Assembly: GCF_030698125.1 (NCBI RefSeq)
Contig: NZ_JAUYNV010000001.1
Coordinates: 1-64,000, forward strand
DNA length: 64,000 nt
DNA from: Methyloversatilis sp.
Lineage (GTDB): Bacteria > Pseudomonadota > Gammaproteobacteria > Burkholderiales > Rhodocyclaceae
Direction of reading: 5' to 3'
Part shown: piece by piece, positions 1-64,000 of the stretch
Numbering within the stretch: the first letter of the stretch is position 1
How the letters are laid out: each line of letters opens with the position of its first letter
Translations under genes and position numbers: made by a program
The notes under the pieces: generated by a model
The model's database searches: none
Told to the model about the DNA's origin: nothing
Seen by the model: only the letters and a program-made list of their open reading frames with translations

Positions 1-432
1 GCCGTCCTTCAACCGGAGGTGGGGCGTGATCGACGGGTGCTTGTTGGGCATCGCCGTTGGCTCACCCCAACCTACGGGTGTCCGCGGCGGATGCGCGGTC
101 GGGTGAATCCGTACAGCCGTAGGTTGGGGTGAGCCGCAGGCGATGCCCAACGTCGTCCTTCAGCCGGAGGTGGGGCGTGATCGACGGGTGCTTGTTGGGC
201 ATCGCCGTTGGCTCACCCCAACCTACGGGTGTCCGCGGCGGATGCGCGGTCGGGTGTATCCGTACAGCCGTAGGTCGGGGTGAGCCGCAGGCGATGCCCA
301 ACGCCGTCCTTCAGCCGGAGGTGGGGCGGGTCGTCGGGGTGCTTGTTGGGCATCGCCGTTGGCTCACCCCAACCTACGGGTGTCCGTGGCGATTGCACGG
401 TCGGGTGAATCCGTACGGTCGCAGGCTGGGCC
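1..432. repeat. 151-bp tandem repeat array with internal inverted repeats
   Basis: Units begin at 1, 152 and 303, so the period is 151 bp and about 2.8 copies are visible. The array may continue left of the window. Each unit holds two inverted arms of about 32 bp (43-75 and 119-151 in the first unit), built on the motif TAGGTTGGGGTGAGCC and its complement, so each unit can fold into a long hairpin. Copies differ at only a few bases. The same arm sequence recurs at 27688-27863, so this is a dispersed genomic repeat. The open frames across it follow the repeat and are not believable genes. Confidence 0.85.
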
Positions 433-580
433 GCGCATCGCAATCGTCTTCCGCCCCGCCCCGTGGAGTGCCGCCGTCACGCGGTACTTCTGCGGAACCG
501 GAGCCGAAGGCTTTGACCCGCCCTTGCGTCCATTCCTCTCCACGCCCGCACGGATCGCTTCGCCGCGGCGAACGGGAAAA

Positions 581-638
581 GGTTTTTTTTACCATAAATA
601 GTCAAAACAACCCTTTTTCATGGAGGGTATTTTAAACC
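581..638 (+). promoter_or_regulatory. three NorR-type enhancer sites
   Basis: Three matches to the NorR core GGT-N7-ACC lie in tandem: 581-593 (exact), 600-612 (AGT-N7-ACC, one mismatch) and 626-638 (exact). NorR is the NO-sensing sigma-54 activator, and three sites upstream of a nitric oxide reductase promoter is the arrangement known from Ralstonia eutropha norAB. The norR gene itself is not in this window. Confidence 0.75.
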
Positions 639-640
639 TT

Positions 641-673
641 AATCAAACAATTGATTTGAATATCAATGTATTG
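641..673 (+). promoter_or_regulatory. two consensus IHF-like sites
   Basis: Positions 641-653 and 661-673 both match the IHF consensus WATCAA-N4-TTR exactly. They lie between the NorR sites and the sigma-54 promoter, where DNA bending would bring the activator to the polymerase. The overlapping stretch 651-666 also looks like a loose FNR-type palindrome, but its spacer is 6 rather than 4 bases. Confidence 0.55.
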
Positions 674-677
674 AGAG

Positions 678-693
678 TGGCCCGCTTCCTGCT
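678..693 (+). promoter_or_regulatory. sigma-54 promoter of the nor operon
   Basis: TGGCCCGCTTCCTGCT matches the sigma-54 consensus TGGCACG-N4-TTGCW, with GG at 679-680 and GC at 691-692 exactly 10 bases apart. Transcription should start near 704, about 65 bases before norQ. Together with the upstream NorR and IHF sites it forms a complete NO-inducible enhancer promoter. Confidence 0.8.
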
Positions 694-769
694 AAATCCT
701 GTTTGAGCACCGCGCGCCTTCGATCGACAAGCGCTCGCCGCACGGTGCCGCCAAAACAGGAGTGAATGC

Positions 770-3560
<2,791 letters not shown>

Positions 3561-3569
3561 AACGCGGGA

Positions 3570-3592
3570 CCGGCGGCGCAGCCTGCCGCCGG
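3570..3592 (+). other. hairpin between norB and norD
   Basis: An 8-bp perfect stem (CCGGCGGC / GCCGCCGG) with a 7-base loop begins 10 bases after the norB stop and is followed by a C-rich, G-poor stretch to about 3626. There is no T-run, so it is not a classical terminator. It could protect the norCB message or lower downstream expression. Confidence 0.4.
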
Positions 3593-3632
3593 CCCCGCCC
3601 CTCCCGCTCCCCTCCCCCGCCACCCAAAAATC

Positions 3633-5471
3633 ATGGAAGAACAGGTCGGCATACGCTGGCATCATCTGGTCACCCGACTCGCCGATACGCGCCATCCGCA
3701 GGCGGCGGTCATGCTCGAGCGCATTGCGCCGCGACTGGCGACCGTGCTGCGCGCGCTGGGCGCCGACCCCGGACTGGGCGTGCGCGCCTCGCCCGAACGC
3801 CGCCTCGCCACGCCGCGCCGCTGGCTGCAGAAGCTGGCCGGCACCGGCCGGCGCCACGCGGTGGCCTGGCGCGACGACGACGGACTGCGGCTGCCGCCGG
3901 TGCTCGACACCTTCGACCAGATCGCACTCAACGAAGGGCTCGGCCTGTGGTTGGTCGCGCTGGCCAGCCGTGCACCGGCACCAGGTCCGGCAGACGACTG
4001 GGCCGGCTGGAACCGCCGGCTCGTCGCGCAAACGCTGGACGACTACCCGGGGCTGGCCGAACTTTACGGCCGGCTGGCGCGCACGCACGTCGCGCAAAGG
4101 CCGCGCCCGGCGCTGCAGGAAAGCGACGGCAGCCGGCGCGAAGCGGCGCTGCAGGCGGCGCTGCTCGAACCGCGCGACGCTCCGGCCGTACCGCCGGCCG
4201 CCGGCGATCCGCTGCCGGTGCCGCTGTGGCTCTATCCGGTCGAAGCGGCCGACAACGCTCGTCCGCCGTCCGACGACGCGGCCGAAGAGAGGCCGGCCGC
4301 CGCAGGCGCCGGCCAGCAGTTGCGCCAGCGCAAGCGCGCCAGCTACGTCGACGACATCGACGGCCGCAGCGGCCTTCTGGTGTTCCGGCTGGAAAGCCTG
4401 TTCTCGTGGTCGGAATTCATCCCGCTCGACCGCACCGCCGATGACGACGACACCGACGCGGCGCGCGTCGCCGAAGATCTCGACCATCTGAGCCTGTCGC
4501 GCAAGCGCAGCGCCAGCTCGTCTCGGCTGCGCGTCGACCTCGACCTGCCATCGGCGACCGAAGACGACATTCCGCTCGGCGAAGGCCGCTTGCTGCCGGA
4601 ATGGGACTGGCGCAAGGCCGCGCTGCTGCCGGACCACTGCCGCGTCGTGCCGATGCTGCCGCGCGGCGCCACGCCGCTGCCGCTGCCCGCCCGGCTGCAG
4701 CCGGCCGCCACCCGGTTGCGCCAGCGCTTCGAATCGCTGCGGCCGCAGAAAAGCTGGTTGCGCCGCCAGGCGGACGGCGACGTGCTCGACCTGTCGGCCT
4801 GCGTCGATTTCAGCGTGCAGCGCCAGCTCGGCAGCGCCCCCGGCCAGCCCCTGCTGTGGCGCCGGCAGAGCGCGCAGCAGCGCGACCTCGCCTGCCTGGT
4901 GCTGGCCGACCTGTCGCTGTCGACCGAAGCGGCGATCGACGACGAGCACCAGGTCATCGACGTCATCCGCGACAGCTTGCACCTGCTCGGCGAGGCGCTC
5001 GACGCCGGTGGCGACGCCTTCTCGATGTACGGATTTTCATCGCGCCGGCGCGACCACGTGCGGCTGTCGCTGATCAAGAACTTCGCCGACGCCTGGGGCG
5101 ACGAGGTGCGCGGGCGCGTGCAGTCGCTGCGCCCCGGCTATTACACGCGCATGGGTGCGGCCATCCGCCAGGCCACCGAAATCCTCGGCGGGCAAGCAGC
5201 GGAACAGCGGCTGCTGCTGCTGCTCACCGACGGCAAGCCGAACGACCTCGACCTCTACGAGGGCCGCTACGGCATGGAAGACACGCGCCACGCGCTGATG
5301 GAAGCGCGGCGCGCCGGGCTGCAGCCCTTCTGCGTGACGATAGACCAGGAGGCGGCCGACTATCTGCCGCACCTGTTCGGCGCGCAGCGCTTCCACCTGT
5401 TGCGCCGGGCGCAGGACCTGCCCCGCGTGCTGCCGCAGCTCTACCTGCTGCTGACCGGGCGCTCGCCGTGA
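3633..5471 (+). CDS. norD: NorD, von Willebrand factor A protein for NO reductase activation
   Basis: This 612-residue protein is the VWA partner of the NorQ ATPase. The first 400 or so residues are low-complexity and rich in Ala, Arg and Asp. The VWA domain fills the last 200 residues, with a metal-ion-dependent adhesion motif DLSLST at about 428-433 and further acidic residues in TDGKPNDLD. NorQ and NorD together are needed to insert the non-heme iron and activate NorCB. The start at 3633 has no strong ribosome site. The stop overlaps the GTG start of norE, so translation is probably coupled. Confidence 0.92.
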   Translation: MEEQVGIRWHHLVTRLADTRHPQAAVMLERIAPRLATVLRALGADPGLGVRASPERRLATPRRWLQKLAGTGRRHAVAWRDDDGLRLPPVLDTFDQIALNEGLGLWLVALASRAPAPGPADDWAGWNRRLVAQTLDDYPGLAELYGRLARTHVAQRPRPALQESDGSRREAALQAALLEPRDAPAVPPAAGDPLPVPLWLYPVEAADNARPPSDDAAEERPAAAGAGQQLRQRKRASYVDDIDGRSGLLVFRLESLFSWSEFIPLDRTADDDDTDAARVAEDLDHLSLSRKRSASSSRLRVDLDLPSATEDDIPLGEGRLLPEWDWRKAALLPDHCRVVPMLPRGATPLPLPARLQPAATRLRQRFESLRPQKSWLRRQADGDVLDLSACVDFSVQRQLGSAPGQPLLWRRQSAQQRDLACLVLADLSLSTEAAIDDEHQVIDVIRDSLHLLGEALDAGGDAFSMYGFSSRRRDHVRLSLIKNFADAWGDEVRGRVQSLRPGYYTRMGAAIRQATEILGGQAAEQRLLLLLTDGKPNDLDLYEGRYGMEDTRHALMEARRAGLQPFCVTIDQEAADYLPHLFGAQRFHLLRRAQDLPRVLPQLYLLLTGRSP

Positions 5472-6318
5472 ACACCGCGTGCGCATCGGCCGACACCCGG
5501 CCGCGCACCGTCCCGGGCGACCTGGCGATGTGGTGCTTCATCCTCGCCGAACAGACGGTGTTCGCGCTGCTGCTCGGCGCACTCGCCCACGCGCGCGGCC
5601 GCTGGTCCGAACTGTTCAGCGCCGGCATGGCAACCGTGCATCCGCTCGGCGGCCCAGGGTCTGTTGACGTTCAATCGCAGACCGCGTTTGCAGCGCGCAC
5701 GCCACGGGCAAGGCGCGCGACGAAGTCGAGACTGGCCGTCTGGACGAGGCGTGCAACGCGGTCCGTGGCGTACACGCTGCAAACCCGAAGGGCGTGAGTC
5801 CCGATGCGCCCAGCTCCGCGTTGGACCTCCTGACCTGACGGCCAGTCAGCCTGCGTCGGCCCGCCTTGATCTGAGCGCATCGGGACTCACGCGCGGTCAG
5901 CGATTGAACGTCAACAGACCCTTGCAACACGCTGGCCCTGCTGGCCGGCAGCTACGCGGTCGCCCGCGGCGTCGGCGCGCTCGCCAGCGGCCGGCTGGCC
6001 GCGTGGTTCGCCGCTGCGCTGGGCTGCGGCGCGCTCTATGTCGTCGTCAAGGCGGTCGAGTATGCGCAGCTGTTCGGCGCCGGCTGCACGCTGCGTACCG
6101 ACACCTTCTACTTCTTCTACTTTTTCACCACCGTCTTCCACCTGATGCACGTGCTGCTCGGCATGGTGATGCTGGCCGTGGTCGCCCGGCGGGCGCAGCG
6201 CGGCAGGCTGGGCACGGACGAAGCCGGCCGCCGGCTGGCCGAAGCGGTCGCCGGCTACTGGCATAGGGTGGATCTGGTCTGGCTGGTGCTGTTTCCGCTG
6301 CTCTACGTGCTGCGATGA
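5468..6318 (+). pseudogene. norE: norE, cytochrome oxidase subunit III-like protein, broken by an insertion
   Basis: The first 63 codons from GTG 5468 encode a NorE-like N-terminus, including PGDLAMWCFILAEQTVFA. At 5657 the frame enters a 265-bp insertion and stops at 5797, giving at most a 109-residue product. NorE sequence resumes at about 5926 in another frame (NTLALLAGSYAVARG, then the membrane segments with FYFFYFFTTVFHLMH) and ends at 6318. Because 265 is not a multiple of three, no full-length protein can be made. NorE is an accessory membrane protein, and many nor operons work without it. Confidence 0.88.
5657..5921. mobile_element. 265-bp MITE-like insertion inside norE
   Basis: The ends are inverted repeats of 30 bp with one mismatch (5657-5686 and 5892-5921), of which the outer 22 match perfectly and begin GGGTCTGTTGACG. 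A second perfect 18-bp inverted repeat lies inside (5792-5809 and 5875-5892). There is no transposase gene, so it would need a transposase from elsewhere. The GGGTCTGTTG end resembles IS5-family ends, but that is only a resemblance. No target-site duplication is obvious: the flanks are CCA on the left and TTG on the right. Confidence 0.85.
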
Positions 6319-6554
6319 ACAGCCGCGCGCAAACCCTGGCCTGGCTCGCCCTGTCGGCGCTGACGCTCGCCGGCTGGTGGCTCGGCCCTTACGCATCCGG
6401 TCGCTGGGCGAACTGGGGCCTGCTGTCGCTGACCGCCTTCAACCTGCTCATCCGTCACTTCATGGAACTGGGCAACGCGCCGGCATGGCTACGCCTGCCG
6501 GTGCTGGGCTGGCTGTTCGGCATGCTCGCGTTCATTGCGATCATGCTGTCATGA
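6315..6554 (+). CDS. norF: NorF, small membrane protein of the nor operon
   Basis: This 79-residue protein has two or three hydrophobic segments and resembles the cytochrome oxidase subunit IV-like NorF. Its ATG overlaps the norE stop (ATGA), as in intact norEF pairs. NorF is an accessory factor whose exact role is unclear. The gene is intact, although its translation may suffer if coupling with norE is lost through the insertion. It is the last gene of the operon and faces pckG. Confidence 0.75.
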   Translation: MNSRAQTLAWLALSALTLAGWWLGPYASGRWANWGLLSLTAFNLLIRHFMELGNAPAWLRLPVLGWLFGMLAFIAIMLS

Positions 6555-6585
6555 ACCGTCGCCGCGCACGCCGCGGCGCGACAGG

Positions 6586-6613
6586 ACCCGGGTCTCCGTT
6601 GCGGAGTCCGGGC
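6586..6613. terminator. possible bidirectional hairpin between norF and pckG
   Basis: An imperfect GC-rich hairpin (arms around CCCGGGTCTCCG and CGGAGTCCGGG) fills the 67-base gap between two convergent genes. There is no clear T-run on either side, so termination is only inferred from position. Confidence 0.4.
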
Positions 6614-6621
6614 CTTGTTGC

Positions 6622-8487
6622 TCAGACCGACAGTTGCCGCGCGATCTGCGCCTTCACCGCCGACAGCGCTTCCGGCAAGCGGTACTGCAGCCGGTCGAAC
6701 AGCTCTTCGTGCAGCGCAAGTTCCTGCTGCCATGCCACCGTATCGATCGACGTGATGCGGTCGAACAGTTCGCGGCTGAACTCCACGCCCGCCCAGCTCA
6801 GGTCGTCATAGCGGGGCGTGGTGCCGAACAGGTGTTCGACGCCTTCGGCCTTGCCCGCCACGCGATCCAGCATCCACTTGAGCACGCGCATGTTCTCGCC
6901 GAAACCCGGCCACACGAACTTGCCGTTGTCGTCGGTACGAAACCAGTTCACGCAGAAGATGCGCGGCAGGGCCTGGCCCTGCGCCGACAGGTTCTGGCCG
7001 AGCGTGAGCCAGTGGCTGAAGTAGTCGCTCATGTTGTAGCCGCAGAAGGGCAGCATGGCGAACGGGTCGCGGCGCACCACGCCCTGCTGGCCGGCCGCCG
7101 CCGCGGTGGTTTCCGAGCCCATGGTCGCCGCCATGTAGACGCCTTCGATCCAGTTGCGCGCCTCGGTCACCAGCGGCACCGTGGTCGAGCGACGGCCGCC
7201 GAAGATGAAGGCCGAGATCGGCACGCCGGCCGGGTCGTCCCAGTTCGGATCGATCACCGGGTTCTGCGTTGCCGCGACGGTGAAGCGCGCGTTCGGATGG
7301 GCCGCCTTGGCGCCGGTCTCCTTCGCGATTTCCGGCGTCCAGTCGCGCCCCTGCCAGTCGATCAGGTGGGCCGGCGGCTGCTTGGTCATGCCTTCCCACC
7401 ACACGTCGCCGTCATCGGTCAGCGCGACGTTGGTGAAGATGGTGTCGGACGCCAGCGACGCCATGCAGTTGGCGTTGGTATTCTGGTTGGTGCCCGGCGC
7501 CACGCCGAAATAGCCGGCTTCCGGGTTGATCGCGTACAGACGGCCGTCCTTGCCCGGCTTGATCCAGGCAATGTCGTCGCCGATGGTGGTGACCTTCCAG
7601 CCCTCGAAGCCCTTCGGCGGAATCAGCATCGCGAAATTGGTCTTGCCGCAGGCGGACGGAAATGCCGCCGCGACATAGTGCTTGTCACCCTGCGGGTTTT
7701 CCACGCCGAGGATGAGCATGTGTTCGGCCAGCCAGCCCTCGTCGCGGCCCATGGTCGATGCGATGCGCAGTGCAAAGCACTTCTTGCCGAGCAGAGCGTT
7801 GCCGCCGTAACCCGAGCCGAAACTCCAGATTTCACGCGTTTCCGGGTAATGAACGATGTATTTGGTGGCGTTGCACGGCCACGGCACATCCTTCTCACCC
7901 GCCGCCAGCGGCTTGCCGACCGTGTGCACGCAGGGCACGAAGTCGCCGTCGCTGCCCAGCACGTCGTACACCGCGCGGCCCATGCGCGTCATGATGCGCA
8001 TGTTGACCGCCACATACGGCGAATCGGACAGTTCGATGCCGATCTGCGAAATGTGCGAACCGAGCGGGCCCATCGAGAACGGCACCACGTACATCGTGCG
8101 CCCGCGCATGCAGCCGCGGAACAGGCCGGTCAGCGTTTCGCGCATCTGCGCGGGCGCCATCCAGTTGTTGGTCGGGCCGGCGTCTTCCTCGCGTGCCGAG
8201 CAGATGTAGGTGCGGTCTTCGACGCGCGCGACGTCAGACGGGTCGGACAGCGCAAGATAGGAATTCGGGCGCTTGACCGGATCGAGGCGCTTCATCGTGC
8301 CCGATGCGACCATGTCGGCACACAGACGGTCGTATTCCTCTTCTGAACCGTCGCACCAGTAGATGGCGTCGGGTTGGGTGAGCGCCGCCACTTCGGCGAC
8401 CCATGCGACCAGCTTGCGGCTCTTGACCCATGCCGGAACGGGTATTTCGCCGGAGCGGATCTGCTCGGGCGACAAGACGACTTTCAT
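6622..8487 (-). CDS. pckG: phosphoenolpyruvate carboxykinase (GTP)
   Basis: This 621-residue enzyme converts oxaloacetate and GTP to phosphoenolpyruvate, CO2 and GDP, the entry step of gluconeogenesis. The GTP-type signature is clear: the kinase-1a loop [12 protein letters not shown], which contains the reactive cysteine, follows [11 protein letters not shown], with RPEDTPWGM-like substrate blocks further on. The length is normal for the family. The ATG at 8487 is preceded by GGAGAG. An open frame extends 35 codons further upstream, but it lacks family similarity and a ribosome site. The gene stands alone, convergent with norF. Confidence 0.95.
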
Positions 8488-8662
8488 GCGACGCTCTCCA
8501 TAACCACACTGGGCGGGACGCGGCAGCTGCCACGTGCCGTCCGGTTCAACCGTTTGAACGAAACCCGCATCAGGCCGGGTGGGCCCATGCATCGGACAGG
8601 TACTGACACAGGCGGGGTGGCCTGTGCCTTCCTTTCGGAGGTCGCACTTTATAGATAACGGC

Positions 8663-8683
8663 TTCTTATGTCTGCTATAAGAA
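8663..8683. promoter_or_regulatory. palindromic operator candidate upstream of pckG
   Basis: TTCTTAT-N7-ATAAGAA is a perfect 7-bp inverted repeat, about 180 bases upstream of the pckG start. On the minus strand it lies just upstream of a TATAAA stretch (8650-8655) that could be a -10 element, so a protein bound here could control pckG. It does not resemble a Crp or Fnr site. Confidence 0.5.
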
Positions 8684-8745
8684 TCACGAATGGCGCGATT
8701 CTTCGTGCGCCGGCAGGCGCGTGGCAGCGAGCGCCGCGGCGCGGA

Positions 8746-9474
8746 TCAGTACTCTGCGGGCGGCGCGACGAGCGCTTTCAGTCCCGCCCGATCGATCAGC
8801 CAGTGGTAGCGGCTGTCAGGCGCATCGGACAGCAGGTTGCTGCGGCGCAGGATGCCGAGCGCGCGGCTGGCTGATTCCGGCGCCGCGCCCAGAATGGCGC
8901 CGATGTCTTCCAGGCTCAGACGGATCGCCCGACCGGGTTCGGCGTCATCGACAAGCCGGAGCAGCAGGCGCGCGACACGGGTTTTTACATCGGCGTGGCC
9001 TGCCGTCAATTCGGCCAGCCAGGCATCGGCTTCAGCCAGTGCGGCATGCCAGTGTTCGAACAGGGGTTTCTGCAGGCGCGGCGTATCGCGGTTCAGCCGC
9101 TCGACCAGCACACGGGGAATGCGGCAAAGCGAGACCGGTGACAGTGAAAGCGAGGTGTGGTCATAGGCCGGACTGACCAGTGCTTCGAGACCGAATACGT
9201 CACCGCGACCCAGAATGCGCAGAATGCGCTGGGTGCCGTCCGCCCCGTAGCGCACCAGCTTGACGGCACCGCTGCGCACCGTAAACAGCCATTCCCCGTG
9301 CGCACCGGCGTGATAGATGACTGCGCCGGACGGATAATCGAAGTCGTCGATCTGGTCGTGCAGAAGCGCGAAGTCGGACTCGACCAGCTCGGCAAACAGT
9401 GCGCTGCGGCGCACGCCGCATTTCTGGCAGTCGCTGTGGCCGTGCCAGGCCGACTTGATCGTGATCGCGCGCAC
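8746..9474 (-). CDS. Crp/Fnr-family transcription regulator
   Basis: This 242-residue protein has an N-terminal cyclic-nucleotide-binding-type beta-roll (about residues 30-140), a dimer helix and a C-terminal winged helix (about 165-230, SLEDIGAILGAAPESASRAL). Near the N-terminus is a CxxC pair (DCQKCGVRRS), and SLCRIPR matches the position of the fourth FNR cluster cysteine. The cysteine that FNR has six residues after the pair is missing, so a normal 4Fe-4S FNR cluster is unlikely. It follows cysS by 21 bases on the same strand. The target genes are not visible. Confidence 0.8.
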   Translation of the reverse strand: MRAITIKSAWHGHSDCQKCGVRRSALFAELVESDFALLHDQIDDFDYPSGAVIYHAGAHGEWLFTVRSGAVKLVRYGADGTQRILRILGRGDVFGLEALVSPAYDHTSLSLSPVSLCRIPRVLVERLNRDTPRLQKPLFEHWHAALAEADAWLAELTAGHADVKTRVARLLLRLVDDAEPGRAIRLSLEDIGAILGAAPESASRALGILRRSNLLSDAPDSRYHWLIDRAGLKALVAPPAEY

Positions 9475-9495
9475 CCTGCCCCCGGTGAAAGTCCG

Positions 9496-10875
9496 CTAAG
9501 CCCGCCGCCAGGTGGTGCCGGCGGCAGAGTCTTCCAGTATGACGCCTTGTTGCTTCAATTCGTCCCGTACGCGGTCGGCGGTCGCGAAATCGCGTGCCTT
9601 CTTGGCAGCAATGCGCTGTTCGATGAGTGCATCAATCTGCGCATCGTCCAGTCCGCCTGCCTGCGCACGTCCTTGGAGGAATTCTTCCGCAGATCGTTCC
9701 AGCAGGCCGAGCACGCCGGCCAGCGCACGCAGTTCGCCCGAAACGGCCGGATCGCCACTGCGGTTGGCGTCGTTCGACAGTTCGAACAGCACCGCCATCG
9801 CTTCCGGCGTATTGAAATCGTCGTCCATCGCATTGCGCAGTCGCTGACCGGCCGGTGTGGTCCAGTCCGGACGGACATCGGCCGGCGGCACGTTCTTCAG
9901 CGTTGTATACAGGCGGTTCAGTGCGCCGCGGGCATCGTCGAGATGGGCGTCGGAGTAATTGAGCGGGCTGCGGTAATGCGCGCGCAGGATGAAGAAGCGC
10001 ACCACTTCCGGGTCGTACTGCTTCAGCACTTCGCGGATGGTGAAGAAATTGCCCAGCGACTTCGACATCTTTTCGTCGTCGACGCGCACGAAACCGTTGT
10101 GCATCCAGTAATTGACGAAGGTATGGCCGTGTGCGCCCTCGCTCTGGGCAATTTCGTTCTCGTGGTGCGGAAACTGCAGGTCGGCGCCGCCACCGTGGAT
10201 GTCGAAATGATCGCCCAGCAGCTGCGAACTCATGGCGGAGCACTCGATATGCCAGCCCGGTCGGCCATCGCCCCACGGCGACGCCCATTTCGCGTCGGCG
10301 GGTTCCGCCGGCTTGGCGTGCTTCCAGAGCACGAAGTCGAGCGGGTCCTGTTTGCCGTCGATCACGTCCACGCGCTCGCCGGCGCGCAGTTCATCGAGCG
10401 ACTTGCCGGACAGCTTTCCGTAGCCATCGAACTTGCGCACGCTGTAATTCACGTCGCCGCTCGCCGCGCGATACGCCAGCCCCTTTTCCTGCAGCCGCTC
10501 GATCAGCGACTGCATCTGCGGCACGAATTCGGTCGCACGCGGCTCGTGATCGGGGCGCAGCACGCCGAGCGCATCGGCGTCCTCGTGCATCGCCGCAATG
10601 AAGCGGTCGGTCAGCGCGCGCATCGATTCGCCGTTTTCGGCCGCGCGCTTGATGATCTTGTCGTCGATGTCGGTGATGTTGCGGACATAGGTCACCGCAT
10701 AGTCCGACGCGCGCAGCCAGCGCGCCACCATGTCGAACACCACCATCACCCGGGCATGACCCAGATGGCAGAAGTCATAAACGGTCATGCCGCACACGTA
10801 CATGCGCACGCGACCCGGCTCGATCGGAAGGAATGCCTGTTTTTCGCGGCCTATGGTGTTATGGATCTTGAGCAT
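9496..10875 (-). CDS. cysS: cysteinyl-tRNA synthetase
   Basis: This 459-residue class I synthetase charges tRNA-Cys. It has the HIGH-type motif HLGH at 37-40, KMSKS near residue 266, and zinc-binding residues starting with Cys28 ([13 protein letters not shown]) and continuing with the WHIECSAM block and the HHENE region. The start at 10875 (MLKIHNT) matches the family. An upstream in-frame extension of 26 codons lacks similarity. It is divergent from the TPR gene at 11027. Confidence 0.96.
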
Positions 10876-11026
10876 TGGTGTGGGCCAGACGGAGGGTGCT
10901 TGGGGTATGCGCCGACCCGGCAGGCAGGTCGGTTCGGAATTCAGGCGCAACAACAGGACGTCGGCACGCCTTCTTGATAAGATTCGGGTCTGTCAAACGA
11001 CGGTTTCACGCCAAAAAGTCTAACAC

Positions 11027-12118
11027 ATGGCCTCTTCGACACGTTTTCGGCTGCCGCTCGTATCGCGCCTCGCAGCCGCCCTGATGATGCTCGGCGTATC
11101 GCTCCAGCCGGCCTTCGCCAACAGTGTGCAGGAAGCCGAAAAGCTGCTGCGACAAAAGCAGCCGCAGCAGGCACTGGAACAGATCGACCTGTTTCTTGCA
11201 AAAGTGCCGCGCGATCCGCAGGGCCGTTTTTTCAAGGGACTGATCCTGACCGAACTGGGTCGCGTGCCGGAAGCGACTTCGGTATTCCAGAAGCTGACCG
11301 AGGACTACCCTGAACTGCCGGAGCCCTACAACAACCTGGCCGTTCTCTACGCCCAGCAGAAGCAGTTCGACAAGGCCAAGACAGCACTCGAAATGGCCAT
11401 CCGTACCCACCCGAGCTACGCGGTGGCGCACGAAAATCTGGGCGACATCTACGCCCGCATGGCGACCCAGGCCTACGACCGGGCACTGCAGCTCGATTCT
11501 TCGAACATCGGTGCGCAGAGCAAGCTGAACATGATCCGCGAAATGGTCGGCAATACCCCGCGCAGTGGCAGCAAACCGACGTCAGCCGGCACGCTGGCGT
11601 CAACGCCGGCGGCGACCACTGTCGCAGCAGTCACGCCGCCGGTCGTTGCCCCGCCCAAGCCGCCGGAGCCCGCCAAGGCTGCACCACCCGTAGCGACTGC
11701 AACGCCCGCACCGGCAGTCACGCCGCCCGCTGCGTCTGCGGCTGCGGTCGCGCCGGCCGCCGACGCCACCGGCCTGCCGGTGGCCGACATCACGCGCACG
11801 GTCGAGAACTGGGCGGCCGCCTGGGCGCGCAAGGATGTGACCGCCTATCTCGCGCATTACGACAGCAGTTTCGAAGTACCCGGCAAGAAATCCCGCAAGG
11901 CGTGGGAGGCAGAACGCCGGGCACGCATCGACAAACCGGGCGCCATCGAGGTACGGGTCGAAAACGTGCAGGTCACCCGTGACGGCGCCGATCGCGTCAA
12001 GGCAACTTTCCGCCAGCACTACAAGGCCGTGGGCCTGAAAAGCTCCACCACCAAGACGCTCGTGCTGGTCAGCCGCGACGGTCGCTGGCTGATCCAGCGG
12101 GAGCGCGTCGGCGGATGA
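11027..12118 (+). CDS. periplasmic TPR protein with NTF2-like C-terminal domain
   Basis: This 363-residue protein has a signal peptide (about residues 1-31, cleavage after PAFA), several tetratricopeptide repeats (about 33-170), a Pro/Ala-rich linker (about 180-250) and a C-terminal domain from about 258 beginning VENWAAAWARKDV. The C-terminal domain resembles the NTF2-like domain found in some L,D-transpeptidases, and the next gene ends in a related domain. The stop overlaps the next start by 4 bases. The two probably act together in the envelope, perhaps on peptidoglycan, which is inferred from the shared domain and coupling. Confidence 0.75.
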   Translation: MASSTRFRLPLVSRLAAALMMLGVSLQPAFANSVQEAEKLLRQKQPQQALEQIDLFLAKVPRDPQGRFFKGLILTELGRVPEATSVFQKLTEDYPELPEPYNNLAVLYAQQKQFDKAKTALEMAIRTHPSYAVAHENLGDIYARMATQAYDRALQLDSSNIGAQSKLNMIREMVGNTPRSGSKPTSAGTLASTPAATTVAAVTPPVVAPPKPPEPAKAAPPVATATPAPAVTPPAASAAAVAPAADATGLPVADITRTVENWAAAWARKDVTAYLAHYDSSFEVPGKKSRKAWEAERRARIDKPGAIEVRVENVQVTRDGADRVKATFRQHYKAVGLKSSTTKTLVLVSRDGRWLIQRERVGG

Positions 12119-13344
12119 CGGCGATGCGGTACTTTTCCGGACGCGCGGTCGCGCGTGTCCTGCGCAACGCGCTGTGCCTGTCGTCGCTGCTCGTCCCGCT
12201 TGCGATCGGCTCGGGTCAGTCAGGCGACGCCGTGCGCTATTCCGACAGCGGTCCGGAGCCCATGCTCGAACAGGTGTTCCGCCAGATCGAGCGCAACAAA
12301 CTGGGACTTGCGCTCGAACAGGTCGATGCCCTGCTGCATATCTGGCCCAACTTCCGGCTCGGCCACCTGATTCGCGGCGACCTGCTGATGGCCCGGTCGA
12401 GTGCGCTGACCACGATAGGCAATGCGCCGAACGCGCCGGAAGAACGGCTGGCCGACCTGCGCGATGAAGCCGTGGCGCGCATCCGTGCCTACCGCGACAA
12501 GCCACCGGCCGATCGCGTGCCGCGCTACCTGCTGCAGTTGCAGGCGTCGCAACGTCACGCGGTGGTGGTCGACACGCGCCGCTCGCGGCTCTATCTATAC
12601 GAGAACGTAGCCGGTCAGCCGCGCTTCGTTGCTGACTATTACGTATCGCATGGCCGGCTGGGCATCGAAAAGATGCGCGAAGGCGACAAGAAGACGCCGC
12701 TGGGTGTCTATCAGGTCACCGGCTTCCTGCCGCCGGAACGACTGACCGATTTCTATGGAGCGGGCGCGCTGCCGATCAATTACCCGAACGCGTGGGACCG
12801 CAAGCAGGGCCGCAAGGGTCACGGCATCTGGCTCCATGGCACGCCTTCCGACACCTTCTCGCGCCCGCCGCGCGCGTCGGACGGCTGCGTCGTGCTGGCC
12901 AATTCCGATTTCCTCGCGCTGAACAACCACCTGCAGGGCGCGTCGGTGCCGGTCATCATCAGCGACTCGGTGGAATGGCTGACGCTGGACGACTGGCAGT
13001 CCGAGCGCAGCGAGTTCAACCGGGCGCACGAACAGTGGCGCAGTGACTGGGAAAGTCGTGACGTCGAGCGCTTCCTGTCGCATTATTCTGCGCGGTTCAG
13101 CGCCGGCAAGAAGGATCTGGCGGCGTTTGCCGCACAGAAGCGCGCGGTGAACGCGGGCAAGAAATGGATCAAGGTCGGTGTGGACAAGTTGAGCACCTTC
13201 CGTAATCCCGGCCGCGAAGACCTGGTCGTCGTCACTTTCGAACAGGACTACCGCAGTGACAATCTGTCGAACCGCATGCTCAAGCAGCAGTACTGGCAGC
13301 GCGAAGACGGCCGCTGGCGCATCGTGTTCGAAGGCGAAGGCTGA
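12115..13344 (+). CDS. L,D-transpeptidase (YkuD fold) with NTF2-like C-terminal domain
   Basis: This 409-residue protein starts with a signal or anchor segment (about 13-33). The YkuD catalytic domain covers about residues 140-285 and has the active-site motif HGTPSDTFSRPPRASDGCVV with the catalytic cysteine in SDGC. The last 110 residues (HEQWRSDWESRDVERFLSHY) match the C-terminal domain of the preceding TPR protein. Enzymes of this type make 3-3 peptidoglycan crosslinks or attach proteins to peptidoglycan. It is translationally coupled to the upstream gene. Confidence 0.88.
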   Translation: MTAMRYFSGRAVARVLRNALCLSSLLVPLAIGSGQSGDAVRYSDSGPEPMLEQVFRQIERNKLGLALEQVDALLHIWPNFRLGHLIRGDLLMARSSALTTIGNAPNAPEERLADLRDEAVARIRAYRDKPPADRVPRYLLQLQASQRHAVVVDTRRSRLYLYENVAGQPRFVADYYVSHGRLGIEKMREGDKKTPLGVYQVTGFLPPERLTDFYGAGALPINYPNAWDRKQGRKGHGIWLHGTPSDTFSRPPRASDGCVVLANSDFLALNNHLQGASVPVIISDSVEWLTLDDWQSERSEFNRAHEQWRSDWESRDVERFLSHYSARFSAGKKDLAAFAAQKRAVNAGKKWIKVGVDKLSTFRNPGREDLVVVTFEQDYRSDNLSNRMLKQQYWQREDGRWRIVFEGEG

Positions 13345-13433
13345 ACCCGGCCGCCCTTCATCGGTCTGTCCGGCTGACCTGTCCGTTTGCATGCCCGCAT
13401 GAACCCCCGATCACCCAACCCGGAGTCATCCTC

Positions 13434-14009
13434 ATGAAGAAGTTTCTGCTCGCGCTGCTCGCCAGCCTTGTTCCGCTGGCCGCAACCGCGGCCAACCCGC
13501 AGGTCGAACTCAAGACCAGTCAGGGTCCGATACTGATCGAGCTTTTCCCGGAGGCCGCGCCGGCCACCGTTGCCAACTTCCTGCAGTACGCAAAATCCGG
13601 CTTCTACGATGGCCTGATCTTTCACCGCGTGATCAACGGTTTCATGATCCAGGGTGGCGGTTTTGACGCCCAGATGAATCAGAAGGCAACCGGCGCACCG
13701 ATCCGCAACGAAGCCGAAAAGGCCATGAGCAAGGGTGTGCGCAACGCACCGGGCTATCTGTCGATGGCGCGCACCAACGATCCGCATTCGGCCAGCGCCC
13801 AGTTCTTCATCAATCTGGTCGACAACCGCACACTCGACTACCCGTCGCGCGACGGCTTCGGCTACGCCGCCTTCGCCAAGGTGATCAAGGGCATGGAAGT
13901 GGTCAACGGCATCGCGAACGTCCGCACCGGCGACAATGGCCCGCACCAGAACGTCCCGCTGACGCCGGTGGTCATCCAGTCCGTCCGCGTCGTCGAAGCG
14001 CAGCCCTGA
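13434..14009 (+). CDS. ppiA: periplasmic peptidyl-prolyl cis-trans isomerase (cyclophilin)
   Basis: This 191-residue cyclophilin has an N-terminal signal peptide ([19 protein letters not shown]), so it should act in the periplasm on proline bonds. The catalytic blocks [15 protein letters not shown] and [10 protein letters not shown] are intact. The gene follows the transpeptidase by 90 bases with an AACCCGGAG ribosome site. A paralog lacking a signal peptide comes next. Confidence 0.92.
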
Positions 14010-14091
14010 ACCCGGGCGCGTAGTTGCCACGACTCGCTCCCACCCGCCCCACCCACGGTCGCCCCGCGCGGCCCCGCTTACGGAGATTCAC

Positions 14092-14580
14092 ATGGTCAAG
14101 CTGCACACCAACCACGGCGTCATCACGCTCGAACTCGACGCAGAAAAGGCGCCGCAGACGGTCGCCAATTTCCTCGCCTATGTCGAGGCCGGTCATTACA
14201 ACAACACCGTTTTCCACCGCGTGATCGGCAACTTCATGATCCAGGGCGGCGGTTTCGAACCCGGCATGAAGCAGAAGGACACCCAGGCGCCGATCAAGAA
14301 CGAGTCGGCCAACGGTCTTTCGAACACGGTCGGCACCGTCGCCATGGCACGCACGTCGGATCCGCATTCGGCCAGCGCCCAGTTCTTCATCAATGTCGGC
14401 AACAACCTCTTCCTCGACAAGGACCAGGCACAGGACGGCTGGGGCTACTGTGTGTTCGGCCGGGTCAGCGAAGGCATGGACGTGGTCGAAAAGATCAAGG
14501 CCGTGCGTACCGGTCGTTCGGGCTTCCACCAGGACGTGCCGGTCGAGGATGTGCTGATCGAACGCGCCGAAGTGGCCTGA
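14092..14580 (+). CDS. ppiB: cytoplasmic peptidyl-prolyl cis-trans isomerase B
   Basis: This 162-residue cyclophilin has no signal peptide and is close to E. coli PpiB in length and sequence ([29 protein letters not shown]). It lies 82 bases after ppiA and 20 bases before lpxH. A ppiB-lpxH pairing is common in betaproteobacteria. The ATG at 14092 follows ACGGAG. Confidence 0.94.
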
Positions 14581-14600
14581 GCGCTGAGGCGCGACGACGC

Positions 14601-15356
14601 ATGGACCTGTTTGCTTCCGATCTCCACCTGTCGTCCGCCACGCCAGACCTCAACGCGGCCTTCCTGCATCTGCTCGAAGGCCGCGCGCGCGACGCCCGGC
14701 GGCTGTTCCTGCTGGGCGACATTTTCGAGGTGTGGGTTGGCGACGAAGACGCCGATCTGCCCGAACACCGCCCGATCATCGCCGCTTTGCGCGCGCTGAG
14801 CGACGCCGGCACCGACATCCATGTACTGCCCGGCAATCGCGACTTCCTGCTCGGCGCCGGATTCACCGCCGCCACCGGCGCCACGCTGCATGGCGACTGG
14901 CTGCTGTGCGACATCGCCGGACGCGAGGCCTTGCTGATGCACGGCGACACCTTGTGCACCGACGACCTGCCTTATCAGCAATTCCGCCGCATGGTACGCA
15001 GCGCCGACTGGCAAGCCGCCTTTGTCGCGCGCCCGCTCGCCGAGCGCCACGCGATCGCTGCCGACCTGCGCCAGCGCAGCCAGCAGGCCGTCGCCGGCAA
15101 GAGCGAAGAATTGATGGATGCCAACGGCGAAGCCATCGCCGCCGTGCTGCGCCACCATCAATGCACGTTGCTGATTCATGGTCACACGCACCGGCCGGCT
15201 CATCACACGCTCGACGTCGATGCCATCGCCTGCGACCGCTGGGTGATCGCCGACTGGCGCGACCGCGCATGCTGGCTCGAAGCCGACGACCACGACCTGC
15301 ACGCTTTCACGACGGCCGACGATGACCATATCGTGCGCGACGCGCGCTACGCCTGA
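14601..15356 (+). CDS. lpxH: UDP-2,3-diacylglucosamine diphosphatase
   Basis: This 251-residue calcineurin-type phosphoesterase hydrolyses UDP-2,3-diacylglucosamine to lipid X and UMP, the fourth step of lipid A synthesis. The metal-binding motifs are all visible in order: SDLHLS, LGDIFEVWVGDED, PGNRDFL, HGDT and HGHTHRPAHH. It is a membrane-associated cytoplasmic enzyme. The next gene begins within a few bases of its stop. Confidence 0.95.
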   Translation: MDLFASDLHLSSATPDLNAAFLHLLEGRARDARRLFLLGDIFEVWVGDEDADLPEHRPIIAALRALSDAGTDIHVLPGNRDFLLGAGFTAATGATLHGDWLLCDIAGREALLMHGDTLCTDDLPYQQFRRMVRSADWQAAFVARPLAERHAIAADLRQRSQQAVAGKSEELMDANGEAIAAVLRHHQCTLLIHGHTHRPAHHTLDVDAIACDRWVIADWRDRACWLEADDHDLHAFTTADDDHIVRDARYA

Positions 15357-15368
15357 AGGATGACCGCC

Positions 15369-15806
15369 ATGCGCCTGCCCGACTTTCCGGATGAACTGAC
15401 GCTGCGCCTCGGTGCCGACGGCCACATCGAATGCCGCCGTGGCACCGACGAGGCAGCGCCCACCATCAGTTTCGACCCTGCATTCTTCGGCCAACCGGAG
15501 TCTGCCGACGCCCAGCGCGCGCTCGGCCGTTTCGTGTTTTCGCTGCTGCAGGGCATGGCCCCGGCGGCGAACGCCGCGGCCGGCCCCGTCGTCGACGGAC
15601 CGGCTGCGCTGTACGACAACTTCGTCACGCTGCAGAACCGGGCGATGAAGGAATACTCCACCAGCCTGCTCGAAATGGCCGAAAAGTCCCTGCAGCAATC
15701 CGCCGCCGCCGGTTTCGGCCAGGCCATCGATGCGATGAAGGACTGGCCGTCGGTCCGGACCGTCGCCGACATGCTGATCGCCCGCGGACCGGAACAGCCG
15801 CGCTGA
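15369..15806 (+). CDS. hypothetical protein downstream of lpxH
   Basis: I do not recognise this protein of about 145 residues. It is soluble, has no signal peptide or membrane segment, and its second half is predicted helical (ALYDNFVTLQNRAMKEYSTSLLEMAEKSLQQ). The ATG at 15369 is preferred because AAGGA lies 8 bases upstream. The in-frame ATG at 15360 has that same sequence immediately against it. It is probably co-transcribed with lpxH and is followed by a terminator. Confidence 0.6.
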   Translation: MRLPDFPDELTLRLGADGHIECRRGTDEAAPTISFDPAFFGQPESADAQRALGRFVFSLLQGMAPAANAAAGPVVDGPAALYDNFVTLQNRAMKEYSTSLLEMAEKSLQQSAAAGFGQAIDAMKDWPSVRTVADMLIARGPEQPR

Positions 15807-15957
15807 GCGGCTCCGATCTCCCGGACGGAAGGCGGGCTGACGGGCCACAGGCGCCGCTGCAACACCTGCTTGCAACTGGCAACAGCCGCGCGGCCGTGCA
15901 TCGTCTAGTGTTCAGTCGTCGCGATTGCCCCCGGGCAGTCAGGCCCTCTCCTTCCGC

Positions 15958-15984
15958 AAGCCCGCCGTGTGCGGGCTTTTTTTT
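15958..15984 (+). terminator. rho-independent terminator of the lpxH operon
   Basis: A stem AAGCCCGC / GCGGGCTT with a 5-base loop is followed by a run of T. It lies about 150 bases after the last gene of the ppiB-lpxH group. Confidence 0.85.
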
Positions 15985-16049
15985 GCCCATCCCTTGCGCG
16001 GGCCCGGGCGTTCAAGCAACGTCCCCAGCCGCTGGACAACGCTCCGGAA

Positions 16050-16079
16050 AGAAAAAGCCAACTCGCGGGAGTTGGCTTT
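16050..16079. terminator. hairpin just left of the integrated element
   Basis: GCCAACTC / GAGTTGGC with a short loop, flanked by A-run and TT, forms a possible bidirectional terminator. In the ancestral chromosome it would have stood just beyond the 3' end of tRNA-Thr and probably ended that transcript (minus strand). Confidence 0.6.
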
Positions 16080-16093
16080 GACGACTGCATTCA

Positions 16094-16144
16094 TGGTGCC
16101 GCTTGTCGGAATCGAACTGACGACCTACCGCTTACAAGGCGGTT
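16094..16144. repeat. left attachment site (tRNA-Thr 3' remnant)
   Basis: These 51 bases are identical to 23125-23175, the anticodon-arm-to-CCA part of the tRNA-Thr gene. Beyond 16144 the sequence no longer matches a tRNA, so this is only the duplicated end created by integration. It lies 152 bases upstream of the integrase gene. Confidence 0.93.
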
Positions 16145-16234
16145 TTACACGACCAAACCTGACCTCTATTGATACAATATTTACCTTTTATTCAATACTT
16201 TAATAAGTAAATAAGGGTTCAAATCACATCACAA

Positions 16235-16264
16235 GGTTACAAACAACATCATTTGGTTGTAACC
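16235..16264. promoter_or_regulatory. inverted repeat and AT-rich region upstream of the integrase
   Basis: GGTTACAA (16235-16242) pairs with TTGTAACC (16257-16264), and the preceding 16145-16220 is much richer in A and T than the host. This is the expected place for the integrase promoter, an operator or integrase arm sites. The exact role cannot be read from the sequence. Confidence 0.45.
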
Positions 16265-16296
16265 TGAAATTCAACCTGATGGGTGGAGGTGTGACG

Positions 16297-17568
16297 ATGG
16301 GCAAGCTGAACGATGCGGCAATCCGATCCGCCAAGGCGGGAGAAATCCGGCGAGACCTGGCTGACGGTGACGGCCTGTACCTTCGGGTCGAGCCGACAGG
16401 CCGAAAGGTTTTCTACGCTCGCTCAATGCTTGCAAAGAAGGTGCGGATGTACCGTTTGGGGGAGTACCCGGCCGAACTCTCCTTGGCGGAAGCGCGCACG
16501 GCGAACGCAGCACATCGCGCGGAGGTGGCAAAGGCGCGCGCAGGTGATGGCCCAGACCCCGCTAGCGCACGCAAGGAGCGCAAGCAGGCCACCACCTTGG
16601 CCGCCTTCGCGGAGGATGTCTATCTGCCATGGGCGGAGCGCAAAAAGCGTTCATGGCTCGAAGATCAAAGGATCCTCAGCCGTGACGTTCTCCCCTTTCT
16701 CGGTAGCCTGCGAGTGCGCGACATCGATCGCAAGCATGTTGCGAGCGTGGTCGAGCGGATCGAGCGACGCGGCAGCTTCAACGCGGCGTGGCAATGCTTG
16801 AAGCTTGTGCGCCGCTTGCTGGCGCTGGCGGTAGAGAAGGGAGTGATCGAGGCCAACCCGGCAGCCGTCGTCCGGACCATCGAGACGTTCACCCCGAAAG
16901 ATCGGGTGCTGTCCGAACTGGAGCTATCCGCCCTGCTCCGAGTCCTTCCAGCAGTGATGCCGGCCGAACAGATGCACTTGGCCTTGCTGCTTCAAATCCA
17001 CACCTTGTGCCGACCGAGTGAGGCGCGCGAAGCCATGCGCGGCGAATTCGACAAGGTACGCGGGATCTGGACGATTCCAGCGGCCCGATCAAAAAACGGC
17101 GTTGCGCACATCGTCCCGATAACCCACTCGGTCGCGCAGGTTATCGAACGAGCAGAAGCCGCGGCCGATACGCTTGCGGCACAGCGAGGCGAGGAACCGT
17201 CGCCGTTCTTGTTCCCCGGAAAGCTGCGCGGGCGACCGGTGTCTGAACAGTCTGTTGGCCGGGCGATTACACGGGATTTCAAGCTGGAGAAATCGACGCT
17301 GCGCGCAGCGGATATCGAGCCTTTCACGCCGCACGACCTCCGGCGAACAGGGGCAACACACCTGGCAAGGCTTGGGCACGGCCCGATCGTGCCGATGCTG
17401 TTGAATCACACCCCCCAGGGCGTGACACGCCAGCACTACGACCTTCACGACTACCTGCCAGAGCGGCGGGCAGCGCTTGAAGTGTGGTCAAGCCGCCTTG
17501 AAGGCCTGAAAGTCGAACAGACCGCCGACGGTGTAAAGATCACGGCGATTCGGTCCAACTTCGCTTGA
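16297..17568 (+). CDS. P4-type tyrosine integrase
   Basis: This 423-residue site-specific recombinase has an N-terminal DUF4102-type arm-binding domain (LADGDGLYLRVEPTGRKVFY), a core-binding domain (about 95-190) and a catalytic domain. The catalytic residues are present: Arg in LCRPSEAR, HDLRRT, the His in LNHTPQG and Tyr in RQHYDLHDY. Integrases of this class act at tRNA 3' ends, which fits the att repeats here. The ATG at 16297 is preferred over 16279 because GGAGG lies 7-8 bases before it. Confidence 0.95.
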   Translation: MGKLNDAAIRSAKAGEIRRDLADGDGLYLRVEPTGRKVFYARSMLAKKVRMYRLGEYPAELSLAEARTANAAHRAEVAKARAGDGPDPASARKERKQATTLAAFAEDVYLPWAERKKRSWLEDQRILSRDVLPFLGSLRVRDIDRKHVASVVERIERRGSFNAAWQCLKLVRRLLALAVEKGVIEANPAAVVRTIETFTPKDRVLSELELSALLRVLPAVMPAEQMHLALLLQIHTLCRPSEAREAMRGEFDKVRGIWTIPAARSKNGVAHIVPITHSVAQVIERAEAAADTLAAQRGEEPSPFLFPGKLRGRPVSEQSVGRAITRDFKLEKSTLRAADIEPFTPHDLRRTGATHLARLGHGPIVPMLLNHTPQGVTRQHYDLHDYLPERRAALEVWSSRLEGLKVEQTADGVKITAIRSNFA

Positions 17569-17794
17569 AACTTTAAAGTTCGTCCTGATACTCTCTGATC
17601 GCCGTTGGGAAGTCGTCAGCCCAGCAGAAAGTGAAGACGTACCGGGCTTGGCAACCGGAGTACAGGTAGCGCCTCCATGAAAAATGAGGCTGGCAGTCGG
17701 GGACAGGCCGACGACCCTTGAGGGGTTCGCAATCACCAAGCGAGAAAAAGCCACCGCGCACCGCGGTACCGCTCATTTCTTGTTGGAGCCTGAT

Positions 17795-18076
17795 ATGCGA
17801 ACCAAATCGAACTCACCCGTTACCTCAGCACGGCCCTCTGACGCCGCAACTTCGCCTGCTGGTGCAGCCCACGACGGCGACTCAATCCTGAAAGCCCCCG
17901 AGGTCTGCGCGATCTTTCGTCGCAGTCTGCCGAGCCTGCGCCGCGACTGGCGAGCCGGCCGCATCCCCGCCCCTATCCGTATCGGAGTGCGCGCCATGGG
18001 CTGGCGACGTAGTGACATCGAAAAGCACTTAGCGAGCCTTGAGCCAGAAGCAACCCCGGGTCAGGAGGCCGCGTAA
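17795..18076 (+). CDS. AlpA-like helix-turn-helix regulator or excisionase
   Basis: This 93-residue protein has a C-terminal MerR/AlpA-type winged helix (about residues 35-80: APEVCAIFRRSLPSLRRDWR, then a conserved RIPAPIRIG and GWRRSDIEKHL). AlpA-type proteins control integrase or excision in P4-like islands and act as activators in Gram-negative phage satellites. GGAG lies 7 bases before the ATG. An upstream in-frame extension lacks a ribosome site. It is the first gene of the replication block. Confidence 0.75.
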   Translation: MRTKSNSPVTSARPSDAATSPAGAAHDGDSILKAPEVCAIFRRSLPSLRRDWRAGRIPAPIRIGVRAMGWRRSDIEKHLASLEPEATPGQEAA

Positions 18077-18078
18077 CC

Positions 18079-18324
18079 ATGGCCGCCAACAAGACCGCCC
18101 CGGCCGGCTGGACCCCGGCTCAGGGCGATGACCACATTCAAAAGCCCCCTGAGCTTACCTTCGAAAGCGCCGGAAGCAACGATCAGCGACCCGATATCAG
18201 CTCGTCGGCCGCCTGCACATGCCGCAGCCGCGGCGAGTGCATGACGTGCCGCCGGCACATTCACCGCTCGCTACAACGCGAAGAACGCCGGGCTGCGATG
18301 AAGACGAATCGTGGGCGGGCGTAA
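18079..18324 (+). CDS. small cysteine-containing protein of the element
   Basis: I do not recognise this 81-residue protein. Four cysteines and two histidines cluster in CTCRSRGECMTCRRHIHR (about residues 46-63), which could bind zinc. It starts 2 bases after the AlpA-like gene and its stop overlaps the ATG of the initiator gene (TAATG), so it is translated as part of the replication operon. AGGAGG lies 11 bases before the start. Confidence 0.6.
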   Translation: MAANKTAPAGWTPAQGDDHIQKPPELTFESAGSNDQRPDISSSAACTCRSRGECMTCRRHIHRSLQREERRAAMKTNRGRA

Positions 18325-19142
18325 TGTCGTACAAGGTCATGCGCGAGGTCATGGAGAACTTCCGGGGCGGCGGGTCCCACCATGCCGTTATGACGGTGCT
18401 TGCGGATTTTGCAGACGACTCCGCGATCTGCTGGCCGTCCGTTGCGACAGTCGCAAGGCGCATCAGTCGCTCGCGGGCTACGGCACAGAGGATCCTTCAC
18501 GATCTGATCGGACACGGCTTCCTTGTGGTGATCGACAACGCGCATGGCGGCGCGCCAGGTAGCACGCGTCGTTATCGAATTTTCCCGAAAGGCGATGGGA
18601 AGGGGATTAAGACGGGTAGCACCAGTGCAACGGGTATCACTAATGCGACGGGTCGCACTCTTGAGCGCGACGGGTATCACCAGTGCAGCGAGACGGGTAT
18701 CACCACTGCGACCCAAACAAACAATGAACAAACAGTGAACCATGCAGAGCAATCTGACGACGGAATCGGTCAGCGTAAGGCGGACGTTCCGCAACTGAAG
18801 CCAAAGCGAACCCGGACGAAAGCTGCGGCATTAACGCTCAACGATTACCTAAGGCGATGCACGGCCGAAGGCGTTCCGCAACTCCCTGACAGCGACCCCG
18901 TTTTCAGATATGCCGAGAAAATTGGCCTTTCGGACGAGTTCCTTGGGCTCGCATGGAGCGAGTTCTGCCGCGACCACATCGAACGCCAGTCGCAACAGAC
19001 TGACTGGCGGGCGCACTTCCGAAACGCCATCCGCAAGAACTGGCTGAAGCTCTGGTACGTGGACAAGCAGACCGGCGAGTATCGGCTAACAACCGCCGGC
19101 GAGCAGGCCGCACGGGCACAGCACGGAGGGCGCGAAGCATGA
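18324..19142 (+). CDS. O-like replication initiator with helix-turn-helix domain
   Basis: This 272-residue protein has an N-terminal winged helix like phage replication proteins (about residues 15-75: HHAVMTVLADFADD, SVATVARRISRSRATAQRIL). The middle (about 93-130) is low in complexity because the DNA there is an iteron array. The C-terminal half (about 170-245) resembles helicase-recruiting domains of phage O or DnaT-type proteins (FCRDHIERQSQQTDWRAHFR). The stop overlaps the helicase start by 4 bases, the O-then-helicase order seen in lambdoid phages such as P22. I infer that it opens the origin and loads the next protein. Confidence 0.75.
   Translation: MSYKVMREVMENFRGGGSHHAVMTVLADFADDSAICWPSVATVARRISRSRATAQRILHDLIGHGFLVVIDNAHGGAPGSTRRYRIFPKGDGKGIKTGSTSATGITNATGRTLERDGYHQCSETGITTATQTNNEQTVNHAEQSDDGIGQRKADVPQLKPKRTRTKAAALTLNDYLRRCTAEGVPQLPDSDPVFRYAEKIGLSDEFLGLAWSEFCRDHIERQSQQTDWRAHFRNAIRKNWLKLWYVDKQTGEYRLTTAGEQAARAQHGGREA
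18611..18710 (+). repeat. five iterons inside the initiator gene, probable replication origin
   Basis: Five copies of a 19-bp sequence close to GACGGGTATCACCAGTGCA start at 18611, 18629, 18647, 18669 and 18692. Copies 4 and 5 are nearly identical. The third is the most divergent. An A-rich, G-poor stretch follows (18711-18760), a plausible unwinding region. This is the same layout as phage lambda, where the origin iterons lie inside gene O next to an AT-rich segment. Confidence 0.75.
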
Positions 19143-20530
19143 GCCATCAGACCATCGTCCTTCCGCCTCACAGCATCGAGGCTGAACAATCCCTGATCGG
19201 CGGCCTGCTGATCGACAACAAGAGCTTCGATCGGATCGCGGAGATCGTGAGCGACGGGGACTTCTACCGCGACGACCACCGCCGAATTTTTCGTCACATT
19301 TCGGCCCTTTTGATGTCGGGGAAGCCTGCGGATGTGGTTACAGTCTTTGGCTCTATCGATGCTGCAGGAGAAGCAGAACGGATGGGCGGGCTGGCGTACC
19401 TAGGGGACATCGCCAACAACACACCCTCCGCAGCGAATATCCGAGCCTATGCGGCCACGATCCGGGATCGGGCGTACCGACGCAGGGGTCAAGGCGAAAT
19501 AGAGGCGCTGGCGGTCTCCTACGCGGCCGGCGGGCTTTCACACGAGGACTTTGCTGCTGGTCTAGAACAGATCGCGGCGCGAGCTATCGACACGGAACGC
19601 GACGAACCCGCCCCGCTGGCCACGTCGATGCAACTGGCGGTCGATTACATTGAGCGCAGGGCCGAACAGCGCGGCCAACTTGCTGGCCTGAGCAGCGGGC
19701 TACGCGACGTCGACAAGGTGACCGGTGGGTTCGAACCTGGGCAGCTAGTGATTCTCGCGGCCCGTCCATCCGTTGGAAAAACGGCGTTGGCATTGGGAAT
19801 GGCGGACGCCGCCGCTTTGGCTGAACAGACTGTTCTGATGTTCTCGCTCGAAATGCCCAAGCGCGAGCTGGCGATGCGCCTAATGGCTCAGCGTACAGGA
19901 GTCAGTATTCAGGCCATGCGCACCGGCACGCGCGTCGAAGACTATCGGTCTGTTTTCGCCCGCGAGCTCTCGCACGCGCAGACGCAAAGGCTGTTCATTG
20001 ATGACAAGCACGCCGTCGGGCTGGCCTACGTCCGTGCCCGGGCGAAACGGATCCAGCGAATGCACGGACTCGGACTCATCGTTATCGACTACATCGGCCT
20101 GATGCGGGGGGAAGGTCAGAACCGCACGCAGGAGCTTGGCGCTATCTCTCGCGGGCTAAAGGCGCTCGCCAAGGAACTGGGGGCGCCCATCATCGCGTGC
20201 GCTCAACTGAACCGGGGAACCGAGGCTCGAACCGATCGCCGGCCCCAGCTTCACGACCTACGAGACAGCGGGGAAATCGAGCAGGACGCGGACATCGTGC
20301 TGATGCTCCATCGCGAGGAAACGACGAACAATGCGCCGGAGTGGCGCGGACTGGCTGAAGTGTTCGTGCGCAAAAACCGCAACGGCCCGACCGGTGAGAT
20401 TCGCCTGCGCTACGAAGGGGAAAAGACACGATTCAGTGACTACACCGGACCGGACCCGCGTGCTTCACAGCTCGGCAGCGGGCAGATGCAAGCTCGATCG
20501 CGCGGGTTCACATACCCGATGAACGACTGA
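19139..20530 (+). CDS. DnaB-type replicative helicase of the element
   Basis: This 463-residue protein has the DnaB N-terminal domain (PHSIEAEQSLIGGLLIDN) and the RecA-like helicase domain with Walker A ARPSVGKTA (about residues 215-223), Walker B LIVIDYIGLM and the HDLRDSGEIEQDADIV block. The length is normal for DnaB. As it sits directly after an initiator gene with internal iterons, it most likely unwinds the element's own origin. It is not the host dnaB, which has a different context. Confidence 0.93.
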   Translation: MSHQTIVLPPHSIEAEQSLIGGLLIDNKSFDRIAEIVSDGDFYRDDHRRIFRHISALLMSGKPADVVTVFGSIDAAGEAERMGGLAYLGDIANNTPSAANIRAYAATIRDRAYRRRGQGEIEALAVSYAAGGLSHEDFAAGLEQIAARAIDTERDEPAPLATSMQLAVDYIERRAEQRGQLAGLSSGLRDVDKVTGGFEPGQLVILAARPSVGKTALALGMADAAALAEQTVLMFSLEMPKRELAMRLMAQRTGVSIQAMRTGTRVEDYRSVFARELSHAQTQRLFIDDKHAVGLAYVRARAKRIQRMHGLGLIVIDYIGLMRGEGQNRTQELGAISRGLKALAKELGAPIIACAQLNRGTEARTDRRPQLHDLRDSGEIEQDADIVLMLHREETTNNAPEWRGLAEVFVRKNRNGPTGEIRLRYEGEKTRFSDYTGPDPRASQLGSGQMQARSRGFTYPMND

Positions 20531-20564
20531 AGCCACCCCACCCGTTGGAGGTCCGTGCAGCTAC

Positions 20565-21014
20565 CTAACGCAGCGCCCAGTAAAGAAGCCCGCCGGAAAC
20601 GAGAGACACGGCCGGGACGACCACGACGATTGCCCAAGCAGTGCGCTCAAGGCTTTGCTGCACGATGAACTGGTTCAGCCCTTGGTACAGCATCCAAACT
20701 TCGTCCTTCAGGCCGGGGAACGATGAATCGAAATCACGAAGTTCGCCCCCCATTTGACTTATCTCGAAGCCATCTGCAGGGCTCACGCTGCTCCTAACAT
20801 ACCGATAGCCCATGACTAAGAAGATTGCATAGGGAATTGTCAGCACAGCCCAATCACGGCTACCCGCGATTAGCAGCGCCCAGTGGAACATTACAAATCC
20901 GCAAAACAAATAGTGGCGTAGAACGGTTTGTACAGATTCCACACGCTGTTGCTGCTCAAGGATGAAAGAGATTCGGTCTTTCGCCTCAGCTCTCGAAAGT
21001 CTTCCTCTTGCCAT
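20565..21014 (-). CDS. membrane protein of unknown function in the element
   Basis: This 149-residue protein is the only good gene on the minus strand of the element. It has an N-terminal charged helix, two membrane segments (about 40-80), a soluble middle (SPADGFEISQMGGELRDFDS) and a C-terminal membrane segment (about 125-145). GGGGGCG precedes the ATG at 21014. Being transcribed against the replication genes, it may be expressed independently in the integrated state, as cargo genes often are. I cannot name the family. Confidence 0.6.
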   Translation of the reverse strand: MARGRLSRAEAKDRISFILEQQQRVESVQTVLRHYLFCGFVMFHWALLIAGSRDWAVLTIPYAIFLVMGYRYVRSSVSPADGFEISQMGGELRDFDSSFPGLKDEVWMLYQGLNQFIVQQSLERTAWAIVVVVPAVSLVSGGLLYWALR

Positions 21015-21454
21015 GATCGCCCCCGAAAAAAGCTTCACTTTTAACAGGAATTATCCGCTCGGAATGCCTGCAATCTCACCGTACGGCACCGTATTGACCA
21101 ACTACCTTTCTTGCCAAGCGCCACAACCGTATGCAGTTGATGCGCACACAAGATCGCCCGCAAACCAAATGCAGGTGGGGCGCTCCGCGAAAAGCGGTCC
21201 GGCACCGACAATCGAAGGCAACAGGGGAAACCCTGATACACGCACTTTACAGTGCGCAGTGTTTCAACAGCCTGTTCAACAGCGGCGCATCACCACCTAA
21301 AACACGCCGATTGTTGCCACATCGAACAGGTCTGAAACGACAGCCGCGCGCCGTCGGGAAAACATCTAGCCGCTTGCGGTGGCTGTTCATCCAGAACGCT
21401 GGCAGAGTGCATGAATCATGCGCGACGCATGCACAGGAGCGGGCAGGACACCAG
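21015..21454. other. intergenic stretch of the element without a clear gene
   Basis: No convincing gene is visible. It contains the promoter region for the minus-strand membrane gene, a short inverted repeat GCACTTTACAGTGC near 21242-21255 and two nearby copies of TTCAACAGC near 21265-21285. The frame of the next gene stays open leftward to 21131, but without a ribosome site. Confidence 0.4.
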
Positions 21455-21898
21455 ATGCAGAACGGCAACCAGCGCGAGCTTTTCTCACGTCCAACACTCG
21501 GACGCCCGGTTCATCGCCCGGAGGCTGCCGACCTGTTCGGCCCGGAGGTTGTGTGCCTCGACGCGGACGCGATCGTTCGCGGTTTCATGGCCGTGCTGAC
21601 GCCGCGCGGCGGCAATGCTGCGGAGCGCGACCGGGCCGCAGTCGATGCCGTTCGCGCCTGGGCGATGCTCGACAGCTTCACCCGTCTGCACCAGAACCGC
21701 CCCGCGGTTCCTGACGCCAAGCAGCGGATCATGCAGCGCATCAGAGAGGCCGCTGCGCTTCAGGCCTTCATCGACGACGGGAACGATAGCGTCGAGGCTC
21801 GCGACGTACTCGACGACCGGTTGAGGGCTGCGCGCGCCGAGCTGGTGGCGGGCTTCCCCGGCGTTGAGCACCACGCCTTCATTGTCCTGCTGGACTGA
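21455..21898 (+). CDS. hypothetical protein of the element
   Basis: I do not recognise this 147-residue soluble protein. It is acidic and mostly helical (AERDRAAVDAVRAWAMLDSF, DAKQRIMQRIREAAALQAFI). The ATG at 21455 is preceded by GGCAGGA at a good distance. It lies between the helicase block and the right end of the element. The sequence looks coding, with a typical high-GC third-position pattern. Confidence 0.6.
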   Translation: MQNGNQRELFSRPTLGRPVHRPEAADLFGPEVVCLDADAIVRGFMAVLTPRGGNAAERDRAAVDAVRAWAMLDSFTRLHQNRPAVPDAKQRIMQRIREAAALQAFIDDGNDSVEARDVLDDRLRAARAELVAGFPGVEHHAFIVLLD

Positions 21899-22448
21899 GG
21901 ATCGCTTGGGCTTCGCTTGTCCTGCCCTCGCTGCTCATCGCGCGCTCGTTGGATTTCTGCGGGCTTTCGCCGTCGCGACCCGCTGTAACCCTGTCCCGAA
22001 GGTTTCCGGCGCCGGCAAATTTTGGAACCGGGGCATGATGATGTGTGGCGCGCGCGTGATCACCCCTCCCCGGCGGGGTCGGCCCGGCTCGTGGTGGGCT
22101 TTGCACCGTGGCGCTGCTGATGTCACGCCATGTCACACGCACCAAGCCGGCCCGATGCTAGTCCGGTGCTCATCCGGTGCTTGTTCCATGCTCCGCTCAT
22201 CGTTGGCCTAGACATGGACTGGCCCGGCCGTCAGCGGCTCATCGTCCGCCCCTGACGCAGACAACAGTCTGTCACAGGATGTTCTTCGATTCTGGCGTCA
22301 ATGCGACGTTTCAGCGTCACGATGCAACGTCACATTACGGGCTTGCGGAGCGGATCGAACACGGGCAATCTAGCCTCCCTGTGCTGATGTCAATGTCACA
22401 TGGACACGGTGCAGCGGGGATCCTTCAACAGCCTGTGGAGCCTCGACC
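21899..22448. other. gene-poor stretch of the element with repeated GTCAC motifs
   Basis: Small overlapping frames exist on both strands but none has a convincing start. The stretch 22121-22400 contains six copies of (T/C)GTCAC(A/G): 22121, 22131, 22270, 22315, 22328 and 22394, plus two relaxed copies at 22295 and 22388. Near 22155-22200 are also repeats of CCGGTGCT. These may be binding sites for an element-encoded protein. Confidence 0.4.
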
Positions 22449-22694
22449 ATGAACACATTCACGCCCGACCGTGCAGCCCTGCGCACCATCGAAACCACCT
22501 TCGCAACCGCGCGACTGCTTGCTGCCGTCGACATGCTGCTGGATCGCCTGCCCGATGGCCTTGGCGATGCCGACGCGGCCACCGCGCGCACCGCGCCCCC
22601 GGCTGAGTACATCGACACACACGCGGGGCTGATCGAGTGCGCAGCGGCCGAACTAGAGGTACTGGCTCGCCGCATGCCGAGGCCGACGCGATGA
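22449..22694 (+). CDS. small helical protein of the element
   Basis: I do not recognise this 81-residue protein. It is mainly helical (TIETTFATARLLAAVDMLLD, GLIECAAAELEVLARRM) and has no signal or membrane segment. GGAG lies 8-9 bases before the ATG. Its stop overlaps the ATG of the next small frame (ATGA), which supports real translation of this 3' operon. Confidence 0.5.
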   Translation: MNTFTPDRAALRTIETTFATARLLAAVDMLLDRLPDGLGDADAATARTAPPAEYIDTHAGLIECAAAELEVLARRMPRPTR

Positions 22695-22909
22695 ACGGAC
22701 GCGGCAGCACGCGCCGAACCGTCAGCAAGGCCACAACGCATGCGCAGAGCACCCGCACATAGACCGGCCGCATCAACGCAGCCCGCGCGCCCGCTGGCGA
22801 CGCTCTGGCCATGGCCGAAGCCCGCAAGCTGCTTCGCATGCATCGGAGCTGCCTGGGCCGTCTCGCAGCCGCTGGCAATGTCCCGGCGCGACGAATGGGT
22901 CACGCGTGA
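22691..22909 (+). pseudogene. small frame interrupted by an amber codon
   Basis: From the ATG at 22691, which overlaps the previous stop, a 72-codon frame runs to TGA at 22907-22909 with one in-frame TAG at 22760-22762. After the TAG the sequence still looks coding (ALAMAEARKLLRMHRSCLGR). Either this is a recently broken gene, or only the 23-residue start is made. The evidence is coupling and frame only. Confidence 0.3.
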
Positions 22910-23061
22910 CGATCCACCCGCGCCTGGCTGCTTCGATACTGGCTGGCACTGATCAACAGACTGTCGGCGGCAGAGCGAGAGAGGCGAAAACAGACTCATC
23001 CAGCCTGATCGCTGGGCACGTCAAAAAACGCGCTGGAGAGTGCCACGACGGGCGGTTGTAA
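22906..23061 (+). CDS. short candidate gene at the right end of the element
   Basis: A GTG at 22906 overlaps the preceding stop (GTGA) and opens a 51-residue frame ending in TAA at 23059. The product is basic (GHVKKRAGECHDGRL at the end). It has no recognised family, and its support is only the overlapping start. Confidence 0.25.
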   Translation: MTIHPRLAASILAGTDQQTVGGRAREAKTDSSSLIAGHVKKRAGECHDGRL

Positions 23062-23124
23062 CCGCATTTGAAACCTGAAGGCGGGGAACAACTACCCTCC
23101 TCGCCCACAAGCCATTGAATTCAT

Positions 23125-23175
23125 TGGTGCCGCTTGTCGGAATCGAACTGACGACCTACCGCTTACAAGGCGGTT
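23125..23175. repeat. right attachment site within tRNA-Thr
   Basis: These 51 bases are identical to 16094-16144. They cover the anticodon stem-loop through the encoded CCA of tRNA-Thr, so integration here rebuilds the tRNA gene. Confidence 0.93.
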
Positions 23176-23200
23176 GCTCTACCAACTGAGCTAAAGCGGC
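23125..23200 (-). tRNA. tRNA-Thr (anticodon UGU)
   Basis: The minus strand gives a complete 76-base cloverleaf starting GCCGCTTTAGCTCAGTTGG, with anticodon loop CTTGTAA (anticodon TGT), T-arm GTTCGATTC and encoded CCA. The 3' two thirds lie inside the att repeat, so the gene was restored by the element on integration and is still functional. Confidence 0.97.
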
Positions 23201-23209
23201 GCGGGGCGG

Positions 23210-23215
23210 ATTATA
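23210..23215 (-). promoter_or_regulatory. -10 element of the tRNA-Thr promoter
   Basis: On the minus strand TATAAT lies about 10 bases before the tRNA, followed by a GC-rich discriminator (CCGCCCCGC) typical of stringently controlled stable RNA promoters. A -35 element is not obvious. Confidence 0.6.
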
Positions 23216-23349
23216 TCTGCTGTCCACCGGGCATGGCGCGCGCATCGCTGACTCATGGGATCGGCCATGGATTAAACTCGAATCATCATGAACGTGTCTC
23301 CACCTGTCAGCGCGCCGCAGACGTACGCGAATGGAGCCCCCCCTGCCCG

Positions 23350-24918
23350 ATGTCCGATACCGTCACGCCCGTGCCCGTTCCTGGCTCCTCCGCAAATCGT
23401 CTGACGGGAACCGATGCCGGGCCGACGATTGCCCGTCCGCTCAATGTGCTGCTGATCGAGGATTCGGAAGACGACGCGCTGCTGCTGCTGCACCGCTTCC
23501 GGGCAGCCGGCTACCAGGTGTGGTCGCAGCGGGTGGAAGACGAGCGCTCACTGCGCGAGGCGCTGTCGTCGCGCACCTGGGATCTGGTGCTGTCCGACCA
23601 CAACATGCCGCGCTTTTCGGCGATGGCGGCGCTGTCCATCCTGCAGAAACTGGAGCTCGACCTGCCCTTCATCATCGTGTCCGGTGTCATCGAGGAAGAC
23701 ATCGCGGTGTCGGCCATGCGGGCTGGCGCGCATGACTATCTCAGCAAGGGCAAGCTCGACCGGCTGATTCCAGCGGTCGAGCGCGAAATTCGCGAGGCGC
23801 GCAACCGGGCCGAACGGCACAGCGCGCTCGATGCCGTGCGCGACAGCGAGGCCCGCTTTCGCGCACTGGCGGCCAACATTCCGGGCATGGTGTTCCAGCT
23901 GCTGCGGCATGAAGACGGCGGCTGGCGCTTCCTGTTCGTCAGTGAAGGCTGCCTCGCGCTGCTCGGTTTCAAGGCGGGCGAACTGGTGGCGCAACCGCGC
24001 CGCTTTCTCGACATGGTCCTGCCCGAGGACATGCCGGAGCTGGAGCGCGCGATGCACCTGTCGGCGCACACCCAGGCGACGGTGAACTGGGACGGCCGCA
24101 TCCGCCTGCCGGACGAGGACATCAAGTGGGTGAACCTGCGCTCGTCGCCGCGCGTGCTCGCGTCCGGCGTGCTGATCTGGGAAGGCATCGTTTCCAACAT
24201 CACGCAGAGCAAACTGACCGAACGTGAGTTGCGACAGTCGCGCGGCCAGCTGGCCGAGCTGTCGTCGCATCTGCAGATCGCCAAGGAAGAGGAACGCGAA
24301 CGCATTGCACGCGACATCCACGACGAACTGGGCGGCCTGCTGGTGGCGCTGAAGTTCGAAGTGTCGCTGCTGGCGAACAAGACCGCAGCCGATCCGGGCG
24401 CAATCAAGGCGCGCTCGGTCAGCATGGGCAAACTGGTGGATGACGCGATCACCACGGTCGGGCGGATCGCGCGCGAACTGCGGCCGGGCATCCTGAAGGA
24501 ATTCGGCCTCGCGCCGGCCGTCGAGAGCCATGCGGAAGACTTTGCCGCCCGTACCGGCCTGAAGTGCGAGTTGCTGTGCATCGATCACGACATCGATCCG
24601 GACGAGGAAACCGCCATCGCGCTGTTCCGCGTGTTCCAGGAGGCGCTCACCAATGTATCCAAGCACGCCGGCGCGCACACGGTTGAAGTGCGCCTCACGC
24701 AAGAAGACGACGACATCGTGCTCGAAGTGGGCGACGATGGCCGGGGCCTGGCGCCGGAAGACCTGAACAAGCCCAAATCATTCGGCCTGCGCGGCATCCG
24801 CGAGCGCGTGGTGCACCTGAACGGACGTTTCGAAGCGAGCAGCCGCGAGCACGGCGGTACCCGCCTGCTGCTGAGGGTGCCTGCGTGCCGTCGCACCGTA
24901 CTGGAGTTTTCCCGATGA
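23350..24918 (+). CDS. REC-PAS hybrid histidine kinase (NarX-type)
   Basis: This 522-residue soluble protein has an N-terminal receiver domain (about residues 30-150, phosphoacceptor Asp in LVLSDHNMP), a PAS domain (about 168-290), a HisKA_3 dimerisation region with the phosphorylated His in RIARDIHDELGG, and a HATPase domain (about 390-515: FQEALTNVSKHA, GDDGRGL, GLRGIRERV). The kinase class pairs with NarL-type regulators, and one follows with a 4-base overlap. A phosphorelay input through the receiver is likely. The start at 23350 avoids 39 unrelated upstream codons. The signal is unknown. Confidence 0.88.
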   Translation: MSDTVTPVPVPGSSANRLTGTDAGPTIARPLNVLLIEDSEDDALLLLHRFRAAGYQVWSQRVEDERSLREALSSRTWDLVLSDHNMPRFSAMAALSILQKLELDLPFIIVSGVIEEDIAVSAMRAGAHDYLSKGKLDRLIPAVEREIREARNRAERHSALDAVRDSEARFRALAANIPGMVFQLLRHEDGGWRFLFVSEGCLALLGFKAGELVAQPRRFLDMVLPEDMPELERAMHLSAHTQATVNWDGRIRLPDEDIKWVNLRSSPRVLASGVLIWEGIVSNITQSKLTERELRQSRGQLAELSSHLQIAKEEERERIARDIHDELGGLLVALKFEVSLLANKTAADPGAIKARSVSMGKLVDDAITTVGRIARELRPGILKEFGLAPAVESHAEDFAARTGLKCELLCIDHDIDPDEETAIALFRVFQEALTNVSKHAGAHTVEVRLTQEDDDIVLEVGDDGRGLAPEDLNKPKSFGLRGIRERVVHLNGRFEASSREHGGTRLLLRVPACRRTVLEFSR

Positions 24919-25553
24919 GCAGCATCCGCATACTTATTGCAGACGACCACGCCATCGTGCGCTCCGGCCTGCGCCAGATCCTTTCAGACAGCCCGGACCT
25001 CATCGTCACGGGTGAAGCGGAAAATGGCGTCGAAGCGATGCACAAGCTGCGCGACGGCAGTTTCGACCTCGTGCTGATGGATGTATCGATGCCCGACCGC
25101 AATGGCATCGACACACTCAAGCTGGTGCGCAAGGAATTTCCGCGCCTGCCGGTGCTGGTGCTGTCGATGCATCCGGAGGACCAGTACGCGATCCGCGCAC
25201 TGAAAGCCGGCGCCTCGGGCTATCTGACCAAGCAGAGCGCGCCGGAACAGCTGGTCACCGCGATCCGTCAGGTCGCCAGCGGCAAGAAGTATGTTTCGCC
25301 GACGCTTGCGATGGAACTGGCCAATGCCATCACCGACGACGACGAGCGGCCGCCGCACGAGAAATTGTCCGACCGCGAATACCAGACGCTGGTAATGATT
25401 GCCTCCGGCAAGACGCTGACGCAGATCGGCGAAGAACTGAGCCTCAGCGTCAAGACGGTCAGCGTCTATCGCGCACGTCTGCTGGAGAAGATGCGCATGA
25501 AGAACAACGCCGAACTGACCCACTACGGCCTCAAGCACGGGCTCACCGATTAG
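24915..25553 (+). CDS. NarL/LuxR-type response regulator
   Basis: This 212-residue protein has a receiver domain (phosphoacceptor Asp in LVLMDVSMPDRNG) and a C-terminal LuxR-type helix-turn-helix (about 145-205: LSDREYQTLVMIASGKTLTQ, then SVKTVSVYRARLLEKM). Its ATG overlaps the stop of the kinase gene, so the two form a coupled two-component system. Target genes cannot be told from this window. Confidence 0.92.
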   Translation: MSSIRILIADDHAIVRSGLRQILSDSPDLIVTGEAENGVEAMHKLRDGSFDLVLMDVSMPDRNGIDTLKLVRKEFPRLPVLVLSMHPEDQYAIRALKAGASGYLTKQSAPEQLVTAIRQVASGKKYVSPTLAMELANAITDDDERPPHEKLSDREYQTLVMIASGKTLTQIGEELSLSVKTVSVYRARLLEKMRMKNNAELTHYGLKHGLTD

Positions 25554-25666
25554 GCCAACCGCCCGCACTGCCGTGCGGAGTGTGGAATAACTTGCGGATG
25601 CGCCCTCAAGCCCGTCGTCGGCGTGCCGTTGTAAGCATTCGTTACGGACTGTGAATTGCCACTGAA

Positions 25667-27427
25667 ATGTCTGACGCCATGCAGCCGCTCGAAATCGCCC
25701 GTGAAGCCTTGCGACGGCTCGCCATGCGGCAGCTGCAGCCCACGCCGGAAAATTACCGGTCGCTCTATCACGAAATTGCCGGCACCAAGGCCGACGACCT
25801 GTTTCCGGAACGCGCACTGAAGCTGGTCTGCAGCACCCTGCCCCGCCTCAATCAATCGCAGATCGAATTTGTAGAGCGGCTCGAGAGCGCTGTCGTCAGC
25901 CGCAGCTGGTCGGCGATCAGCGGCTCCCTGGTCGGCCTGCTGCGCGCGCAGGCGGCGCCTCAGCGAAAATGGACGGCGCTGCTCAAGGACCTGTTCAAGC
26001 AGTTCGAACGCAATCACGACTCACTGACGTATGCGCAGAAACAGATGGCGATCCAGCAAGTGCTGGATTCGTCCAGCGGCGAGCTCGACGCGCTCTACGC
26101 TCGGCTGAGCAAGCTTGCAGACAACTGGGAATCCTGCGAGAGCAGCGATGCACCGGCTGCCGAGTCTCATGGCCATGGCATCCACAAGATCGTTCCCGCG
26201 CTGGACAACAGTGATGCCGCGCTGCGCGACCTGTTCGCCAGCACGCTCGAAGGTGTCGTAGGCGGTCTGCTGATTTCGGCGCCCGAACTGCGCGACGAAG
26301 CCCTTGCGCTGGGGCAGGCGCTGCGCGACGTGCGCGACATGGGCGGCGTCGATGATCTGGCCTCCAAGCTGCGCAACCTTGTCTATCGCCTGAACTGGGT
26401 GGTCGACGATCAGGCCGAAATCCGTGCCGGTCTGTTGTCGCTGCTTGACTTGCTGCTGAAGAACATCGGCGAACTGGTGCTCGACGACCGCTGGATGCGC
26501 GGTCAGATCGACTCGCTGCGTGCGCTGTGCGATCACCCGCTGACCGCGCGCGAACTGGATGAAGTGGAGCGCCGGCTGCGCGAAGTGATCGAGCGTCAGG
26601 GCTCGCTGCGAGGCAACATCGACGACGCAAAACACCAGATCAAGCTGATGCTGGCCGGCTTTGTCGAGCAGCTCGGCAGCTTCACCGACGCCACGTCGGG
26701 CTTCGGCGAGAAAATGGAAGGCTACGCGGAAACAATCGCTGCCGCCGACGACATCGGTTCGCTGCAGGGTGTCATTGCCGAAGTGATTGCCGCCACGCAC
26801 TCCATGCGCGCCACGACCGAAAAGTCGCGTGCCGAGGTCGACAACATGCGCGACCGCGTGCGTGCGGCGGAAGCCGAAATAGAACGCCTGCAGGTCGAAC
26901 TGGAACAGACCAGCGAAAAGATGCGCCACGACCCGCTGACCGGCGCGCTCAACCGCAAGGGACTGGAAGAGTCCTACGCCAAGGAAGTGTCGCGCGCGGC
27001 ACGGCGCGGTTCGCTGTTGTGCCTCGCAGTGCTGGACATCGACAACTTCAAGCGGCTCAACGATACCTACGGCCACAACACCGGCGACGAGGCGCTGCTG
27101 CACCTGGTCGGCACCGTGCGCGACTGCCTGCGCCCGCATGACACGCTGTCGCGCTACGGCGGCGAAGAGTTCGTCATTTTGTTGCCGGAGACCTCGGTCG
27201 AGGATTCGGTCATCGTGCTGCAACGCCTGCAGCGCGAACTTACCAAGCGCTATTTCCTGGCCAACAACGACAAGTTGCTGATCACCTTCAGCGCCGGCGT
27301 CACCGTGGTCGGTCATGAAGAACCGCAGACGTCGGCGATAGAGCGCGCCGACGTGGCCATGTATCAGGCCAAGGCCACCGGCAAGAATCGTGTGGTCATC
27401 GCACCCGAGCAGCCGATCGCCGCGTGA
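25667..27427 (+). CDS. diguanylate cyclase with long helical N-terminus
   Basis: This 586-residue protein makes c-di-GMP. The C-terminal GGDEF domain (about 425-580) has the active site RYGGEEF and an RxxD inhibitory site (RPHD) five residues before it. The first 400 residues are soluble and mostly helical, with a coiled coil (about 375-415: RAAEAEIERLQVELEQTSEK) leading into GGDEF. There is no known sensor domain that I recognise and no membrane segment. It is a single gene after a two-component pair. Confidence 0.88.
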   Translation: MSDAMQPLEIAREALRRLAMRQLQPTPENYRSLYHEIAGTKADDLFPERALKLVCSTLPRLNQSQIEFVERLESAVVSRSWSAISGSLVGLLRAQAAPQRKWTALLKDLFKQFERNHDSLTYAQKQMAIQQVLDSSSGELDALYARLSKLADNWESCESSDAPAAESHGHGIHKIVPALDNSDAALRDLFASTLEGVVGGLLISAPELRDEALALGQALRDVRDMGGVDDLASKLRNLVYRLNWVVDDQAEIRAGLLSLLDLLLKNIGELVLDDRWMRGQIDSLRALCDHPLTARELDEVERRLREVIERQGSLRGNIDDAKHQIKLMLAGFVEQLGSFTDATSGFGEKMEGYAETIAAADDIGSLQGVIAEVIAATHSMRATTEKSRAEVDNMRDRVRAAEAEIERLQVELEQTSEKMRHDPLTGALNRKGLEESYAKEVSRAARRGSLLCLAVLDIDNFKRLNDTYGHNTGDEALLHLVGTVRDCLRPHDTLSRYGGEEFVILLPETSVEDSVIVLQRLQRELTKRYFLANNDKLLITFSAGVTVVGHEEPQTSAIERADVAMYQAKATGKNRVVIAPEQPIAA

Positions 27428-27687
27428 CCCGGGCCGGCATTCGCCGCGCCCGTCTTTGTTTCCGGTTCCCGCAACATTCAGTCGCGATCTGCGTGGGGCC
27501 GCCGGTTCTGGCGACCCCTCCTGATTCGAAGGCACGCGCGCTCGGCGTCAAGCCATCGGCGAAGTGCAATCGGTTCCGGAATATCCACGCGGTGCGCAGT
27601 CTTCACGCACACGGTCAGCAGCTGACCCGACATCGCTGCCATCAGCGCTTTCATTGCGGAGGTGGCGTTTGATCAACGTCGGGTTGT

Positions 27688-27863
27688 CGGGCATCGCCTG
27701 CGGCTCACCCCGACCTACGAGGGCTTTCCGTGCGGACGTGGCGGCGATCGACGTCGGGTTGTTGGGCATCGCCTGTGGCTCACCCCAACCTACAAGTGCT
27801 TTCCGCGGCAACGGTGCAGTCGGGAGTGCGTAGGTTGGGGTGAGCCGCAGGCGATGCCCAACG
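27688..27863. repeat. dispersed inverted repeat related to the array at the window start
   Basis: Three arms are present: 27688-27718 and 27761-27793 in one direction and 27830-27863 in the other, all built on CTCACCCCAACCTAC or its complement and the associated GGGCATCGCC. The last two can form a long hairpin. It fills the gap between the diguanylate cyclase and the flagellin promoter. The remainder of 27428-28133 shows no gene. Confidence 0.8.
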
Positions 27864-28133
27864 TAAATGTCCTTGCCCGTCACGCACCACGGCGGCCACT
27901 GAGCGGCCCGTCAGCAGTCACTCAGAGCCCGCTCCGCTGACATTCCGCAACAGTCCGGAGCGGCTCCGGCACGATGTCCGGAGCACCAAACGGGCCGACC
28001 TTGCAGGCAAAAGCGATTGCGGCGGCAACCTCACGTGAACATGAACGCCCGTACATGCCGCAAGGGCAAGCCATTTCACATCGGCAGTTGCCTGAAAGCC
28101 AAGACGACAAAGGCTTTCATTAAGGTGCCCCGC

Positions 28134-28160
28134 TAAAGTTTGCAGCGGCAACTCCGTTAC
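28134..28160 (+). promoter_or_regulatory. sigma-28 (FliA) promoter of fliC
   Basis: TAAAGTTT at 28134-28141, then 11 bases, then TCCGTTAC at 28153-28160 matches the FliA consensus TAAAGTTT-N11-GCCGATAA with 5 of 8 in the -10 part. It lies 80 bases before fliC, a late flagellar gene normally under FliA control. Confidence 0.7.
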
Positions 28161-28239
28161 TTGAACCATCGGCGACATCAACAGCGGGCCATGCCCGGAG
28201 CGCCGTAACTACACACTACTTCGTGACAGGAGAAATAAA

Positions 28240-29733
28240 ATGCCGCAAATCATCAACACCAACGTGCCGTCGCTCACCGCCCAGCGCAACCTGAATTCTT
28301 CGCAGAGCTCGCTCGCCACTTCGCTGCAGCGCCTGTCCTCGGGCCTGCGCATCAACAGCGCGAAAGACGACGCCGCCGGCCTCGCGATCTCGGAACGCAT
28401 GACCTCCCAGGTGCGTGGTCTGAACCAGGCCGTCCGCAACGCCAACGATGCCATCTCGCTGACGCAGACCGCTGAAGGCGCGATGGGTTCGATCACCGAA
28501 GGTCTGCAGCGCATGCGTGAATTGTCGGTTCAGGCCGCCAATGATTCGAACAGCGCCAGCGACCGTCAGGCCCTGCAACAGGAAGTGTCGCAGCTGCAGC
28601 AGGAAATCAACCGCGTTGCCTCCACGACCCAGTTCAACGGCAAGAACCTGCTTGACGGCTCGTTCTCCGGTCAGTACTTCCAGGTCGGTGCGAATGCCAA
28701 CCAGTCGATCGGCATCAGCCTGAACAACACCAAGGCCACCAATATCGGTGCCAACACCGTCAGCGCCAACGGCACGCTGAACGCCGCAGCCGCGCTGGCA
28801 GCCGGTGCCGGCGCCCGTGTCGCCAACACCGTTGTGGCAGCCGAAGATCTGACCGTGACCGGTTCGCTCGGTACCGCAGCGGTTGCAGTGAATCTTGCAG
28901 ACACCGCCAAGGCAGTCGCCGCGGCCGTCAATGCACAGAGCGCAACCACCGGCGTGAGCGCAACGGCAGCGACCGAAGCCACGCTGAGCGGCCTGACGGC
29001 TGCCGGCACCTACACCTTCACGCTGTTCGGCGAAAACTCGACCGGCGTCGCCGTGTCGGCCACCATCGGCAACGCTGCCGATCTGAGCTCGCTCTCGACC
29101 GCGATCAACAACTACGCTGCGACGACCGGCATCACCGCCACGGTCAGCGGCGGTTCGGTCACGCTGAAGTCGGAAAGCGGCGCAGACATCTCGATCACCG
29201 ACTTCGCCGGTGCCGGCAATATCAGCCTGCAGGGTCGCAACGCTTTCACCAACGCAACAGCCGGTGCAGCAGTCGTCCTGACGGGCGCTACCGCCACCAC
29301 CGACTCCTCGACGGTCGGCGGTACGCTGAAGTTCTCGTCGTCGGACGCCTTCTCGGTCACCAGCGCGTCAGCCGGTGGTCTCTTCACCGCGACCACGGCG
29401 AACGCCAGTGCGCTGTCGTCGGTTGCTTCGATCAGCGTCGGCACGCAAACCGGTGCCAACGCCGCCATCGACGTCATCGACGCCGCCCTGCAGTCGATCA
29501 ATACGCAACGCGCTTCACTGGGTGCCATCCAGAATCGCGTGCAGAACACGATCAGCAACCTGCAGACCACGTCGGAAAACGTCAGCGCAGCCCGCAGCCG
29601 CATCCAGGATGCCGACTTCGCGATGGAAACCGCCAATCTGACCCGCGCGCAGATCCTGCAGCAGGCCGGCACTGCGATGCTGGCGCAAGCCAACTCGCTT
29701 CCGCAGAACGTGCTCAGCCTGCTCCGCGGCTAA
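28240..29733 (+). CDS. fliC: flagellin
   Basis: This 497-residue filament subunit has the conserved N-terminal D0/D1 region (about 1-165: [34 protein letters not shown]) and C-terminal D1/D0 region (about 415-497, ending [10 protein letters not shown]). The middle part is Ala/Thr-rich and variable, as usual for the exposed domain. AGGAGAAAT precedes the ATG. Only one flagellin is present in this window. Confidence 0.97.
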
Positions 29734-29751
29734 GCACCGGCAACTGAAAGA

Positions 29752-29779
29752 AACGGGGCACGGTTCGCCGTGCCTCGTT
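29752..29779 (+). terminator. hairpin after fliC
   Basis: A stem of about 12 bp (CGGGGCACGG / CCGTGCCTCG) closed by a stable TTCG tetraloop lies just after fliC. The T-run is short, so it may lower rather than stop read-through into flaG, giving much more flagellin message than flaG-fliD message. Confidence 0.6.
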
Positions 29780-29799
29780 AATTGCAAGGGGAAATCGTC

Positions 29800-30150
29800 A
29801 TGGCGATCCAGCCAGTCCCGCCGAGTACCTCGCCACCGCTCACTCCGGCCCTCGCACAGAGCACCGCCGTGAATGTCGTGACGCCCGCCAGTGTTCCCGA
29901 CCAACCCGCGCAGAACACCCCGCTGACAACCGAACAGATCGAACAGACGGTGGATGAAATCCGCCGCCAGATTCAACCGGTGGACCAGAATTTGCTATTC
30001 ACGATTGACAAGGAAACAGGGAAAACAATCGTGAGACTTATCGATTCAAGCACCAAGGAAATCCTGCGGCAGATCCCTTCAGAGGAACTGATCGCCATCG
30101 CGCGCGCGCTCGGCAAGAGCCACAGCGGTCTGATCGAGCGCAAGGCCTGA
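29800..30150 (+). CDS. flaG: FlaG family protein
   Basis: This 116-residue protein has a Pro/Thr-rich start and the conserved FlaG C-terminal part (LLFTIDKETGKTIVRLIDS, then EILRQIPSEELIAIARAL). FlaG affects filament length and lies between fliC and fliD in many polar-flagellated bacteria. AAGGGGAA precedes the ATG at 29800. Confidence 0.9.
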   Translation: MAIQPVPPSTSPPLTPALAQSTAVNVVTPASVPDQPAQNTPLTTEQIEQTVDEIRRQIQPVDQNLLFTIDKETGKTIVRLIDSSTKEILRQIPSEELIAIARALGKSHSGLIERKA

Positions 30151-30163
30151 GGGGCACCGCACC

Positions 30164-31582
30164 ATGGCAATCTCTTCCGCAGGAATCGGCTCCGGCCTTG
30201 ACGTTTCAGGCCTTGTATCGCAGCTGATGTCGCTCGAACAGCGCCCGCTGACGCTGCTCGCACAGAAGGAGGCCGGCGTACAGGCGAAGATTTCCGCCTA
30301 CGGTTCCATCAAGGGTGCGCTGTCTTCCATACAGTCGGCGGCCACTGCCCTGTCAAACGCGGCAACTTTTACCGCACGCAAGGCAGCGATCGGCAACGCC
30401 GACGTGGCAACAGTTGCCGGCACGGAAACGGCGGTTGCCGGCAATTACACGCTTGAAGTCAATACGCTGGCCGAATCGCAAGTAGTGGCGTCCGGCCAGT
30501 TCGCCGGCAGCACGGCCAGCGTCGGCAGCGGCACGCTGACGATACAGTTGGGCAAATACAACGCCGGCGCCTTTACCGCCAACCCGGACAAGACCGCAGT
30601 CAACATCACCATCGGCAGCGATGCGATGTCGCTGGCCGATGTACGCGACGCCATCAACGATGCCGATGCAGGCGTCACCGCCTCGCTCGTGAATGACGGC
30701 ACCGGCCATCGCCTGGTGCTGCGCTCCGTTGATGGCGGAACCGAAAATACGGTGAAAATCACCGCCACCGACGACGACGGCAACCACACCGACGACGCCG
30801 GACTGTCGCGCCTGATCTACGACGCATCGACCGGTGGTACGTCGCGCCTGTCGCAGATGATCCCGGCGTCCGATGCCACGCTGACGGTCAATGGCATCGC
30901 CATCACATCAAGTACGAACACGCTGACCGACGCGATCGAGGGCGTGACGCTGAGCCTGAAGAAGACCAACGTCGGCAGTCCGACCGTGGTGTCGGTCACC
31001 AATGACACCAGCGTCGCCCGCAGCGGCGTCGAACGTCTCGTCAAGGCCTACAACGATGCGCTCGGGATCATCAAGACGCAGACCAGTTACAACACCGAAA
31101 CCGACAAGGCCGCCACGCTGAATGGCGAAAGCACGATGCTGGCATTGCGCAACCGCCTGAGCGCCCTGGTCGGTACCTCTATCGCCCCGGGCCTGAATCT
31201 GTCGGCCATCGGCGTATCGGTCGAGAAGGACGGCAAGCTGGCGATCGATTCGACCAAACTCACGACCGCGCTCGACAACGGAAACGTGCAGAAGCTGTTC
31301 CGCGGCTTCGATGACGTCAAGGGCATGGGCAGCCGGCTGACCAGCCTGATGGACGACATGATCGACGCCGGCGGCCTCATTTCCAGCCGCACCGAAGGGC
31401 TGACCGCAGCCGCCAAGGCGTACCAGAAGCGCGCTGAAGCGATGTCGGACCGCCTGCTGACGATCGAAGCGCGCTACCGCAAGCAATTCAGCGCACTCGA
31501 CACATTGATCAGCAACATGACCGCCACCAGCAACTATCTGACACAACAACTGGCCAATCTGCCGACGATGTCGTCGCGCTGA
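30164..31582 (+). CDS. fliD: flagellar filament cap protein FliD (HAP2)
   Basis: This 472-residue protein forms the filament cap that folds flagellin at the tip. The N-terminus (SSAGIGSGLDVSGLVSQLMS) and the C-terminal heptad region (about 400-472, ending in LTQQLANLPTMSSR) match FliD. The length is typical. It follows flaG by 13 bases. Confidence 0.95.
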   Translation: MAISSAGIGSGLDVSGLVSQLMSLEQRPLTLLAQKEAGVQAKISAYGSIKGALSSIQSAATALSNAATFTARKAAIGNADVATVAGTETAVAGNYTLEVNTLAESQVVASGQFAGSTASVGSGTLTIQLGKYNAGAFTANPDKTAVNITIGSDAMSLADVRDAINDADAGVTASLVNDGTGHRLVLRSVDGGTENTVKITATDDDGNHTDDAGLSRLIYDASTGGTSRLSQMIPASDATLTVNGIAITSSTNTLTDAIEGVTLSLKKTNVGSPTVVSVTNDTSVARSGVERLVKAYNDALGIIKTQTSYNTETDKAATLNGESTMLALRNRLSALVGTSIAPGLNLSAIGVSVEKDGKLAIDSTKLTTALDNGNVQKLFRGFDDVKGMGSRLTSLMDDMIDAGGLISSRTEGLTAAAKAYQKRAEAMSDRLLTIEARYRKQFSALDTLISNMTATSNYLTQQLANLPTMSSR

Positions 31583-31614
31583 TGCAATCAACACGACCGG
31601 GAAAAGGGACTTTC

Positions 31615-32028
31615 ATGTTTGCATCGCTTTCAAATCCACACATGGCTTACGCACAGGTCGGCATGGAAACCCGGGTGGCCGGTGCCGATCCGCACCTGCT
31701 GATCCTGATGCTGTTCGACGGTGCGCTGATGTCGGTATCGACGGCCAGCCACCAGATGGAAATGGGTGAAACCGCGGGCAAGGGCCTGTCGATTTCACGC
31801 GCCATCGACATCATCGGCAACGGTCTCAAGGTGAGCCTGGATCTGGACGCCGGCGGCGAACTGGCGCAGCGGCTGTACGCACTGTACGACTACATGTGCG
31901 CGCGCCTGCTGCACGCCAATGCCCACAACGACCGCGGCGCACTGGAAGAAGTCAGTCACTTGCTGGGTGAATTGAAGGATGCCTGGGAAGAAATCAGGCA
32001 GAAGCTGTCGCAAGGGGCGCCCATGTAG
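31615..32028 (+). CDS. fliS: flagellin chaperone FliS
   Basis: This 137-residue four-helix protein binds the flagellin C-terminus and prevents early polymerisation. Conserved features include AYAQVGMETRVAGADPHLLI, LMLFDGALMS and YDYMCARLLHAN. AAAAGGGA precedes the ATG at 31615. An upstream in-frame ATG would add 11 unrelated residues. Confidence 0.93.
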   Translation: MFASLSNPHMAYAQVGMETRVAGADPHLLILMLFDGALMSVSTASHQMEMGETAGKGLSISRAIDIIGNGLKVSLDLDAGGELAQRLYALYDYMCARLLHANAHNDRGALEEVSHLLGELKDAWEEIRQKLSQGAPM

Positions 32029-32138
32029 GCAAAAGCGGAAATTGCACGGTAAATACCGCTTACATGTGCGACTCCGAACCGCTGCCCGCCTGTACGCTCA
32101 TTGACTAACCGGTACCTCCTGCAAGACGGCCCGACGAC

Positions 32139-32438
32139 ATGAACTCACTGCCCCTGCTCGAAGACATGCACCAGATCTCCAGCCACATGGTCGATGCCGC
32201 GCGCGCCAACGACTGGGACCGTCTGGTCACCCTCGAACTCGATGTCTCTGCGCTGCGCCAGCGCCTGGCAGACAATGACGAACCACCGGCGTCGCCGGCG
32301 GAGCGTGCCCGCAAGGTTGCGCTGATGAAACAGATACTCGCCCACGACGCCGAAGTGCGCCGCCACGTCGAACCGTGGATGGCACAGGTCAAGGTGTTCC
32401 TCGGCAAACTGCCGGCAGGCCGGGCCGAAAACGGCTGA
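32139..32438 (+). CDS. fliT: FliT-like flagellar export chaperone
   Basis: This 99-residue helical protein follows fliS and has the FliT-like start LLEDMHQISSHMVDAARAND. FliT proteins are chaperones of FliD. Sequence conservation in the family is low, so the call rests mainly on size, helical content and position. Confidence 0.7.
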   Translation: MNSLPLLEDMHQISSHMVDAARANDWDRLVTLELDVSALRQRLADNDEPPASPAERARKVALMKQILAHDAEVRRHVEPWMAQVKVFLGKLPAGRAENG

Positions 32439-32442
32439 ACGC

Positions 32443-33624
32443 ATGAACAACCTGCTGCCGGGCATCTCGCAACGTCTTGCGGAACTGGCCCGCGGCTCGG
32501 TACAGGTCGCCGGTCCGGTCAGCCCGATCGGCGGACAGCTGCCTGAATTCCAGCCCGGCGAGCGCTATACCGCACAGATCATCCAGAACCTGCAGGACGG
32601 GCGCGCGCGCGCGCAGGTTGCGGGTCAGATGGTCACGCTGCAACTGCCGCAGGGCGCACGCGAAGGCAGCACGGTCACCCTTACCCACGTTGCACGCAAT
32701 GCGCAGACGCTGATTGCCACGCTGGTCCCGGATTCCGCAGCCGGCGAGGCCGGCGACGTCAGCCTCAGCGAGCCGGCGCGCGTCATCAGCGCCCTGCTCG
32801 ACCGCCCGGCGCCGCCGCCGGCTCGCCTGTCCGCCGGGCAGGCCCTGATCGATCCGGCCCTGCTGCGCGCCAGCGCCAACGTGAGCGACGCGGCGGCAAC
32901 ACCACTGATCGCCGGCCGACTCGCCAGCGCGATCGGCCAGAGCGGCCTGTTCTACGAGTCGCACCAGGCGCAGTGGGTCAGCGGCGAGCGCACGATCGAA
33001 TCCACCGAGCGCGAGCCGCAGCGTGCCTTTGATCCACAAGCCCGTGCGACGCCGGCCGCGCCGCAGCGCACCGATGCCGCAACGCTTGCACGGGCTGGCG
33101 CCGAATTCGCACAGATCAACGACGCACCGGCGCCGGAACGGGCCGAAGCCGCGCGCGCAGATACCGCAACGCCAGCCGAACTGCGACCGCTGGTGCACAA
33201 CCAGTTGCTGGGCCTGGCGCAGCACTCGCTCGCCTGGGAAGGACTTGCCTGGCCCGGGCAGATGATGAAGATCGAGATCGACGACCCGCGCGCCGACGGA
33301 CGGCCCGACGAGACCGGTGCGGAGCCGGACACCGATGTACCCTGGACATCACGCCTGCGACTGGTGCTGCCCGGTCTGGGGGAGGTCGAAACGTCCCTGA
33401 CGCTGTGGCGCGACCATGGCATCGCGCTCAATTTTTCCAGTGATCCCGAAGCGCGGCTGCGCATGGGCAGCGCCCTGCTGGAACTGCAACAGCGCATGAG
33501 CGACGCCGGACTGCGCCTGGGTCAGGTGACCTTCGGCGATGCACCGCCGGCCTCCGGAAGTCAGCCGACCGAGGCGGCCGATGAAACCATGGTTGATCCC
33601 GCTGGCACGCAGGTGATGGCATGA
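32443..33624 (+). CDS. second FliK-type hook-length control-like protein
   Basis: This 393-residue protein has a variable N-terminal and Ala/Pro-rich middle part and a FliK C-terminal domain (about 300-380: RLVLPGLGEVETSLTLWRDH, then LLELQQRMSDAGLRLGQVTF). The main fliK of this bacterium is the gene at 55355. This copy starts 4 bases after fliT and overlaps the FlhB-like gene by 4 bases, a recurring fliS-fliT-fliK-flhB' arrangement in betaproteobacteria. Its exact role is unknown. It may interact with the free FlhB-type domain. Confidence 0.75.
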   Translation: MNNLLPGISQRLAELARGSVQVAGPVSPIGGQLPEFQPGERYTAQIIQNLQDGRARAQVAGQMVTLQLPQGAREGSTVTLTHVARNAQTLIATLVPDSAAGEAGDVSLSEPARVISALLDRPAPPPARLSAGQALIDPALLRASANVSDAAATPLIAGRLASAIGQSGLFYESHQAQWVSGERTIESTEREPQRAFDPQARATPAAPQRTDAATLARAGAEFAQINDAPAPERAEAARADTATPAELRPLVHNQLLGLAQHSLAWEGLAWPGQMMKIEIDDPRADGRPDETGAEPDTDVPWTSRLRLVLPGLGEVETSLTLWRDHGIALNFSSDPEARLRMGSALLELQQRMSDAGLRLGQVTFGDAPPASGSQPTEAADETMVDPAGTQVMA

Positions 33625-33920
33625 CGCAGTCTGCCCGCGCCCAGGCGGTCGCCATGGCCTACGGTGCAGGCGATGCCGCGCCGCGCGTCGTGGCCAAGGG
33701 CCGCGGACTGGTGGCCGACGAAATCATCCGGCGCGCTCGTGAAGCGGGCGTTTTCGTGCATGAATCGCGCGAAATGGTTGCGCTGCTGATGGGGCTCGAT
33801 CTCGACCAGCGCATCCCGCCGGAGCTTTACATCGCCGTAGCCGAACTGCTGGCGTGGATCTATCGTGTCGAAAAAGGGCTGAACGCCGCACCGCCATCGA
33901 CCATCAGGGTGCCCGCCTGA
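33621..33920 (+). CDS. free FlhB C-terminal-type protein (FhlB family)
   Basis: This 99-residue protein matches the cytoplasmic domain of the export switch protein FlhB (AVAMAYGAGDAAPRVVAKGR, IIRRAREAGVFVHESREMV, IPPELYIAVAELLAWIYR) without the membrane part. The self-cleaving NPTH motif is absent, as in other free FlhB-like proteins, so it should not autocleave. It is coupled to the second FliK-type gene by an ATGA overlap, which hints at a substrate-switch side function. Confidence 0.8.
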   Translation: MTQSARAQAVAMAYGAGDAAPRVVAKGRGLVADEIIRRAREAGVFVHESREMVALLMGLDLDQRIPPELYIAVAELLAWIYRVEKGLNAAPPSTIRVPA

Positions 33921-33987
33921 CCTTACACTCCACTGCACCGCCGCAGCCCTGCGCCAGCAGACGCGGCACACCGACAGGACGCATTCC

Positions 33988-34743
33988 ATGACCGAGGACA
34001 TCCGGTTCGATCTGCTAGAAGCCGACGACTTCGCCCGCTACGTGCTGGACGGCACGACCGACATCGTGTTCTACCTGCGCGCGATCAAGGACCAGAAGGC
34101 CAATATTTCAGTCTACGCCGGCCGTTCGAACGAGCCCTTCCTGACGGCCGTTCTCGACATCGACGACGCGCGTGGCGCGGTGGTGCTCGATGTGCCGCGT
34201 GACGAGAAGCAACTGGAAAAGGCGCTCAAGTCGTCACCGCTGGTCTGCCTCACCTCGCTCGAAAAGGTGAAGGTGCAATTCATGGTACCGCGCTGCCGCA
34301 GCGTCGAATTCGACGGCGGTCCGGCGATCGAGATTCCGCTGCCGACACGCATGCTGCGGCTGCAGCGGCGTGACTACTATCGCCTCATCGTGCCGCCCAA
34401 TCCCCGCCTGCGCTGCCTGATCCCGGCCGGTGACGGCAACGGACGCATGACCGAAGCAAATATCGTGGATATTTCGGGCGGCGGCATGGCCGTCGTGGCG
34501 CCACCGAGCAGCCTGAACCTGTCGGTCGACAGCGTGATCGACCAGTGCCAGATCATGCTGCCCGAACTTGGCACCATCACGGCCACGCTGCAGGTGCGCA
34601 ACATGTTCCGCGTCACCGAACGCGGCGGCAGCGAACTGCGTGCCGGATGCCAGTTCATCGGCCTGCCGGCCACGGCGGATGCACTCATCCAGCGTTACAT
34701 CCTGCGCATCGAGCAAGAACGTACGAGCGAGCGCGACGTCTAA
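33988..34743 (+). CDS. ycgR: PilZ-domain flagellar brake protein (YcgR-like)
   Basis: This 251-residue protein has an N-terminal YcgR-type domain (about 1-120) and a C-terminal PilZ domain that binds c-di-GMP. The binding motifs are RLQRRDYYR (about 127-135) and DISGGG (about 161-166). YcgR proteins slow or stop the flagellar motor when c-di-GMP is high. Its location after the flagellin group agrees with this. Confidence 0.85.
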   Translation: MTEDIRFDLLEADDFARYVLDGTTDIVFYLRAIKDQKANISVYAGRSNEPFLTAVLDIDDARGAVVLDVPRDEKQLEKALKSSPLVCLTSLEKVKVQFMVPRCRSVEFDGGPAIEIPLPTRMLRLQRRDYYRLIVPPNPRLRCLIPAGDGNGRMTEANIVDISGGGMAVVAPPSSLNLSVDSVIDQCQIMLPELGTITATLQVRNMFRVTERGGSELRAGCQFIGLPATADALIQRYILRIEQERTSERDV

Positions 34744-34876
34744 GTCGATTCGAAGCGTTCATTCGCTCTGCGCCGCGGGCTGTTCGGTTGCTGACAGCAA
34801 TTGATAAGCGCGCTAAGGTCTGACGATGGTGCCAAAGGTGGTGTCATTCACGATCGAGACCAAAGAGGCAATGAAC

Positions 34877-36076
34877 ATGGTGAACGAACTGCAGACGCTG
34901 TTGCCTCACGGCTACTGTTTCTCCTGGCAAAAGGATCTGTTGCTGCTGCACGTCGTAGCGAACCTGCTGATCGCCGTCGCCTACTTCACCATCCCGGCCA
35001 CCTTGTGGACCTTCGTGCGTCGTCGCACCGACCTGAGTTTCAGCCCGATCTTCATCATGTTTGGCGTCTTCATCATGGCTTGCGGCGTCACGCATGCGAT
35101 GGACATCTGGACGCTGTGGTATCCGGATTTCTGGCTCGATGGCTGGCTGCGCCTTTTCACGGCCGCCGTGTCGATTGCGACCGCCATCATGCTGTGGCGT
35201 CTGATCCCGATCGCGCTGTCGCTGCCCAGTCCCGAGTCACTCAGCCGGGCCAACACCGAACTGAAGGCTGAAATCGTCCGCCGCAAGCAATACGAAACAG
35301 AACTGCGCACACTCAACAGCCAGATGAAGCAGCAGATCGAGGAGCTCGAAGCGCTGTCATACGCCATTTCGCACGACGTGCGCGGCCCGCTGCGGCACAT
35401 CGAAGGGTTCGCGCGCGCGCTGGCCGACAAGCACCCGGCACCGGCTGACCACCCGGCTCAGCGCTACATCGAGCGCATCCGGACGTCGGTACATCACCTG
35501 AGCAATATCGTCGAAGGTCTGCTCGCATTTTCGCGCGCCAGCCGCACCGAACTGCGCCGCGAGCGCTGCGACATGAACACGCTGATCGCCGAAGTGGTCG
35601 AAGAACTTGCCCCCGACATGGGCAATCGCGTCGTCGAGCTGAAGATCGGCACGCTGCCGGACGTGCAAGCCGATCCGAAACTGCTCTACCAAGTGTTCTA
35701 CAACCTGATGGCCAATGCAGTGAAGTATTCGCGCGACCGCACGCCGGCAGTGATCGAAGTCGATTGCGTCGACGACAGCGGCGACGACCTTGTTTTCCGG
35801 ATCCGCGACAATGGCGCCGGATTCGACATGCAATACGCAGGCAAGCTGTTCGGCGTGTTCCAGCGCCTGCACCATTCGAGCGAATTCGAAGGTACCGGCA
35901 TCGGGCTGGCGAACGTGAAGCGCATCGTGGAACGCCATGGCGGCCGCGTCTGGGCCACTGGTGAGCCCAGCGCAGGCGCCAGCTTCTTCGTCGCCCTGCC
36001 GCGACTGGCCCGCCCGGCCTCAAACCGGCCTGCAGACCCCCTCACAGGAGTAAGCGATGTCCCTGCACTTGCGTGA
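34877..36076 (+). CDS. histidine kinase with ethylene-receptor-like membrane domain
   Basis: This 399-residue protein begins with three membrane segments (about 22-125) clearly similar to the ethylene-binding domain of plant ETR1: LIAVAYFTIPATLWTF and FIMACGVTHAMDIWTLW. Cys69 and His73 match the copper ligands Cys65 and His69 of ETR1, but ETR1 Asp25 is Asn29 here. A coiled coil (about 125-165), a HisKA domain (SHDVRGPLRHIEGFARAL) and a HATPase domain (NLMANAVKYS, DNGAGFDMQ, GTGIGLA) follow. The ATG at 34877 fits AGAGG 8 bases upstream better than 34871. It overlaps the next gene, a response regulator. Confidence 0.85.
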   Translation: MVNELQTLLPHGYCFSWQKDLLLLHVVANLLIAVAYFTIPATLWTFVRRRTDLSFSPIFIMFGVFIMACGVTHAMDIWTLWYPDFWLDGWLRLFTAAVSIATAIMLWRLIPIALSLPSPESLSRANTELKAEIVRRKQYETELRTLNSQMKQQIEELEALSYAISHDVRGPLRHIEGFARALADKHPAPADHPAQRYIERIRTSVHHLSNIVEGLLAFSRASRTELRRERCDMNTLIAEVVEELAPDMGNRVVELKIGTLPDVQADPKLLYQVFYNLMANAVKYSRDRTPAVIEVDCVDDSGDDLVFRIRDNGAGFDMQYAGKLFGVFQRLHHSSEFEGTGIGLANVKRIVERHGGRVWATGEPSAGASFFVALPRLARPASNRPADPLTGVSDVPALA

Positions 36077-36500
36077 CATTCTGGTTGTCGAAGACAACGA
36101 CAACGATGTCGAATTGATGCTGATGAGCCTCGGCGAACTCAAGCTTGCCAACCAGATCGTCATCGTTCGGGACGGCGTCGAGGGGCTGGACTACCTTTAT
36201 CGGCGCGGCCGCTTCGCTGCGCGCGAGGGCAGCCAGCCGTTGTTCATGCTGCTCGACCTGAACATGCCGCGCATGGGCGGCATCGACATGCTGGCCGAAA
36301 TGCGCCGCGACGACGGTCTCCGCACACTGCCCGTGGTCATCATGACCTCGTCGCGCGAAGATCCCGACCTTCGCCGCTGCTACGACCTCGGCATCAACGC
36401 CTACGTTGTGAAACCGGTGGATTTCGACCAGTTTTCGCGCACCGTGACCAACCTGGGTATTTTCTGGGCGCTGATCAACGAACCCCCTCCCCGAATCTGA
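36057..36500 (+). CDS. single-domain response regulator (Rcp1-type)
   Basis: This 147-residue receiver domain protein has no output domain. The acidic pair is in LVVEDNDNDVELM, the phosphoacceptor Asp in MLLDLNMPRMGG, and the conserved Lys in VVKPVDF. This subfamily partners phytochrome-like and ETR1-like kinases. It overlaps the kinase gene by 20 bases and has AGGAG before the ATG. Without an output domain it should act through protein contacts. Confidence 0.9.
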   Translation: MSLHLRDILVVEDNDNDVELMLMSLGELKLANQIVIVRDGVEGLDYLYRRGRFAAREGSQPLFMLLDLNMPRMGGIDMLAEMRRDDGLRTLPVVIMTSSREDPDLRRCYDLGINAYVVKPVDFDQFSRTVTNLGIFWALINEPPPRI

Positions 36501-36692
36501 TCCTCTGGATAAACAGACGACTCACTGACAACAAGAGCTTTCGTTGTCCGTCATGGACTTCCTGCCTCGAAACATGAAAGTTCGGTGACACCTGCATCCG
36601 TTCCGGCCTCCGCCGAGTAGAGGGAATGACGACGCGCTTTCGAGTTGCGTTCTCGTCCATTTCCCCAACCATTTTCTTCGGAGAGGTCAGAC

Positions 36693-37616
36693 ATGTACGA
36701 AAAAACCCACAGGTACGATAAAGCCCGGAAGTACGAAAGAGCTTTTCTGGCGGCGGCATCCACCGTCGCGCTCGCCGTTGCAACGCCGGCTGGTGCGGCC
36801 GATTTCATCGGTCTGACGACCGGCAACGAAATCGGCATGTTCAGCAGCAGCAGCACGTCGGCCGCCACCTTCACTTCGATCACCGGCCTGGGCGCCGGCG
36901 AACGCATTCTCGGCATCGATCTGCGCCCGAGCAACAACAGGGTGTACGGCGTGAGCAGCCTGAACCGCATCTACACGCTGGACGTTGCGAGCGGCATGGC
37001 CACCTTCATGGCGGCACTCGACACCCCGCTGGTCAACCCGTCGCTGTCCTACGGCATCGATTTCAATCCGGTGGCCGATTTCGCCGGTGCAGCGTCGCTG
37101 CGTTACGTGAGCAACGTTGGTCAGAACCTGGCGATCAACGTCGATACGGGTGTCGTCGGCAACGCTGCCAGCGTCATCCCTTCCGGCTTCAGCGCTGTGG
37201 CCTATACCAACTCCGACGCCTCGGCAATGAGCGGCCCGGCATCGACCGCGCTGTACTACCTCAACACCACGACCGATACCCTGCACGTCGCCCCGACCGC
37301 CTTCAACGCACCGACCATCACGACGGTCGGGTCGCTCGGCATTTCGGGCAACGTGATCGGCGCCAACGGTTTCGAAATCGACGCCAGCGGCATGGGCTGG
37401 GCGGCCCTGACGCTGGACAACGGCGACAGCGGTTTGTATTCGATCGATCTGGGCACCGGTCTCGCGACCTTCAATGGCACGCTGAACGCCAACCTGCGCG
37501 GCTTCACCTCTGCCTCGTTCATGGCACCGGTGCCGGAACCCGAAACCTGGGGCATGCTGCTGTCCGGCCTCGGCCTGATCGGCATGATGGCGCGCCGCCG
37601 CATGCGCAAGGCCTGA
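36693..37616 (+). CDS. PEP-CTERM protein with DUF4394 domain
   Basis: This 307-residue exported protein has a long signal peptide (about 12-35, ending PAGAA), a beta-rich DUF4394 domain (about 36-280) and a PEP-CTERM sorting tail (VPEPETWGMLLSGLGLIGMM followed by ARRRMRKA). Such tails are processed by exosortase EpsH/XrtA, usually with exopolysaccharide production. No exosortase gene is in this window. GGAGAGG precedes the ATG at 36693. Confidence 0.88.
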   Translation: MYEKTHRYDKARKYERAFLAAASTVALAVATPAGAADFIGLTTGNEIGMFSSSSTSAATFTSITGLGAGERILGIDLRPSNNRVYGVSSLNRIYTLDVASGMATFMAALDTPLVNPSLSYGIDFNPVADFAGAASLRYVSNVGQNLAINVDTGVVGNAASVIPSGFSAVAYTNSDASAMSGPASTALYYLNTTTDTLHVAPTAFNAPTITTVGSLGISGNVIGANGFEIDASGMGWAALTLDNGDSGLYSIDLGTGLATFNGTLNANLRGFTSASFMAPVPEPETWGMLLSGLGLIGMMARRRMRKA

Positions 37617-37657
37617 GCACGCTGCACCTCGCGCGGGCTCCGGTTCGCGCGAACTTC

Positions 37658-37694
37658 AGGGGCTTCGTGCCGCAGGGTGCGAAGCCCCTTTTTC
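37658..37694 (+). terminator. rho-independent terminator
   Basis: AGGGGCTTCG pairs with CGAAGCCCCT and is followed by a T-run. It ends the PEP-CTERM gene and lies shortly before the convergent membrane protein gene. Confidence 0.85.
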
Positions 37695-37728
37695 GTTCCT
37701 GCTCGACGATGGGCGCCGCCGGTCCGGA

Positions 37729-38538
37729 TCAGCCGAGCAGCAGGTCGAAAAAATCAACCGGAACGACCTTGCGCGCCACCGGTGCCGGCGGGCGCGGCCA
37801 GGGTCGCAACAAGGCGGCACGATCCGGTGCGAGACGCTGTTCGAATTGCACGAAATGCTTGCCGTTGATCCGGTTGTATTCGCCCTGGAAAGCGGCAAGG
37901 TAGGCATCCGGCGTCAGTCCGCGGGTAGTGCCGTGCAACAGGTTTTCAATGCACAGCGCGGACAGCCGCGCAAAAGCAGTCAGCTTGCCCACCTCGGCGG
38001 CCGCGTCCAGATGGCCGTCGGTGTCGAGCGTCCATTGCTTGCGCTCGAGCAGCTGGGCATAGGCGACGGCGGCGTCCCGCACCGGCTGCAGTCCGGTAAC
38101 GGCCATCGGGTAGGCGTCGTTGTGCAGGCGCGCCTGCGCGATGTCGATCAGCGTTTCGCGGAATCGCCTGTAGCGGTCGAACACCACCGTCACGTAGAGC
38201 GACAACAGCGTGCCGAACAGGATGCCGAGCAGCGCGCCGGAGGCATCCTTGCCCCATCGGGCCCAGACACTGTCTTCCGGCGGTGTGTCGGATAGCCGAT
38301 CGGGCGGCTGGGCGCAGACGATCAGCGGGGGCGCTGCCGGCGGACAGGCCGGGCAGCCGTCGGTCGGCGGACATGAAGCACCGGGATCGGTCACGGGCTC
38401 GGGCTCGGGCGCAGCGGACGCCACAACCATCGTTGCGACCGGTATCGTCGATGCGCCGTCGGTCGCCTGCGCGTGCGCCGCGCACACAAGCCACAGCGCG
38501 CCGGCCACTGCCACGACGCGGCGCATTTGCTGCGACAT
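37729..38538 (-). CDS. hypothetical membrane protein with cysteine-rich linker
   Basis: I do not recognise this protein of about 269 residues. It has a signal peptide (MRRVVAVAGALWLVCAAHAQ), a Pro- and Cys-rich periplasmic stretch (CPPTDGCPACPPAAPP), one membrane segment (about 100-125: GALLGILFGTLLSLYVTVVF) and a helical cytoplasmic part of about 140 residues. The nearest start is uncertain (38553, 38538 or 38526). It is downstream of the MBL-fold gene on the same strand. Confidence 0.65.
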   Translation of the reverse strand: MSQQMRRVVAVAGALWLVCAAHAQATDGASTIPVATMVVASAAPEPEPVTDPGASCPPTDGCPACPPAAPPLIVCAQPPDRLSDTPPEDSVWARWGKDASGALLGILFGTLLSLYVTVVFDRYRRFRETLIDIAQARLHNDAYPMAVTGLQPVRDAAVAYAQLLERKQWTLDTDGHLDAAAEVGKLTAFARLSALCIENLLHGTTRGLTPDAYLAAFQGEYNRINGKHFVQFEQRLAPDRAALLRPWPRPPAPVARKVVPVDFFDLLLG

Positions 38539-38580
38539 CACGCCACCGGCCACCGGGTACGGACGCCAGCAGCCGTGTCA

Positions 38581-39936
38581 TCAGTCGAGCACATACGTTT
38601 CGTCCTGCTCGGGCACCACGGCAGACCAGCCCAGTTCGTGCTCGAGCTTCTGACGCAGACTGTCCGCCGCGGTTGCTTCGCCGTGCGTCACGAACACGCG
38701 GCGCGGCGCGCGCCCGACCGGGCGCAGCCAGCCGAGGATTTCGCGGTAGTCGGCATGCGCCGACAGGCCGTCTACCTTCGCCACTTCGCAGCCGATCGGC
38801 GCATCGCGGCCGAAGATCCGCAGGCTGCGCGTGCCCCTCAGCAGCGCGTCGCCGCGCGTGCCTTCGGCCTGGTAACCGGCGATCACGACCGTGTTGCGCG
38901 GGTCGGCGCCAAACGCCAGCAGGTGATGCAGGATGCGGCCGCCATTGAGCATGCCGGCGCCCGCGATGATCACCTTGGGGTATCGGTTGCCCGCCAGCGC
39001 TTCCGACTCTTCCGGCTTGCGGGTGAAGGTGACCGCGTCACGCATGCGGTCACACGCCTGCTGGCTGAGCCGGTGTTCGTGCCGGTACTGTCGGAACACA
39101 CCGGTGACGTCAATCGCCATCGGGCTGTCGAGAAACACTGGCAGGTCGGGAATCCGCCGTTCGTCGATCAGCGTGGCCAGCAGATGCATCAGCGTCTGGG
39201 CGCGACCGACCGCGAACGACGGCAGCAGCACCGTGCCGCCGCGCGCTGCGGTGCGGCTGACGATGTCGGCCAGCGTGGCGAATGGGTCATGTTCGGGATG
39301 CAGGCGATCGCCATACGTCGACTCGACCACCAGCCAGTCCGTATCCGGCAGCGGTTCGGGTGCGTGCATCACCGGGTCGTCCGGCCGCCCGAGATCACCG
39401 CTGAAGGTGATGCGCTGACCGGCGCACTCGATGCAGACGCTGGCCGCGCCCAGGATGTGCCCGGCGCGCTGAAAGGTGACGCGATACGGGCCGATCGAGA
39501 ACGGTTCGCCGAAGCCGGTGCTGCGCAGATGCTTCATCGCGTGGCGCACATCGTCTGCCGTGTACAGCGGCTCGGCCGGGTGGTGCTTGCTGTAGCCGTA
39601 CTTGTTGGCGTGACGCGCGTCTTCTTCCTGCAGGTGGGCACTGTCCTCAAGCAGGATATCCACCAGTTCGCGCGTGGCCGACGTCGCCCACACCGGTCCG
39701 TCGAAGCCTTCGCGCATCAGCCGCGGCAGATAGCCGGAATGGTCTAGATGGGCATGCGTCAGCACGACGGCCGACAGGCCGGCTGCATCGACCGGAAACG
39801 GCTTCCAGTTGCGACTGCGGATATTCTTTACACCCTGGAACAAGCCGCAATCCACGAGCAGCGAGTGCCCCTCGTGTGTCAGCAGATAGCGCGAACCGGT
39901 CACCGTACCCGCGGCGCCCAGAAATCGGATTTTCAT
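38581..39936 (-). CDS. MBL-fold beta-CASP nuclease
   Basis: This 451-residue protein belongs to the metallo-beta-lactamase/beta-CASP family of RNA-processing exonucleases. It has the metal motif THAHLDHSGYLP, the downstream histidines in RAGHILGAA and FSGDLG, a beta-CASP domain (about 210-380) and the RMM-CTERM region (VDGLSAHADYREILGW, FVTHGE). These enzymes act as RNases, although bacterial members of this subgroup are little studied. The start ATG at 39936 has a GGAGGACGAC sequence just upstream. Confidence 0.88.
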   Translation of the reverse strand: MKIRFLGAAGTVTGSRYLLTHEGHSLLVDCGLFQGVKNIRSRNWKPFPVDAAGLSAVVLTHAHLDHSGYLPRLMREGFDGPVWATSATRELVDILLEDSAHLQEEDARHANKYGYSKHHPAEPLYTADDVRHAMKHLRSTGFGEPFSIGPYRVTFQRAGHILGAASVCIECAGQRITFSGDLGRPDDPVMHAPEPLPDTDWLVVESTYGDRLHPEHDPFATLADIVSRTAARGGTVLLPSFAVGRAQTLMHLLATLIDERRIPDLPVFLDSPMAIDVTGVFRQYRHEHRLSQQACDRMRDAVTFTRKPEESEALAGNRYPKVIIAGAGMLNGGRILHHLLAFGADPRNTVVIAGYQAEGTRGDALLRGTRSLRIFGRDAPIGCEVAKVDGLSAHADYREILGWLRPVGRAPRRVFVTHGEATAADSLRQKLEHELGWSAVVPEQDETYVLD

Positions 39937-39996
39937 CGTTGTCGTCCTCCCGCCACGAGTGTAGGCCCCGACGGCGACAAGTGACAGGCGCGCCTG

Positions 39997-40371
39997 TCAG
40001 CCCGCTTGCGGAAGATTCTGGGCGATGCGCCACAGCACGCCAGCAGGATCGAACAACACGAAATCCCGCATGCCCCACGGCCGGTCTTCCGGCCTGCCGA
40101 CCGACACGCCAAAGCGGCGGGCGATATCGGCCGATACGACATGCGCGTGCCAGTCGCTGACGTCGGCAACCAGCAGATGCATCTGGAACTGCCGGGCAAA
40201 CGCTGGCGCGTCGAACGCCTGCAGCAGGAAGCTCGCGTGGCCGTGGCGAACGTATGCGAGACGGTCGTCCGTCCACGACACTTCGAAACCGAGCGCGAGG
40301 TAGAACCGGCGCGACAGTTCAAGGTCGGTGGCCGGCACGAAGGCCTTGATTTCGACCGGATCCAGATTCAT
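39997..40371 (-). CDS. VOC-family (glyoxalase fold) protein
   Basis: This 124-residue protein has the glyoxalase/bleomycin-resistance fold (FVPATDLELSRRFYLALGF at the start, RDFVLFDPAGVLWRIAQ at the end). The substrate is unknown. Its ATG at 40371 overlaps the TGA of the upstream PEP-CTERM gene (TGATG), so it is translated as the last gene of that operon. Confidence 0.8.
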   Translation of the reverse strand: MNLDPVEIKAFVPATDLELSRRFYLALGFEVSWTDDRLAYVRHGHASFLLQAFDAPAFARQFQMHLLVADVSDWHAHVVSADIARRFGVSVGRPEDRPWGMRDFVLFDPAGVLWRIAQNLPQAG

Positions 40372-41348
40372 CACGTGTCGCTGCAGCGACCGCCGGTGCG
40401 CCTCGCCCGCAGACCGATCAGGGCCAGACCGGCCAGCAGCATCAACGCAGTTTCCGGCTCCGGCACTGCCGACACCTGCCAGCCCATGTCGGCGAAGCCG
40501 GCATAGTCGAGCGCGGTGGGCAACTGGCGTTCGCCGAAGAGCGTGCTCGGATCCATCATCGTTTCCTGCATCTGGCCATCACGCACATTGATCGTGCCCT
40601 CCGCCCAGTGACTGCCGTAGCGGTCGAGCGGCACGCCGCTCCCGTACACCGCCACCGACGCTGCACCGGTGAACAGTCCGGTGCTGGGATCGATCTGCGC
40701 CCGCCACGAATCGGCTTCGCCGAAACCTAGGATATGACCGATTTCGTGCGTCGCCGTGGTCAGGAAATCCGGGCCGCCGGGCGACAGCCCTGCGGCGTCC
40801 GCGCCGAAGTACCAGTCATTGCTGGCGTTGAACCAGATGTAACCGCCCCACGTGGCGTAGTCGCTGGCATCCGGGCCGGTGGTATCGAGCTGGCCACGCG
40901 TCATGACGGCGTCGACAAAGGCGGCACTGCCGGTGGCCTGCAGGTTGACGCCGGTACCGGCGAAGCCCAGCACGCCCGGCGCCGACGGCGAGCCGCCGAC
41001 GTAGATGCGCAACGTGTCGGCTTCGATGGCGACGTTGTTCAGCGTCACGCCGGGCCCGCCCAGACTCGGGTGCAGGAAGGACACCGACCACTGGTCGCCC
41101 TCTGCCGGCGCGATCGCTCTCAGCGTATCCGTGAAGCCGCTGTAATGCGAGGCGGCCAGGTCGAGCAAGGCGCGGCGATCGATGCGCGGCGCACCGGTCG
41201 CCAGGTCGGTGAAAAAGCCGCGCGTGTCGTAGGTGTAGTCGAACTCGATCTCGAGTGCGGAAACCGGCGACGCGGAAGCGATCAGCAGGCATGCGAGCAA
41301 CTGCATCGGTGCCGCGCGCCGCCATGACTTCGGTGTGTGATCACGCAT
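40371..41348 (-). CDS. PEP-CTERM metalloprotease-like protein
   Basis: This 325-residue exported protein has a signal peptide (MQLLACLLIASASPVSALEI), a metzincin-like catalytic block TATHEIGHILGFGEADSW and a downstream Met-turn-like MMDPST, and ends in a PEP-CTERM tail (VPEPETALMLLAGLALIGLR). The HExxH motif is complete, but the third zinc ligand position of the HExxHxxGxxH motif is Glu instead of His. The gene overlaps the upstream protease-like gene by 8 bases and the downstream VOC gene. Confidence 0.82.
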   Translation of the reverse strand: MRDHTPKSWRRAAPMQLLACLLIASASPVSALEIEFDYTYDTRGFFTDLATGAPRIDRRALLDLAASHYSGFTDTLRAIAPAEGDQWSVSFLHPSLGGPGVTLNNVAIEADTLRIYVGGSPSAPGVLGFAGTGVNLQATGSAAFVDAVMTRGQLDTTGPDASDYATWGGYIWFNASNDWYFGADAAGLSPGGPDFLTTATHEIGHILGFGEADSWRAQIDPSTGLFTGAASVAVYGSGVPLDRYGSHWAEGTINVRDGQMQETMMDPSTLFGERQLPTALDYAGFADMGWQVSAVPEPETALMLLAGLALIGLRARRTGGRCSDT

Positions 41349-42126
41349 GGCCGGTCTCCCGGTATCGAACAGGTCGTGCGGCGCGGCGAGCCCGCACGGC
41401 GACCAGGCCCAGGCCGCCCAGCAGCGTGGCCCAGGCTTGCGGTTCGGGCACCGCCGACAGCGGCGTGACCGAACCCGTGCCGCTGCCATAGACACCCTGC
41501 AGCGCGATCACCATTTCGCCGTCGAGCGCGAACACCGGGCCTTCGTAGACAGAAAGCTGCGCCGGCACAGCCGTTGGTGCATCGCCGCTTTCGTAGTGCC
41601 CCATGCCGAGCGAATGCCCGAGTTCGTGCTGGGCCACCGCATAGAACCACAGCGGCGTCCAGCCGGCACCGAAGCGTCCGGCATTGAACACGATGTCCCC
41701 CGCCAGACCGCTGGCGGCCGAGAACGGAAAGTAGGCGTAGGCATTCGCATCGCTGATGTGGGCGACCAGACCGACCCGGATGTCGGCCAGACCGGCCGGG
41801 TCGTACTCGCCGGTTTCCGGCAGCGGCCCGCCATCGGTCTGTTCGACAAAATGGATGGGCAGCACCGCCGCATAATCGGACAGCGCCTGCTCGAAGGCGC
41901 TGCGCAGCACCGACACCGGCAGCGCCACGCCGGCGGCATCGCGCAGCCCTCCGTCGAGCAGATTGCTGAAGCTGTAGGTCAGCGTGAGATCGCTGCCGGG
42001 TCCGTCGGGCTGGGCCCAACTGGCGTACATCGGGTAGTGGCCGGCCGATGCGGGCGCTGCGACAAACAGCCCGGCGAGGGTCAGTGCGCCGACCAACTGA
42101 CGCAACGGAAGGATCGTGCCGCTCAC
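41341..42126 (-). CDS. PEP-CTERM matrixin-like metalloprotease
   Basis: This 261-residue exported protein has a signal peptide (about 1-28), a matrixin-type zinc site AQHELGHSLGMGHYES with all three histidines, and a PEP-CTERM tail (VPEPQAWATLLGGLGLVAVR). It is shorter than the next gene and should be an active zinc endopeptidase held at the surface or released after exosortase cleavage. It overlaps its neighbours on both sides by 4-8 bases, so three PEP-CTERM genes form one operon. Confidence 0.85.
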   Translation of the reverse strand: MSGTILPLRQLVGALTLAGLFVAAPASAGHYPMYASWAQPDGPGSDLTLTYSFSNLLDGGLRDAAGVALPVSVLRSAFEQALSDYAAVLPIHFVEQTDGGPLPETGEYDPAGLADIRVGLVAHISDANAYAYFPFSAASGLAGDIVFNAGRFGAGWTPLWFYAVAQHELGHSLGMGHYESGDAPTAVPAQLSVYEGPVFALDGEMVIALQGVYGSGTGSVTPLSAVPEPQAWATLLGGLGLVAVRARRAARPVRYRETGHA

Positions 42127-42875
42127 CGCGTTTCCCCGGCAGCGCGCTGGCGGCGACGCGCCAGGCTCAGCAGGCCGAGACCGGCGAGCAACATCGCATG
42201 GGTTTCGGGTTCGGGCACCGCCGAAACCGTCAGGAAGACCGAACCGGGCGCTTCGGTGTTGTTCAGGAAGCCATGCAGGAATTCGTTGCCCGAGGTGTCG
42301 TTGAGGCCGGTCAGAGCGATCACCTGCACCGCATTGCCGCCGCTGAGCCAGCCGCCCACCAACGCCGACACATCGAAGGTGACGGCGCCCGGCCCGGTCA
42401 CGACACTGCGCGCCGCGACGTCGGCCGGCAGGATGCTCTGGTTGTAGAAGTTCAGCCAGCTCACGCTGCCCGCGGGATTCGTGTCATCGCTGATGGCCGT
42501 TAACGGATTGGCGGCCACGCCGTGCGCCGAAACGGTGAAGGGGGTGTCGGCGCTCGCATCGGCGCCGAAACCGCCGCTCGTCGACTGCACCGTCAGGATG
42601 GCGTTGACCGGACCGGTGAAGGACGAGAAGTCGTAATCGAACGCGAGATAGATGGTTTCTGCGCCGAGCGTGCCGAACGGATTGCCGGTCGATACGCGGA
42701 ATACCGGCCGGTTGTCACCCGCGTAGCCGCGTACGGCATTCGCGCCCTGGAAAAAGGAGGACGTCATCACGTCTTCCGCCACATCTATCTTGATGGCATG
42801 TACCGGGCCGCTGGCCAGCAAGGTTCCCAGCATCACTGCACCGGCTGCACGCACGGTCTGTTTTCGGATGGTCAT
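42123..42875 (-). CDS. PEP-CTERM surface protein
   Basis: This 250-residue exported protein has a signal peptide (about 8-27, ending GPVHA), a beta-rich body resembling DNRLRE-type or jelly-roll surface domains (IYLAFDYDFSSFTGPVNAIL), and a PEP-CTERM tail (VPEPETHAMLLAGLGLLSLA). It is the first gene of the minus-strand PEP-CTERM operon. The body domain is not confidently identified. Confidence 0.8.
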   Translation of the reverse strand: MTIRKQTVRAAGAVMLGTLLASGPVHAIKIDVAEDVMTSSFFQGANAVRGYAGDNRPVFRVSTGNPFGTLGAETIYLAFDYDFSSFTGPVNAILTVQSTSGGFGADASADTPFTVSAHGVAANPLTAISDDTNPAGSVSWLNFYNQSILPADVAARSVVTGPGAVTFDVSALVGGWLSGGNAVQVIALTGLNDTSGNEFLHGFLNNTEAPGSVFLTVSAVPEPETHAMLLAGLGLLSLARRRQRAAGETR

Positions 42876-43171
42876 CGATTCACCTCATTGATTTTGAAAG
42901 TTATCCGCACCCCTGCCCCGCATGCGGCGGGGCGGACAGTGCAGTCGGAGGCTGGCGGACCGATCCGGTCGTGGCTGGCAGGTGCGACATCGCGCCGATC
43001 GGGCACATGCTGCGGAACGGAAGGCTTGCGCGCCCGGGCGATGCGGGCGATGGCTGGCGAAGGATTCGCTGGGTGACGGACTCGAGGTCGACGCCTGGCT
43101 TGCTGAAAACACCCGTGAAAACGATGCGAAGACCTCTTCACACTCGAATTCGCGGACGAATGAAGAGTCTT

Positions 43172-43190
43172 ACAAATGAGAATCATTGTC
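43172..43190. promoter_or_regulatory. Fur box candidate
   Basis: ACAAATGAGAATCATTGTC matches 14 of 19 positions of the Fur consensus GATAATGATAATCATTATC, including the whole AATGA/AATCATT core. It lies between two divergent PEP-CTERM genes, 177 bases before the one at 43367 and 297 bases from the one at 42875. The rest of 42876-43366 contains no convincing gene. Confidence 0.6.
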
Positions 43191-43366
43191 AACAAATGCG
43201 GCGAATATCGTCTGTCGGATTCGGCTGCCGTCGGCACGGGTACCGCGCACGACATCGACCCGACAAGACGCGCGACATCGGCCATTCCGCCTACAACGAT
43301 GCATCCCCGTCTGTCCGGTGCTTGAATGACAACGCCCGTCGTCCTCCAACTCCGGAAAGGTTTCCC

Positions 43367-44311
43367 ATGCCCACCGTCACGATTCCGCAGGCGCGCACGC
43401 GCCGCCTGTGCAGCGCACTGATCGCCTGCGCCCTGAGCAGCGCAGGCGCCCACGCCGCCTACTACTCGACGACGACCACGAGCGTGTCCGGATCGAGCTA
43501 TGGCAACGGACCTTATGACCAAACCTTTCACACCGGCGCCGCCCCGGGTGGCTCGCAAGCCGACAGCGCGGTAAACAGCAGCAGCGGCAAGCGCGTGATC
43601 GAAGGCGGCACGCAAGGCAGCGCCCGCGCCGAAACCGGCGGCGTGCACGTGGTCGCCGCAGCCAACGTGCGTCTGAACAATCCGGACTACAACCTGAATC
43701 TCGTCGTGGCGGCCAGTTCCACCGCCCACGCCAGCTTCAGCGACTCGCTCGTGATCACCGCGCCCGGCCTCGCCGCCGGCACGGCCGCGCTGCTCACCTA
43801 CCGCGTCAACGTGTCGGGCGACCTCGGCATCGAAGGCGGCAACAGCTGGAATGGCGGCTGGAACGCCTCGTCGTACTGGAGCTTTACCGCCACGCTCGGC
43901 TCGATATCCACCTTCCGCAGCCTGCTCAATGACTGGGCGCCGGGCAGCAGCGAACGCCTGCTCGGTGACGGCCGGTTCGGCAGCCTCGACATCACGGTGC
44001 CGGTGATACTGGGTACGGTGCTTCCGTTCAGCCTGGGCGGCAATGCTTCGGCGTCGGTCAGCCTTGGCAGCACCCCCTACGAGCCCTCGTCCGGTCAGTT
44101 CGCGGCCTTTTCCAACCTCGGCAACACGATAGGCTGGGGCGGCATCGTGATGCTGAAAACAGCTGAAGGCGCGCCGATCAACACCTATTCCGCGCTCGGC
44201 GATTCCGGCTTCGACTACCGTCAGGCCTATGTCAGCGCCGTGCCGGAACCCGCGCCGGCCGCGCTGTTCGCTGGCGGCCTGCTTGTGCTGATGGCAATGC
44301 GCCGCCGCTGA
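43367..44311 (+). CDS. PEP-CTERM surface protein
   Basis: This 314-residue exported protein has a signal peptide (RLCSALIACALSSAGAHAA), a beta-rich body of unknown family and a PEP-CTERM tail (VPEPAPAALFAGGLLVLMAM). GGAAAGG lies 7-8 bases before the ATG at 43367. The frame stays open far upstream but without coding character. It may be iron-regulated through the upstream Fur-like site. Confidence 0.8.
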   Translation: MPTVTIPQARTRRLCSALIACALSSAGAHAAYYSTTTTSVSGSSYGNGPYDQTFHTGAAPGGSQADSAVNSSSGKRVIEGGTQGSARAETGGVHVVAAANVRLNNPDYNLNLVVAASSTAHASFSDSLVITAPGLAAGTAALLTYRVNVSGDLGIEGGNSWNGGWNASSYWSFTATLGSISTFRSLLNDWAPGSSERLLGDGRFGSLDITVPVILGTVLPFSLGGNASASVSLGSTPYEPSSGQFAAFSNLGNTIGWGGIVMLKTAEGAPINTYSALGDSGFDYRQAYVSAVPEPAPAALFAGGLLVLMAMRRR

Positions 44312-44443
44312 GCGCAGCCCGGCGGAGCCGCGGTGCGCTCGCATGGCGGTTTTTCGCGGCGTGGAACCCGGCTCATCAATACTGCAGGTGTCAATGCCGA
44401 TTTAAAACTGATACACCCCCATTGCATCTGCATACTCGGTAAT

Positions 44444-44486
44444 CGCGCCCCGCAGCGAGGGCCGTAGGCCCGAACGGAGGGGCGCG
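44444..44486. repeat. imperfect inverted repeat at the RHS fragment boundary
   Basis: CGCGCCCC (44444-44451) pairs with GGGGCGCG (44479-44486), with further pairing inward around GGGCC / GGCCC. It looks like a REP-type palindrome. Recognisable RHS coding sequence begins only 7 bases later, so it may mark the break point of a truncated rhs gene. Confidence 0.5.
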
Positions 44487-44540
44487 GTACACGATGCCAA
44501 CGGCCAGCTGACAAAGCTGTGCGAGGTCGGCAGCGGGGGA

Positions 44541-45827
44541 GTGGTGACGAAGACGGCGAGTGACTGCACGGCCAGCGGCACCGGGGCGAGCACGCTCACG
44601 CTGGTCTGGAACGCGCTCGGTCACCTCGGCGCGGCCACGCGCACCGGCACTGGCGCAGTCAGCGAAACCTACGGCTACGACAGCAGCGGCCGACGCCTCG
44701 ACAAGACCTCGGCCGGCCTCACCAGGCACTACCTGTATGACGGCGACGACATCCATGCCGAGTGGGCCACCACACTCAGCGGCGCACCCGCAGCCGTCCA
44801 TGTGCACGGCGCCGGCGCCGACGAACCCCTGCTCCGCCTCAGCGGCGCCACCACCAGCGCCAGTGCTGCCCAGCTTGCCTTCGTGCAGGACGGCCTGGGC
44901 AGCGTCGTCGGCGTCGTCAGCCCGACCAGCACCTCGCTCGCCACAAACCAGCGCTTCGACGCCTGGGGCAACCGCTCCGCCGGCACCGGCACGATTCCCC
45001 TGTACGGCTACACCGGCCGCGAGCCCGACGCCACCGGACTCACCTATTACCGCGCCCGCTACTACCACCCCGGCATCGCCAGGTTCATGTCCCGCGACCC
45101 GGCGGGGATGGTGGATGCGATGAGCCCGTATGCGTACGTGGCGAACAACCCGGTCAACTTGGTGGATCCGTTCGGGTTGCAGGCGCAGCTGGTGACGCCG
45201 GGAAGCCAGAGCAGCTATCCTCAGAATGTGCAGGTCGCAATGGGTCCCGTCGTCGCAGGTGCGACGATGACGGACGTTACCGCAGGTGTGATCGGCAGCG
45301 GTGTGGGCAACCAGTCGCTGAACGGCGGTCGGGGTGCGGGTTCGAATGTCGACCCGCTGGCACCACAAAGGGATAGTGGCAGCGGCTCATCGAATCCGAT
45401 GTCGGGCGCACTGGGGCAGCTCGGTGGCTTCGTCAATGGCGCACTGACTGGGCTGGGCACGCTGATCAATTCTCCCGGGCAGGCGATCGAGAATTTCAAG
45501 AACAATGTGTTCGGGAATGTTCTTAATCAGGGGGCGGATAGCGGGAATCGTTTCCCTGACCGCGATCTGCCGCGAGATAGGCATGGGAATCCAGCTCCTA
45601 GCCCAGAAGCTGAAGGCGCACATACGCAGTTGGGGCAAAAAGATGGTCGAAATGGTCGATATGACCAAGCGCGTGAATTCGACGCGAACGGCAAGCCGGT
45701 GCGCGATATTGACTTCACCGATCATGGCCGGCCGGGATCGCATCCGAATCCCCACCAGCATGATTATTTTCCGAACCCCACGGGCGGGACACCACAACGT
45801 GGGCCGACCAAACCGCTTGGTGGCTGA
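44541..45827 (+). CDS. orphan RHS core and polymorphic toxin C-terminus (5'-truncated)
   Basis: The protein lacks the long N-terminal RHS shell. RHS-like sequence is visible from 44493 (DANGQLTKL), and the frame is open only from 44412. It contains YD repeats, the RHS core (YGYTGREPDATGLTYYRARY, RFMSRDPAGMVDAMSPYAY, NNPVNLVDPFGL; about residues 150-220), a variable linker and a C-terminal toxin domain (about 345-428: HTQLGQKDGRNGRYDQAREF, GRPGSHPNPHQHDYF) that resembles polymorphic toxin type 24. The GTG start is nominal. It is probably a displaced toxin cassette that cannot be delivered by itself. Confidence 0.75.
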   Translation: MVTKTASDCTASGTGASTLTLVWNALGHLGAATRTGTGAVSETYGYDSSGRRLDKTSAGLTRHYLYDGDDIHAEWATTLSGAPAAVHVHGAGADEPLLRLSGATTSASAAQLAFVQDGLGSVVGVVSPTSTSLATNQRFDAWGNRSAGTGTIPLYGYTGREPDATGLTYYRARYYHPGIARFMSRDPAGMVDAMSPYAYVANNPVNLVDPFGLQAQLVTPGSQSSYPQNVQVAMGPVVAGATMTDVTAGVIGSGVGNQSLNGGRGAGSNVDPLAPQRDSGSGSSNPMSGALGQLGGFVNGALTGLGTLINSPGQAIENFKNNVFGNVLNQGADSGNRFPDRDLPRDRHGNPAPSPEAEGAHTQLGQKDGRNGRYDQAREFDANGKPVRDIDFTDHGRPGSHPNPHQHDYFPNPTGGTPQRGPTKPLGG

Positions 45828-45839
45828 TCGGAGCATTCC

Positions 45840-46151
45840 ATGACTCTCGAGTTAAACGCTTTTCCACTTGCAGGTTCAACAGTCTGTGCCGCGCTACATG
45901 CGGTGGCCCGTCCTGAGCAACTTTGGACTTTAACTGACATTGAAACTTTGGCTGACCCTCCTGCGGAGGCGCTTGGTGACTTGTGGCAACGAGTGCGGAG
46001 GGCTTCTGTGATCGTGTCTACGCTGGAGTTATGTGGAGCACTTGAACATGCGACCCAAGTGATCTCGCTTGACTTGACGCTGATCGCGAACCCGCAGATT
46101 CGCCTGGTTGTTGAGGATGGCTTGGCTGTGGAGTGGTTATCGGGGACGTAG
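45840..46151 (+). CDS. candidate immunity protein
   Basis: I do not recognise this 103-residue protein. It starts 12 bases after the RHS toxin stop, is small and acidic, and has visibly lower GC than the flanking genes, all typical of immunity genes of polymorphic toxins. Keeping an intact immunity gene beside a truncated toxin gene would protect against kin carrying the full toxin. The function is inferred from position. Confidence 0.55.
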   Translation: MTLELNAFPLAGSTVCAALHAVARPEQLWTLTDIETLADPPAEALGDLWQRVRRASVIVSTLELCGALEHATQVISLDLTLIANPQIRLVVEDGLAVEWLSGT

Positions 46152-46498
46152 CAACATTTCCGCTCCGCATATCGAGCGTGCGGCGGGCGGGGCGGGTAAG
46201 GTCGCTTGTACGTTCGGGGTGCGTTGTCATTGCTCTTTGACAACCTGACCTCGATTGCCGGTCCGGGGACTCAAGTGTCGCTGCACATCCGGGTGGAAAC
46301 AGAACAACAGACCGCTGCCGGCGTGACCGACTCGGCCTGCTTCAACACTGACCCGATATGTTCGGCCGAGAATCTCTTCGTCTTCATGTAAAACCTCGGC
46401 ACTCGAAAGTTTTCAGAAAGCGCTTGCCCTGCAGCGGATCCGGATATTTCCGCGCACATCCGCTCGTCAAACCCCTTCGCGACGACCCATGCGGTCAA
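46152..46498. other. gap with no clear gene
   Basis: A 61-codon frame at 46206-46391 has no ribosome site or recognisable product. The base composition is still mixed and partly AT-richer, as in the RHS cassette. I see nothing else in it. Confidence 0.4.
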
Positions 46499-46528
46499 CG
46501 AAAAAACGGCCTCGCGGCCGTTTTTTCG
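46499..46528. terminator. bidirectional terminator
   Basis: CGAAAAAACGGCC and GGCCGTTTTTTCG form a perfect stem with a TCGC loop and T-runs on both strands. It ends fliE on the minus strand and anything reading through from the RHS cassette on the plus strand. Confidence 0.88.
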
Positions 46529-46545
46529 TATCCGCTCGGGATTGG

Positions 46546-46863
46546 TCAGACCGGCATGTTCATGATGTCCTGGTAGGCGTTCACCAGCTTGTTCCGCACC
46601 TGCACCATCTGCTGGAAGGACAGGCTGGCTTTCTGCGATGCGATCATCACGTCCTGCAGATTGGCTTCCGAGGTGCCGGTAATGAAGCCTTCCGACATCT
46701 GCTTCGCCTGTTCCTGTGCTGCACTCACCTGTTCGATGGCGTTCTTCAGCGCATCGCTGAAATCGGCACCCGAATCGGCGCCGGCCTGGCCGGCAGGCTT
46801 GCCGGCGGCGACCTGCGCGGTGGAGCGCAATTCAGTGATCATCTGGTTCAGGCTGGTGTTCAT
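46546..46863 (-). CDS. fliE: flagellar hook-basal body complex protein FliE
   Basis: This 105-residue protein links the MS ring to the rod. The C-terminal part (DVMIASQKASLSFQQMVQVR, NKLVNAYQDIMNMPV) is highly typical. Unlike many species, fliE is here on the strand opposite to fliF, downstream of flrC, and it has its own sigma-54 promoter. GGAGAAAT precedes the ATG at 46863. Confidence 0.95.
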   Translation of the reverse strand: MNTSLNQMITELRSTAQVAAGKPAGQAGADSGADFSDALKNAIEQVSAAQEQAKQMSEGFITGTSEANLQDVMIASQKASLSFQQMVQVRNKLVNAYQDIMNMPV

Positions 46864-46976
46864 GACATTTCTCCGTTGCAGTACGGCATGACTGCCCTGC
46901 GCTGCGCCGCATGGCGGCAAAAAATGCCGCCCGCGAACCACCCATTCAGGGGTTTTGACCCGGTTGATGATTCATT

Positions 46977-46993
46977 AGCAAATCCCGGGCCAA
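46977..46993 (-). promoter_or_regulatory. sigma-54 promoter of fliE
   Basis: On the minus strand TGGCCCGGGATTTGCT matches TGGCACG-N4-TTGCW, with GG and GC exactly 10 bases apart. It is about 115 bases upstream of fliE, just after the flrC stop. FlrC-type activators drive class III sigma-54 promoters. A GGCGGCA/TGCCGCC hairpin (46913-46931) lies between it and fliE. Confidence 0.75.
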
Positions 46994-47011
46994 CACACTG
47001 CAGGGAAACAT

Positions 47012-48418
47012 TCAACCTTCCCGCAGCAACCCGTCCGCCTTGTAGCGCGCCAGTTTATACCGCAGCGTGCGCTCGGAAATACCCAGTTTCTCGATCGCCT
47101 TCTTGCGTGACCCACCCACCTCGGCGAGGGTTTCCAGGATCAGGTCGCGCTCCATGTCGCGCACCGACCTGACCTTCAGGGGCGCGTCAGGCGTGGCACT
47201 GGGCGGTGCATCGTTGGCCGCGGGCATCGGCATGACCGACTCCACGGCGGGAGCGGGTACCGCGACCGGACGCGACAGGCCGCGTTGGCCGCCAAGAATG
47301 ATGTGCTCGGCTTCGATCAGGTCATCGGGCGCCATGATGGCGGCGCGCTGCACGGTGTTTTCCAGTTCGCGCACATTGCCGGGCCAGTCGTGGCCGGCAA
47401 GGATTGCCGCCGCCGGATTGCCGAGCCGCAGCACACGACCTTGCGCCTTCGCGCAGCCGGCGAGGAAGTGGCGGGCCAGCGGCACGATGTCGCCCGGGCG
47501 GTCGCGCAGCGACGGAATGCCGATCGGGAACACGTTCAACCGGTAGTACAGGTCTTCGCGGAAGCGCCCTGCCCGCGCTTCGGCTTCCATGTCGCGGTTG
47601 CTGGTGGCCAGTACGCGGATGTCGAGCGGAATCGGCTTCTTGCCGCCCACCCGCTCCACCTCGCGCTCCTGCAGCACGCGCAGCATCTTGGCCTGCAGCG
47701 CCAGCGGCATTTCGGAAATTTCGTCCAGCAGCAGCGTGCCGCCGTTGGCCTGTTCGAACTTGCCGGCCTGCGCGGCGGCGGCCCCGGTAAACGCACCTTT
47801 CTCATAGCCGAACAGGGTCGCTTCGAGCAGGTTGTCCGGGATGGCCGCGCAGTTGATGGCGATGAATGGCATGGCGGCACGTGCCGACTGCTGGTGGATG
47901 TAGCGGGCAAACACTTCCTTGCCGGTGCCGGATTCGCCGGTCAGCAGCACGGTGGCTTCGGAGCGGGCGACCCGCGCGGCAAGACCGAGCACCTGCCGCG
48001 TGCGTGCGTCCTCGGCCACCATGTCGGCCGGCGTCACCACCGGTGCCGCGTAACGGTCGATGTGGGCAAGCAGCACGTCGGGCTCGAACGGCTTGAGCAG
48101 GAAATCGCAGGCGCCGGCGCGCATCGCGGCGACCGCTTTTTCTACGTCGCCAAACGCCGTCATCAGCAGCACCGGCAGCGCGGCTTCGCGCATGCGGATT
48201 TCGCGCAGCAGCGTGAGGCCGTCCATCGGCTGCATCTTCAGGTCGGTGATGACCAGATTCAGCGCATGCTCGCCGGTGTTGCGCTCGATCATGCGCAACG
48301 CCTGCGGGCCATCGGCCGCACCGATCACGCGGTGGCCGGCGCATTCGATGGCCAGACACAGCGCATCGCGCAGATTCGGTTCGTCCTCGACCACCAGGAT
48401 ATTCAGCTTTTCGCTCAT
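47012..48418 (-). CDS. flrC: sigma-54-dependent response regulator FlrC/FleR
   Basis: This 468-residue NtrC-family regulator has a receiver domain (phosphoacceptor Asp in LVITDLKMQPMDG), an AAA+ domain with Walker A GESGTGKE and the sigma-54 contact loop GAFTGA (about residues 215-220), and a Fis-type helix-turn-helix at the end (SRKKAIEKLGISERTLRYKL). Position with flrB and fliE identifies it as the activator of middle flagellar genes. It overlaps flrB by 4 bases. Confidence 0.92.
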   Translation of the reverse strand: MSEKLNILVVEDEPNLRDALCLAIECAGHRVIGAADGPQALRMIERNTGEHALNLVITDLKMQPMDGLTLLREIRMREAALPVLLMTAFGDVEKAVAAMRAGACDFLLKPFEPDVLLAHIDRYAAPVVTPADMVAEDARTRQVLGLAARVARSEATVLLTGESGTGKEVFARYIHQQSARAAMPFIAINCAAIPDNLLEATLFGYEKGAFTGAAAAQAGKFEQANGGTLLLDEISEMPLALQAKMLRVLQEREVERVGGKKPIPLDIRVLATSNRDMEAEARAGRFREDLYYRLNVFPIGIPSLRDRPGDIVPLARHFLAGCAKAQGRVLRLGNPAAAILAGHDWPGNVRELENTVQRAAIMAPDDLIEAEHIILGGQRGLSRPVAVPAPAVESVMPMPAANDAPPSATPDAPLKVRSVRDMERDLILETLAEVGGSRKKAIEKLGISERTLRYKLARYKADGLLREG

Positions 48419-49662
48419 TGCACCTTCTCCAGCACGTCTTCCGGGGCACCGCTACCGGCCGTGATCGGCAGGCGCAGCGTAAATTGACTGCCCGCGCCGG
48501 GCGCGGACACGCATTCGATGTCGCCGCCGTGCACGCGCGCCACACCGCGTGCAATCGCCAGCCCGAGTCCGGTGCCTTCATCACGCGTGGTGAAGAAGGG
48601 TTCGAACAGTCTTTCCTGAATCTCCGGCGCGATGCCTTGCCCGGTGTCGCGCACGGTGAATCCGAGGCGATTGCCATCGATGCCGACAGACAGGCCGACT
48701 TCACCGCCGGCGCCGCAGGCCTGCACCGCGTTTTCGAGCAGGCTGACCAGCGCGCTGGCAATCGCCTTGCGATCGCCCGACACCGTGCCGACTGCCGATG
48801 CGGCATCGACAATCAGTTCGACGCCGGCGGCACGCGCCACCGGCTCGACCGTGTGGCGCAATTCTTCGAGCAGGCCGGCGATGTCGATCGCCTCGCGGCC
48901 AAGCACTTCACCGCGCGCGAACATCAATGTGTCGCGGATCAGCCGCTCGAGATGGCGCAGCCTGTCCTGCGCGCGCGATGCTATCGAGCGCATGTCGGCC
49001 GGCGGCAGTTCGCGCCCGATCAGCGTGCCGACGTAAAGCGTGGCGGCGGCCAGCGGCGTGCGCAGCTGATGCGCCAGCGAGGCGGCCATTTCGCCCATCG
49101 CGGCCAGACGTTCATTGCGGGCAGCGGCAATCTTCAGCGCGTGCTGGCGCGTCATGTCGTGCAGCAACACGATGCGGGCGTTCTCGCCGGTCAGCGGTGC
49201 TTCGCTGACCGACAGCCGGCGATGCGCGCTCTCGCTGTCGGTGCAGTCCCATTCGGCGGGGGCGTCGGCCTGGACCAGCCGGCCGGTACACGACGACCAT
49301 GACTGTCCGGCCAGCGCGCCCACCATGTCGAATGCCACCGGATTGGCCTGTTCGATTTCGCCAGCGCCGTCGACCACGACGACACCGGCCGGCAGCTGGT
49401 TCAGCAAGGTCGTCAAGCGGTCGGTCAGACGCGCCTTCTGTTCATACTGGCGACGCAACTCGCCGTTCGCTGCGGCCAGTTCTTCGGTCAGGCTGGCGAC
49501 TTGACGTTCCAGCGTGCCGTAGGCTTCCGACAGCTCGGCCGACGCGGCATTGAACAGGCGGAACGCTTCGGCCAGGCGTGCCGCTTCCTCCGGCGCAATG
49601 CGCGGCATGTCCGCGGCAGAGGCGGCGGTGACGGCAGCAGTGGCAGCAGCGGGTTCGGCCAT
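48415..49662 (-). CDS. flrB: flagellar sensor histidine kinase FlrB/FleS
   Basis: This 415-residue soluble kinase has a PAS-like sensor (about 75-185: LLNQLPAGVVVVDGAGEIEQ), HisKA (ASLAHQLRTPLAAATLYVG) and HATPase (LLENAVQACGAG, DTGQGIAP, GTGLGLAIA). It has no membrane segment, as expected for FlrB, which senses flagellar assembly and phosphorylates FlrC. The ATG at 49662 (MAEPAAATAA) is preferred over a long upstream extension that is antisense to the fliF leader. Confidence 0.9.
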   Translation of the reverse strand: MAEPAAATAAVTAASAADMPRIAPEEAARLAEAFRLFNAASAELSEAYGTLERQVASLTEELAAANGELRRQYEQKARLTDRLTTLLNQLPAGVVVVDGAGEIEQANPVAFDMVGALAGQSWSSCTGRLVQADAPAEWDCTDSESAHRRLSVSEAPLTGENARIVLLHDMTRQHALKIAAARNERLAAMGEMAASLAHQLRTPLAAATLYVGTLIGRELPPADMRSIASRAQDRLRHLERLIRDTLMFARGEVLGREAIDIAGLLEELRHTVEPVARAAGVELIVDAASAVGTVSGDRKAIASALVSLLENAVQACGAGGEVGLSVGIDGNRLGFTVRDTGQGIAPEIQERLFEPFFTTRDEGTGLGLAIARGVARVHGGDIECVSAPGAGSQFTLRLPITAGSGAPEDVLEKVQ

Positions 49663-49813
49663 GTACGGAACGCCGGCGGGCGCAGGAATTGATCGACCGT
49701 GCCAGCGTAGCAAGGCGCAGACCACGTTTTCGGGCGGATCAGCCGGCCAAAAACCCGCCTTATCCGCGGAACGGCTCGCGCGAGGCACGCCGACAATCCG
49801 TCTCATCCTGCAA

Positions 49814-49833
49814 GGTCTGCCGTACTGCAGACC
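49814..49833. promoter_or_regulatory. perfect inverted repeat before fliF
   Basis: GGTCTGC (49814-49820) and GCAGACC (49827-49833) form a 7-bp palindrome with a 6-base centre, 29 bases before the fliF start. It could be an operator or an mRNA leader hairpin. I find no convincing sigma-54 promoter in this divergent region. Confidence 0.45.
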
Positions 49834-49861
49834 CTCATCCGTCACCTGCGCGAGACGAAAC

Positions 49862-51580
49862 ATGGCCGCTGCAAACGCCTTACTTGATCCGAACACCGCC
49901 CCTGCCGGGGGTGCCAATCCGCTTGCGCTTGCGCAGCAGCGACTGGCCGCCCTGCCGATGCAGAAGAAGATGGGACTCGCCGGCGGCCTGGCGATGGCGA
50001 TCGCGCTGCTGGTCGGCCTCGCGCTGTGGAGCAACAGCCCCAATTACGAAGTGCTGTTCTCGAACATCAACGACAAGGACGGCGGCGCCATCGTCGCGAT
50101 GCTGCAGCAGCAGAACGTGCCGTACAAATTTTCCGAAGGCGGGCACGCCATCCTGGTGCCGTCGCAGTTCGTACACGATGCGCGGCTGAAGCTCGCCGCC
50201 CAGGGGCTACCACGCGGTGGCTCGATCGGTTTCGAGCTGATGGAAAAGCAGAAGATGGGGCAGTCGCAGTTTTCCGAGCAGGTGACCTACCAGCGTGCGC
50301 TGGAAGGCGAACTGGCGCAGACCATCGGCACGCTGGCCGCCGTGGACAACGCCCGCGTGCATCTGGCCATTCCCAAGCAAAGCGCCTTCCTGCGCGACGA
50401 CCAGAAGCCGTCGGCATCGGTGGTGCTCGGGCTGCTCGGGGGCCGCACGCTGAGCCCGGAACAGGTCGGCGGCATCGTGCACCTGGTCGCATCGAGTGTG
50501 CCGCAGCTGGCCACCGAAAACGTGTCGGTGCTCGACCAGAACGGCAACCTGCTGTCGGGCAACCGCGACATGAAAGACGGCGCGACGCTCAACCCGACCC
50601 AGCTGAAGTATGTGAACGAGATCGAGGCATCCACCATCCGGCGCATCGAAGCCATGCTGGAGCCGCTGATGGGGCGCGGCAACTACCGCGTGCAGACCGC
50701 CGCCGACATCGACTTCAGCCAGACCGAACAGACCGCCGAAACCTACAAACCGAATCCGACGCCCGAAGCCGCAATCCGCAGCCAGCAGATGAGCGAATCG
50801 GTCAGCAACCAGCCGGCCGCCGGTGGCGTTCCGGGCGCGCTCGCCAATCAACCGCCGGCGCCGGCCGCCGCGCCGATCACGATACCGCCGGCGCCAGGCG
50901 GGCCGGTGGCCGAAGGTGCGCCCGGCGCAGCGCCAATGGTGCCGATCAATACGCGCAAGGATTCGACGACCAATTTCGAGCTGGACAAGACAGTGCAGCA
51001 CGTGCGCCAGCCGACCGGACAGATTCGCCGGCTTTCGGTAGCCGTGCTGGTGGCGCAGAAGGTCATCACCGACGACAAGGGCAATACCAAGCCGGTACCG
51101 CTGACCGACGACGAACTCAAACGCATCAATGACCTGACGCGTGAGGCAATGGGTTTCAACGAAGGGCGCGGCGACACGCTGAACGTGGCATCGGCCCCCT
51201 TCACCGAAGTGCAGCACGAGGTGATCGACACGCCGGTCTGGAAGGATCCGGAACTGACCGGCATGGCGGGCGACCTGCTGAAATACCTGCTGGTTGCCGG
51301 CGTCGCGGCCTACCTGCTGTTCGGTGTGCTCAAGCCACTGGTGCGCACGCTGACCGAACCGGCCGGGCGCAACGAAGACGATGTGCGCGACGTCACGCTG
51401 GATGCCGATGGCCAGCCGGTATCCCTGCCCGGCAGCGCGGCGGCCCAGCTCGAACTGTCACCCGAAGCGCGCGCAGCGCTCGCGTTCGAAACCAAGCTCG
51501 AAGCAGCGCGCACAATGGCGAAGAACGATCCGAAGGCGATCGCGGAAGTGATCAAGCACTGGGTGAACGGCGATGAATGA
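49862..51580 (+). CDS. fliF: flagellar MS-ring protein FliF
   Basis: This 572-residue membrane protein forms the MS ring. Two membrane segments (about residues 40-60 and 470-490) enclose a large periplasmic part with ring-building motifs (NYEVLFSNINDKDGGAIVAM, LEGELAQTIGTLAAVDNARV). The cytoplasmic tail (ALAFETKLEAARTMAKNDPK) binds FliG. It overlaps fliG by 8 bases and begins the operon fliFGHIJ. Confidence 0.96.
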   Translation: MAAANALLDPNTAPAGGANPLALAQQRLAALPMQKKMGLAGGLAMAIALLVGLALWSNSPNYEVLFSNINDKDGGAIVAMLQQQNVPYKFSEGGHAILVPSQFVHDARLKLAAQGLPRGGSIGFELMEKQKMGQSQFSEQVTYQRALEGELAQTIGTLAAVDNARVHLAIPKQSAFLRDDQKPSASVVLGLLGGRTLSPEQVGGIVHLVASSVPQLATENVSVLDQNGNLLSGNRDMKDGATLNPTQLKYVNEIEASTIRRIEAMLEPLMGRGNYRVQTAADIDFSQTEQTAETYKPNPTPEAAIRSQQMSESVSNQPAAGGVPGALANQPPAPAAAPITIPPAPGGPVAEGAPGAAPMVPINTRKDSTTNFELDKTVQHVRQPTGQIRRLSVAVLVAQKVITDDKGNTKPVPLTDDELKRINDLTREAMGFNEGRGDTLNVASAPFTEVQHEVIDTPVWKDPELTGMAGDLLKYLLVAGVAAYLLFGVLKPLVRTLTEPAGRNEDDVRDVTLDADGQPVSLPGSAAAQLELSPEARAALAFETKLEAARTMAKNDPKAIAEVIKHWVNGDE

Positions 51581-52565
51581 TCTCGGAATCGAACGCAGCG
51601 CCCTGCTGCTGGTGACGCTGGGCGAAGACGCCGCGGCCGAGGTGCTCAAGCATCTCGGGCCGCGCGAAGTGCAGAAGATCGGTACTGCGATGGCCGGGCT
51701 GCGCAACGTGCCGCGCGAACGGGTGACCGAAGTGCTCGACCTGTTCGACGAAGCCACCTCGGCCGGCAGCCGCGTATCGGCCGACGAAACGCTGATCCGC
51801 AACATGCTGACCAAGGCGCTGGGCGAAGAACGCGCCGGTCACCTGCTGTCGCGCATCCTGAATGATTCGGACACCGCCGGCATCGAAGGCCTGAAGTGGC
51901 TGGATGCCGCCACCATCGCCAACCTGATCAAGAACGAACACCCGCAGATCATCGCCACCATCCTGACCCACCTGGAATTCGACCAGGCGGCCGAAGTGCT
52001 CAAGCTGTTCGCCGAACGGCTGCGCAACGACGTCGTGCTGCGTATCGCCACGCTCGACGGCGTACAGCCGATGGCGCTGAAGGAACTGAACGAAGCCATG
52101 TCGCGCGTGCTGGCCGGTTCGGCCAAGATGAAGAAGACGGCGCTCGGCGGCATCAAGGCGACCGCCGAAATACTGGGTTTTGTCGGCAGCGCGAATGAGT
52201 CGGCCATCCTCGATGCGGTCAAGGAATACGACGCGGAACTGGCACAGAAGATCGTCGATGAAATGTTCGTGTTCGAGAACCTGCTCGACATCGACGACCG
52301 CGGCATCCAGACCTTGCTGCGCGAAGTCAGCGGTGACCAGCTGGTACTGGCGCTGAAGGGCGCCTCGCCCGAATTGCGCGAGAAGATTTTCAAGAACATG
52401 TCGTCGCGCGCCGCCGAATCGCTGCGCGAAGACCTGGAAGGACGCGGCCCGGTCAAACTGTCCGAAGTCGAGGGCGAGCAGAAGGAAATCCTGAAGATCG
52501 CGCGTCGCCTGGCAGAAGAAGGCCAGATCGTCATGGGCGGCAAGGGCGGCGAGGAAATGCTGTGA
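51573..52565 (+). CDS. fliG: flagellar motor switch protein FliG
   Basis: This 330-residue rotor protein transmits torque from the stator and switches direction. The three armadillo-like domains are complete. The EHPQIIATILTHL block and the charged C-terminal torque helix region (DDRGIQTLLREVSGDQLVLA, LREKIFKNMSSRAAESLRED) are conserved. The length is typical. Confidence 0.97.
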   Translation: MNDLGIERSALLLVTLGEDAAAEVLKHLGPREVQKIGTAMAGLRNVPRERVTEVLDLFDEATSAGSRVSADETLIRNMLTKALGEERAGHLLSRILNDSDTAGIEGLKWLDAATIANLIKNEHPQIIATILTHLEFDQAAEVLKLFAERLRNDVVLRIATLDGVQPMALKELNEAMSRVLAGSAKMKKTALGGIKATAEILGFVGSANESAILDAVKEYDAELAQKIVDEMFVFENLLDIDDRGIQTLLREVSGDQLVLALKGASPELREKIFKNMSSRAAESLREDLEGRGPVKLSEVEGEQKEILKIARRLAEEGQIVMGGKGGEEML

Positions 52566-52602
52566 TCCGGTTCCAGCCCGGCGACACGCGCGGGAGCAGC
52601 CG

Positions 52603-53304
52603 ATGACGTCGGACGGCGCACTCGCTTTCACGCACTGGAAGCTCGAAGTGTTTGACCAGGGCATCGCGCCGACTGCGGGCATTGAGGATGCTCCGGGCGG
52701 GTCGCAGGGCCGCGCATCCGCAACGCCGGTCCCGACAACACATGCTGCAGCCGAATCGGAAGCAGACAGCGAGACGCAGCCCGACTTCAAGCTGCCCACG
52801 GCCGAAGAACTCGAAAAGCTTCAGACGGACGCCCACCGCGAAGGCTACGCCGCCGGCTACGAAGAAGGTACGGCGCGCGTGCGCATGGAAGCCATGCGCC
52901 TGCACAGCGTGATCGAACAGCTCCAGGAGGCACTGGCATCGCTCGACACCGAAGTGGCGCAGGGCGTGCTGCACCTGGGCGTGGAAATCGCCCGCCAGGT
53001 GGTGCGGCAGGCGATCGCGGTCAAACCGGAAGTGATCGTCGGGGTCGTGCGCGAAGCGATCAACCAGCTGCCGCACCAGCACACAGCGATCTATCTGAAC
53101 CCGGACGACGCGTCGCTCGTGCGCTCGCACGCCGGTGACCAGCTGGCGCATGCCGGCCATCGCATATTCGAAGACACCGCGATTGCACGCGGCGGCTGCA
53201 AGATCGAAGCGGGCGGCAGTCACATAGACGCCACACTGGCCACGCGCTGGACGCGCATCGTCGAGGCGCTGATCGATGATGCGGACTGGATAGAACATGA
53301 CTGA
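52603..53304 (+). CDS. fliH: flagellar assembly protein FliH
   Basis: This 233-residue protein regulates the export ATPase FliI. It has a GxxxG-like helical middle ([20 protein letters not shown]) and a conserved C-terminal domain ([34 protein letters not shown]). It lies 37 bases after fliG and overlaps fliI by 8 bases. Confidence 0.92.
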
Positions 53305-54775
53305 CACCCTGGACACTCCGGTCGACGAGCCACTGCTCGACGACACGCCGGAGACGGCCGCACCGGCTGCGTCGAACGCTCATCTCGCGAAGTGGTCCGG
53401 CTTCATGACCGACTGCGGCACGCTGGCCGGACGCATCAATCCGTACCTGCACGCGGGGCGTCTGACCCGCATCAACGGTCTGGTGATGGAAGCTGCCGGC
53501 CTGAAGCTGCCGCTCGGTTCCGGCTGTCGCATCATGGTGCCGGGTGGCAACAGCTGCGAAGCGGAAGTGGTCGGTTTCAACGGCGACAAGCTGTTCATGA
53601 TGCCGACCGATGATGTGGTCGGCCTCGCGCCCGGCGCGCAAGTGATACCGCTCGAAGCGGCGCCGCAGCGCCCCACCCCGACCGAAAGGCTGGAGCCGCG
53701 CAGGCGTGCATCCGACCGTGCCAAGCACCTGCCGGTTGGCGACGCCCTGCTCGGCCGCGTGGTCGATGGTGCCGGCCGGCCGCTCGACGGGCTCGGCCCG
53801 GTCATCACGCGGCACTCGCGTTCGGTCGCCAGCCGCGCGGTGAATCCGCTGCTGCGCGAACCGATACGCCGCACCATGGACACCGGCATACGCTCGATCA
53901 ATTCGCTGCTCACCGTCGGCCGCGGCCAGCGCATCGGGTTGTTCGCCGGTTCCGGCGTCGGCAAGTCGGTGCTGCTGGGCATGATGGCGCGCTTCACGTC
54001 GGCCGAGGTGGTCGTGGTCGGGCTGATCGGCGAACGGGGCCGCGAGGTGAAGGAATTCATCGAGCAGATCCTCGGCGCCGCCGGCCTGAAACGATCCGTC
54101 GTGGTCGCCGCACCGGCCGACACCAGCCCGTTGATGCGGCTGCAGGGTGCCGCCTATGCGACCACGGTTGCCGAGTGGTTCCGCGATCAGGGCCGGCACG
54201 TGCTGCTGATCATGGATTCGCTGACCCGATATGCGATGGCGCAGCGCGAGATCGCGCTGGCCATCGGCGAGCCACCGGTCACCCGCGGCTATCCACCAAG
54301 TGTCTTCGCCCGCCTGCCGCAACTGGTCGAACGGGCCGGCAACGGGCCGGAGGGCGGCGGCTCGATCACCGCCTTCTACACCGTGCTGGCCGAAGGCGAC
54401 GACCAGCAGGACCCGATCGCCGATTCGGCGCGCGCCATTCTCGATGGCCACTTCGTGCTCACGCGCCAGCTGGCCGATGCCGGCCACTACCCGGCCATCG
54501 ACATCGAACAGTCGGTATCGCGCGCCATGCACAGCCTGGTCAAACCCAGCCATTTCGATCTGGTGCGCCGCTTCAAGGGGCTGTGGTCGCGCTACCAGCG
54601 CGCGCGCGACCTCATTTCGGTCGGCGCCTATTCGCCGGGCGCAGACCCGCAGCTCGATCTTGCAGTAAACATGTTTCCGACGCTGGAAGCCTTTTTGCAG
54701 CAGGCGATGGACGAACGTGAAGGATTTGAGGACGCAGTGATGAAGTTGCACCAGATTTTCGGTCTGAATCCCTGA
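53297..54775 (+). CDS. fliI: flagellar export ATPase FliI
   Basis: This 492-residue F1-beta-like ATPase powers flagellar export. Walker [15 protein letters not shown] lies at about 213-226, Walker [17 protein letters not shown] at about 303-318, and the catalytic block [13 protein letters not shown] is present. An N-terminal extension of about 35 acidic residues precedes the usual start. The stop is followed by 78 bases before fliJ. Confidence 0.96.
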
Positions 54776-54853
54776 TTGCAAAAATCGGTGACACGTGCGG
54801 CGGCCGTGACCGGCAGCACGCAATGTGGCCGGACAAAGAGAGACCTTTGAATC

Positions 54854-55291
54854 ATGGCTGAACCGTTTCGTCTGCAGACCATTCTCGACCTGAGTCAGAC
54901 GCGCATGGACGAGTCGGCGCGTGCGTTGGCGGCACTGATCGCCAGCGAACACGACCAGTCGCGCAAGCTCACGATGCTCGAGGACTACCGCAAGGAATAT
55001 CAGGACCAGTTCCTGGCCGCTGCACGCAACGGCTTGACACCGGGCCAGTGGAGCAATTACTCCGCCTTCCTCGCCCGCATTGACGACGCCATCCGCCACC
55101 AGCAGCAGCAGGTGGAACAATCGCGCGACCGCGCCCAGGCTGGCCAGCGCGTGTGGCTCGACACGCGCACCCGCGTGAAGGCCTTCGAAACACTGTCCGA
55201 CCGCCATCAGGCCACGCTGGTCAAGCGTGAAGCCAGGGCCGAACAGCGTGTGGCGGACGACCGTTCGGGTCGCCTGGTTGCGGACGACTGA
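54854..55291 (+). CDS. fliJ: flagellar export protein FliJ
   Basis: This 145-residue coiled-coil protein sits in the centre of the FliI ring. It has FRLQTILDLSQTRMDESARA at the start and a long antiparallel helical hairpin. Low sequence conservation is normal for FliJ, so length, helical pattern and position support the call. It ends shortly before the fliK promoter. Confidence 0.87.
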   Translation: MAEPFRLQTILDLSQTRMDESARALAALIASEHDQSRKLTMLEDYRKEYQDQFLAAARNGLTPGQWSNYSAFLARIDDAIRHQQQQVEQSRDRAQAGQRVWLDTRTRVKAFETLSDRHQATLVKREARAEQRVADDRSGRLVADD

Positions 55292-55309
55292 CACGGCACG
55301 TCCGGCAGC

Positions 55310-55325
55310 TGGCACGCTAGCTGCT
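55310..55325 (+). promoter_or_regulatory. sigma-54 promoter of fliK
   Basis: TGGCACGCTAGCTGCT matches the sigma-54 consensus TGGCACG-N4-TTGCW at nearly every position, with GG and GC 10 bases apart. Transcription should start near 55336, with the ACGGAGGA ribosome site immediately downstream. It separates fliK from the fliFGHIJ operon. Confidence 0.8.
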
Positions 55326-55354
55326 TATACCCCTCCATCAACGGAGGACTTCCC

Positions 55355-56389
55355 ATGTCAGACATCAAGCTCAGCCTGCCCTCGTCGGCCACAGCGCTCG
55401 CGTCCAGTGGCCCGGTGAGCGAAGCGCGCGGCATCGGTGCCGATGCGTCGCCCGAAGACACGGCGACGGCATTTGCCAACCTGCTGCAGGACTCCCTGAA
55501 GAATGCGCCCGAAGACCCGCGCGCTGCCTTGCTGGCCCGTCTGCTCGACGACGGCAGCAACGACGGCAGCGACGAGAAGATCGATCTGCTGGATGCGCTG
55601 AGCGCCGATCCGGCCCGCATCGCGACCGAACTGCTGCCGGCCGGCCTGCTGGTGCCGGCGACCCTGCCCGTCATCGAACGGCTGGCCGGTCGGGGAGATA
55701 CCCTGGACGAACAGGCCGACCTTGATCTCGATCTGACCGGGCAAGGCGGCAGGAAAGCGGGCCGCGAGGCGTCGGGCGAATTGCCGGCGGCAGTGATTGC
55801 CGCCGCGACAGATGGCACCGGCGAAACGAACGGCAAGAATCTGCCGGACGCGCTGCTGGCCGGTGACGCCCGGGCGGACGCCGGTCAGCCGGCAACGCCG
55901 CAGACCGCCCAGGGCGATTTTCGCGGCCACCTGAACGCTGCACAGAAGCCGCCCACCGAAATGGCGGTTGCCACCCCGATCACGCATCCCGGCTGGGCGG
56001 ACGACATCGGCCACCAGGTGACCTGGCTGGCCGAAAACGGCAACAGTCGCGCGGAACTGATCCTGACGCCGCCGCATCTGGGCCGGATCGAAATTTCGCT
56101 GCAGATCGGCGGCGATCTGGGCACGGCACAGTTCGTATCGGCCAACCCGCAGGTGCGGGAAGCACTGGAGCAGGCGATGCCGCGACTGCGTGAAATGCTC
56201 GCCGAAGGCGGCATTTCGCTCGGCAACACCAATGTCAGCGGCGAACAGCGCTCCGGCGAACAGCGCTCCGGCGAACAGGGTCAGGGCGGCCAGCGCGGCG
56301 AGCGCGGGCGCGATGGGAACGGCGATGGCGAACTGCTGATCGCACCGGCGGCGCGGCGCGGCAGCGGCCTTGTTGACCTGTTCGCGTAG
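55355..56389 (+). CDS. fliK: flagellar hook-length control protein FliK
   Basis: This 344-residue secreted ruler protein switches export from hook to filament. The N-terminal part is variable. The C-terminal domain (about 215-295: AELILTPPHLGRIEISLQIG, REALEQAMPRLREMLAEGGI) is typical FliK. Just after it, a 15-bp DNA tandem repeat near 56238-56280 encodes SGEQR about two and a half times. It has its own sigma-54 promoter. Confidence 0.92.
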   Translation: MSDIKLSLPSSATALASSGPVSEARGIGADASPEDTATAFANLLQDSLKNAPEDPRAALLARLLDDGSNDGSDEKIDLLDALSADPARIATELLPAGLLVPATLPVIERLAGRGDTLDEQADLDLDLTGQGGRKAGREASGELPAAVIAAATDGTGETNGKNLPDALLAGDARADAGQPATPQTAQGDFRGHLNAAQKPPTEMAVATPITHPGWADDIGHQVTWLAENGNSRAELILTPPHLGRIEISLQIGGDLGTAQFVSANPQVREALEQAMPRLREMLAEGGISLGNTNVSGEQRSGEQRSGEQGQGGQRGERGRDGNGDGELLIAPAARRGSGLVDLFA

Positions 56390-56443
56390 CACCCCGGCAA
56401 CCGGGTGAGAACACGCTCCTGACGGCGCTGCTTACATCGGCGC

Positions 56444-56470
56444 TAAAAAAACGGGACATTCGGCCGTTAT
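56444..56470 (+). promoter_or_regulatory. sigma-28 (FliA) promoter of fliL
   Basis: TAAA at 56444-56447, 15 bases, then GCCGTTAT at 56463-56470 matches the FliA consensus TAAA-N15-GCCGATAA at 10 of 12 positions. It is about 60 bases before fliL and suggests that the fliLMN operon has a late promoter besides read-through from fliK. Confidence 0.65.
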
Positions 56471-56530
56471 TCGGTCATTGAAAGGCATCAGTACCCGCCC
56501 ACAATCCCGATCCATACAGGAGCGCACACC

Positions 56531-57136
56531 ATGGCAAAAGCCGCCACCGCAGACGACGTCGCCGCCGACGCACCCAAGAAGAGCAAGAAAATGCTTTTCA
56601 TCATCCTTGCCGTTGCGCTGCTGGTCGTCATCGGCGGTGCCGCCGCAATGTTCATGATGACCGGCAGTCACGCCGAAGAGGGCGAAGACGAGCACGCCGA
56701 TGAAATGAGCGAGGATGATCCGGATGCAAAGGCCCTCGCCGCCAGGAAGGCCAAGCTGAAGAAGAAGAAGGACACAGAAGCCAAGGGCCTGCCGCCGGTA
56801 TTCGTCGAACTCGACCCCTTCACGGTCAATCTGGCGCCCGAAACGCAGGTCGATCAGTACCTGCAGGTCAAGGCTACGGTCAAGGTGGAAGAACAACCTG
56901 CTGCCGACAACCTGAAGGTGTACATGCCGGAAATCCGCCACCACGTGCTGATGTTGCTGTCCGGCAAGAAAGCGTCCGAGCTGGGTACGACGGCAGGCCG
57001 GGAAGCACTGGCAGGCGAAATGAGGAATTCGATCAATGCCATCGTTGGCGAAGTACCGACCAACAAGAAGGGCGAGCCGGAAGAGCCCGTCGGACCCGTG
57101 GAGGCCGTGTTGTTCACGTCCTTCATCGTCCAGTAG
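56531..57136 (+). CDS. fliL: flagellar basal body-associated protein FliL
   Basis: This 201-residue single-pass inner-membrane protein supports stator function. The membrane segment is at about residues 22-44 (MLFIILAVALLVVIGGAAAM), followed by a very charged linker (about 50-85) and the conserved periplasmic domain (PPVFVELDPFTVNL). Its stop is 29 bases before fliM. Confidence 0.93.
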   Translation: MAKAATADDVAADAPKKSKKMLFIILAVALLVVIGGAAAMFMMTGSHAEEGEDEHADEMSEDDPDAKALAARKAKLKKKKDTEAKGLPPVFVELDPFTVNLAPETQVDQYLQVKATVKVEEQPAADNLKVYMPEIRHHVLMLLSGKKASELGTTAGREALAGEMRNSINAIVGEVPTNKKGEPEEPVGPVEAVLFTSFIVQ

Positions 57137-57165
57137 GCTGAAACCGGTCGCCACGAGGAAACGCG

Positions 57166-58191
57166 ATGTCTGATTTTCTTTCCCAGGAAGAGGTCGATGC
57201 CCTGCTCAAGGGCGTCACCGGCGAGGCCGATGAAGTGGCCGAAGCCGAAGACACGGGCGGCGTACGCCCGTACAACCTCGGCACCCAGGAAAGAATCGTG
57301 CGCGGGCGCATGCCCACGCTGGAACTGATACACGAGCGTTTTGCCCGCTACCTGCGCATCGGCCTGTTCAATTTCATGCAACGCAGCGCAGAGATTTCGC
57401 TCGGCCCGATCCGGCTGCAGAAGTATTCCGAATTCATCCGCAACCTGGTCGTGCCGACCAATCTGAATCTGGTACAGGTCAAGCCGCTGCGTGGCACCGG
57501 GCTGGTGGTGTTCGATCCGAACCTCGTCTTTCTGGTCATCGACAACATGTTCGGCGGTGACGGACGTTTCCACACCCGGGTCGAGGGACGTGACTTCACG
57601 CCGACCGAACAACGCATCATCCAGGGCCTGCTCGACGTGTTCTTCGCCGAGTACGAACGGTCGTGGGAGCCGGTGTTCAAGATCAATTTCGAGTACGTGC
57701 GCTCGGAAATGAATTCGCAGTTCGCCAATATCGCCACGCCGTCGGAAATCGTCGTGGCAGCCACCTTCACGCTGGAGCTCGGTGGCGTGTCGGCGGAAAT
57801 GCACATCTGCCTGCCGTATTCGATGGTCGAGCCGCTGCGCGACACGCTGAATTCATCGATGCAGAGCGACAGCGTCAGTTCGGACAACCGGTGGATCAAC
57901 CTGCTCACCCGTCAGGTGCAGGATGCCGCGGTGGAACTGAACGTGCAGCTGGGGGGCGGCTCGCTGACCCTGGGCGGCCTGAACAACCTAAAGGTTGGCG
58001 ACATCATTCCGATAACCATTTCAGACACTGTGCAAGCCGAAGTTGATGGCATTCCGGTCCTGGAATGCAAGTACGGCATACAGGCTGGCCGCTATGCGCT
58101 GAAGATCGAGCGTTTCATGGCCGGCGAGGAAGAACTGATCGAACACGCCCTGAACGTGCAGGGCAAGAAAAAGGGTGAGGAACCATCATGA
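57166..58191 (+). CDS. fliM: flagellar motor switch protein FliM
   Basis: This 341-residue protein binds phosphorylated CheY through its N-terminal peptide (DFLSQEEVDALLKGVTG) and forms the C ring. The CheC-like middle domain (about 45-230) and the SpoA-like C-terminal domain (about 255-325) are complete. It overlaps fliN by 4 bases. Confidence 0.97.
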   Translation: MSDFLSQEEVDALLKGVTGEADEVAEAEDTGGVRPYNLGTQERIVRGRMPTLELIHERFARYLRIGLFNFMQRSAEISLGPIRLQKYSEFIRNLVVPTNLNLVQVKPLRGTGLVVFDPNLVFLVIDNMFGGDGRFHTRVEGRDFTPTEQRIIQGLLDVFFAEYERSWEPVFKINFEYVRSEMNSQFANIATPSEIVVAATFTLELGGVSAEMHICLPYSMVEPLRDTLNSSMQSDSVSSDNRWINLLTRQVQDAAVELNVQLGGGSLTLGGLNNLKVGDIIPITISDTVQAEVDGIPVLECKYGIQAGRYALKIERFMAGEEELIEHALNVQGKKKGEEPS

Positions 58192-58631
58192 GTGATCTGG
58201 CTGAAGCGGAAGAGCAGGTCAGCGATGACGACTGGGCCGCTGCGATGTCCGAGCAGACCACGGCTGACGACGCGCTTGCGGCACTCGACGGTGAGGCCGA
58301 GAAGGGTGTGCAGCCCGCCAACATCTTCCAGCAGTTCGGTGATGCGGCGAACAAGTCATCCGAAGGGCTGCGCGACTTCGAAATGATTCTCGACATCCCG
58401 GTCCAGCTGACGGTGGAACTCGGACGCACCAAGATTTCGATCCGGAATCTGCTGCAACTGGGCCACGGTTCGGTGGTGGAACTGGACGGCATGGCCGGCG
58501 AGCCGATGGACGTGCTCGTCAACGGCACGCTGATCGCACAGGGCGAAGTGGTGGTGGTGAACGAAAAGTTCGGCATTCGCCTGACCGACATCATTACGCC
58601 GGCGGAACGGATGAAGAAACTGAAACGCTGA
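58188..58631 (+). CDS. fliN: flagellar motor switch protein FliN
   Basis: This 147-residue protein has an acidic N-terminal extension (about 1-60) and the conserved SpoA domain (about 65-145: ILDIPVQLTVELGRTKISIR, LGHGSVVELDGMAGEPMDV). It completes the C ring together with FliG and FliM. A strong terminator follows, so fliN ends this transcription unit. Confidence 0.97.
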   Translation: MSDLAEAEEQVSDDDWAAAMSEQTTADDALAALDGEAEKGVQPANIFQQFGDAANKSSEGLRDFEMILDIPVQLTVELGRTKISIRNLLQLGHGSVVELDGMAGEPMDVLVNGTLIAQGEVVVVNEKFGIRLTDIITPAERMKKLKR

Positions 58632-58678
58632 CGAATGCCCCCGATCGGGCCGGACATCAGTCAGAGTCCGGCGAATGG

Positions 58679-58711
58679 AAAAGAGCGATGCCATGGCGTC
58701 GCTCTTTTTTT
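58679..58711 (+). terminator. rho-independent terminator after fliN
   Basis: AAAAGAGCGA pairs with TCGCTCTTTT around a TGCCATGGCG loop, followed by more T. It separates fliN from the following small membrane protein gene and fliO. Confidence 0.88.
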
Positions 58712-58815
58712 GTCGGCGTCCGCTGTCACGGCCACTACACAAGGCTGACGCAGCCGCGTTCGCGGGCTGCGCAACGGGTGGTATCGTAAGCCATCGCCCA
58801 TTTCACGGAGCTCTC

Positions 58816-59007
58816 ATGCGACTGCTGCTCGCCATTTTTCTGCCCTTCATGGTCTTCTTCACCATCGGTCGCCCGATCGCCGGCGTGATCTGCCTCATCC
58901 TGCAGCTGACGCTGATCGGCTGGATACCGGCCGCGCTGTGGGCGGTCTATGCGTTGAGTCAGTACAAGACCGACAAGCGCATCGAAGAAGCGCTCGGCAA
59001 GCGGTAG
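58816..59007 (+). CDS. small membrane protein of the YqaE/Pmp3 family
   Basis: This 63-residue protein has two membrane segments (LAIFLPFMVFFTIGRP and ILQLTLIGWIPAALWAVYAL) and a short charged tail, matching the YqaE/Pmp3 stress-related family. GGAG precedes the ATG at 58816. It sits as a single gene within the flagellar cluster and has no obvious link to flagella. Confidence 0.75.
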   Translation: MRLLLAIFLPFMVFFTIGRPIAGVICLILQLTLIGWIPAALWAVYALSQYKTDKRIEEALGKR

Positions 59008-59092
59008 GCGGCACAGCGGTTTCGAGGCAAGGTGACCGGCGTCACCTCACGGCCCGACTGCATCCTGTCTGCGCAATCGCGGCGGAAAACGG

Positions 59093-59980
59093 CTAGCCTC
59101 GACTGGCGTCGTCGAAGATCGCAAAACCGCTCGCTGCCCGCTTTGCCTGATACATGGCGATATCGGCACGATCGATCAATTGCTCGACGGTCCCGCCGTG
59201 TTCCGGATAGAGCGCGATGCCAATGCTGGGCGTGATGTTGAGCTGAAGGTCATCCATGTCGATCGGGGCGCCGAGGTTCGCCAGCACCATACTGGCCACG
59301 CGCTCGATGTTTTCCCGGCCCTGAGGGTTCATCAGCAGGTAGAGGAACTCGTCCCCCCCGTTGCGGCATACCGTGTCTTCGTCGCGACAGTGTCCGTTCA
59401 GACGGCGCGCAATTTCCTCCAGCACGCGGTCGCCCGCGGCATGCCCGTGCGTATCGTTGATTGTCTTGAAGCGGTCCAGATCGAGAAACATGACGGCCAG
59501 CGTCCAGCCATGGCGCTCGGCGAGCGAAATGGCTTGCGCAAGCCGGTCATCGAACAGGGTGCGATTGGGCAGGCCGGTCCTCGGGTCGTGCATCCCGTCG
59601 AACTTCGCCTTATGCTCTCCCCGCTGTGACAGCGCGAGAGCGGCCTCCGATTCGATCAACGCTTTCCGGGACCGCTTCAGTGCAGATTCGACACCCTTCA
59701 GGTCTTCGATGCCCTGAGACAGCGTATCCGTCACCTCGTGCAGGTCGCCCGCGACATCCTGCACCTTGACTTCAACCCCCTCGCTGTCTGCCAGCGCTTC
59801 ATGCACGGGCAAGGACGTTACGCCCTTTGCAATCTTTGCCTTGACGGCATCGTTTGCCGACGTGAGCTCGTTGGCAACGACTTCGACTTTTGCCTTCGCT
59901 TCGTGGCTCTTATCAAGCGCCCGTCTGAAAGTCTGCGGGGCGAGCACGGGACGATCCTGGCCAGATTGATCTGAAGTCAT
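59093..59980 (-). CDS. diguanylate cyclase
   Basis: This protein of about 295 residues has a helical N-terminal part (about 1-125) and a GGDEF domain (about 130-290) with active site RNGGDEF and an RxxD inhibitory site (RDED) five residues before it, so it should make c-di-GMP and be product-inhibited. There is no membrane segment. The start is uncertain: 59980 (MTSDQSGQD) is chosen, and 60022 is an alternative. It runs antisense to the flagellar operons between fliN and fliO. Confidence 0.85.
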   Translation of the reverse strand: MTSDQSGQDRPVLAPQTFRRALDKSHEAKAKVEVVANELTSANDAVKAKIAKGVTSLPVHEALADSEGVEVKVQDVAGDLHEVTDTLSQGIEDLKGVESALKRSRKALIESEAALALSQRGEHKAKFDGMHDPRTGLPNRTLFDDRLAQAISLAERHGWTLAVMFLDLDRFKTINDTHGHAAGDRVLEEIARRLNGHCRDEDTVCRNGGDEFLYLLMNPQGRENIERVASMVLANLGAPIDMDDLQLNITPSIGIALYPEHGGTVEQLIDRADIAMYQAKRAASGFAIFDDASRG

Positions 59981-60230
59981 GGGCGGCTTGGTACCAGGTG
60001 GATCCGGAGCAATGTCATGCATCCGTCGAGATCGCGATCGACACATCTTAATTCTTGAAACCTCACACGCTTGGGCATCAGCGCAGGCGATACGTTCAAC
60101 GCCTCGCGCGCGCTGCGCAATGACGCTCCCGAGCTGCGCACGAAGACGGATGTCGTGCGGCAGAAATTGCCGCCCTAAAACCGATCTATTCCCGCGCTGA
60201 ACGGGCACTGTCGGGCGCTAGCCTTGGCGC

Positions 60231-60653
60231 ATGAAAATCTGGCTTTCACTCCTGCTTCTTTTTTCCGCCGGCCTGCTTCAGGCCGCAGAGCCCGCAGCCC
60301 CCGCGTCGCCCGCCAGCGGCGCTGGTGCGGTCATGCAGATGGTCGGCGCGCTCGGTGTGGTGCTGGCGACGCTGTTCGCCGTGCTGTGGCTGCTGCGCCG
60401 CCTGTCCGGCGGTCGCCTGACCGGCAGCAGCGCGCCGATCCGCACCGTGGGCGGCATCGCGGTGGGATCGCGCGAACGCGTGGTCCTGCTCGAAATCGGC
60501 GAACACTGGCTGGTGGTCGGCGTGGCGCCCGGCTCGGTCACCGGCATCGCGACGCTGCCGCGCGGAGAGATCAGTCCGGCTGGCTCCGATGCGAAGCCGG
60601 TCGCGGCTGACTTCGGCGCCCTGCTGGCAAAGTTGAAGGCGGGTCGATCGTGA
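60231..60653 (+). CDS. fliO: flagellar biosynthesis protein FliO
   Basis: This 140-residue protein has a signal-like first segment (about 1-18), a membrane segment (about 33-55: VMQMVGALGVVLATLFAVLW) and a small cytoplasmic FliO domain (IRTVGGIAVGSRERVVLLEI). FliO helps assemble FliP in the export gate. It overlaps fliP by 4 bases. Confidence 0.9.
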   Translation: MKIWLSLLLLFSAGLLQAAEPAAPASPASGAGAVMQMVGALGVVLATLFAVLWLLRRLSGGRLTGSSAPIRTVGGIAVGSRERVVLLEIGEHWLVVGVAPGSVTGIATLPRGEISPAGSDAKPVAADFGALLAKLKAGRS

Positions 60654-61402
60654 CCCGGCGCTTGCTTCCAGCGCTTGGGCTGGCTCTGCTGGGCGGCTTC
60701 GCGGCGCCGGATACGTGGGCGCAGGCCCTGCCCGCGCTGACCAGTACACCAGCGGCCGGCGGCGGCACCAACTGGTCGCTGTCCATCCAGACCCTGCTGC
60801 TGCTGACCAGCCTGTCCTTCCTGCCGGCGGTCATGCTGATGATGACCAGCTTCACCCGCATCATCATCGTGCTGTCGCTGCTGCGTCAGGCCATGGGCAC
60901 ACAGACCAGTCCGCCCAACCAGGTGCTGATCGGTCTGGCGCTGTTCCTGAGCTTTTTCATCATGGCGCCGGTCGGCGAGAAGATCTACGCCGAGGCCTAT
61001 CTGCCGCTGAGCGAAAACCGCATCGGCTTCGAACAGGCGCTGGACGCCGGCGCCAAGCCACTGAAAACCTTCATGCTGAAGCAGGTGCGCGAGCCGGACA
61101 TCGAACTGTTCATGCGTCTGTCGAACACGCCGAAGGTCGCCAATTCGGAGCAGTTGCCGATGCGCGTGGTCGTGCCGGCCTACGTCACATCCGAATTGAA
61201 GACGGCCTTCCAGATCGGCTTCATCATTTTCATTCCCTTCATTATCATCGACATGGTGGTCGCTTCGGTGCTGATGTCGATGGGCATGATGATGATGTCG
61301 CCGGTCATCGTGTCGCTGCCGTTCAAACTCATGCTGTTCGTGCTGGTGGATGGCTGGAACCTCATCCTCGGCACCCTTGTTTCCAGTTTCGGCCAGATAT
61401 GA
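60650..61402 (+). CDS. fliP: flagellar export gate protein FliP
   Basis: This 250-residue protein is a core part of the export channel. It has a cleavable signal peptide (about 1-24) and the conserved family blocks SFLPAVMLMMTSFTRIIIVL, RQAMGTQTSPPNQVLIGLAL and MGMMMMSPVIVSLPFKLMLF. Length and sequence are typical. Confidence 0.96.
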   Translation: MTRRLLPALGLALLGGFAAPDTWAQALPALTSTPAAGGGTNWSLSIQTLLLLTSLSFLPAVMLMMTSFTRIIIVLSLLRQAMGTQTSPPNQVLIGLALFLSFFIMAPVGEKIYAEAYLPLSENRIGFEQALDAGAKPLKTFMLKQVREPDIELFMRLSNTPKVANSEQLPMRVVVPAYVTSELKTAFQIGFIIFIPFIIIDMVVASVLMSMGMMMMSPVIVSLPFKLMLFVLVDGWNLILGTLVSSFGQI

Positions 61403-61415
61403 AGGACTGCGCACC

Positions 61416-61685
61416 ATGACGCCCACCACCGTCGTCGACATCGGCCGCCATGCCGTCGAGACCCTGCTCCTCGTGTCCGCACCGATGCTGGGCGCAGCGC
61501 TGATCACCGGCCTCATCGTCAGCATCTTCCAGGCCGCGACGCAGGTGAACGAAATGACGCTTTCGTTCATTCCCAAGCTGATTGCGGTGTTCACCGTGCT
61601 GGTGATCGGCGGCCCGTGGATGATCACCATCATGACCGACTACATGCGCCGGCTGTATTCATCGATCCCGTCGCTGCTCGGCTAG
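61416..61685 (+). CDS. fliQ: flagellar export gate protein FliQ
   Basis: This 89-residue protein has two membrane helices and matches FliQ (MTPTTVVDIGRHAVETLLLV, FQAATQVNEMTLSFIPKLIA). The ATG at 61416 gives the family length. It lies 13 bases after fliP and 6 bases before fliR. Confidence 0.95.
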   Translation: MTPTTVVDIGRHAVETLLLVSAPMLGAALITGLIVSIFQAATQVNEMTLSFIPKLIAVFTVLVIGGPWMITIMTDYMRRLYSSIPSLLG

Positions 61686-61691
61686 TACTGA

Positions 61692-62465
61692 ATGATTTCG
61701 GTCACCGCCGCCCAGCTCGACCTGTGGATGGCAAGTTTCCTGTTTCCGCTGGCGCGGGTGATGGGGCTGATCGCCGCGGCGCCGGTGTTCAGCAACCGCG
61801 CCTTCGTCATGCGCGCCCGGCTTGCCCTCGGCCTGCTGATCACGTTTGCCATACTGCCCACCCTGCCGCCATCCGGGCTGAGCGTCGGCTCCTGGCCGGG
61901 CACCATGGCGCTGGTACAGCAGATGCTGATCGGCATCGCGCTCGGCTTCACGATACGCATCGTGTTCGCGGCGGTCGATCTGGCCGGCGAGTTGATCGGC
62001 CTGCAGATGGGCCTGGGCTTCGCGATGTTCTACGACCCGGACAACGCGTCCCAGTCGCCGGTGATCGCGGAATTTCTCGGTCTGATGGCAACGCTGATCT
62101 TCCTGTCGATCAATGGCCACCTGATGCTGCTGGCCGTGCTGGGCAACAGCTTCGAATGGTGGCCGGTCGGTGCCGACCTGTTTCCGGCCAATGGCTGGCT
62201 GGCCATCGCGCGCTGGGGCAGCACGGTGTTTTCCGCCGGCCTGATGCTGGCGCTGCCGCTGATCGCGGCGCTGCTGGTCGTGAATATCGCGCTGGCCGTG
62301 CTGACGCGCGCCGCGCCGGCGCTCAACCTGTTCGCCATCGGCTTTCCGGTGACGTTGATCGCCGGCTTCGTGATGCTGATGCTGTCGCTGTCCTTCGTCG
62401 CGCCAGCGATGCAGCGCCTGTTCGAATACGGCCTCGAAACCGTAGCCCAACTGGCAATGGGGTGA
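61692..62465 (+). CDS. fliR: flagellar export gate protein FliR
   Basis: This 257-residue protein has about six membrane segments and completes the FliPQR gate. Conserved blocks include FPLARVMGLIAAAPVFSNRA and DLAGELIGLQMGLGFAMFYD. It is the last flagellar gene of the window. The repeat array starts 5 bases after its stop. Confidence 0.95.
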   Translation: MISVTAAQLDLWMASFLFPLARVMGLIAAAPVFSNRAFVMRARLALGLLITFAILPTLPPSGLSVGSWPGTMALVQQMLIGIALGFTIRIVFAAVDLAGELIGLQMGLGFAMFYDPDNASQSPVIAEFLGLMATLIFLSINGHLMLLAVLGNSFEWWPVGADLFPANGWLAIARWGSTVFSAGLMLALPLIAALLVVNIALAVLTRAAPALNLFAIGFPVTLIAGFVMLMLSLSFVAPAMQRLFEYGLETVAQLAMG

Positions 62466-62469
62466 GGCA

Positions 62470-62815
62470 GGGGTTTCGCAGCGCATTGCGCTGCGCCTGC
62501 CGAACGGGCCGGCTGTGCAAAGCCGGCTTCCCGAGCTCCGGGGTTTCGGCGGGCATTGCCCGCCGCCTGCTGAACGGGCCGGCTGTGCAAAGCCGGCCTC
62601 CCGAGCTCCGGGGTTTCGCAGCGCATTGCGCTGCGCCTGCCGAACGGGCCGGCTGTGCAAAGCCGGCTTCCCGAGCTCTGGGGTTTCGCAGCGCATTGCG
62701 CTGCGCCTGCTGAACGGGCCGGCTGTGCAAAGCCGGCCTCCCGAGCTCAGGGTTTCGCAGCGCACTGCGCTACGCCTGCCGAACCCGCCGACTTGGCAAA
62801 AGCCGACGCAAACAG
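62470..62815. repeat. 70-bp tandem repeats, each with two hairpins
   Basis: Copies start at 62470, 62540, 62610 and 62680, with a degenerate fifth from 62750. Each unit has hairpin A, a 19-bp palindrome CGCAGCGCATTGCGCTGCG, and hairpin B, GCCGGCT / AGCCGGC with a 6-base loop. In copy 2 hairpin A is CGGCGGGCATTGCCCGCCG: three positions are changed in both arms so that pairing is kept. The array fills the gap between convergent fliR and rpoS and may stop transcription or stabilise both messages. Confidence 0.88.
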
Positions 62816-62831
62816 GCACCCCCCGACGACG

Positions 62832-63785
62832 TTACAACAGCACGTCGCGCGACACACCCGCCCGACGCAGGATCTTGCGCAGTTGCGCAAGTGCTTCGAG
62901 CTGGATCTGGCGCACCCGCTCGCGGGTCAGGCTGAGCTGATCGGCCAGCTCTTCAAGGGTGGCGATCTCGCGGTTGTTGATGCCGTAGCGATACTCGATC
63001 ACCGTGCGCTGCTTGTCGTTGAGCTGGGCGATCCAGGCCTGAACCAGGCTGCCGATTTCGGCGTTCTGGATCTGCTCTTCCGGCCCTTCCTGATTGTCGT
63101 CGGCAAGGGACTCGCCGATCGACAGGGACGGATCGATGTCGAGCGGCGCATCGAGCGAAGCAGTGTGTTCGTTCAGCGAAAGAATGTGCCGCACGTCCTC
63201 AACCGGCTTGGCCAGCAAGGTTGCGATGTCTTCGGCGCAACAATCACCACCGCTGCGCGCCTCCAGATTGCGCATGGCGCGAAGAACCTGATTCAGCTCC
63301 TTCACCACATGCACGGGCAGCCGGATGGTGCGCGACTGGTTCATGATCGCGCGCTCGATGTTCTGCCGTATCCACCAGGTGGCGTAGGTGGAGAAGCGGA
63401 AACCGCGCTCCGGATCGAATTTTTCCAGCGCGTGGATCAAGCCGAGATTGCCCTCTTCCACAAGGTCAAGCAACGGCATGCCGCGATTCAGATAGTGCTT
63501 TGCGATGTTCACGACCAGGCGCAGGTTGCGCTCGATCATGGTCTGGCGCGCTTCGAAGTCACCCAGGCGCACGCGGCGCGACAGGGCAAGTTCTTCCTCC
63601 GGCGTCAGCAGCGGGTTGGCACCGATCTCGTTCAGGTAGAGCTGGGTGGCATCGCCGAGGAATTCCGCCTCGGGCGCTTCGACCGGTTCGGCCGCGACCT
63701 CGACGCCATCCAGCTCGCCCGCGACGGCATCGTCGTCGACGGGCTCAGCCGGTTCGGCGTCTTCGGGTTGCGAAAGATCGGACAT
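62832..63785 (-). CDS. rpoS: RNA polymerase sigma factor RpoS
   Basis: This 317-residue sigma-70-family protein directs stationary-phase and stress transcription. Regions 1.2 to 4.2 are complete: [20 protein letters not shown], region 2 ([40 protein letters not shown]), region 3, and a region 4 helix-turn-helix ([20 protein letters not shown]). The N-terminal 40 residues are acidic. nlpD is directly upstream, the usual arrangement, and the main rpoS promoter would lie within nlpD outside this window. Confidence 0.96.
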
Positions 63786-63788
63786 GGA

Positions 63789-64000
63789 TTATCTCGGTGG
63801 CAGATACTTCATCGGATCAACGGGCTTGCCCTGGCGCCGTATTTCGAAGTGCAGACGGGGCTTGCCTGCTTCGGTGTCGCTGTCGCCCAGCTCGGCGATA
63901 CGCTGACCGCGCTTTACCGTGTCGCGTTCCTGAACCAGTATCTTGCTGTTGTGCGCGTAAGCGGACAAAAACGTGTTGTCGTGCTTGACGATGACCAGTT
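63789..64000 (-). CDS. nlpD: NlpD, LytM/M23-domain protein (C-terminal part only)
   Basis: Only the last 70 or so codons are in the window. They encode the end of an M23 peptidase-like domain (LVIVKHDNTFLSAYAHN, KPRLHFEIRRQGKPVDPMKY). NlpD is an outer-membrane lipoprotein that activates amidase AmiC at the division site. Whether the catalytic residues are degenerate cannot be told from this fragment. The stop is 3 bases before the rpoS start. Confidence 0.9.
   Translation of the reverse strand, partial: LVIVKHDNTFLSAYAHNSKILVQERDTVKRGQRIAELGDSDTEAGKPRLHFEIRRQGKPVDPMKYLPPR

Follow-up and report, generated by a model that had tools for sequence, protein, structure and literature searches.

A compact integrative element of Methyloversatilis, probably a PICI-type phage satellite, with an O-like initiator and its own DnaB helicase

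The window analysed here is a whole stretch of 64 kb from a Methyloversatilis genome. It contains a small element inserted at a tRNA-Thr gene (Table 1). The two direct repeats which bound it are identical in 51 of 51 bp and their starts are 7,031 bp apart; this exact sequence occurs only twice in the whole 4.2-Mb assembly, and its right-hand copy is the 3' part of tRNA-Thr(TGT). An Rfam search (E up to 1) gave seven matches: the tRNA alone exceeds the gathering score, and the attL fragment falls slightly under it. When the left flank was computationally fused to position 23125 onwards, this empty site aligned unbroken over about 3 kb, with about 90% identity, in three relatives of the same genus (G011, G007 and G012), in which the tRNA-Thr site is unoccupied. 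A bounded insertion with its empty sites is thereby demonstrated. The source assembly is a draft of 58 contigs, as an assembly or composite artefact would have it, but the element and both flanks lie on a single contig, and besides the three empty sites, two other genomes (G004 and G009) have related elements at this tRNA: we consider an artefact extremely improbable.

Table 1. Features of the element and of its insertion site
Feature	Position	Strand	Remarks
attL	16094..16144		51-bp copy of tRNA-Thr 3' part
Tyrosine integrase, 429 aa, inward-facing	16279..17568	+	Phage_integrase, Arm-DNA-bind_3
AlpA/excisionase-like regulator	17795..18076	+	Weak Pfam and PHROG matches
ORF81, left junction of the swapped cassette	18079..18324	+	First 37 aa match ORF107 of G007 (62%)
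O-like replication initiator, 272 aa	18324..19142	+	PHROG 391, HTH_36
Five 17-bp iterons, proposed origin	18612..18709	+	All inside the O gene
DnaB-type replicative helicase, 463 aa	19139..20530	+	ATGA overlap with the O gene
ORF of 149 aa, candidate cargo	20565..21014	-	Membrane-like by inspection; adjoins replication genes
ORF147	21455..21898	+	Shared with G007, 80% aa, dN 0.113, dS 0.391
Conserved block without a supported gene	21949..22448		466/500 aligned bases identical to G007
ORF81b	22449..22694	+	96% aa identical in G007, dN 0.017, dS 0.162
attR	23125..23175		Same 51 bp, inside the intact tRNA-Thr
tRNA-Thr (TGT), target of integration	23125..23200	-	

The genes follow the order inward integrase, AlpA-like gene, replication genes and unknown genes, and they are mostly transcribed in one direction. 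The integrase matches Phage_integrase (2e-17) and Arm-DNA-bind_3 (3e-15). No relative of it was found at 1e-60 in 149 other genomes, nor in viral contigs; at 1e-50 two of 368 other genomes have one, with 37–39% identity. The AlpA-like protein matches PHROG 66 ('excisionase and transcriptional regulator') at 3e-5 and resembles the clear AlpA of L022 (46% over 28 aa); its Pfam matches, HTH_17 (E 0.004) and AlpA (E 0.009), do not reach the curated cut-offs. An alternative longer start of this gene, at 17684, is possible. Profile scans with Pfam, PHROGs, NCBIfam and PADLOC covered the larger ORFs of the element and some of the small ones: no match to virion (head, packaging, tail), lysis, relaxase, conjugation or primase genes was found among the scanned ORFs, and the 149-aa ORF had no match at all in these scans. 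An earlier note on this DNA had claimed perfect att repeats derived from tRNA-Thr, a tyrosine integrase, an O-like initiator with lambda-type iterons and a full DnaB, without visible virion or conjugation genes, and on all these points our results agree with it. For its AlpA-like regulator the agreement is weak, with PHROG 66 and Pfam matches below the cut-offs.

The initiator is recognised by PHROG 391 (8e-15) and HTH_36 (3e-10). Its predicted fold (mean pLDDT 55) would have an N-terminal winged helix, a disordered middle which is the part encoded by the iterons and a poorly modelled helical C-terminus; Foldseek matched the model to winged-helix proteins, all of them with E above 0.001. The iteron unit is RCGGGTNNCACNNNTGC, present in five copies with at most one mismatch and nowhere else in the 64 kb; 1.63 copies are expected by chance, and five were reached in 2 of 100 shuffles. 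The spacings are 18, 18, 22 and 23. Four copies share a reading frame and the fourth in line is in another one, which argues that conservation of the repeat acts, in part at least, on the DNA. The four copies in the same frame could equally be explained by a peptide repeat. The AT-richest 36-bp stretches of the O gene come right after the iterons, at about 18716–18755. The sequence ACGGGTNNCAC is also present in the O genes of G004 and L022, whose proteins have the N-terminal winged helix in common with that of the window; the O genes of L019, L020 and L026 have a different N-terminus and different repeats. The pairing of N-terminus with iteron type is not a clean rule: among five O genes with the N-terminus of the window type, three carry ACGGGTNNCAC, a different repeat, ACGGGTGTACTGG, is found in L099, and L023 has neither. 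Relatives of O were found in 6 of 100 other genomes, with element contexts in G004, G009 and G047 and similarity limited to short stretches in G055, G093 and G032. The genome contig collection gave no match to the protein, and seven phage records gave 25% identity at best.

The helicase is complete, with DnaB_C (1e-87) and the N-terminal domain (8e-32). In a tree of DnaB proteins those of the window, G004, L019 and L020 form one clade (support 100/100), and 15 host DnaBs form a separate group (100/99). The compact elements are not one clade: the label 'sat', which also covered the undecided L026 and L099, needs four changes. The DnaB of G004 is 91% identical to that of L020, whereas their integrases are only 22% identical. 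No DnaB relative was found in the other sampled genomes at 1e-125 in the order (0 of 398) or at 1e-118 in the class (0 of 368), both weak negative results with at most four candidates scored per genome. Among the matches listed in genome contigs most are host-like DnaBs and one locus is useful, L099; of 1,530 phage records, the 40 listed reach 42.4% identity at most.

The right arm of the element is shared with an element of G007 which has a different insertion site: about 806 bp are conserved with 91% DNA identity, and the start of ORF81 is also present there (75 bp, 96%). Where the window element has O and DnaB, the G007 element has an SSB (8e-9) and a PriCT_2-Toprim_3-AAA_25 primase. This is an exchange of the replication cassette between related elements. 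For the G007 element we have the left end, presumably a tmRNA-like 3' end; no right att was found within the 20 kb examined. The right arm was found by protein search in one of 100 other genomes (G007), and by DNA search again in G007, with a 47-bp match in G042, in whose surroundings no element was seen. It was not found in phage records; neither ORF147 nor ORF81b matched viral contigs, and ORF147 had no match in plasmids. Both genes evolve under purifying selection, as does DnaB (dN 0.263 and dS 1.257 between window and G004). One gene of the G007 right arm is a stub in the window element, a sign of some decay.

The conserved block is most similar to G007 at 22270–22448 (175 of 179 bases identical). 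An ORF at 22177–22446 was rejected as non-coding: its 19 differences to G007 are distributed 7/6/6 over the codon positions. Scores for RNA structure in the block lie between z -2.0 and 1.4. The block, which has an imperfect palindrome at 21989–22032, could be an oriT, and the element might then be a self-replicating, integrative mobilizable or plasmid-like element which rides on a conjugative plasmid. Its own replicon and the lack of recognised virion genes would agree with this, as would the partial matches of O to four plasmid records (the C-terminal part about 43% to three of them, the N-terminal part to the fourth). However, those matches are distant, no relaxase or conjugation gene matched among the scanned ORFs, and the related elements carry tail, TerS-like and late-activator genes, with no conjugation gene among their scanned proteins. 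We find a mobilizable element quite unlikely: where the earlier note allowed for either a phage satellite or a plasmid-like element, our results favour the former.

The related elements of G004 and G009 are similar to each other in integrase (86%), S24 (81%), Mor-like (77%), TerS-like (72%), tail completion (74%) and tape measure (67%) proteins, as well as in the tail chaperone (77% over 139 aa). Their replication genes are different: the O proteins do not align and the DnaBs are 46% identical. This is a second swap of the replication cassette. In G009, as in G003, the contig breaks at attL. Late genes are found in the related elements of G004, G009, G005 and G008; none is recognised in the window element. 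In viral contigs the tape measure of G009 matches six loci (39–44% over part of the protein), and that of L020 matches only L020 itself and L019. The Mu-like prophage of the window genome has no nucleotide match to the element (E 0.05), so that no resident helper is indicated.

These late genes could mean that the element is a prophage remnant, in which integration and replication have survived the loss of the genes for head, tail and lysis. The late genes of G004 and G009 are homologous to those of a fuller prophage in G011, and are arranged in its order when the element is taken as circular. Some larger viral contigs have O-DnaB pairs as well (L021 with 33 kb, L027 with 41 kb), and L021, L027 and L028 fall in the same 11-row group of the DnaB tree as the compact elements. 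On the other hand, no late-gene remnant is detectable in the window element with the ORFs of G009, its right arm is shared with an element of the primase type, and purifying selection acts on ORF147, ORF81b and DnaB. Moreover, an inward integrase followed by an AlpA-like gene is not the arrangement of prophages, and the order Integration / Bro / Replication / Late separates PICIs from them, according to the available text of PMC10111431. Capsid or terminase remnants in larger relatives, which the earlier note regarded as evidence of a decayed prophage, have a partial counterpart in the TerS-like and tail genes of the G004 and G009 elements and in a truncated portal of G004. Yet the TerS-like, tail completion and tape measure genes are intact, and the dN/dS of tail and TerS-like genes, about 0.14–0.24, indicates that they are maintained: they look more like the late zone of a satellite than like decay. 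A prophage remnant is unlikely in our opinion.

We conclude from the sequence that the element is probably a Gram-negative phage satellite of the PICI type, in which an O-like initiator with iterons and a DnaB of its own make up the replication zone. The published satellites compared here replicate with primase-type genes: pri-rep in PICIs, prim in PICMIs and a primase in AH14b (available parts of PMC6092414, PMC10803314 and PMC4936722). Such a module looks as if it had been exchanged here for a lambda-like initiator and a DnaB, which suggests that phage satellites swap replication parts. The different replication solution proposed in the earlier note is upheld by the relatives, since the same right arm goes with a primase in G007 and O-DnaB cores lie beside late genes elsewhere. 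What it took for a possibly new type is better described as a variation on the Gram-negative PICI layout already known, in which the replication zone is non-standard.

We infer the following cycle. A helper phage would trigger expression of the element, with the AlpA-like regulator as the probable intermediary; the element would then be excised by the integrase at the tRNA-Thr repeats and circularise. O would then bind the iterons within its own gene and load the DnaB of the element onto the neighbouring AT-rich DNA, for host primase and polymerase to copy it. The element has no recognised virion gene, so that packaging of the copies, probably in the form of concatemers, would fall to the helper. 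Within the element itself we recognised neither a packaging signal nor a TerS or late gene.

A wider reading, which we offer tentatively, is that Methyloversatilis has a family of satellites made of freely exchanged cassettes, some with helper-type late genes, and the window element as a minimal member. The replication cassette, either O-DnaB of two clades or of the primase type, would be exchanged in one piece, whatever the integrase, the attachment site and the late genes. The late genes of the G004/G009 type would keep the circular order of the helper: Mor, TerS-like, truncated portal, tail completion, tail chaperone and tape measure. This suggests that such satellites arose from the helper or keep recapturing its genes, and they may reset its tail as well as packaging. 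If the core of a satellite really includes an initiator and a DnaB of its own, it becomes testable which functions are bound to the helper and which can be freely plugged in; elements of the same genus which share arms and differ in the replication cassette give a further handle on this question. For the G004/G009 type, the late genes in common with a prophage from the genus point to a concrete candidate for the helper lineage.

Phage lambda has iterons inside its initiator gene O, as the window element does. Lambda itself encodes a loader (P) and relies on the DnaB of the host, whereas the window element, with only 7 kb, combines the initiator with a DnaB of its own. A phage-borne DnaB homologue is also found in P1 (Ban, about 40% identical to the window DnaB). 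We found no report of an O-DnaB satellite in the literature, in which subscription journals were thinly covered; among the matches listed for 'phage satellite' together with 'DnaB' there is only a paper on SGI1, where dnaB is a qPCR reference.

P4 and AH14b of Pseudomonas also have an integrase, an AlpA-like gene and their own replication gene(s), but they replicate with a primase(-helicase); in its available text their paper describes no O-like initiator and the word 'DnaB' does not appear (PMC4936722). The PICMIs of Vibrionaceae, as far as their description is available, are also small, with integrase, AlpA, a replication gene and unknown genes, and no recognised capsid-remodelling or TerS gene (PMC10803314). 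They adjoin fis and carry a DUF3987/DUF5906 primase, unlike the window element with its tRNA-Thr site and O-DnaB.

The closest layout is that of Gram-negative PICIs, in the available parts of PMC6092414 and PMC10111431. They are small, have site-specific att sites, an inward integrase with an AlpA-like gene behind it, transcription mainly in one direction, replication genes ahead of a variable zone and no recognised full virion set. The window element agrees: its att direct repeats, inward integrase and gene order are clear, and the AlpA/HTH_17 assignment is weak. The order Integration / Bro / Replication / Late (PMC10111431, available text) suits it too, although no Bro gene was seen in the general scans. 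A late zone with phage late genes or interference genes also belongs to the PICI layout; none was recognised in the window element, and the related elements of G004, G009, G005 and G008 have one. PICIs are moreover induced by a phage and packaged into phage particles, as the cycle above would have it for the window element. The difference lies in replication. Gram-negative PICIs have a primase/rep or Primase-SSB-DUF5906 module and an origin immediately 3' of the initiator, with an AT-rich stretch between two sets of iterons, whereas the window element has an O-like initiator with DnaB and its iterons inside the O gene (PMC6092414, PMC10111431).

The window element is bounded by two identical 51-bp repeats. 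A third exact copy was not found in the whole 4,197,568-bp assembly, and the right copy falls inside an intact tRNA-Thr(TGT) gene: the perfect att repeats from tRNA-Thr described in the earlier note are thus confirmed. When the outer flanks are joined by script they give a single 3-kb alignment (about 90%) in three other genomes of the genus (G011, G007 and G012), which therefore shows the insertion. The tRNA-Thr pattern is present in all 13 genomes of the genus; the compared genomes are drafts. It is occupied in the window genome (G000), G004 and G009. In G003 attL and attR sit at contig ends (C39 end and C70 start) and the element between them is missing. The nine remaining genomes have a single copy: three are shown to be empty by the unbroken alignment, and in G001, G006 and G010 both flanks lie within one 3-kb locus, as separate pieces. 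Contig breaks at the attL copy are found at these ends in G003 and at the end of C39 in G009 (loci L185, L189, L194 and L195); they may represent excised or multi-copy element DNA. The host is probably Methyloversatilis, judging from chromosomal DnaB: the protein of M. discipulorum MAG_31 (L127) has 100% identity with those of G001, G004 and G010 and 95% with that of G000.

Features of the window element
Feature	Position	Direction	Database matches
left repeat	16094-16144		
integrase	16279-17568	rightward	strong, Pfam and PHROGs
AlpA-like	17795-18076	rightward	weak, Pfam and PHROGs
ORF81	18079-18324	rightward	
O-like	18324-19142	rightward	strong, Pfam and PHROGs
iterons	18612-18709		
AT-rich 36-bp stretches (starts)	18716-18720		
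DnaB	19139-20530	rightward	strong, Pfam and PHROGs
149-aa ORF	20565-21014	minus strand	none in Pfam, PHROGs or PADLOC
ORF147	21455-21898	plus strand	none in Pfam, PHROGs or PADLOC
gene stub	21899-21990		
conserved block	21949-22448		
imperfect palindrome	21989-22032		
ORF81b	22449-22694	plus strand	none in Pfam, PHROGs or PADLOC; single NCBIfam match, below cutoff
right repeat	23125-23175		

The integrase, O-like initiator and DnaB called previously stand, but the AlpA-like regulator is only weakly supported. O and DnaB overlap by ATGA, ORF81 and O by TAATG, as read from the sequence. In the available text of PMC11364771 an accessory anti-phage region adjoins the pri gene of PICIs. The 149-aa ORF beside dnaB occupies this place, and by analogy such a role might be guessed for it.

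Inside the O gene there are five copies of RCGGGTNNCACNNNTGC, with spacings of 18, 18, 22 and 23; when the whole window is shuffled, 2 of 100 trials reach this number. Four copies (1, 2, 3 and 5) keep the O reading frame, from which copy 4 is shifted by one base. The fourth copy in the G004 O gene is shifted identically, therefore the repeat is conserved, at least in part, at the DNA level. The most AT-rich 36-bp stretches of the gene start directly downstream (61% AT, as compared with 41% for the whole gene). The best internal repeat is rare against 300 codon shuffles in the nine O genes tested (highest p 0.007); in G009 it is a short run coding for QE. The motif ACGGGTNNCAC is found in three of the ten loci scanned (window, G004 and L022), each time inside the O gene. 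Five O genes have the N-terminal winged helix of the window type: among them, that of locus L099 has several copies of ACGGGTGTACTGG in place of ACGGGTNNCAC, and in that of L023 the ACGGGTNNCAC motif was not found. The O genes of L019, L020 and L026 have another N-terminus and different repeats. The AlphaFold model of O has a winged-helix N-terminus (pLDDT 75–88), a disordered middle (residues 92–172) within which the iterons fall and a poorly modelled helical C-terminus.

A search with ORF147 matched one of 100 other genomes, G007. The left end of its element (L209) we take to be the 3' end of the tmRNA gene; a right att was not found within the 20 kb fetched. The two integrases are 26% identical. 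The window and G007 share 75 bp around the start of ORF81 (96%), ORF147 (83% in DNA, 80% in amino acids) and a stretch of 818 aligned positions (91%), which includes ORF81b (96% in amino acids). The interval between the shared blocks holds, in G007, a winged-helix ORF107, an SSB and a 683-aa PriCT_2-Toprim_3-AAA_25 protein and, in the window, O, DnaB and the 149-aa ORF. In Gram-negative PICIs the replication zone contains Primase and SSB genes, according to the available text of PMC10111431. Judged by these alignments, in the window a primase-type replication zone is exchanged for another replicon within an otherwise related arm. A right-arm gene of G007 with about 155 codons, membrane-like by inspection (L209, about 6490-6980), survives only as a stub in the window element.

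The block between ORF147 and ORF81b is identical to G007 in 466 of 500 positions, and in 175 of 179 at 22270-22448, as compared with 376 of 444 for ORF147. No coding pattern was seen against G007 for the open frame inside it, and its RNA structure has nothing outstanding. It contains an imperfect palindrome and CAAYGTCACAT repeats. It is a possible packaging site, oriT or promoter. Part of the difference from ORF147 may be due to recombination, since ORF81b also has a lower dS (0.16, versus 0.39 for ORF147).

A second exchange is apparent in the other tRNA-Thr elements, in G004 (L010 1083-14700, about 13.5 kb) and G009 (L011 80-11996, about 11.8 kb), in which we compared thirteen gene pairs. 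Identities are 86% for the integrase, 81% for S24, 85% for u104, 79% for u131 and 41% for the AlpA-like gene. Further values are: tail completion 74%, coiled-coil 66%, tape measure 67%, Mor-like 77%, TerS-like 72% and chaperone 77%. DnaB has only 46%, the O proteins do not align and the two helicases fall in different clades of the DnaB tree, where the compact elements do not form one clade. G004 and L020 share 91% identity in DnaB and 22% in the integrase. The seven other compared proteins of L020 are identical to those of the complete G005 element (L221), whose 14-bp repeats lie at 4848 and 15947, the latter being the 3' end of tRNA-Ser.

The late genes of G009 are Phage_tail_S/Neck1, a tail-chaperone-like gene, a 770-aa tape measure (PF20155, 5e-59), a Mor-like late activator and a gene matching PHROG 645 (label 'Rnase E'), which we read as TerS-like by its position and helix-turn-helix. 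G004 has homologues, plus a portal truncated at 398 aa, of which G009 retains a 40-aa piece. L020/G005 has Neck1 and a different tape measure. Neither terL nor a capsid gene was recognised in the G004 and G009 elements. The G008 element (L224 1509-12459) spans 10.9 kb and is bounded by perfect 85-bp repeats that include tRNA-Gly; it has a weak AlpA-like gene, a 956-aa primase, a chaperone and a tape measure (50% to G009). The chaperone-tape measure pair therefore combines with both O-DnaB and primase-type replication. A second integrase lies directly left of this element, a possible tandem arrangement.

A prophage in G011, fuller than these elements, has homologues of the portal (83%), Mor (87%), TerS-like (60%), u131 (69%), tail completion (74%) and tape measure (about 45%) proteins. 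It also has minor head, scaffold and major tail proteins (ten proteins scanned, in G011 and G008); a terL, a capsid gene and the ends of the prophage were not recognised. Its gene order is Mor, TerS-like, portal, u131, tail completion, tape measure, equal to that of the G004 and G009 elements when read as circles. These similarities make it a candidate helper lineage for both. Values of dN/dS (NG86) are about 0.22 for the tape measure, 0.24 for tail completion and 0.14 for TerS-like, and about 0.21 for DnaB (window/G004), 0.29 for ORF147 and 0.11 for ORF81b: these genes are therefore maintained.

Other O-DnaB pairs are found in L025 and in the viral contig L026, which also has a tRNA-Val (12838-12914) and, by inspection, an integrase and HigBA-like genes. 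Both have a 1,444-aa protein, which may be an internal virion or ejection protein; they are possibly podovirus-type satellites. The window genome also has a Mu-like prophage by inspection (L231-L232, G000:C31:136000-175800), with no nucleotide similarity to the window element at E 0.05.

The O gene has the same arrangement as in lambda: iterons in the initiator gene, a winged-helix N-terminus and a disordered middle. The window element differs from lambda by supplying its own DnaB. We have found at least six compact elements in the 13 genomes of the genus (G000, G004, G005, G007, G008 and G009); order- and class-wide negatives refer to at most four candidates scored per genome. All six have an inward integrase, an AlpA-like gene (weak except in L020/G005, where it is clear), a replication cassette and a variable right zone. 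A four-zone order with an inward int and AlpA sets PICIs apart from prophages, in the available text of PMC10111431. On this evidence of gene layout, the window element would function like a small PICI or PICMI. However its replication genes and the position of its proposed origin lie outside the definition of a Gram-negative PICI: we file it as a PICI variant, not as a member of the PICIs.
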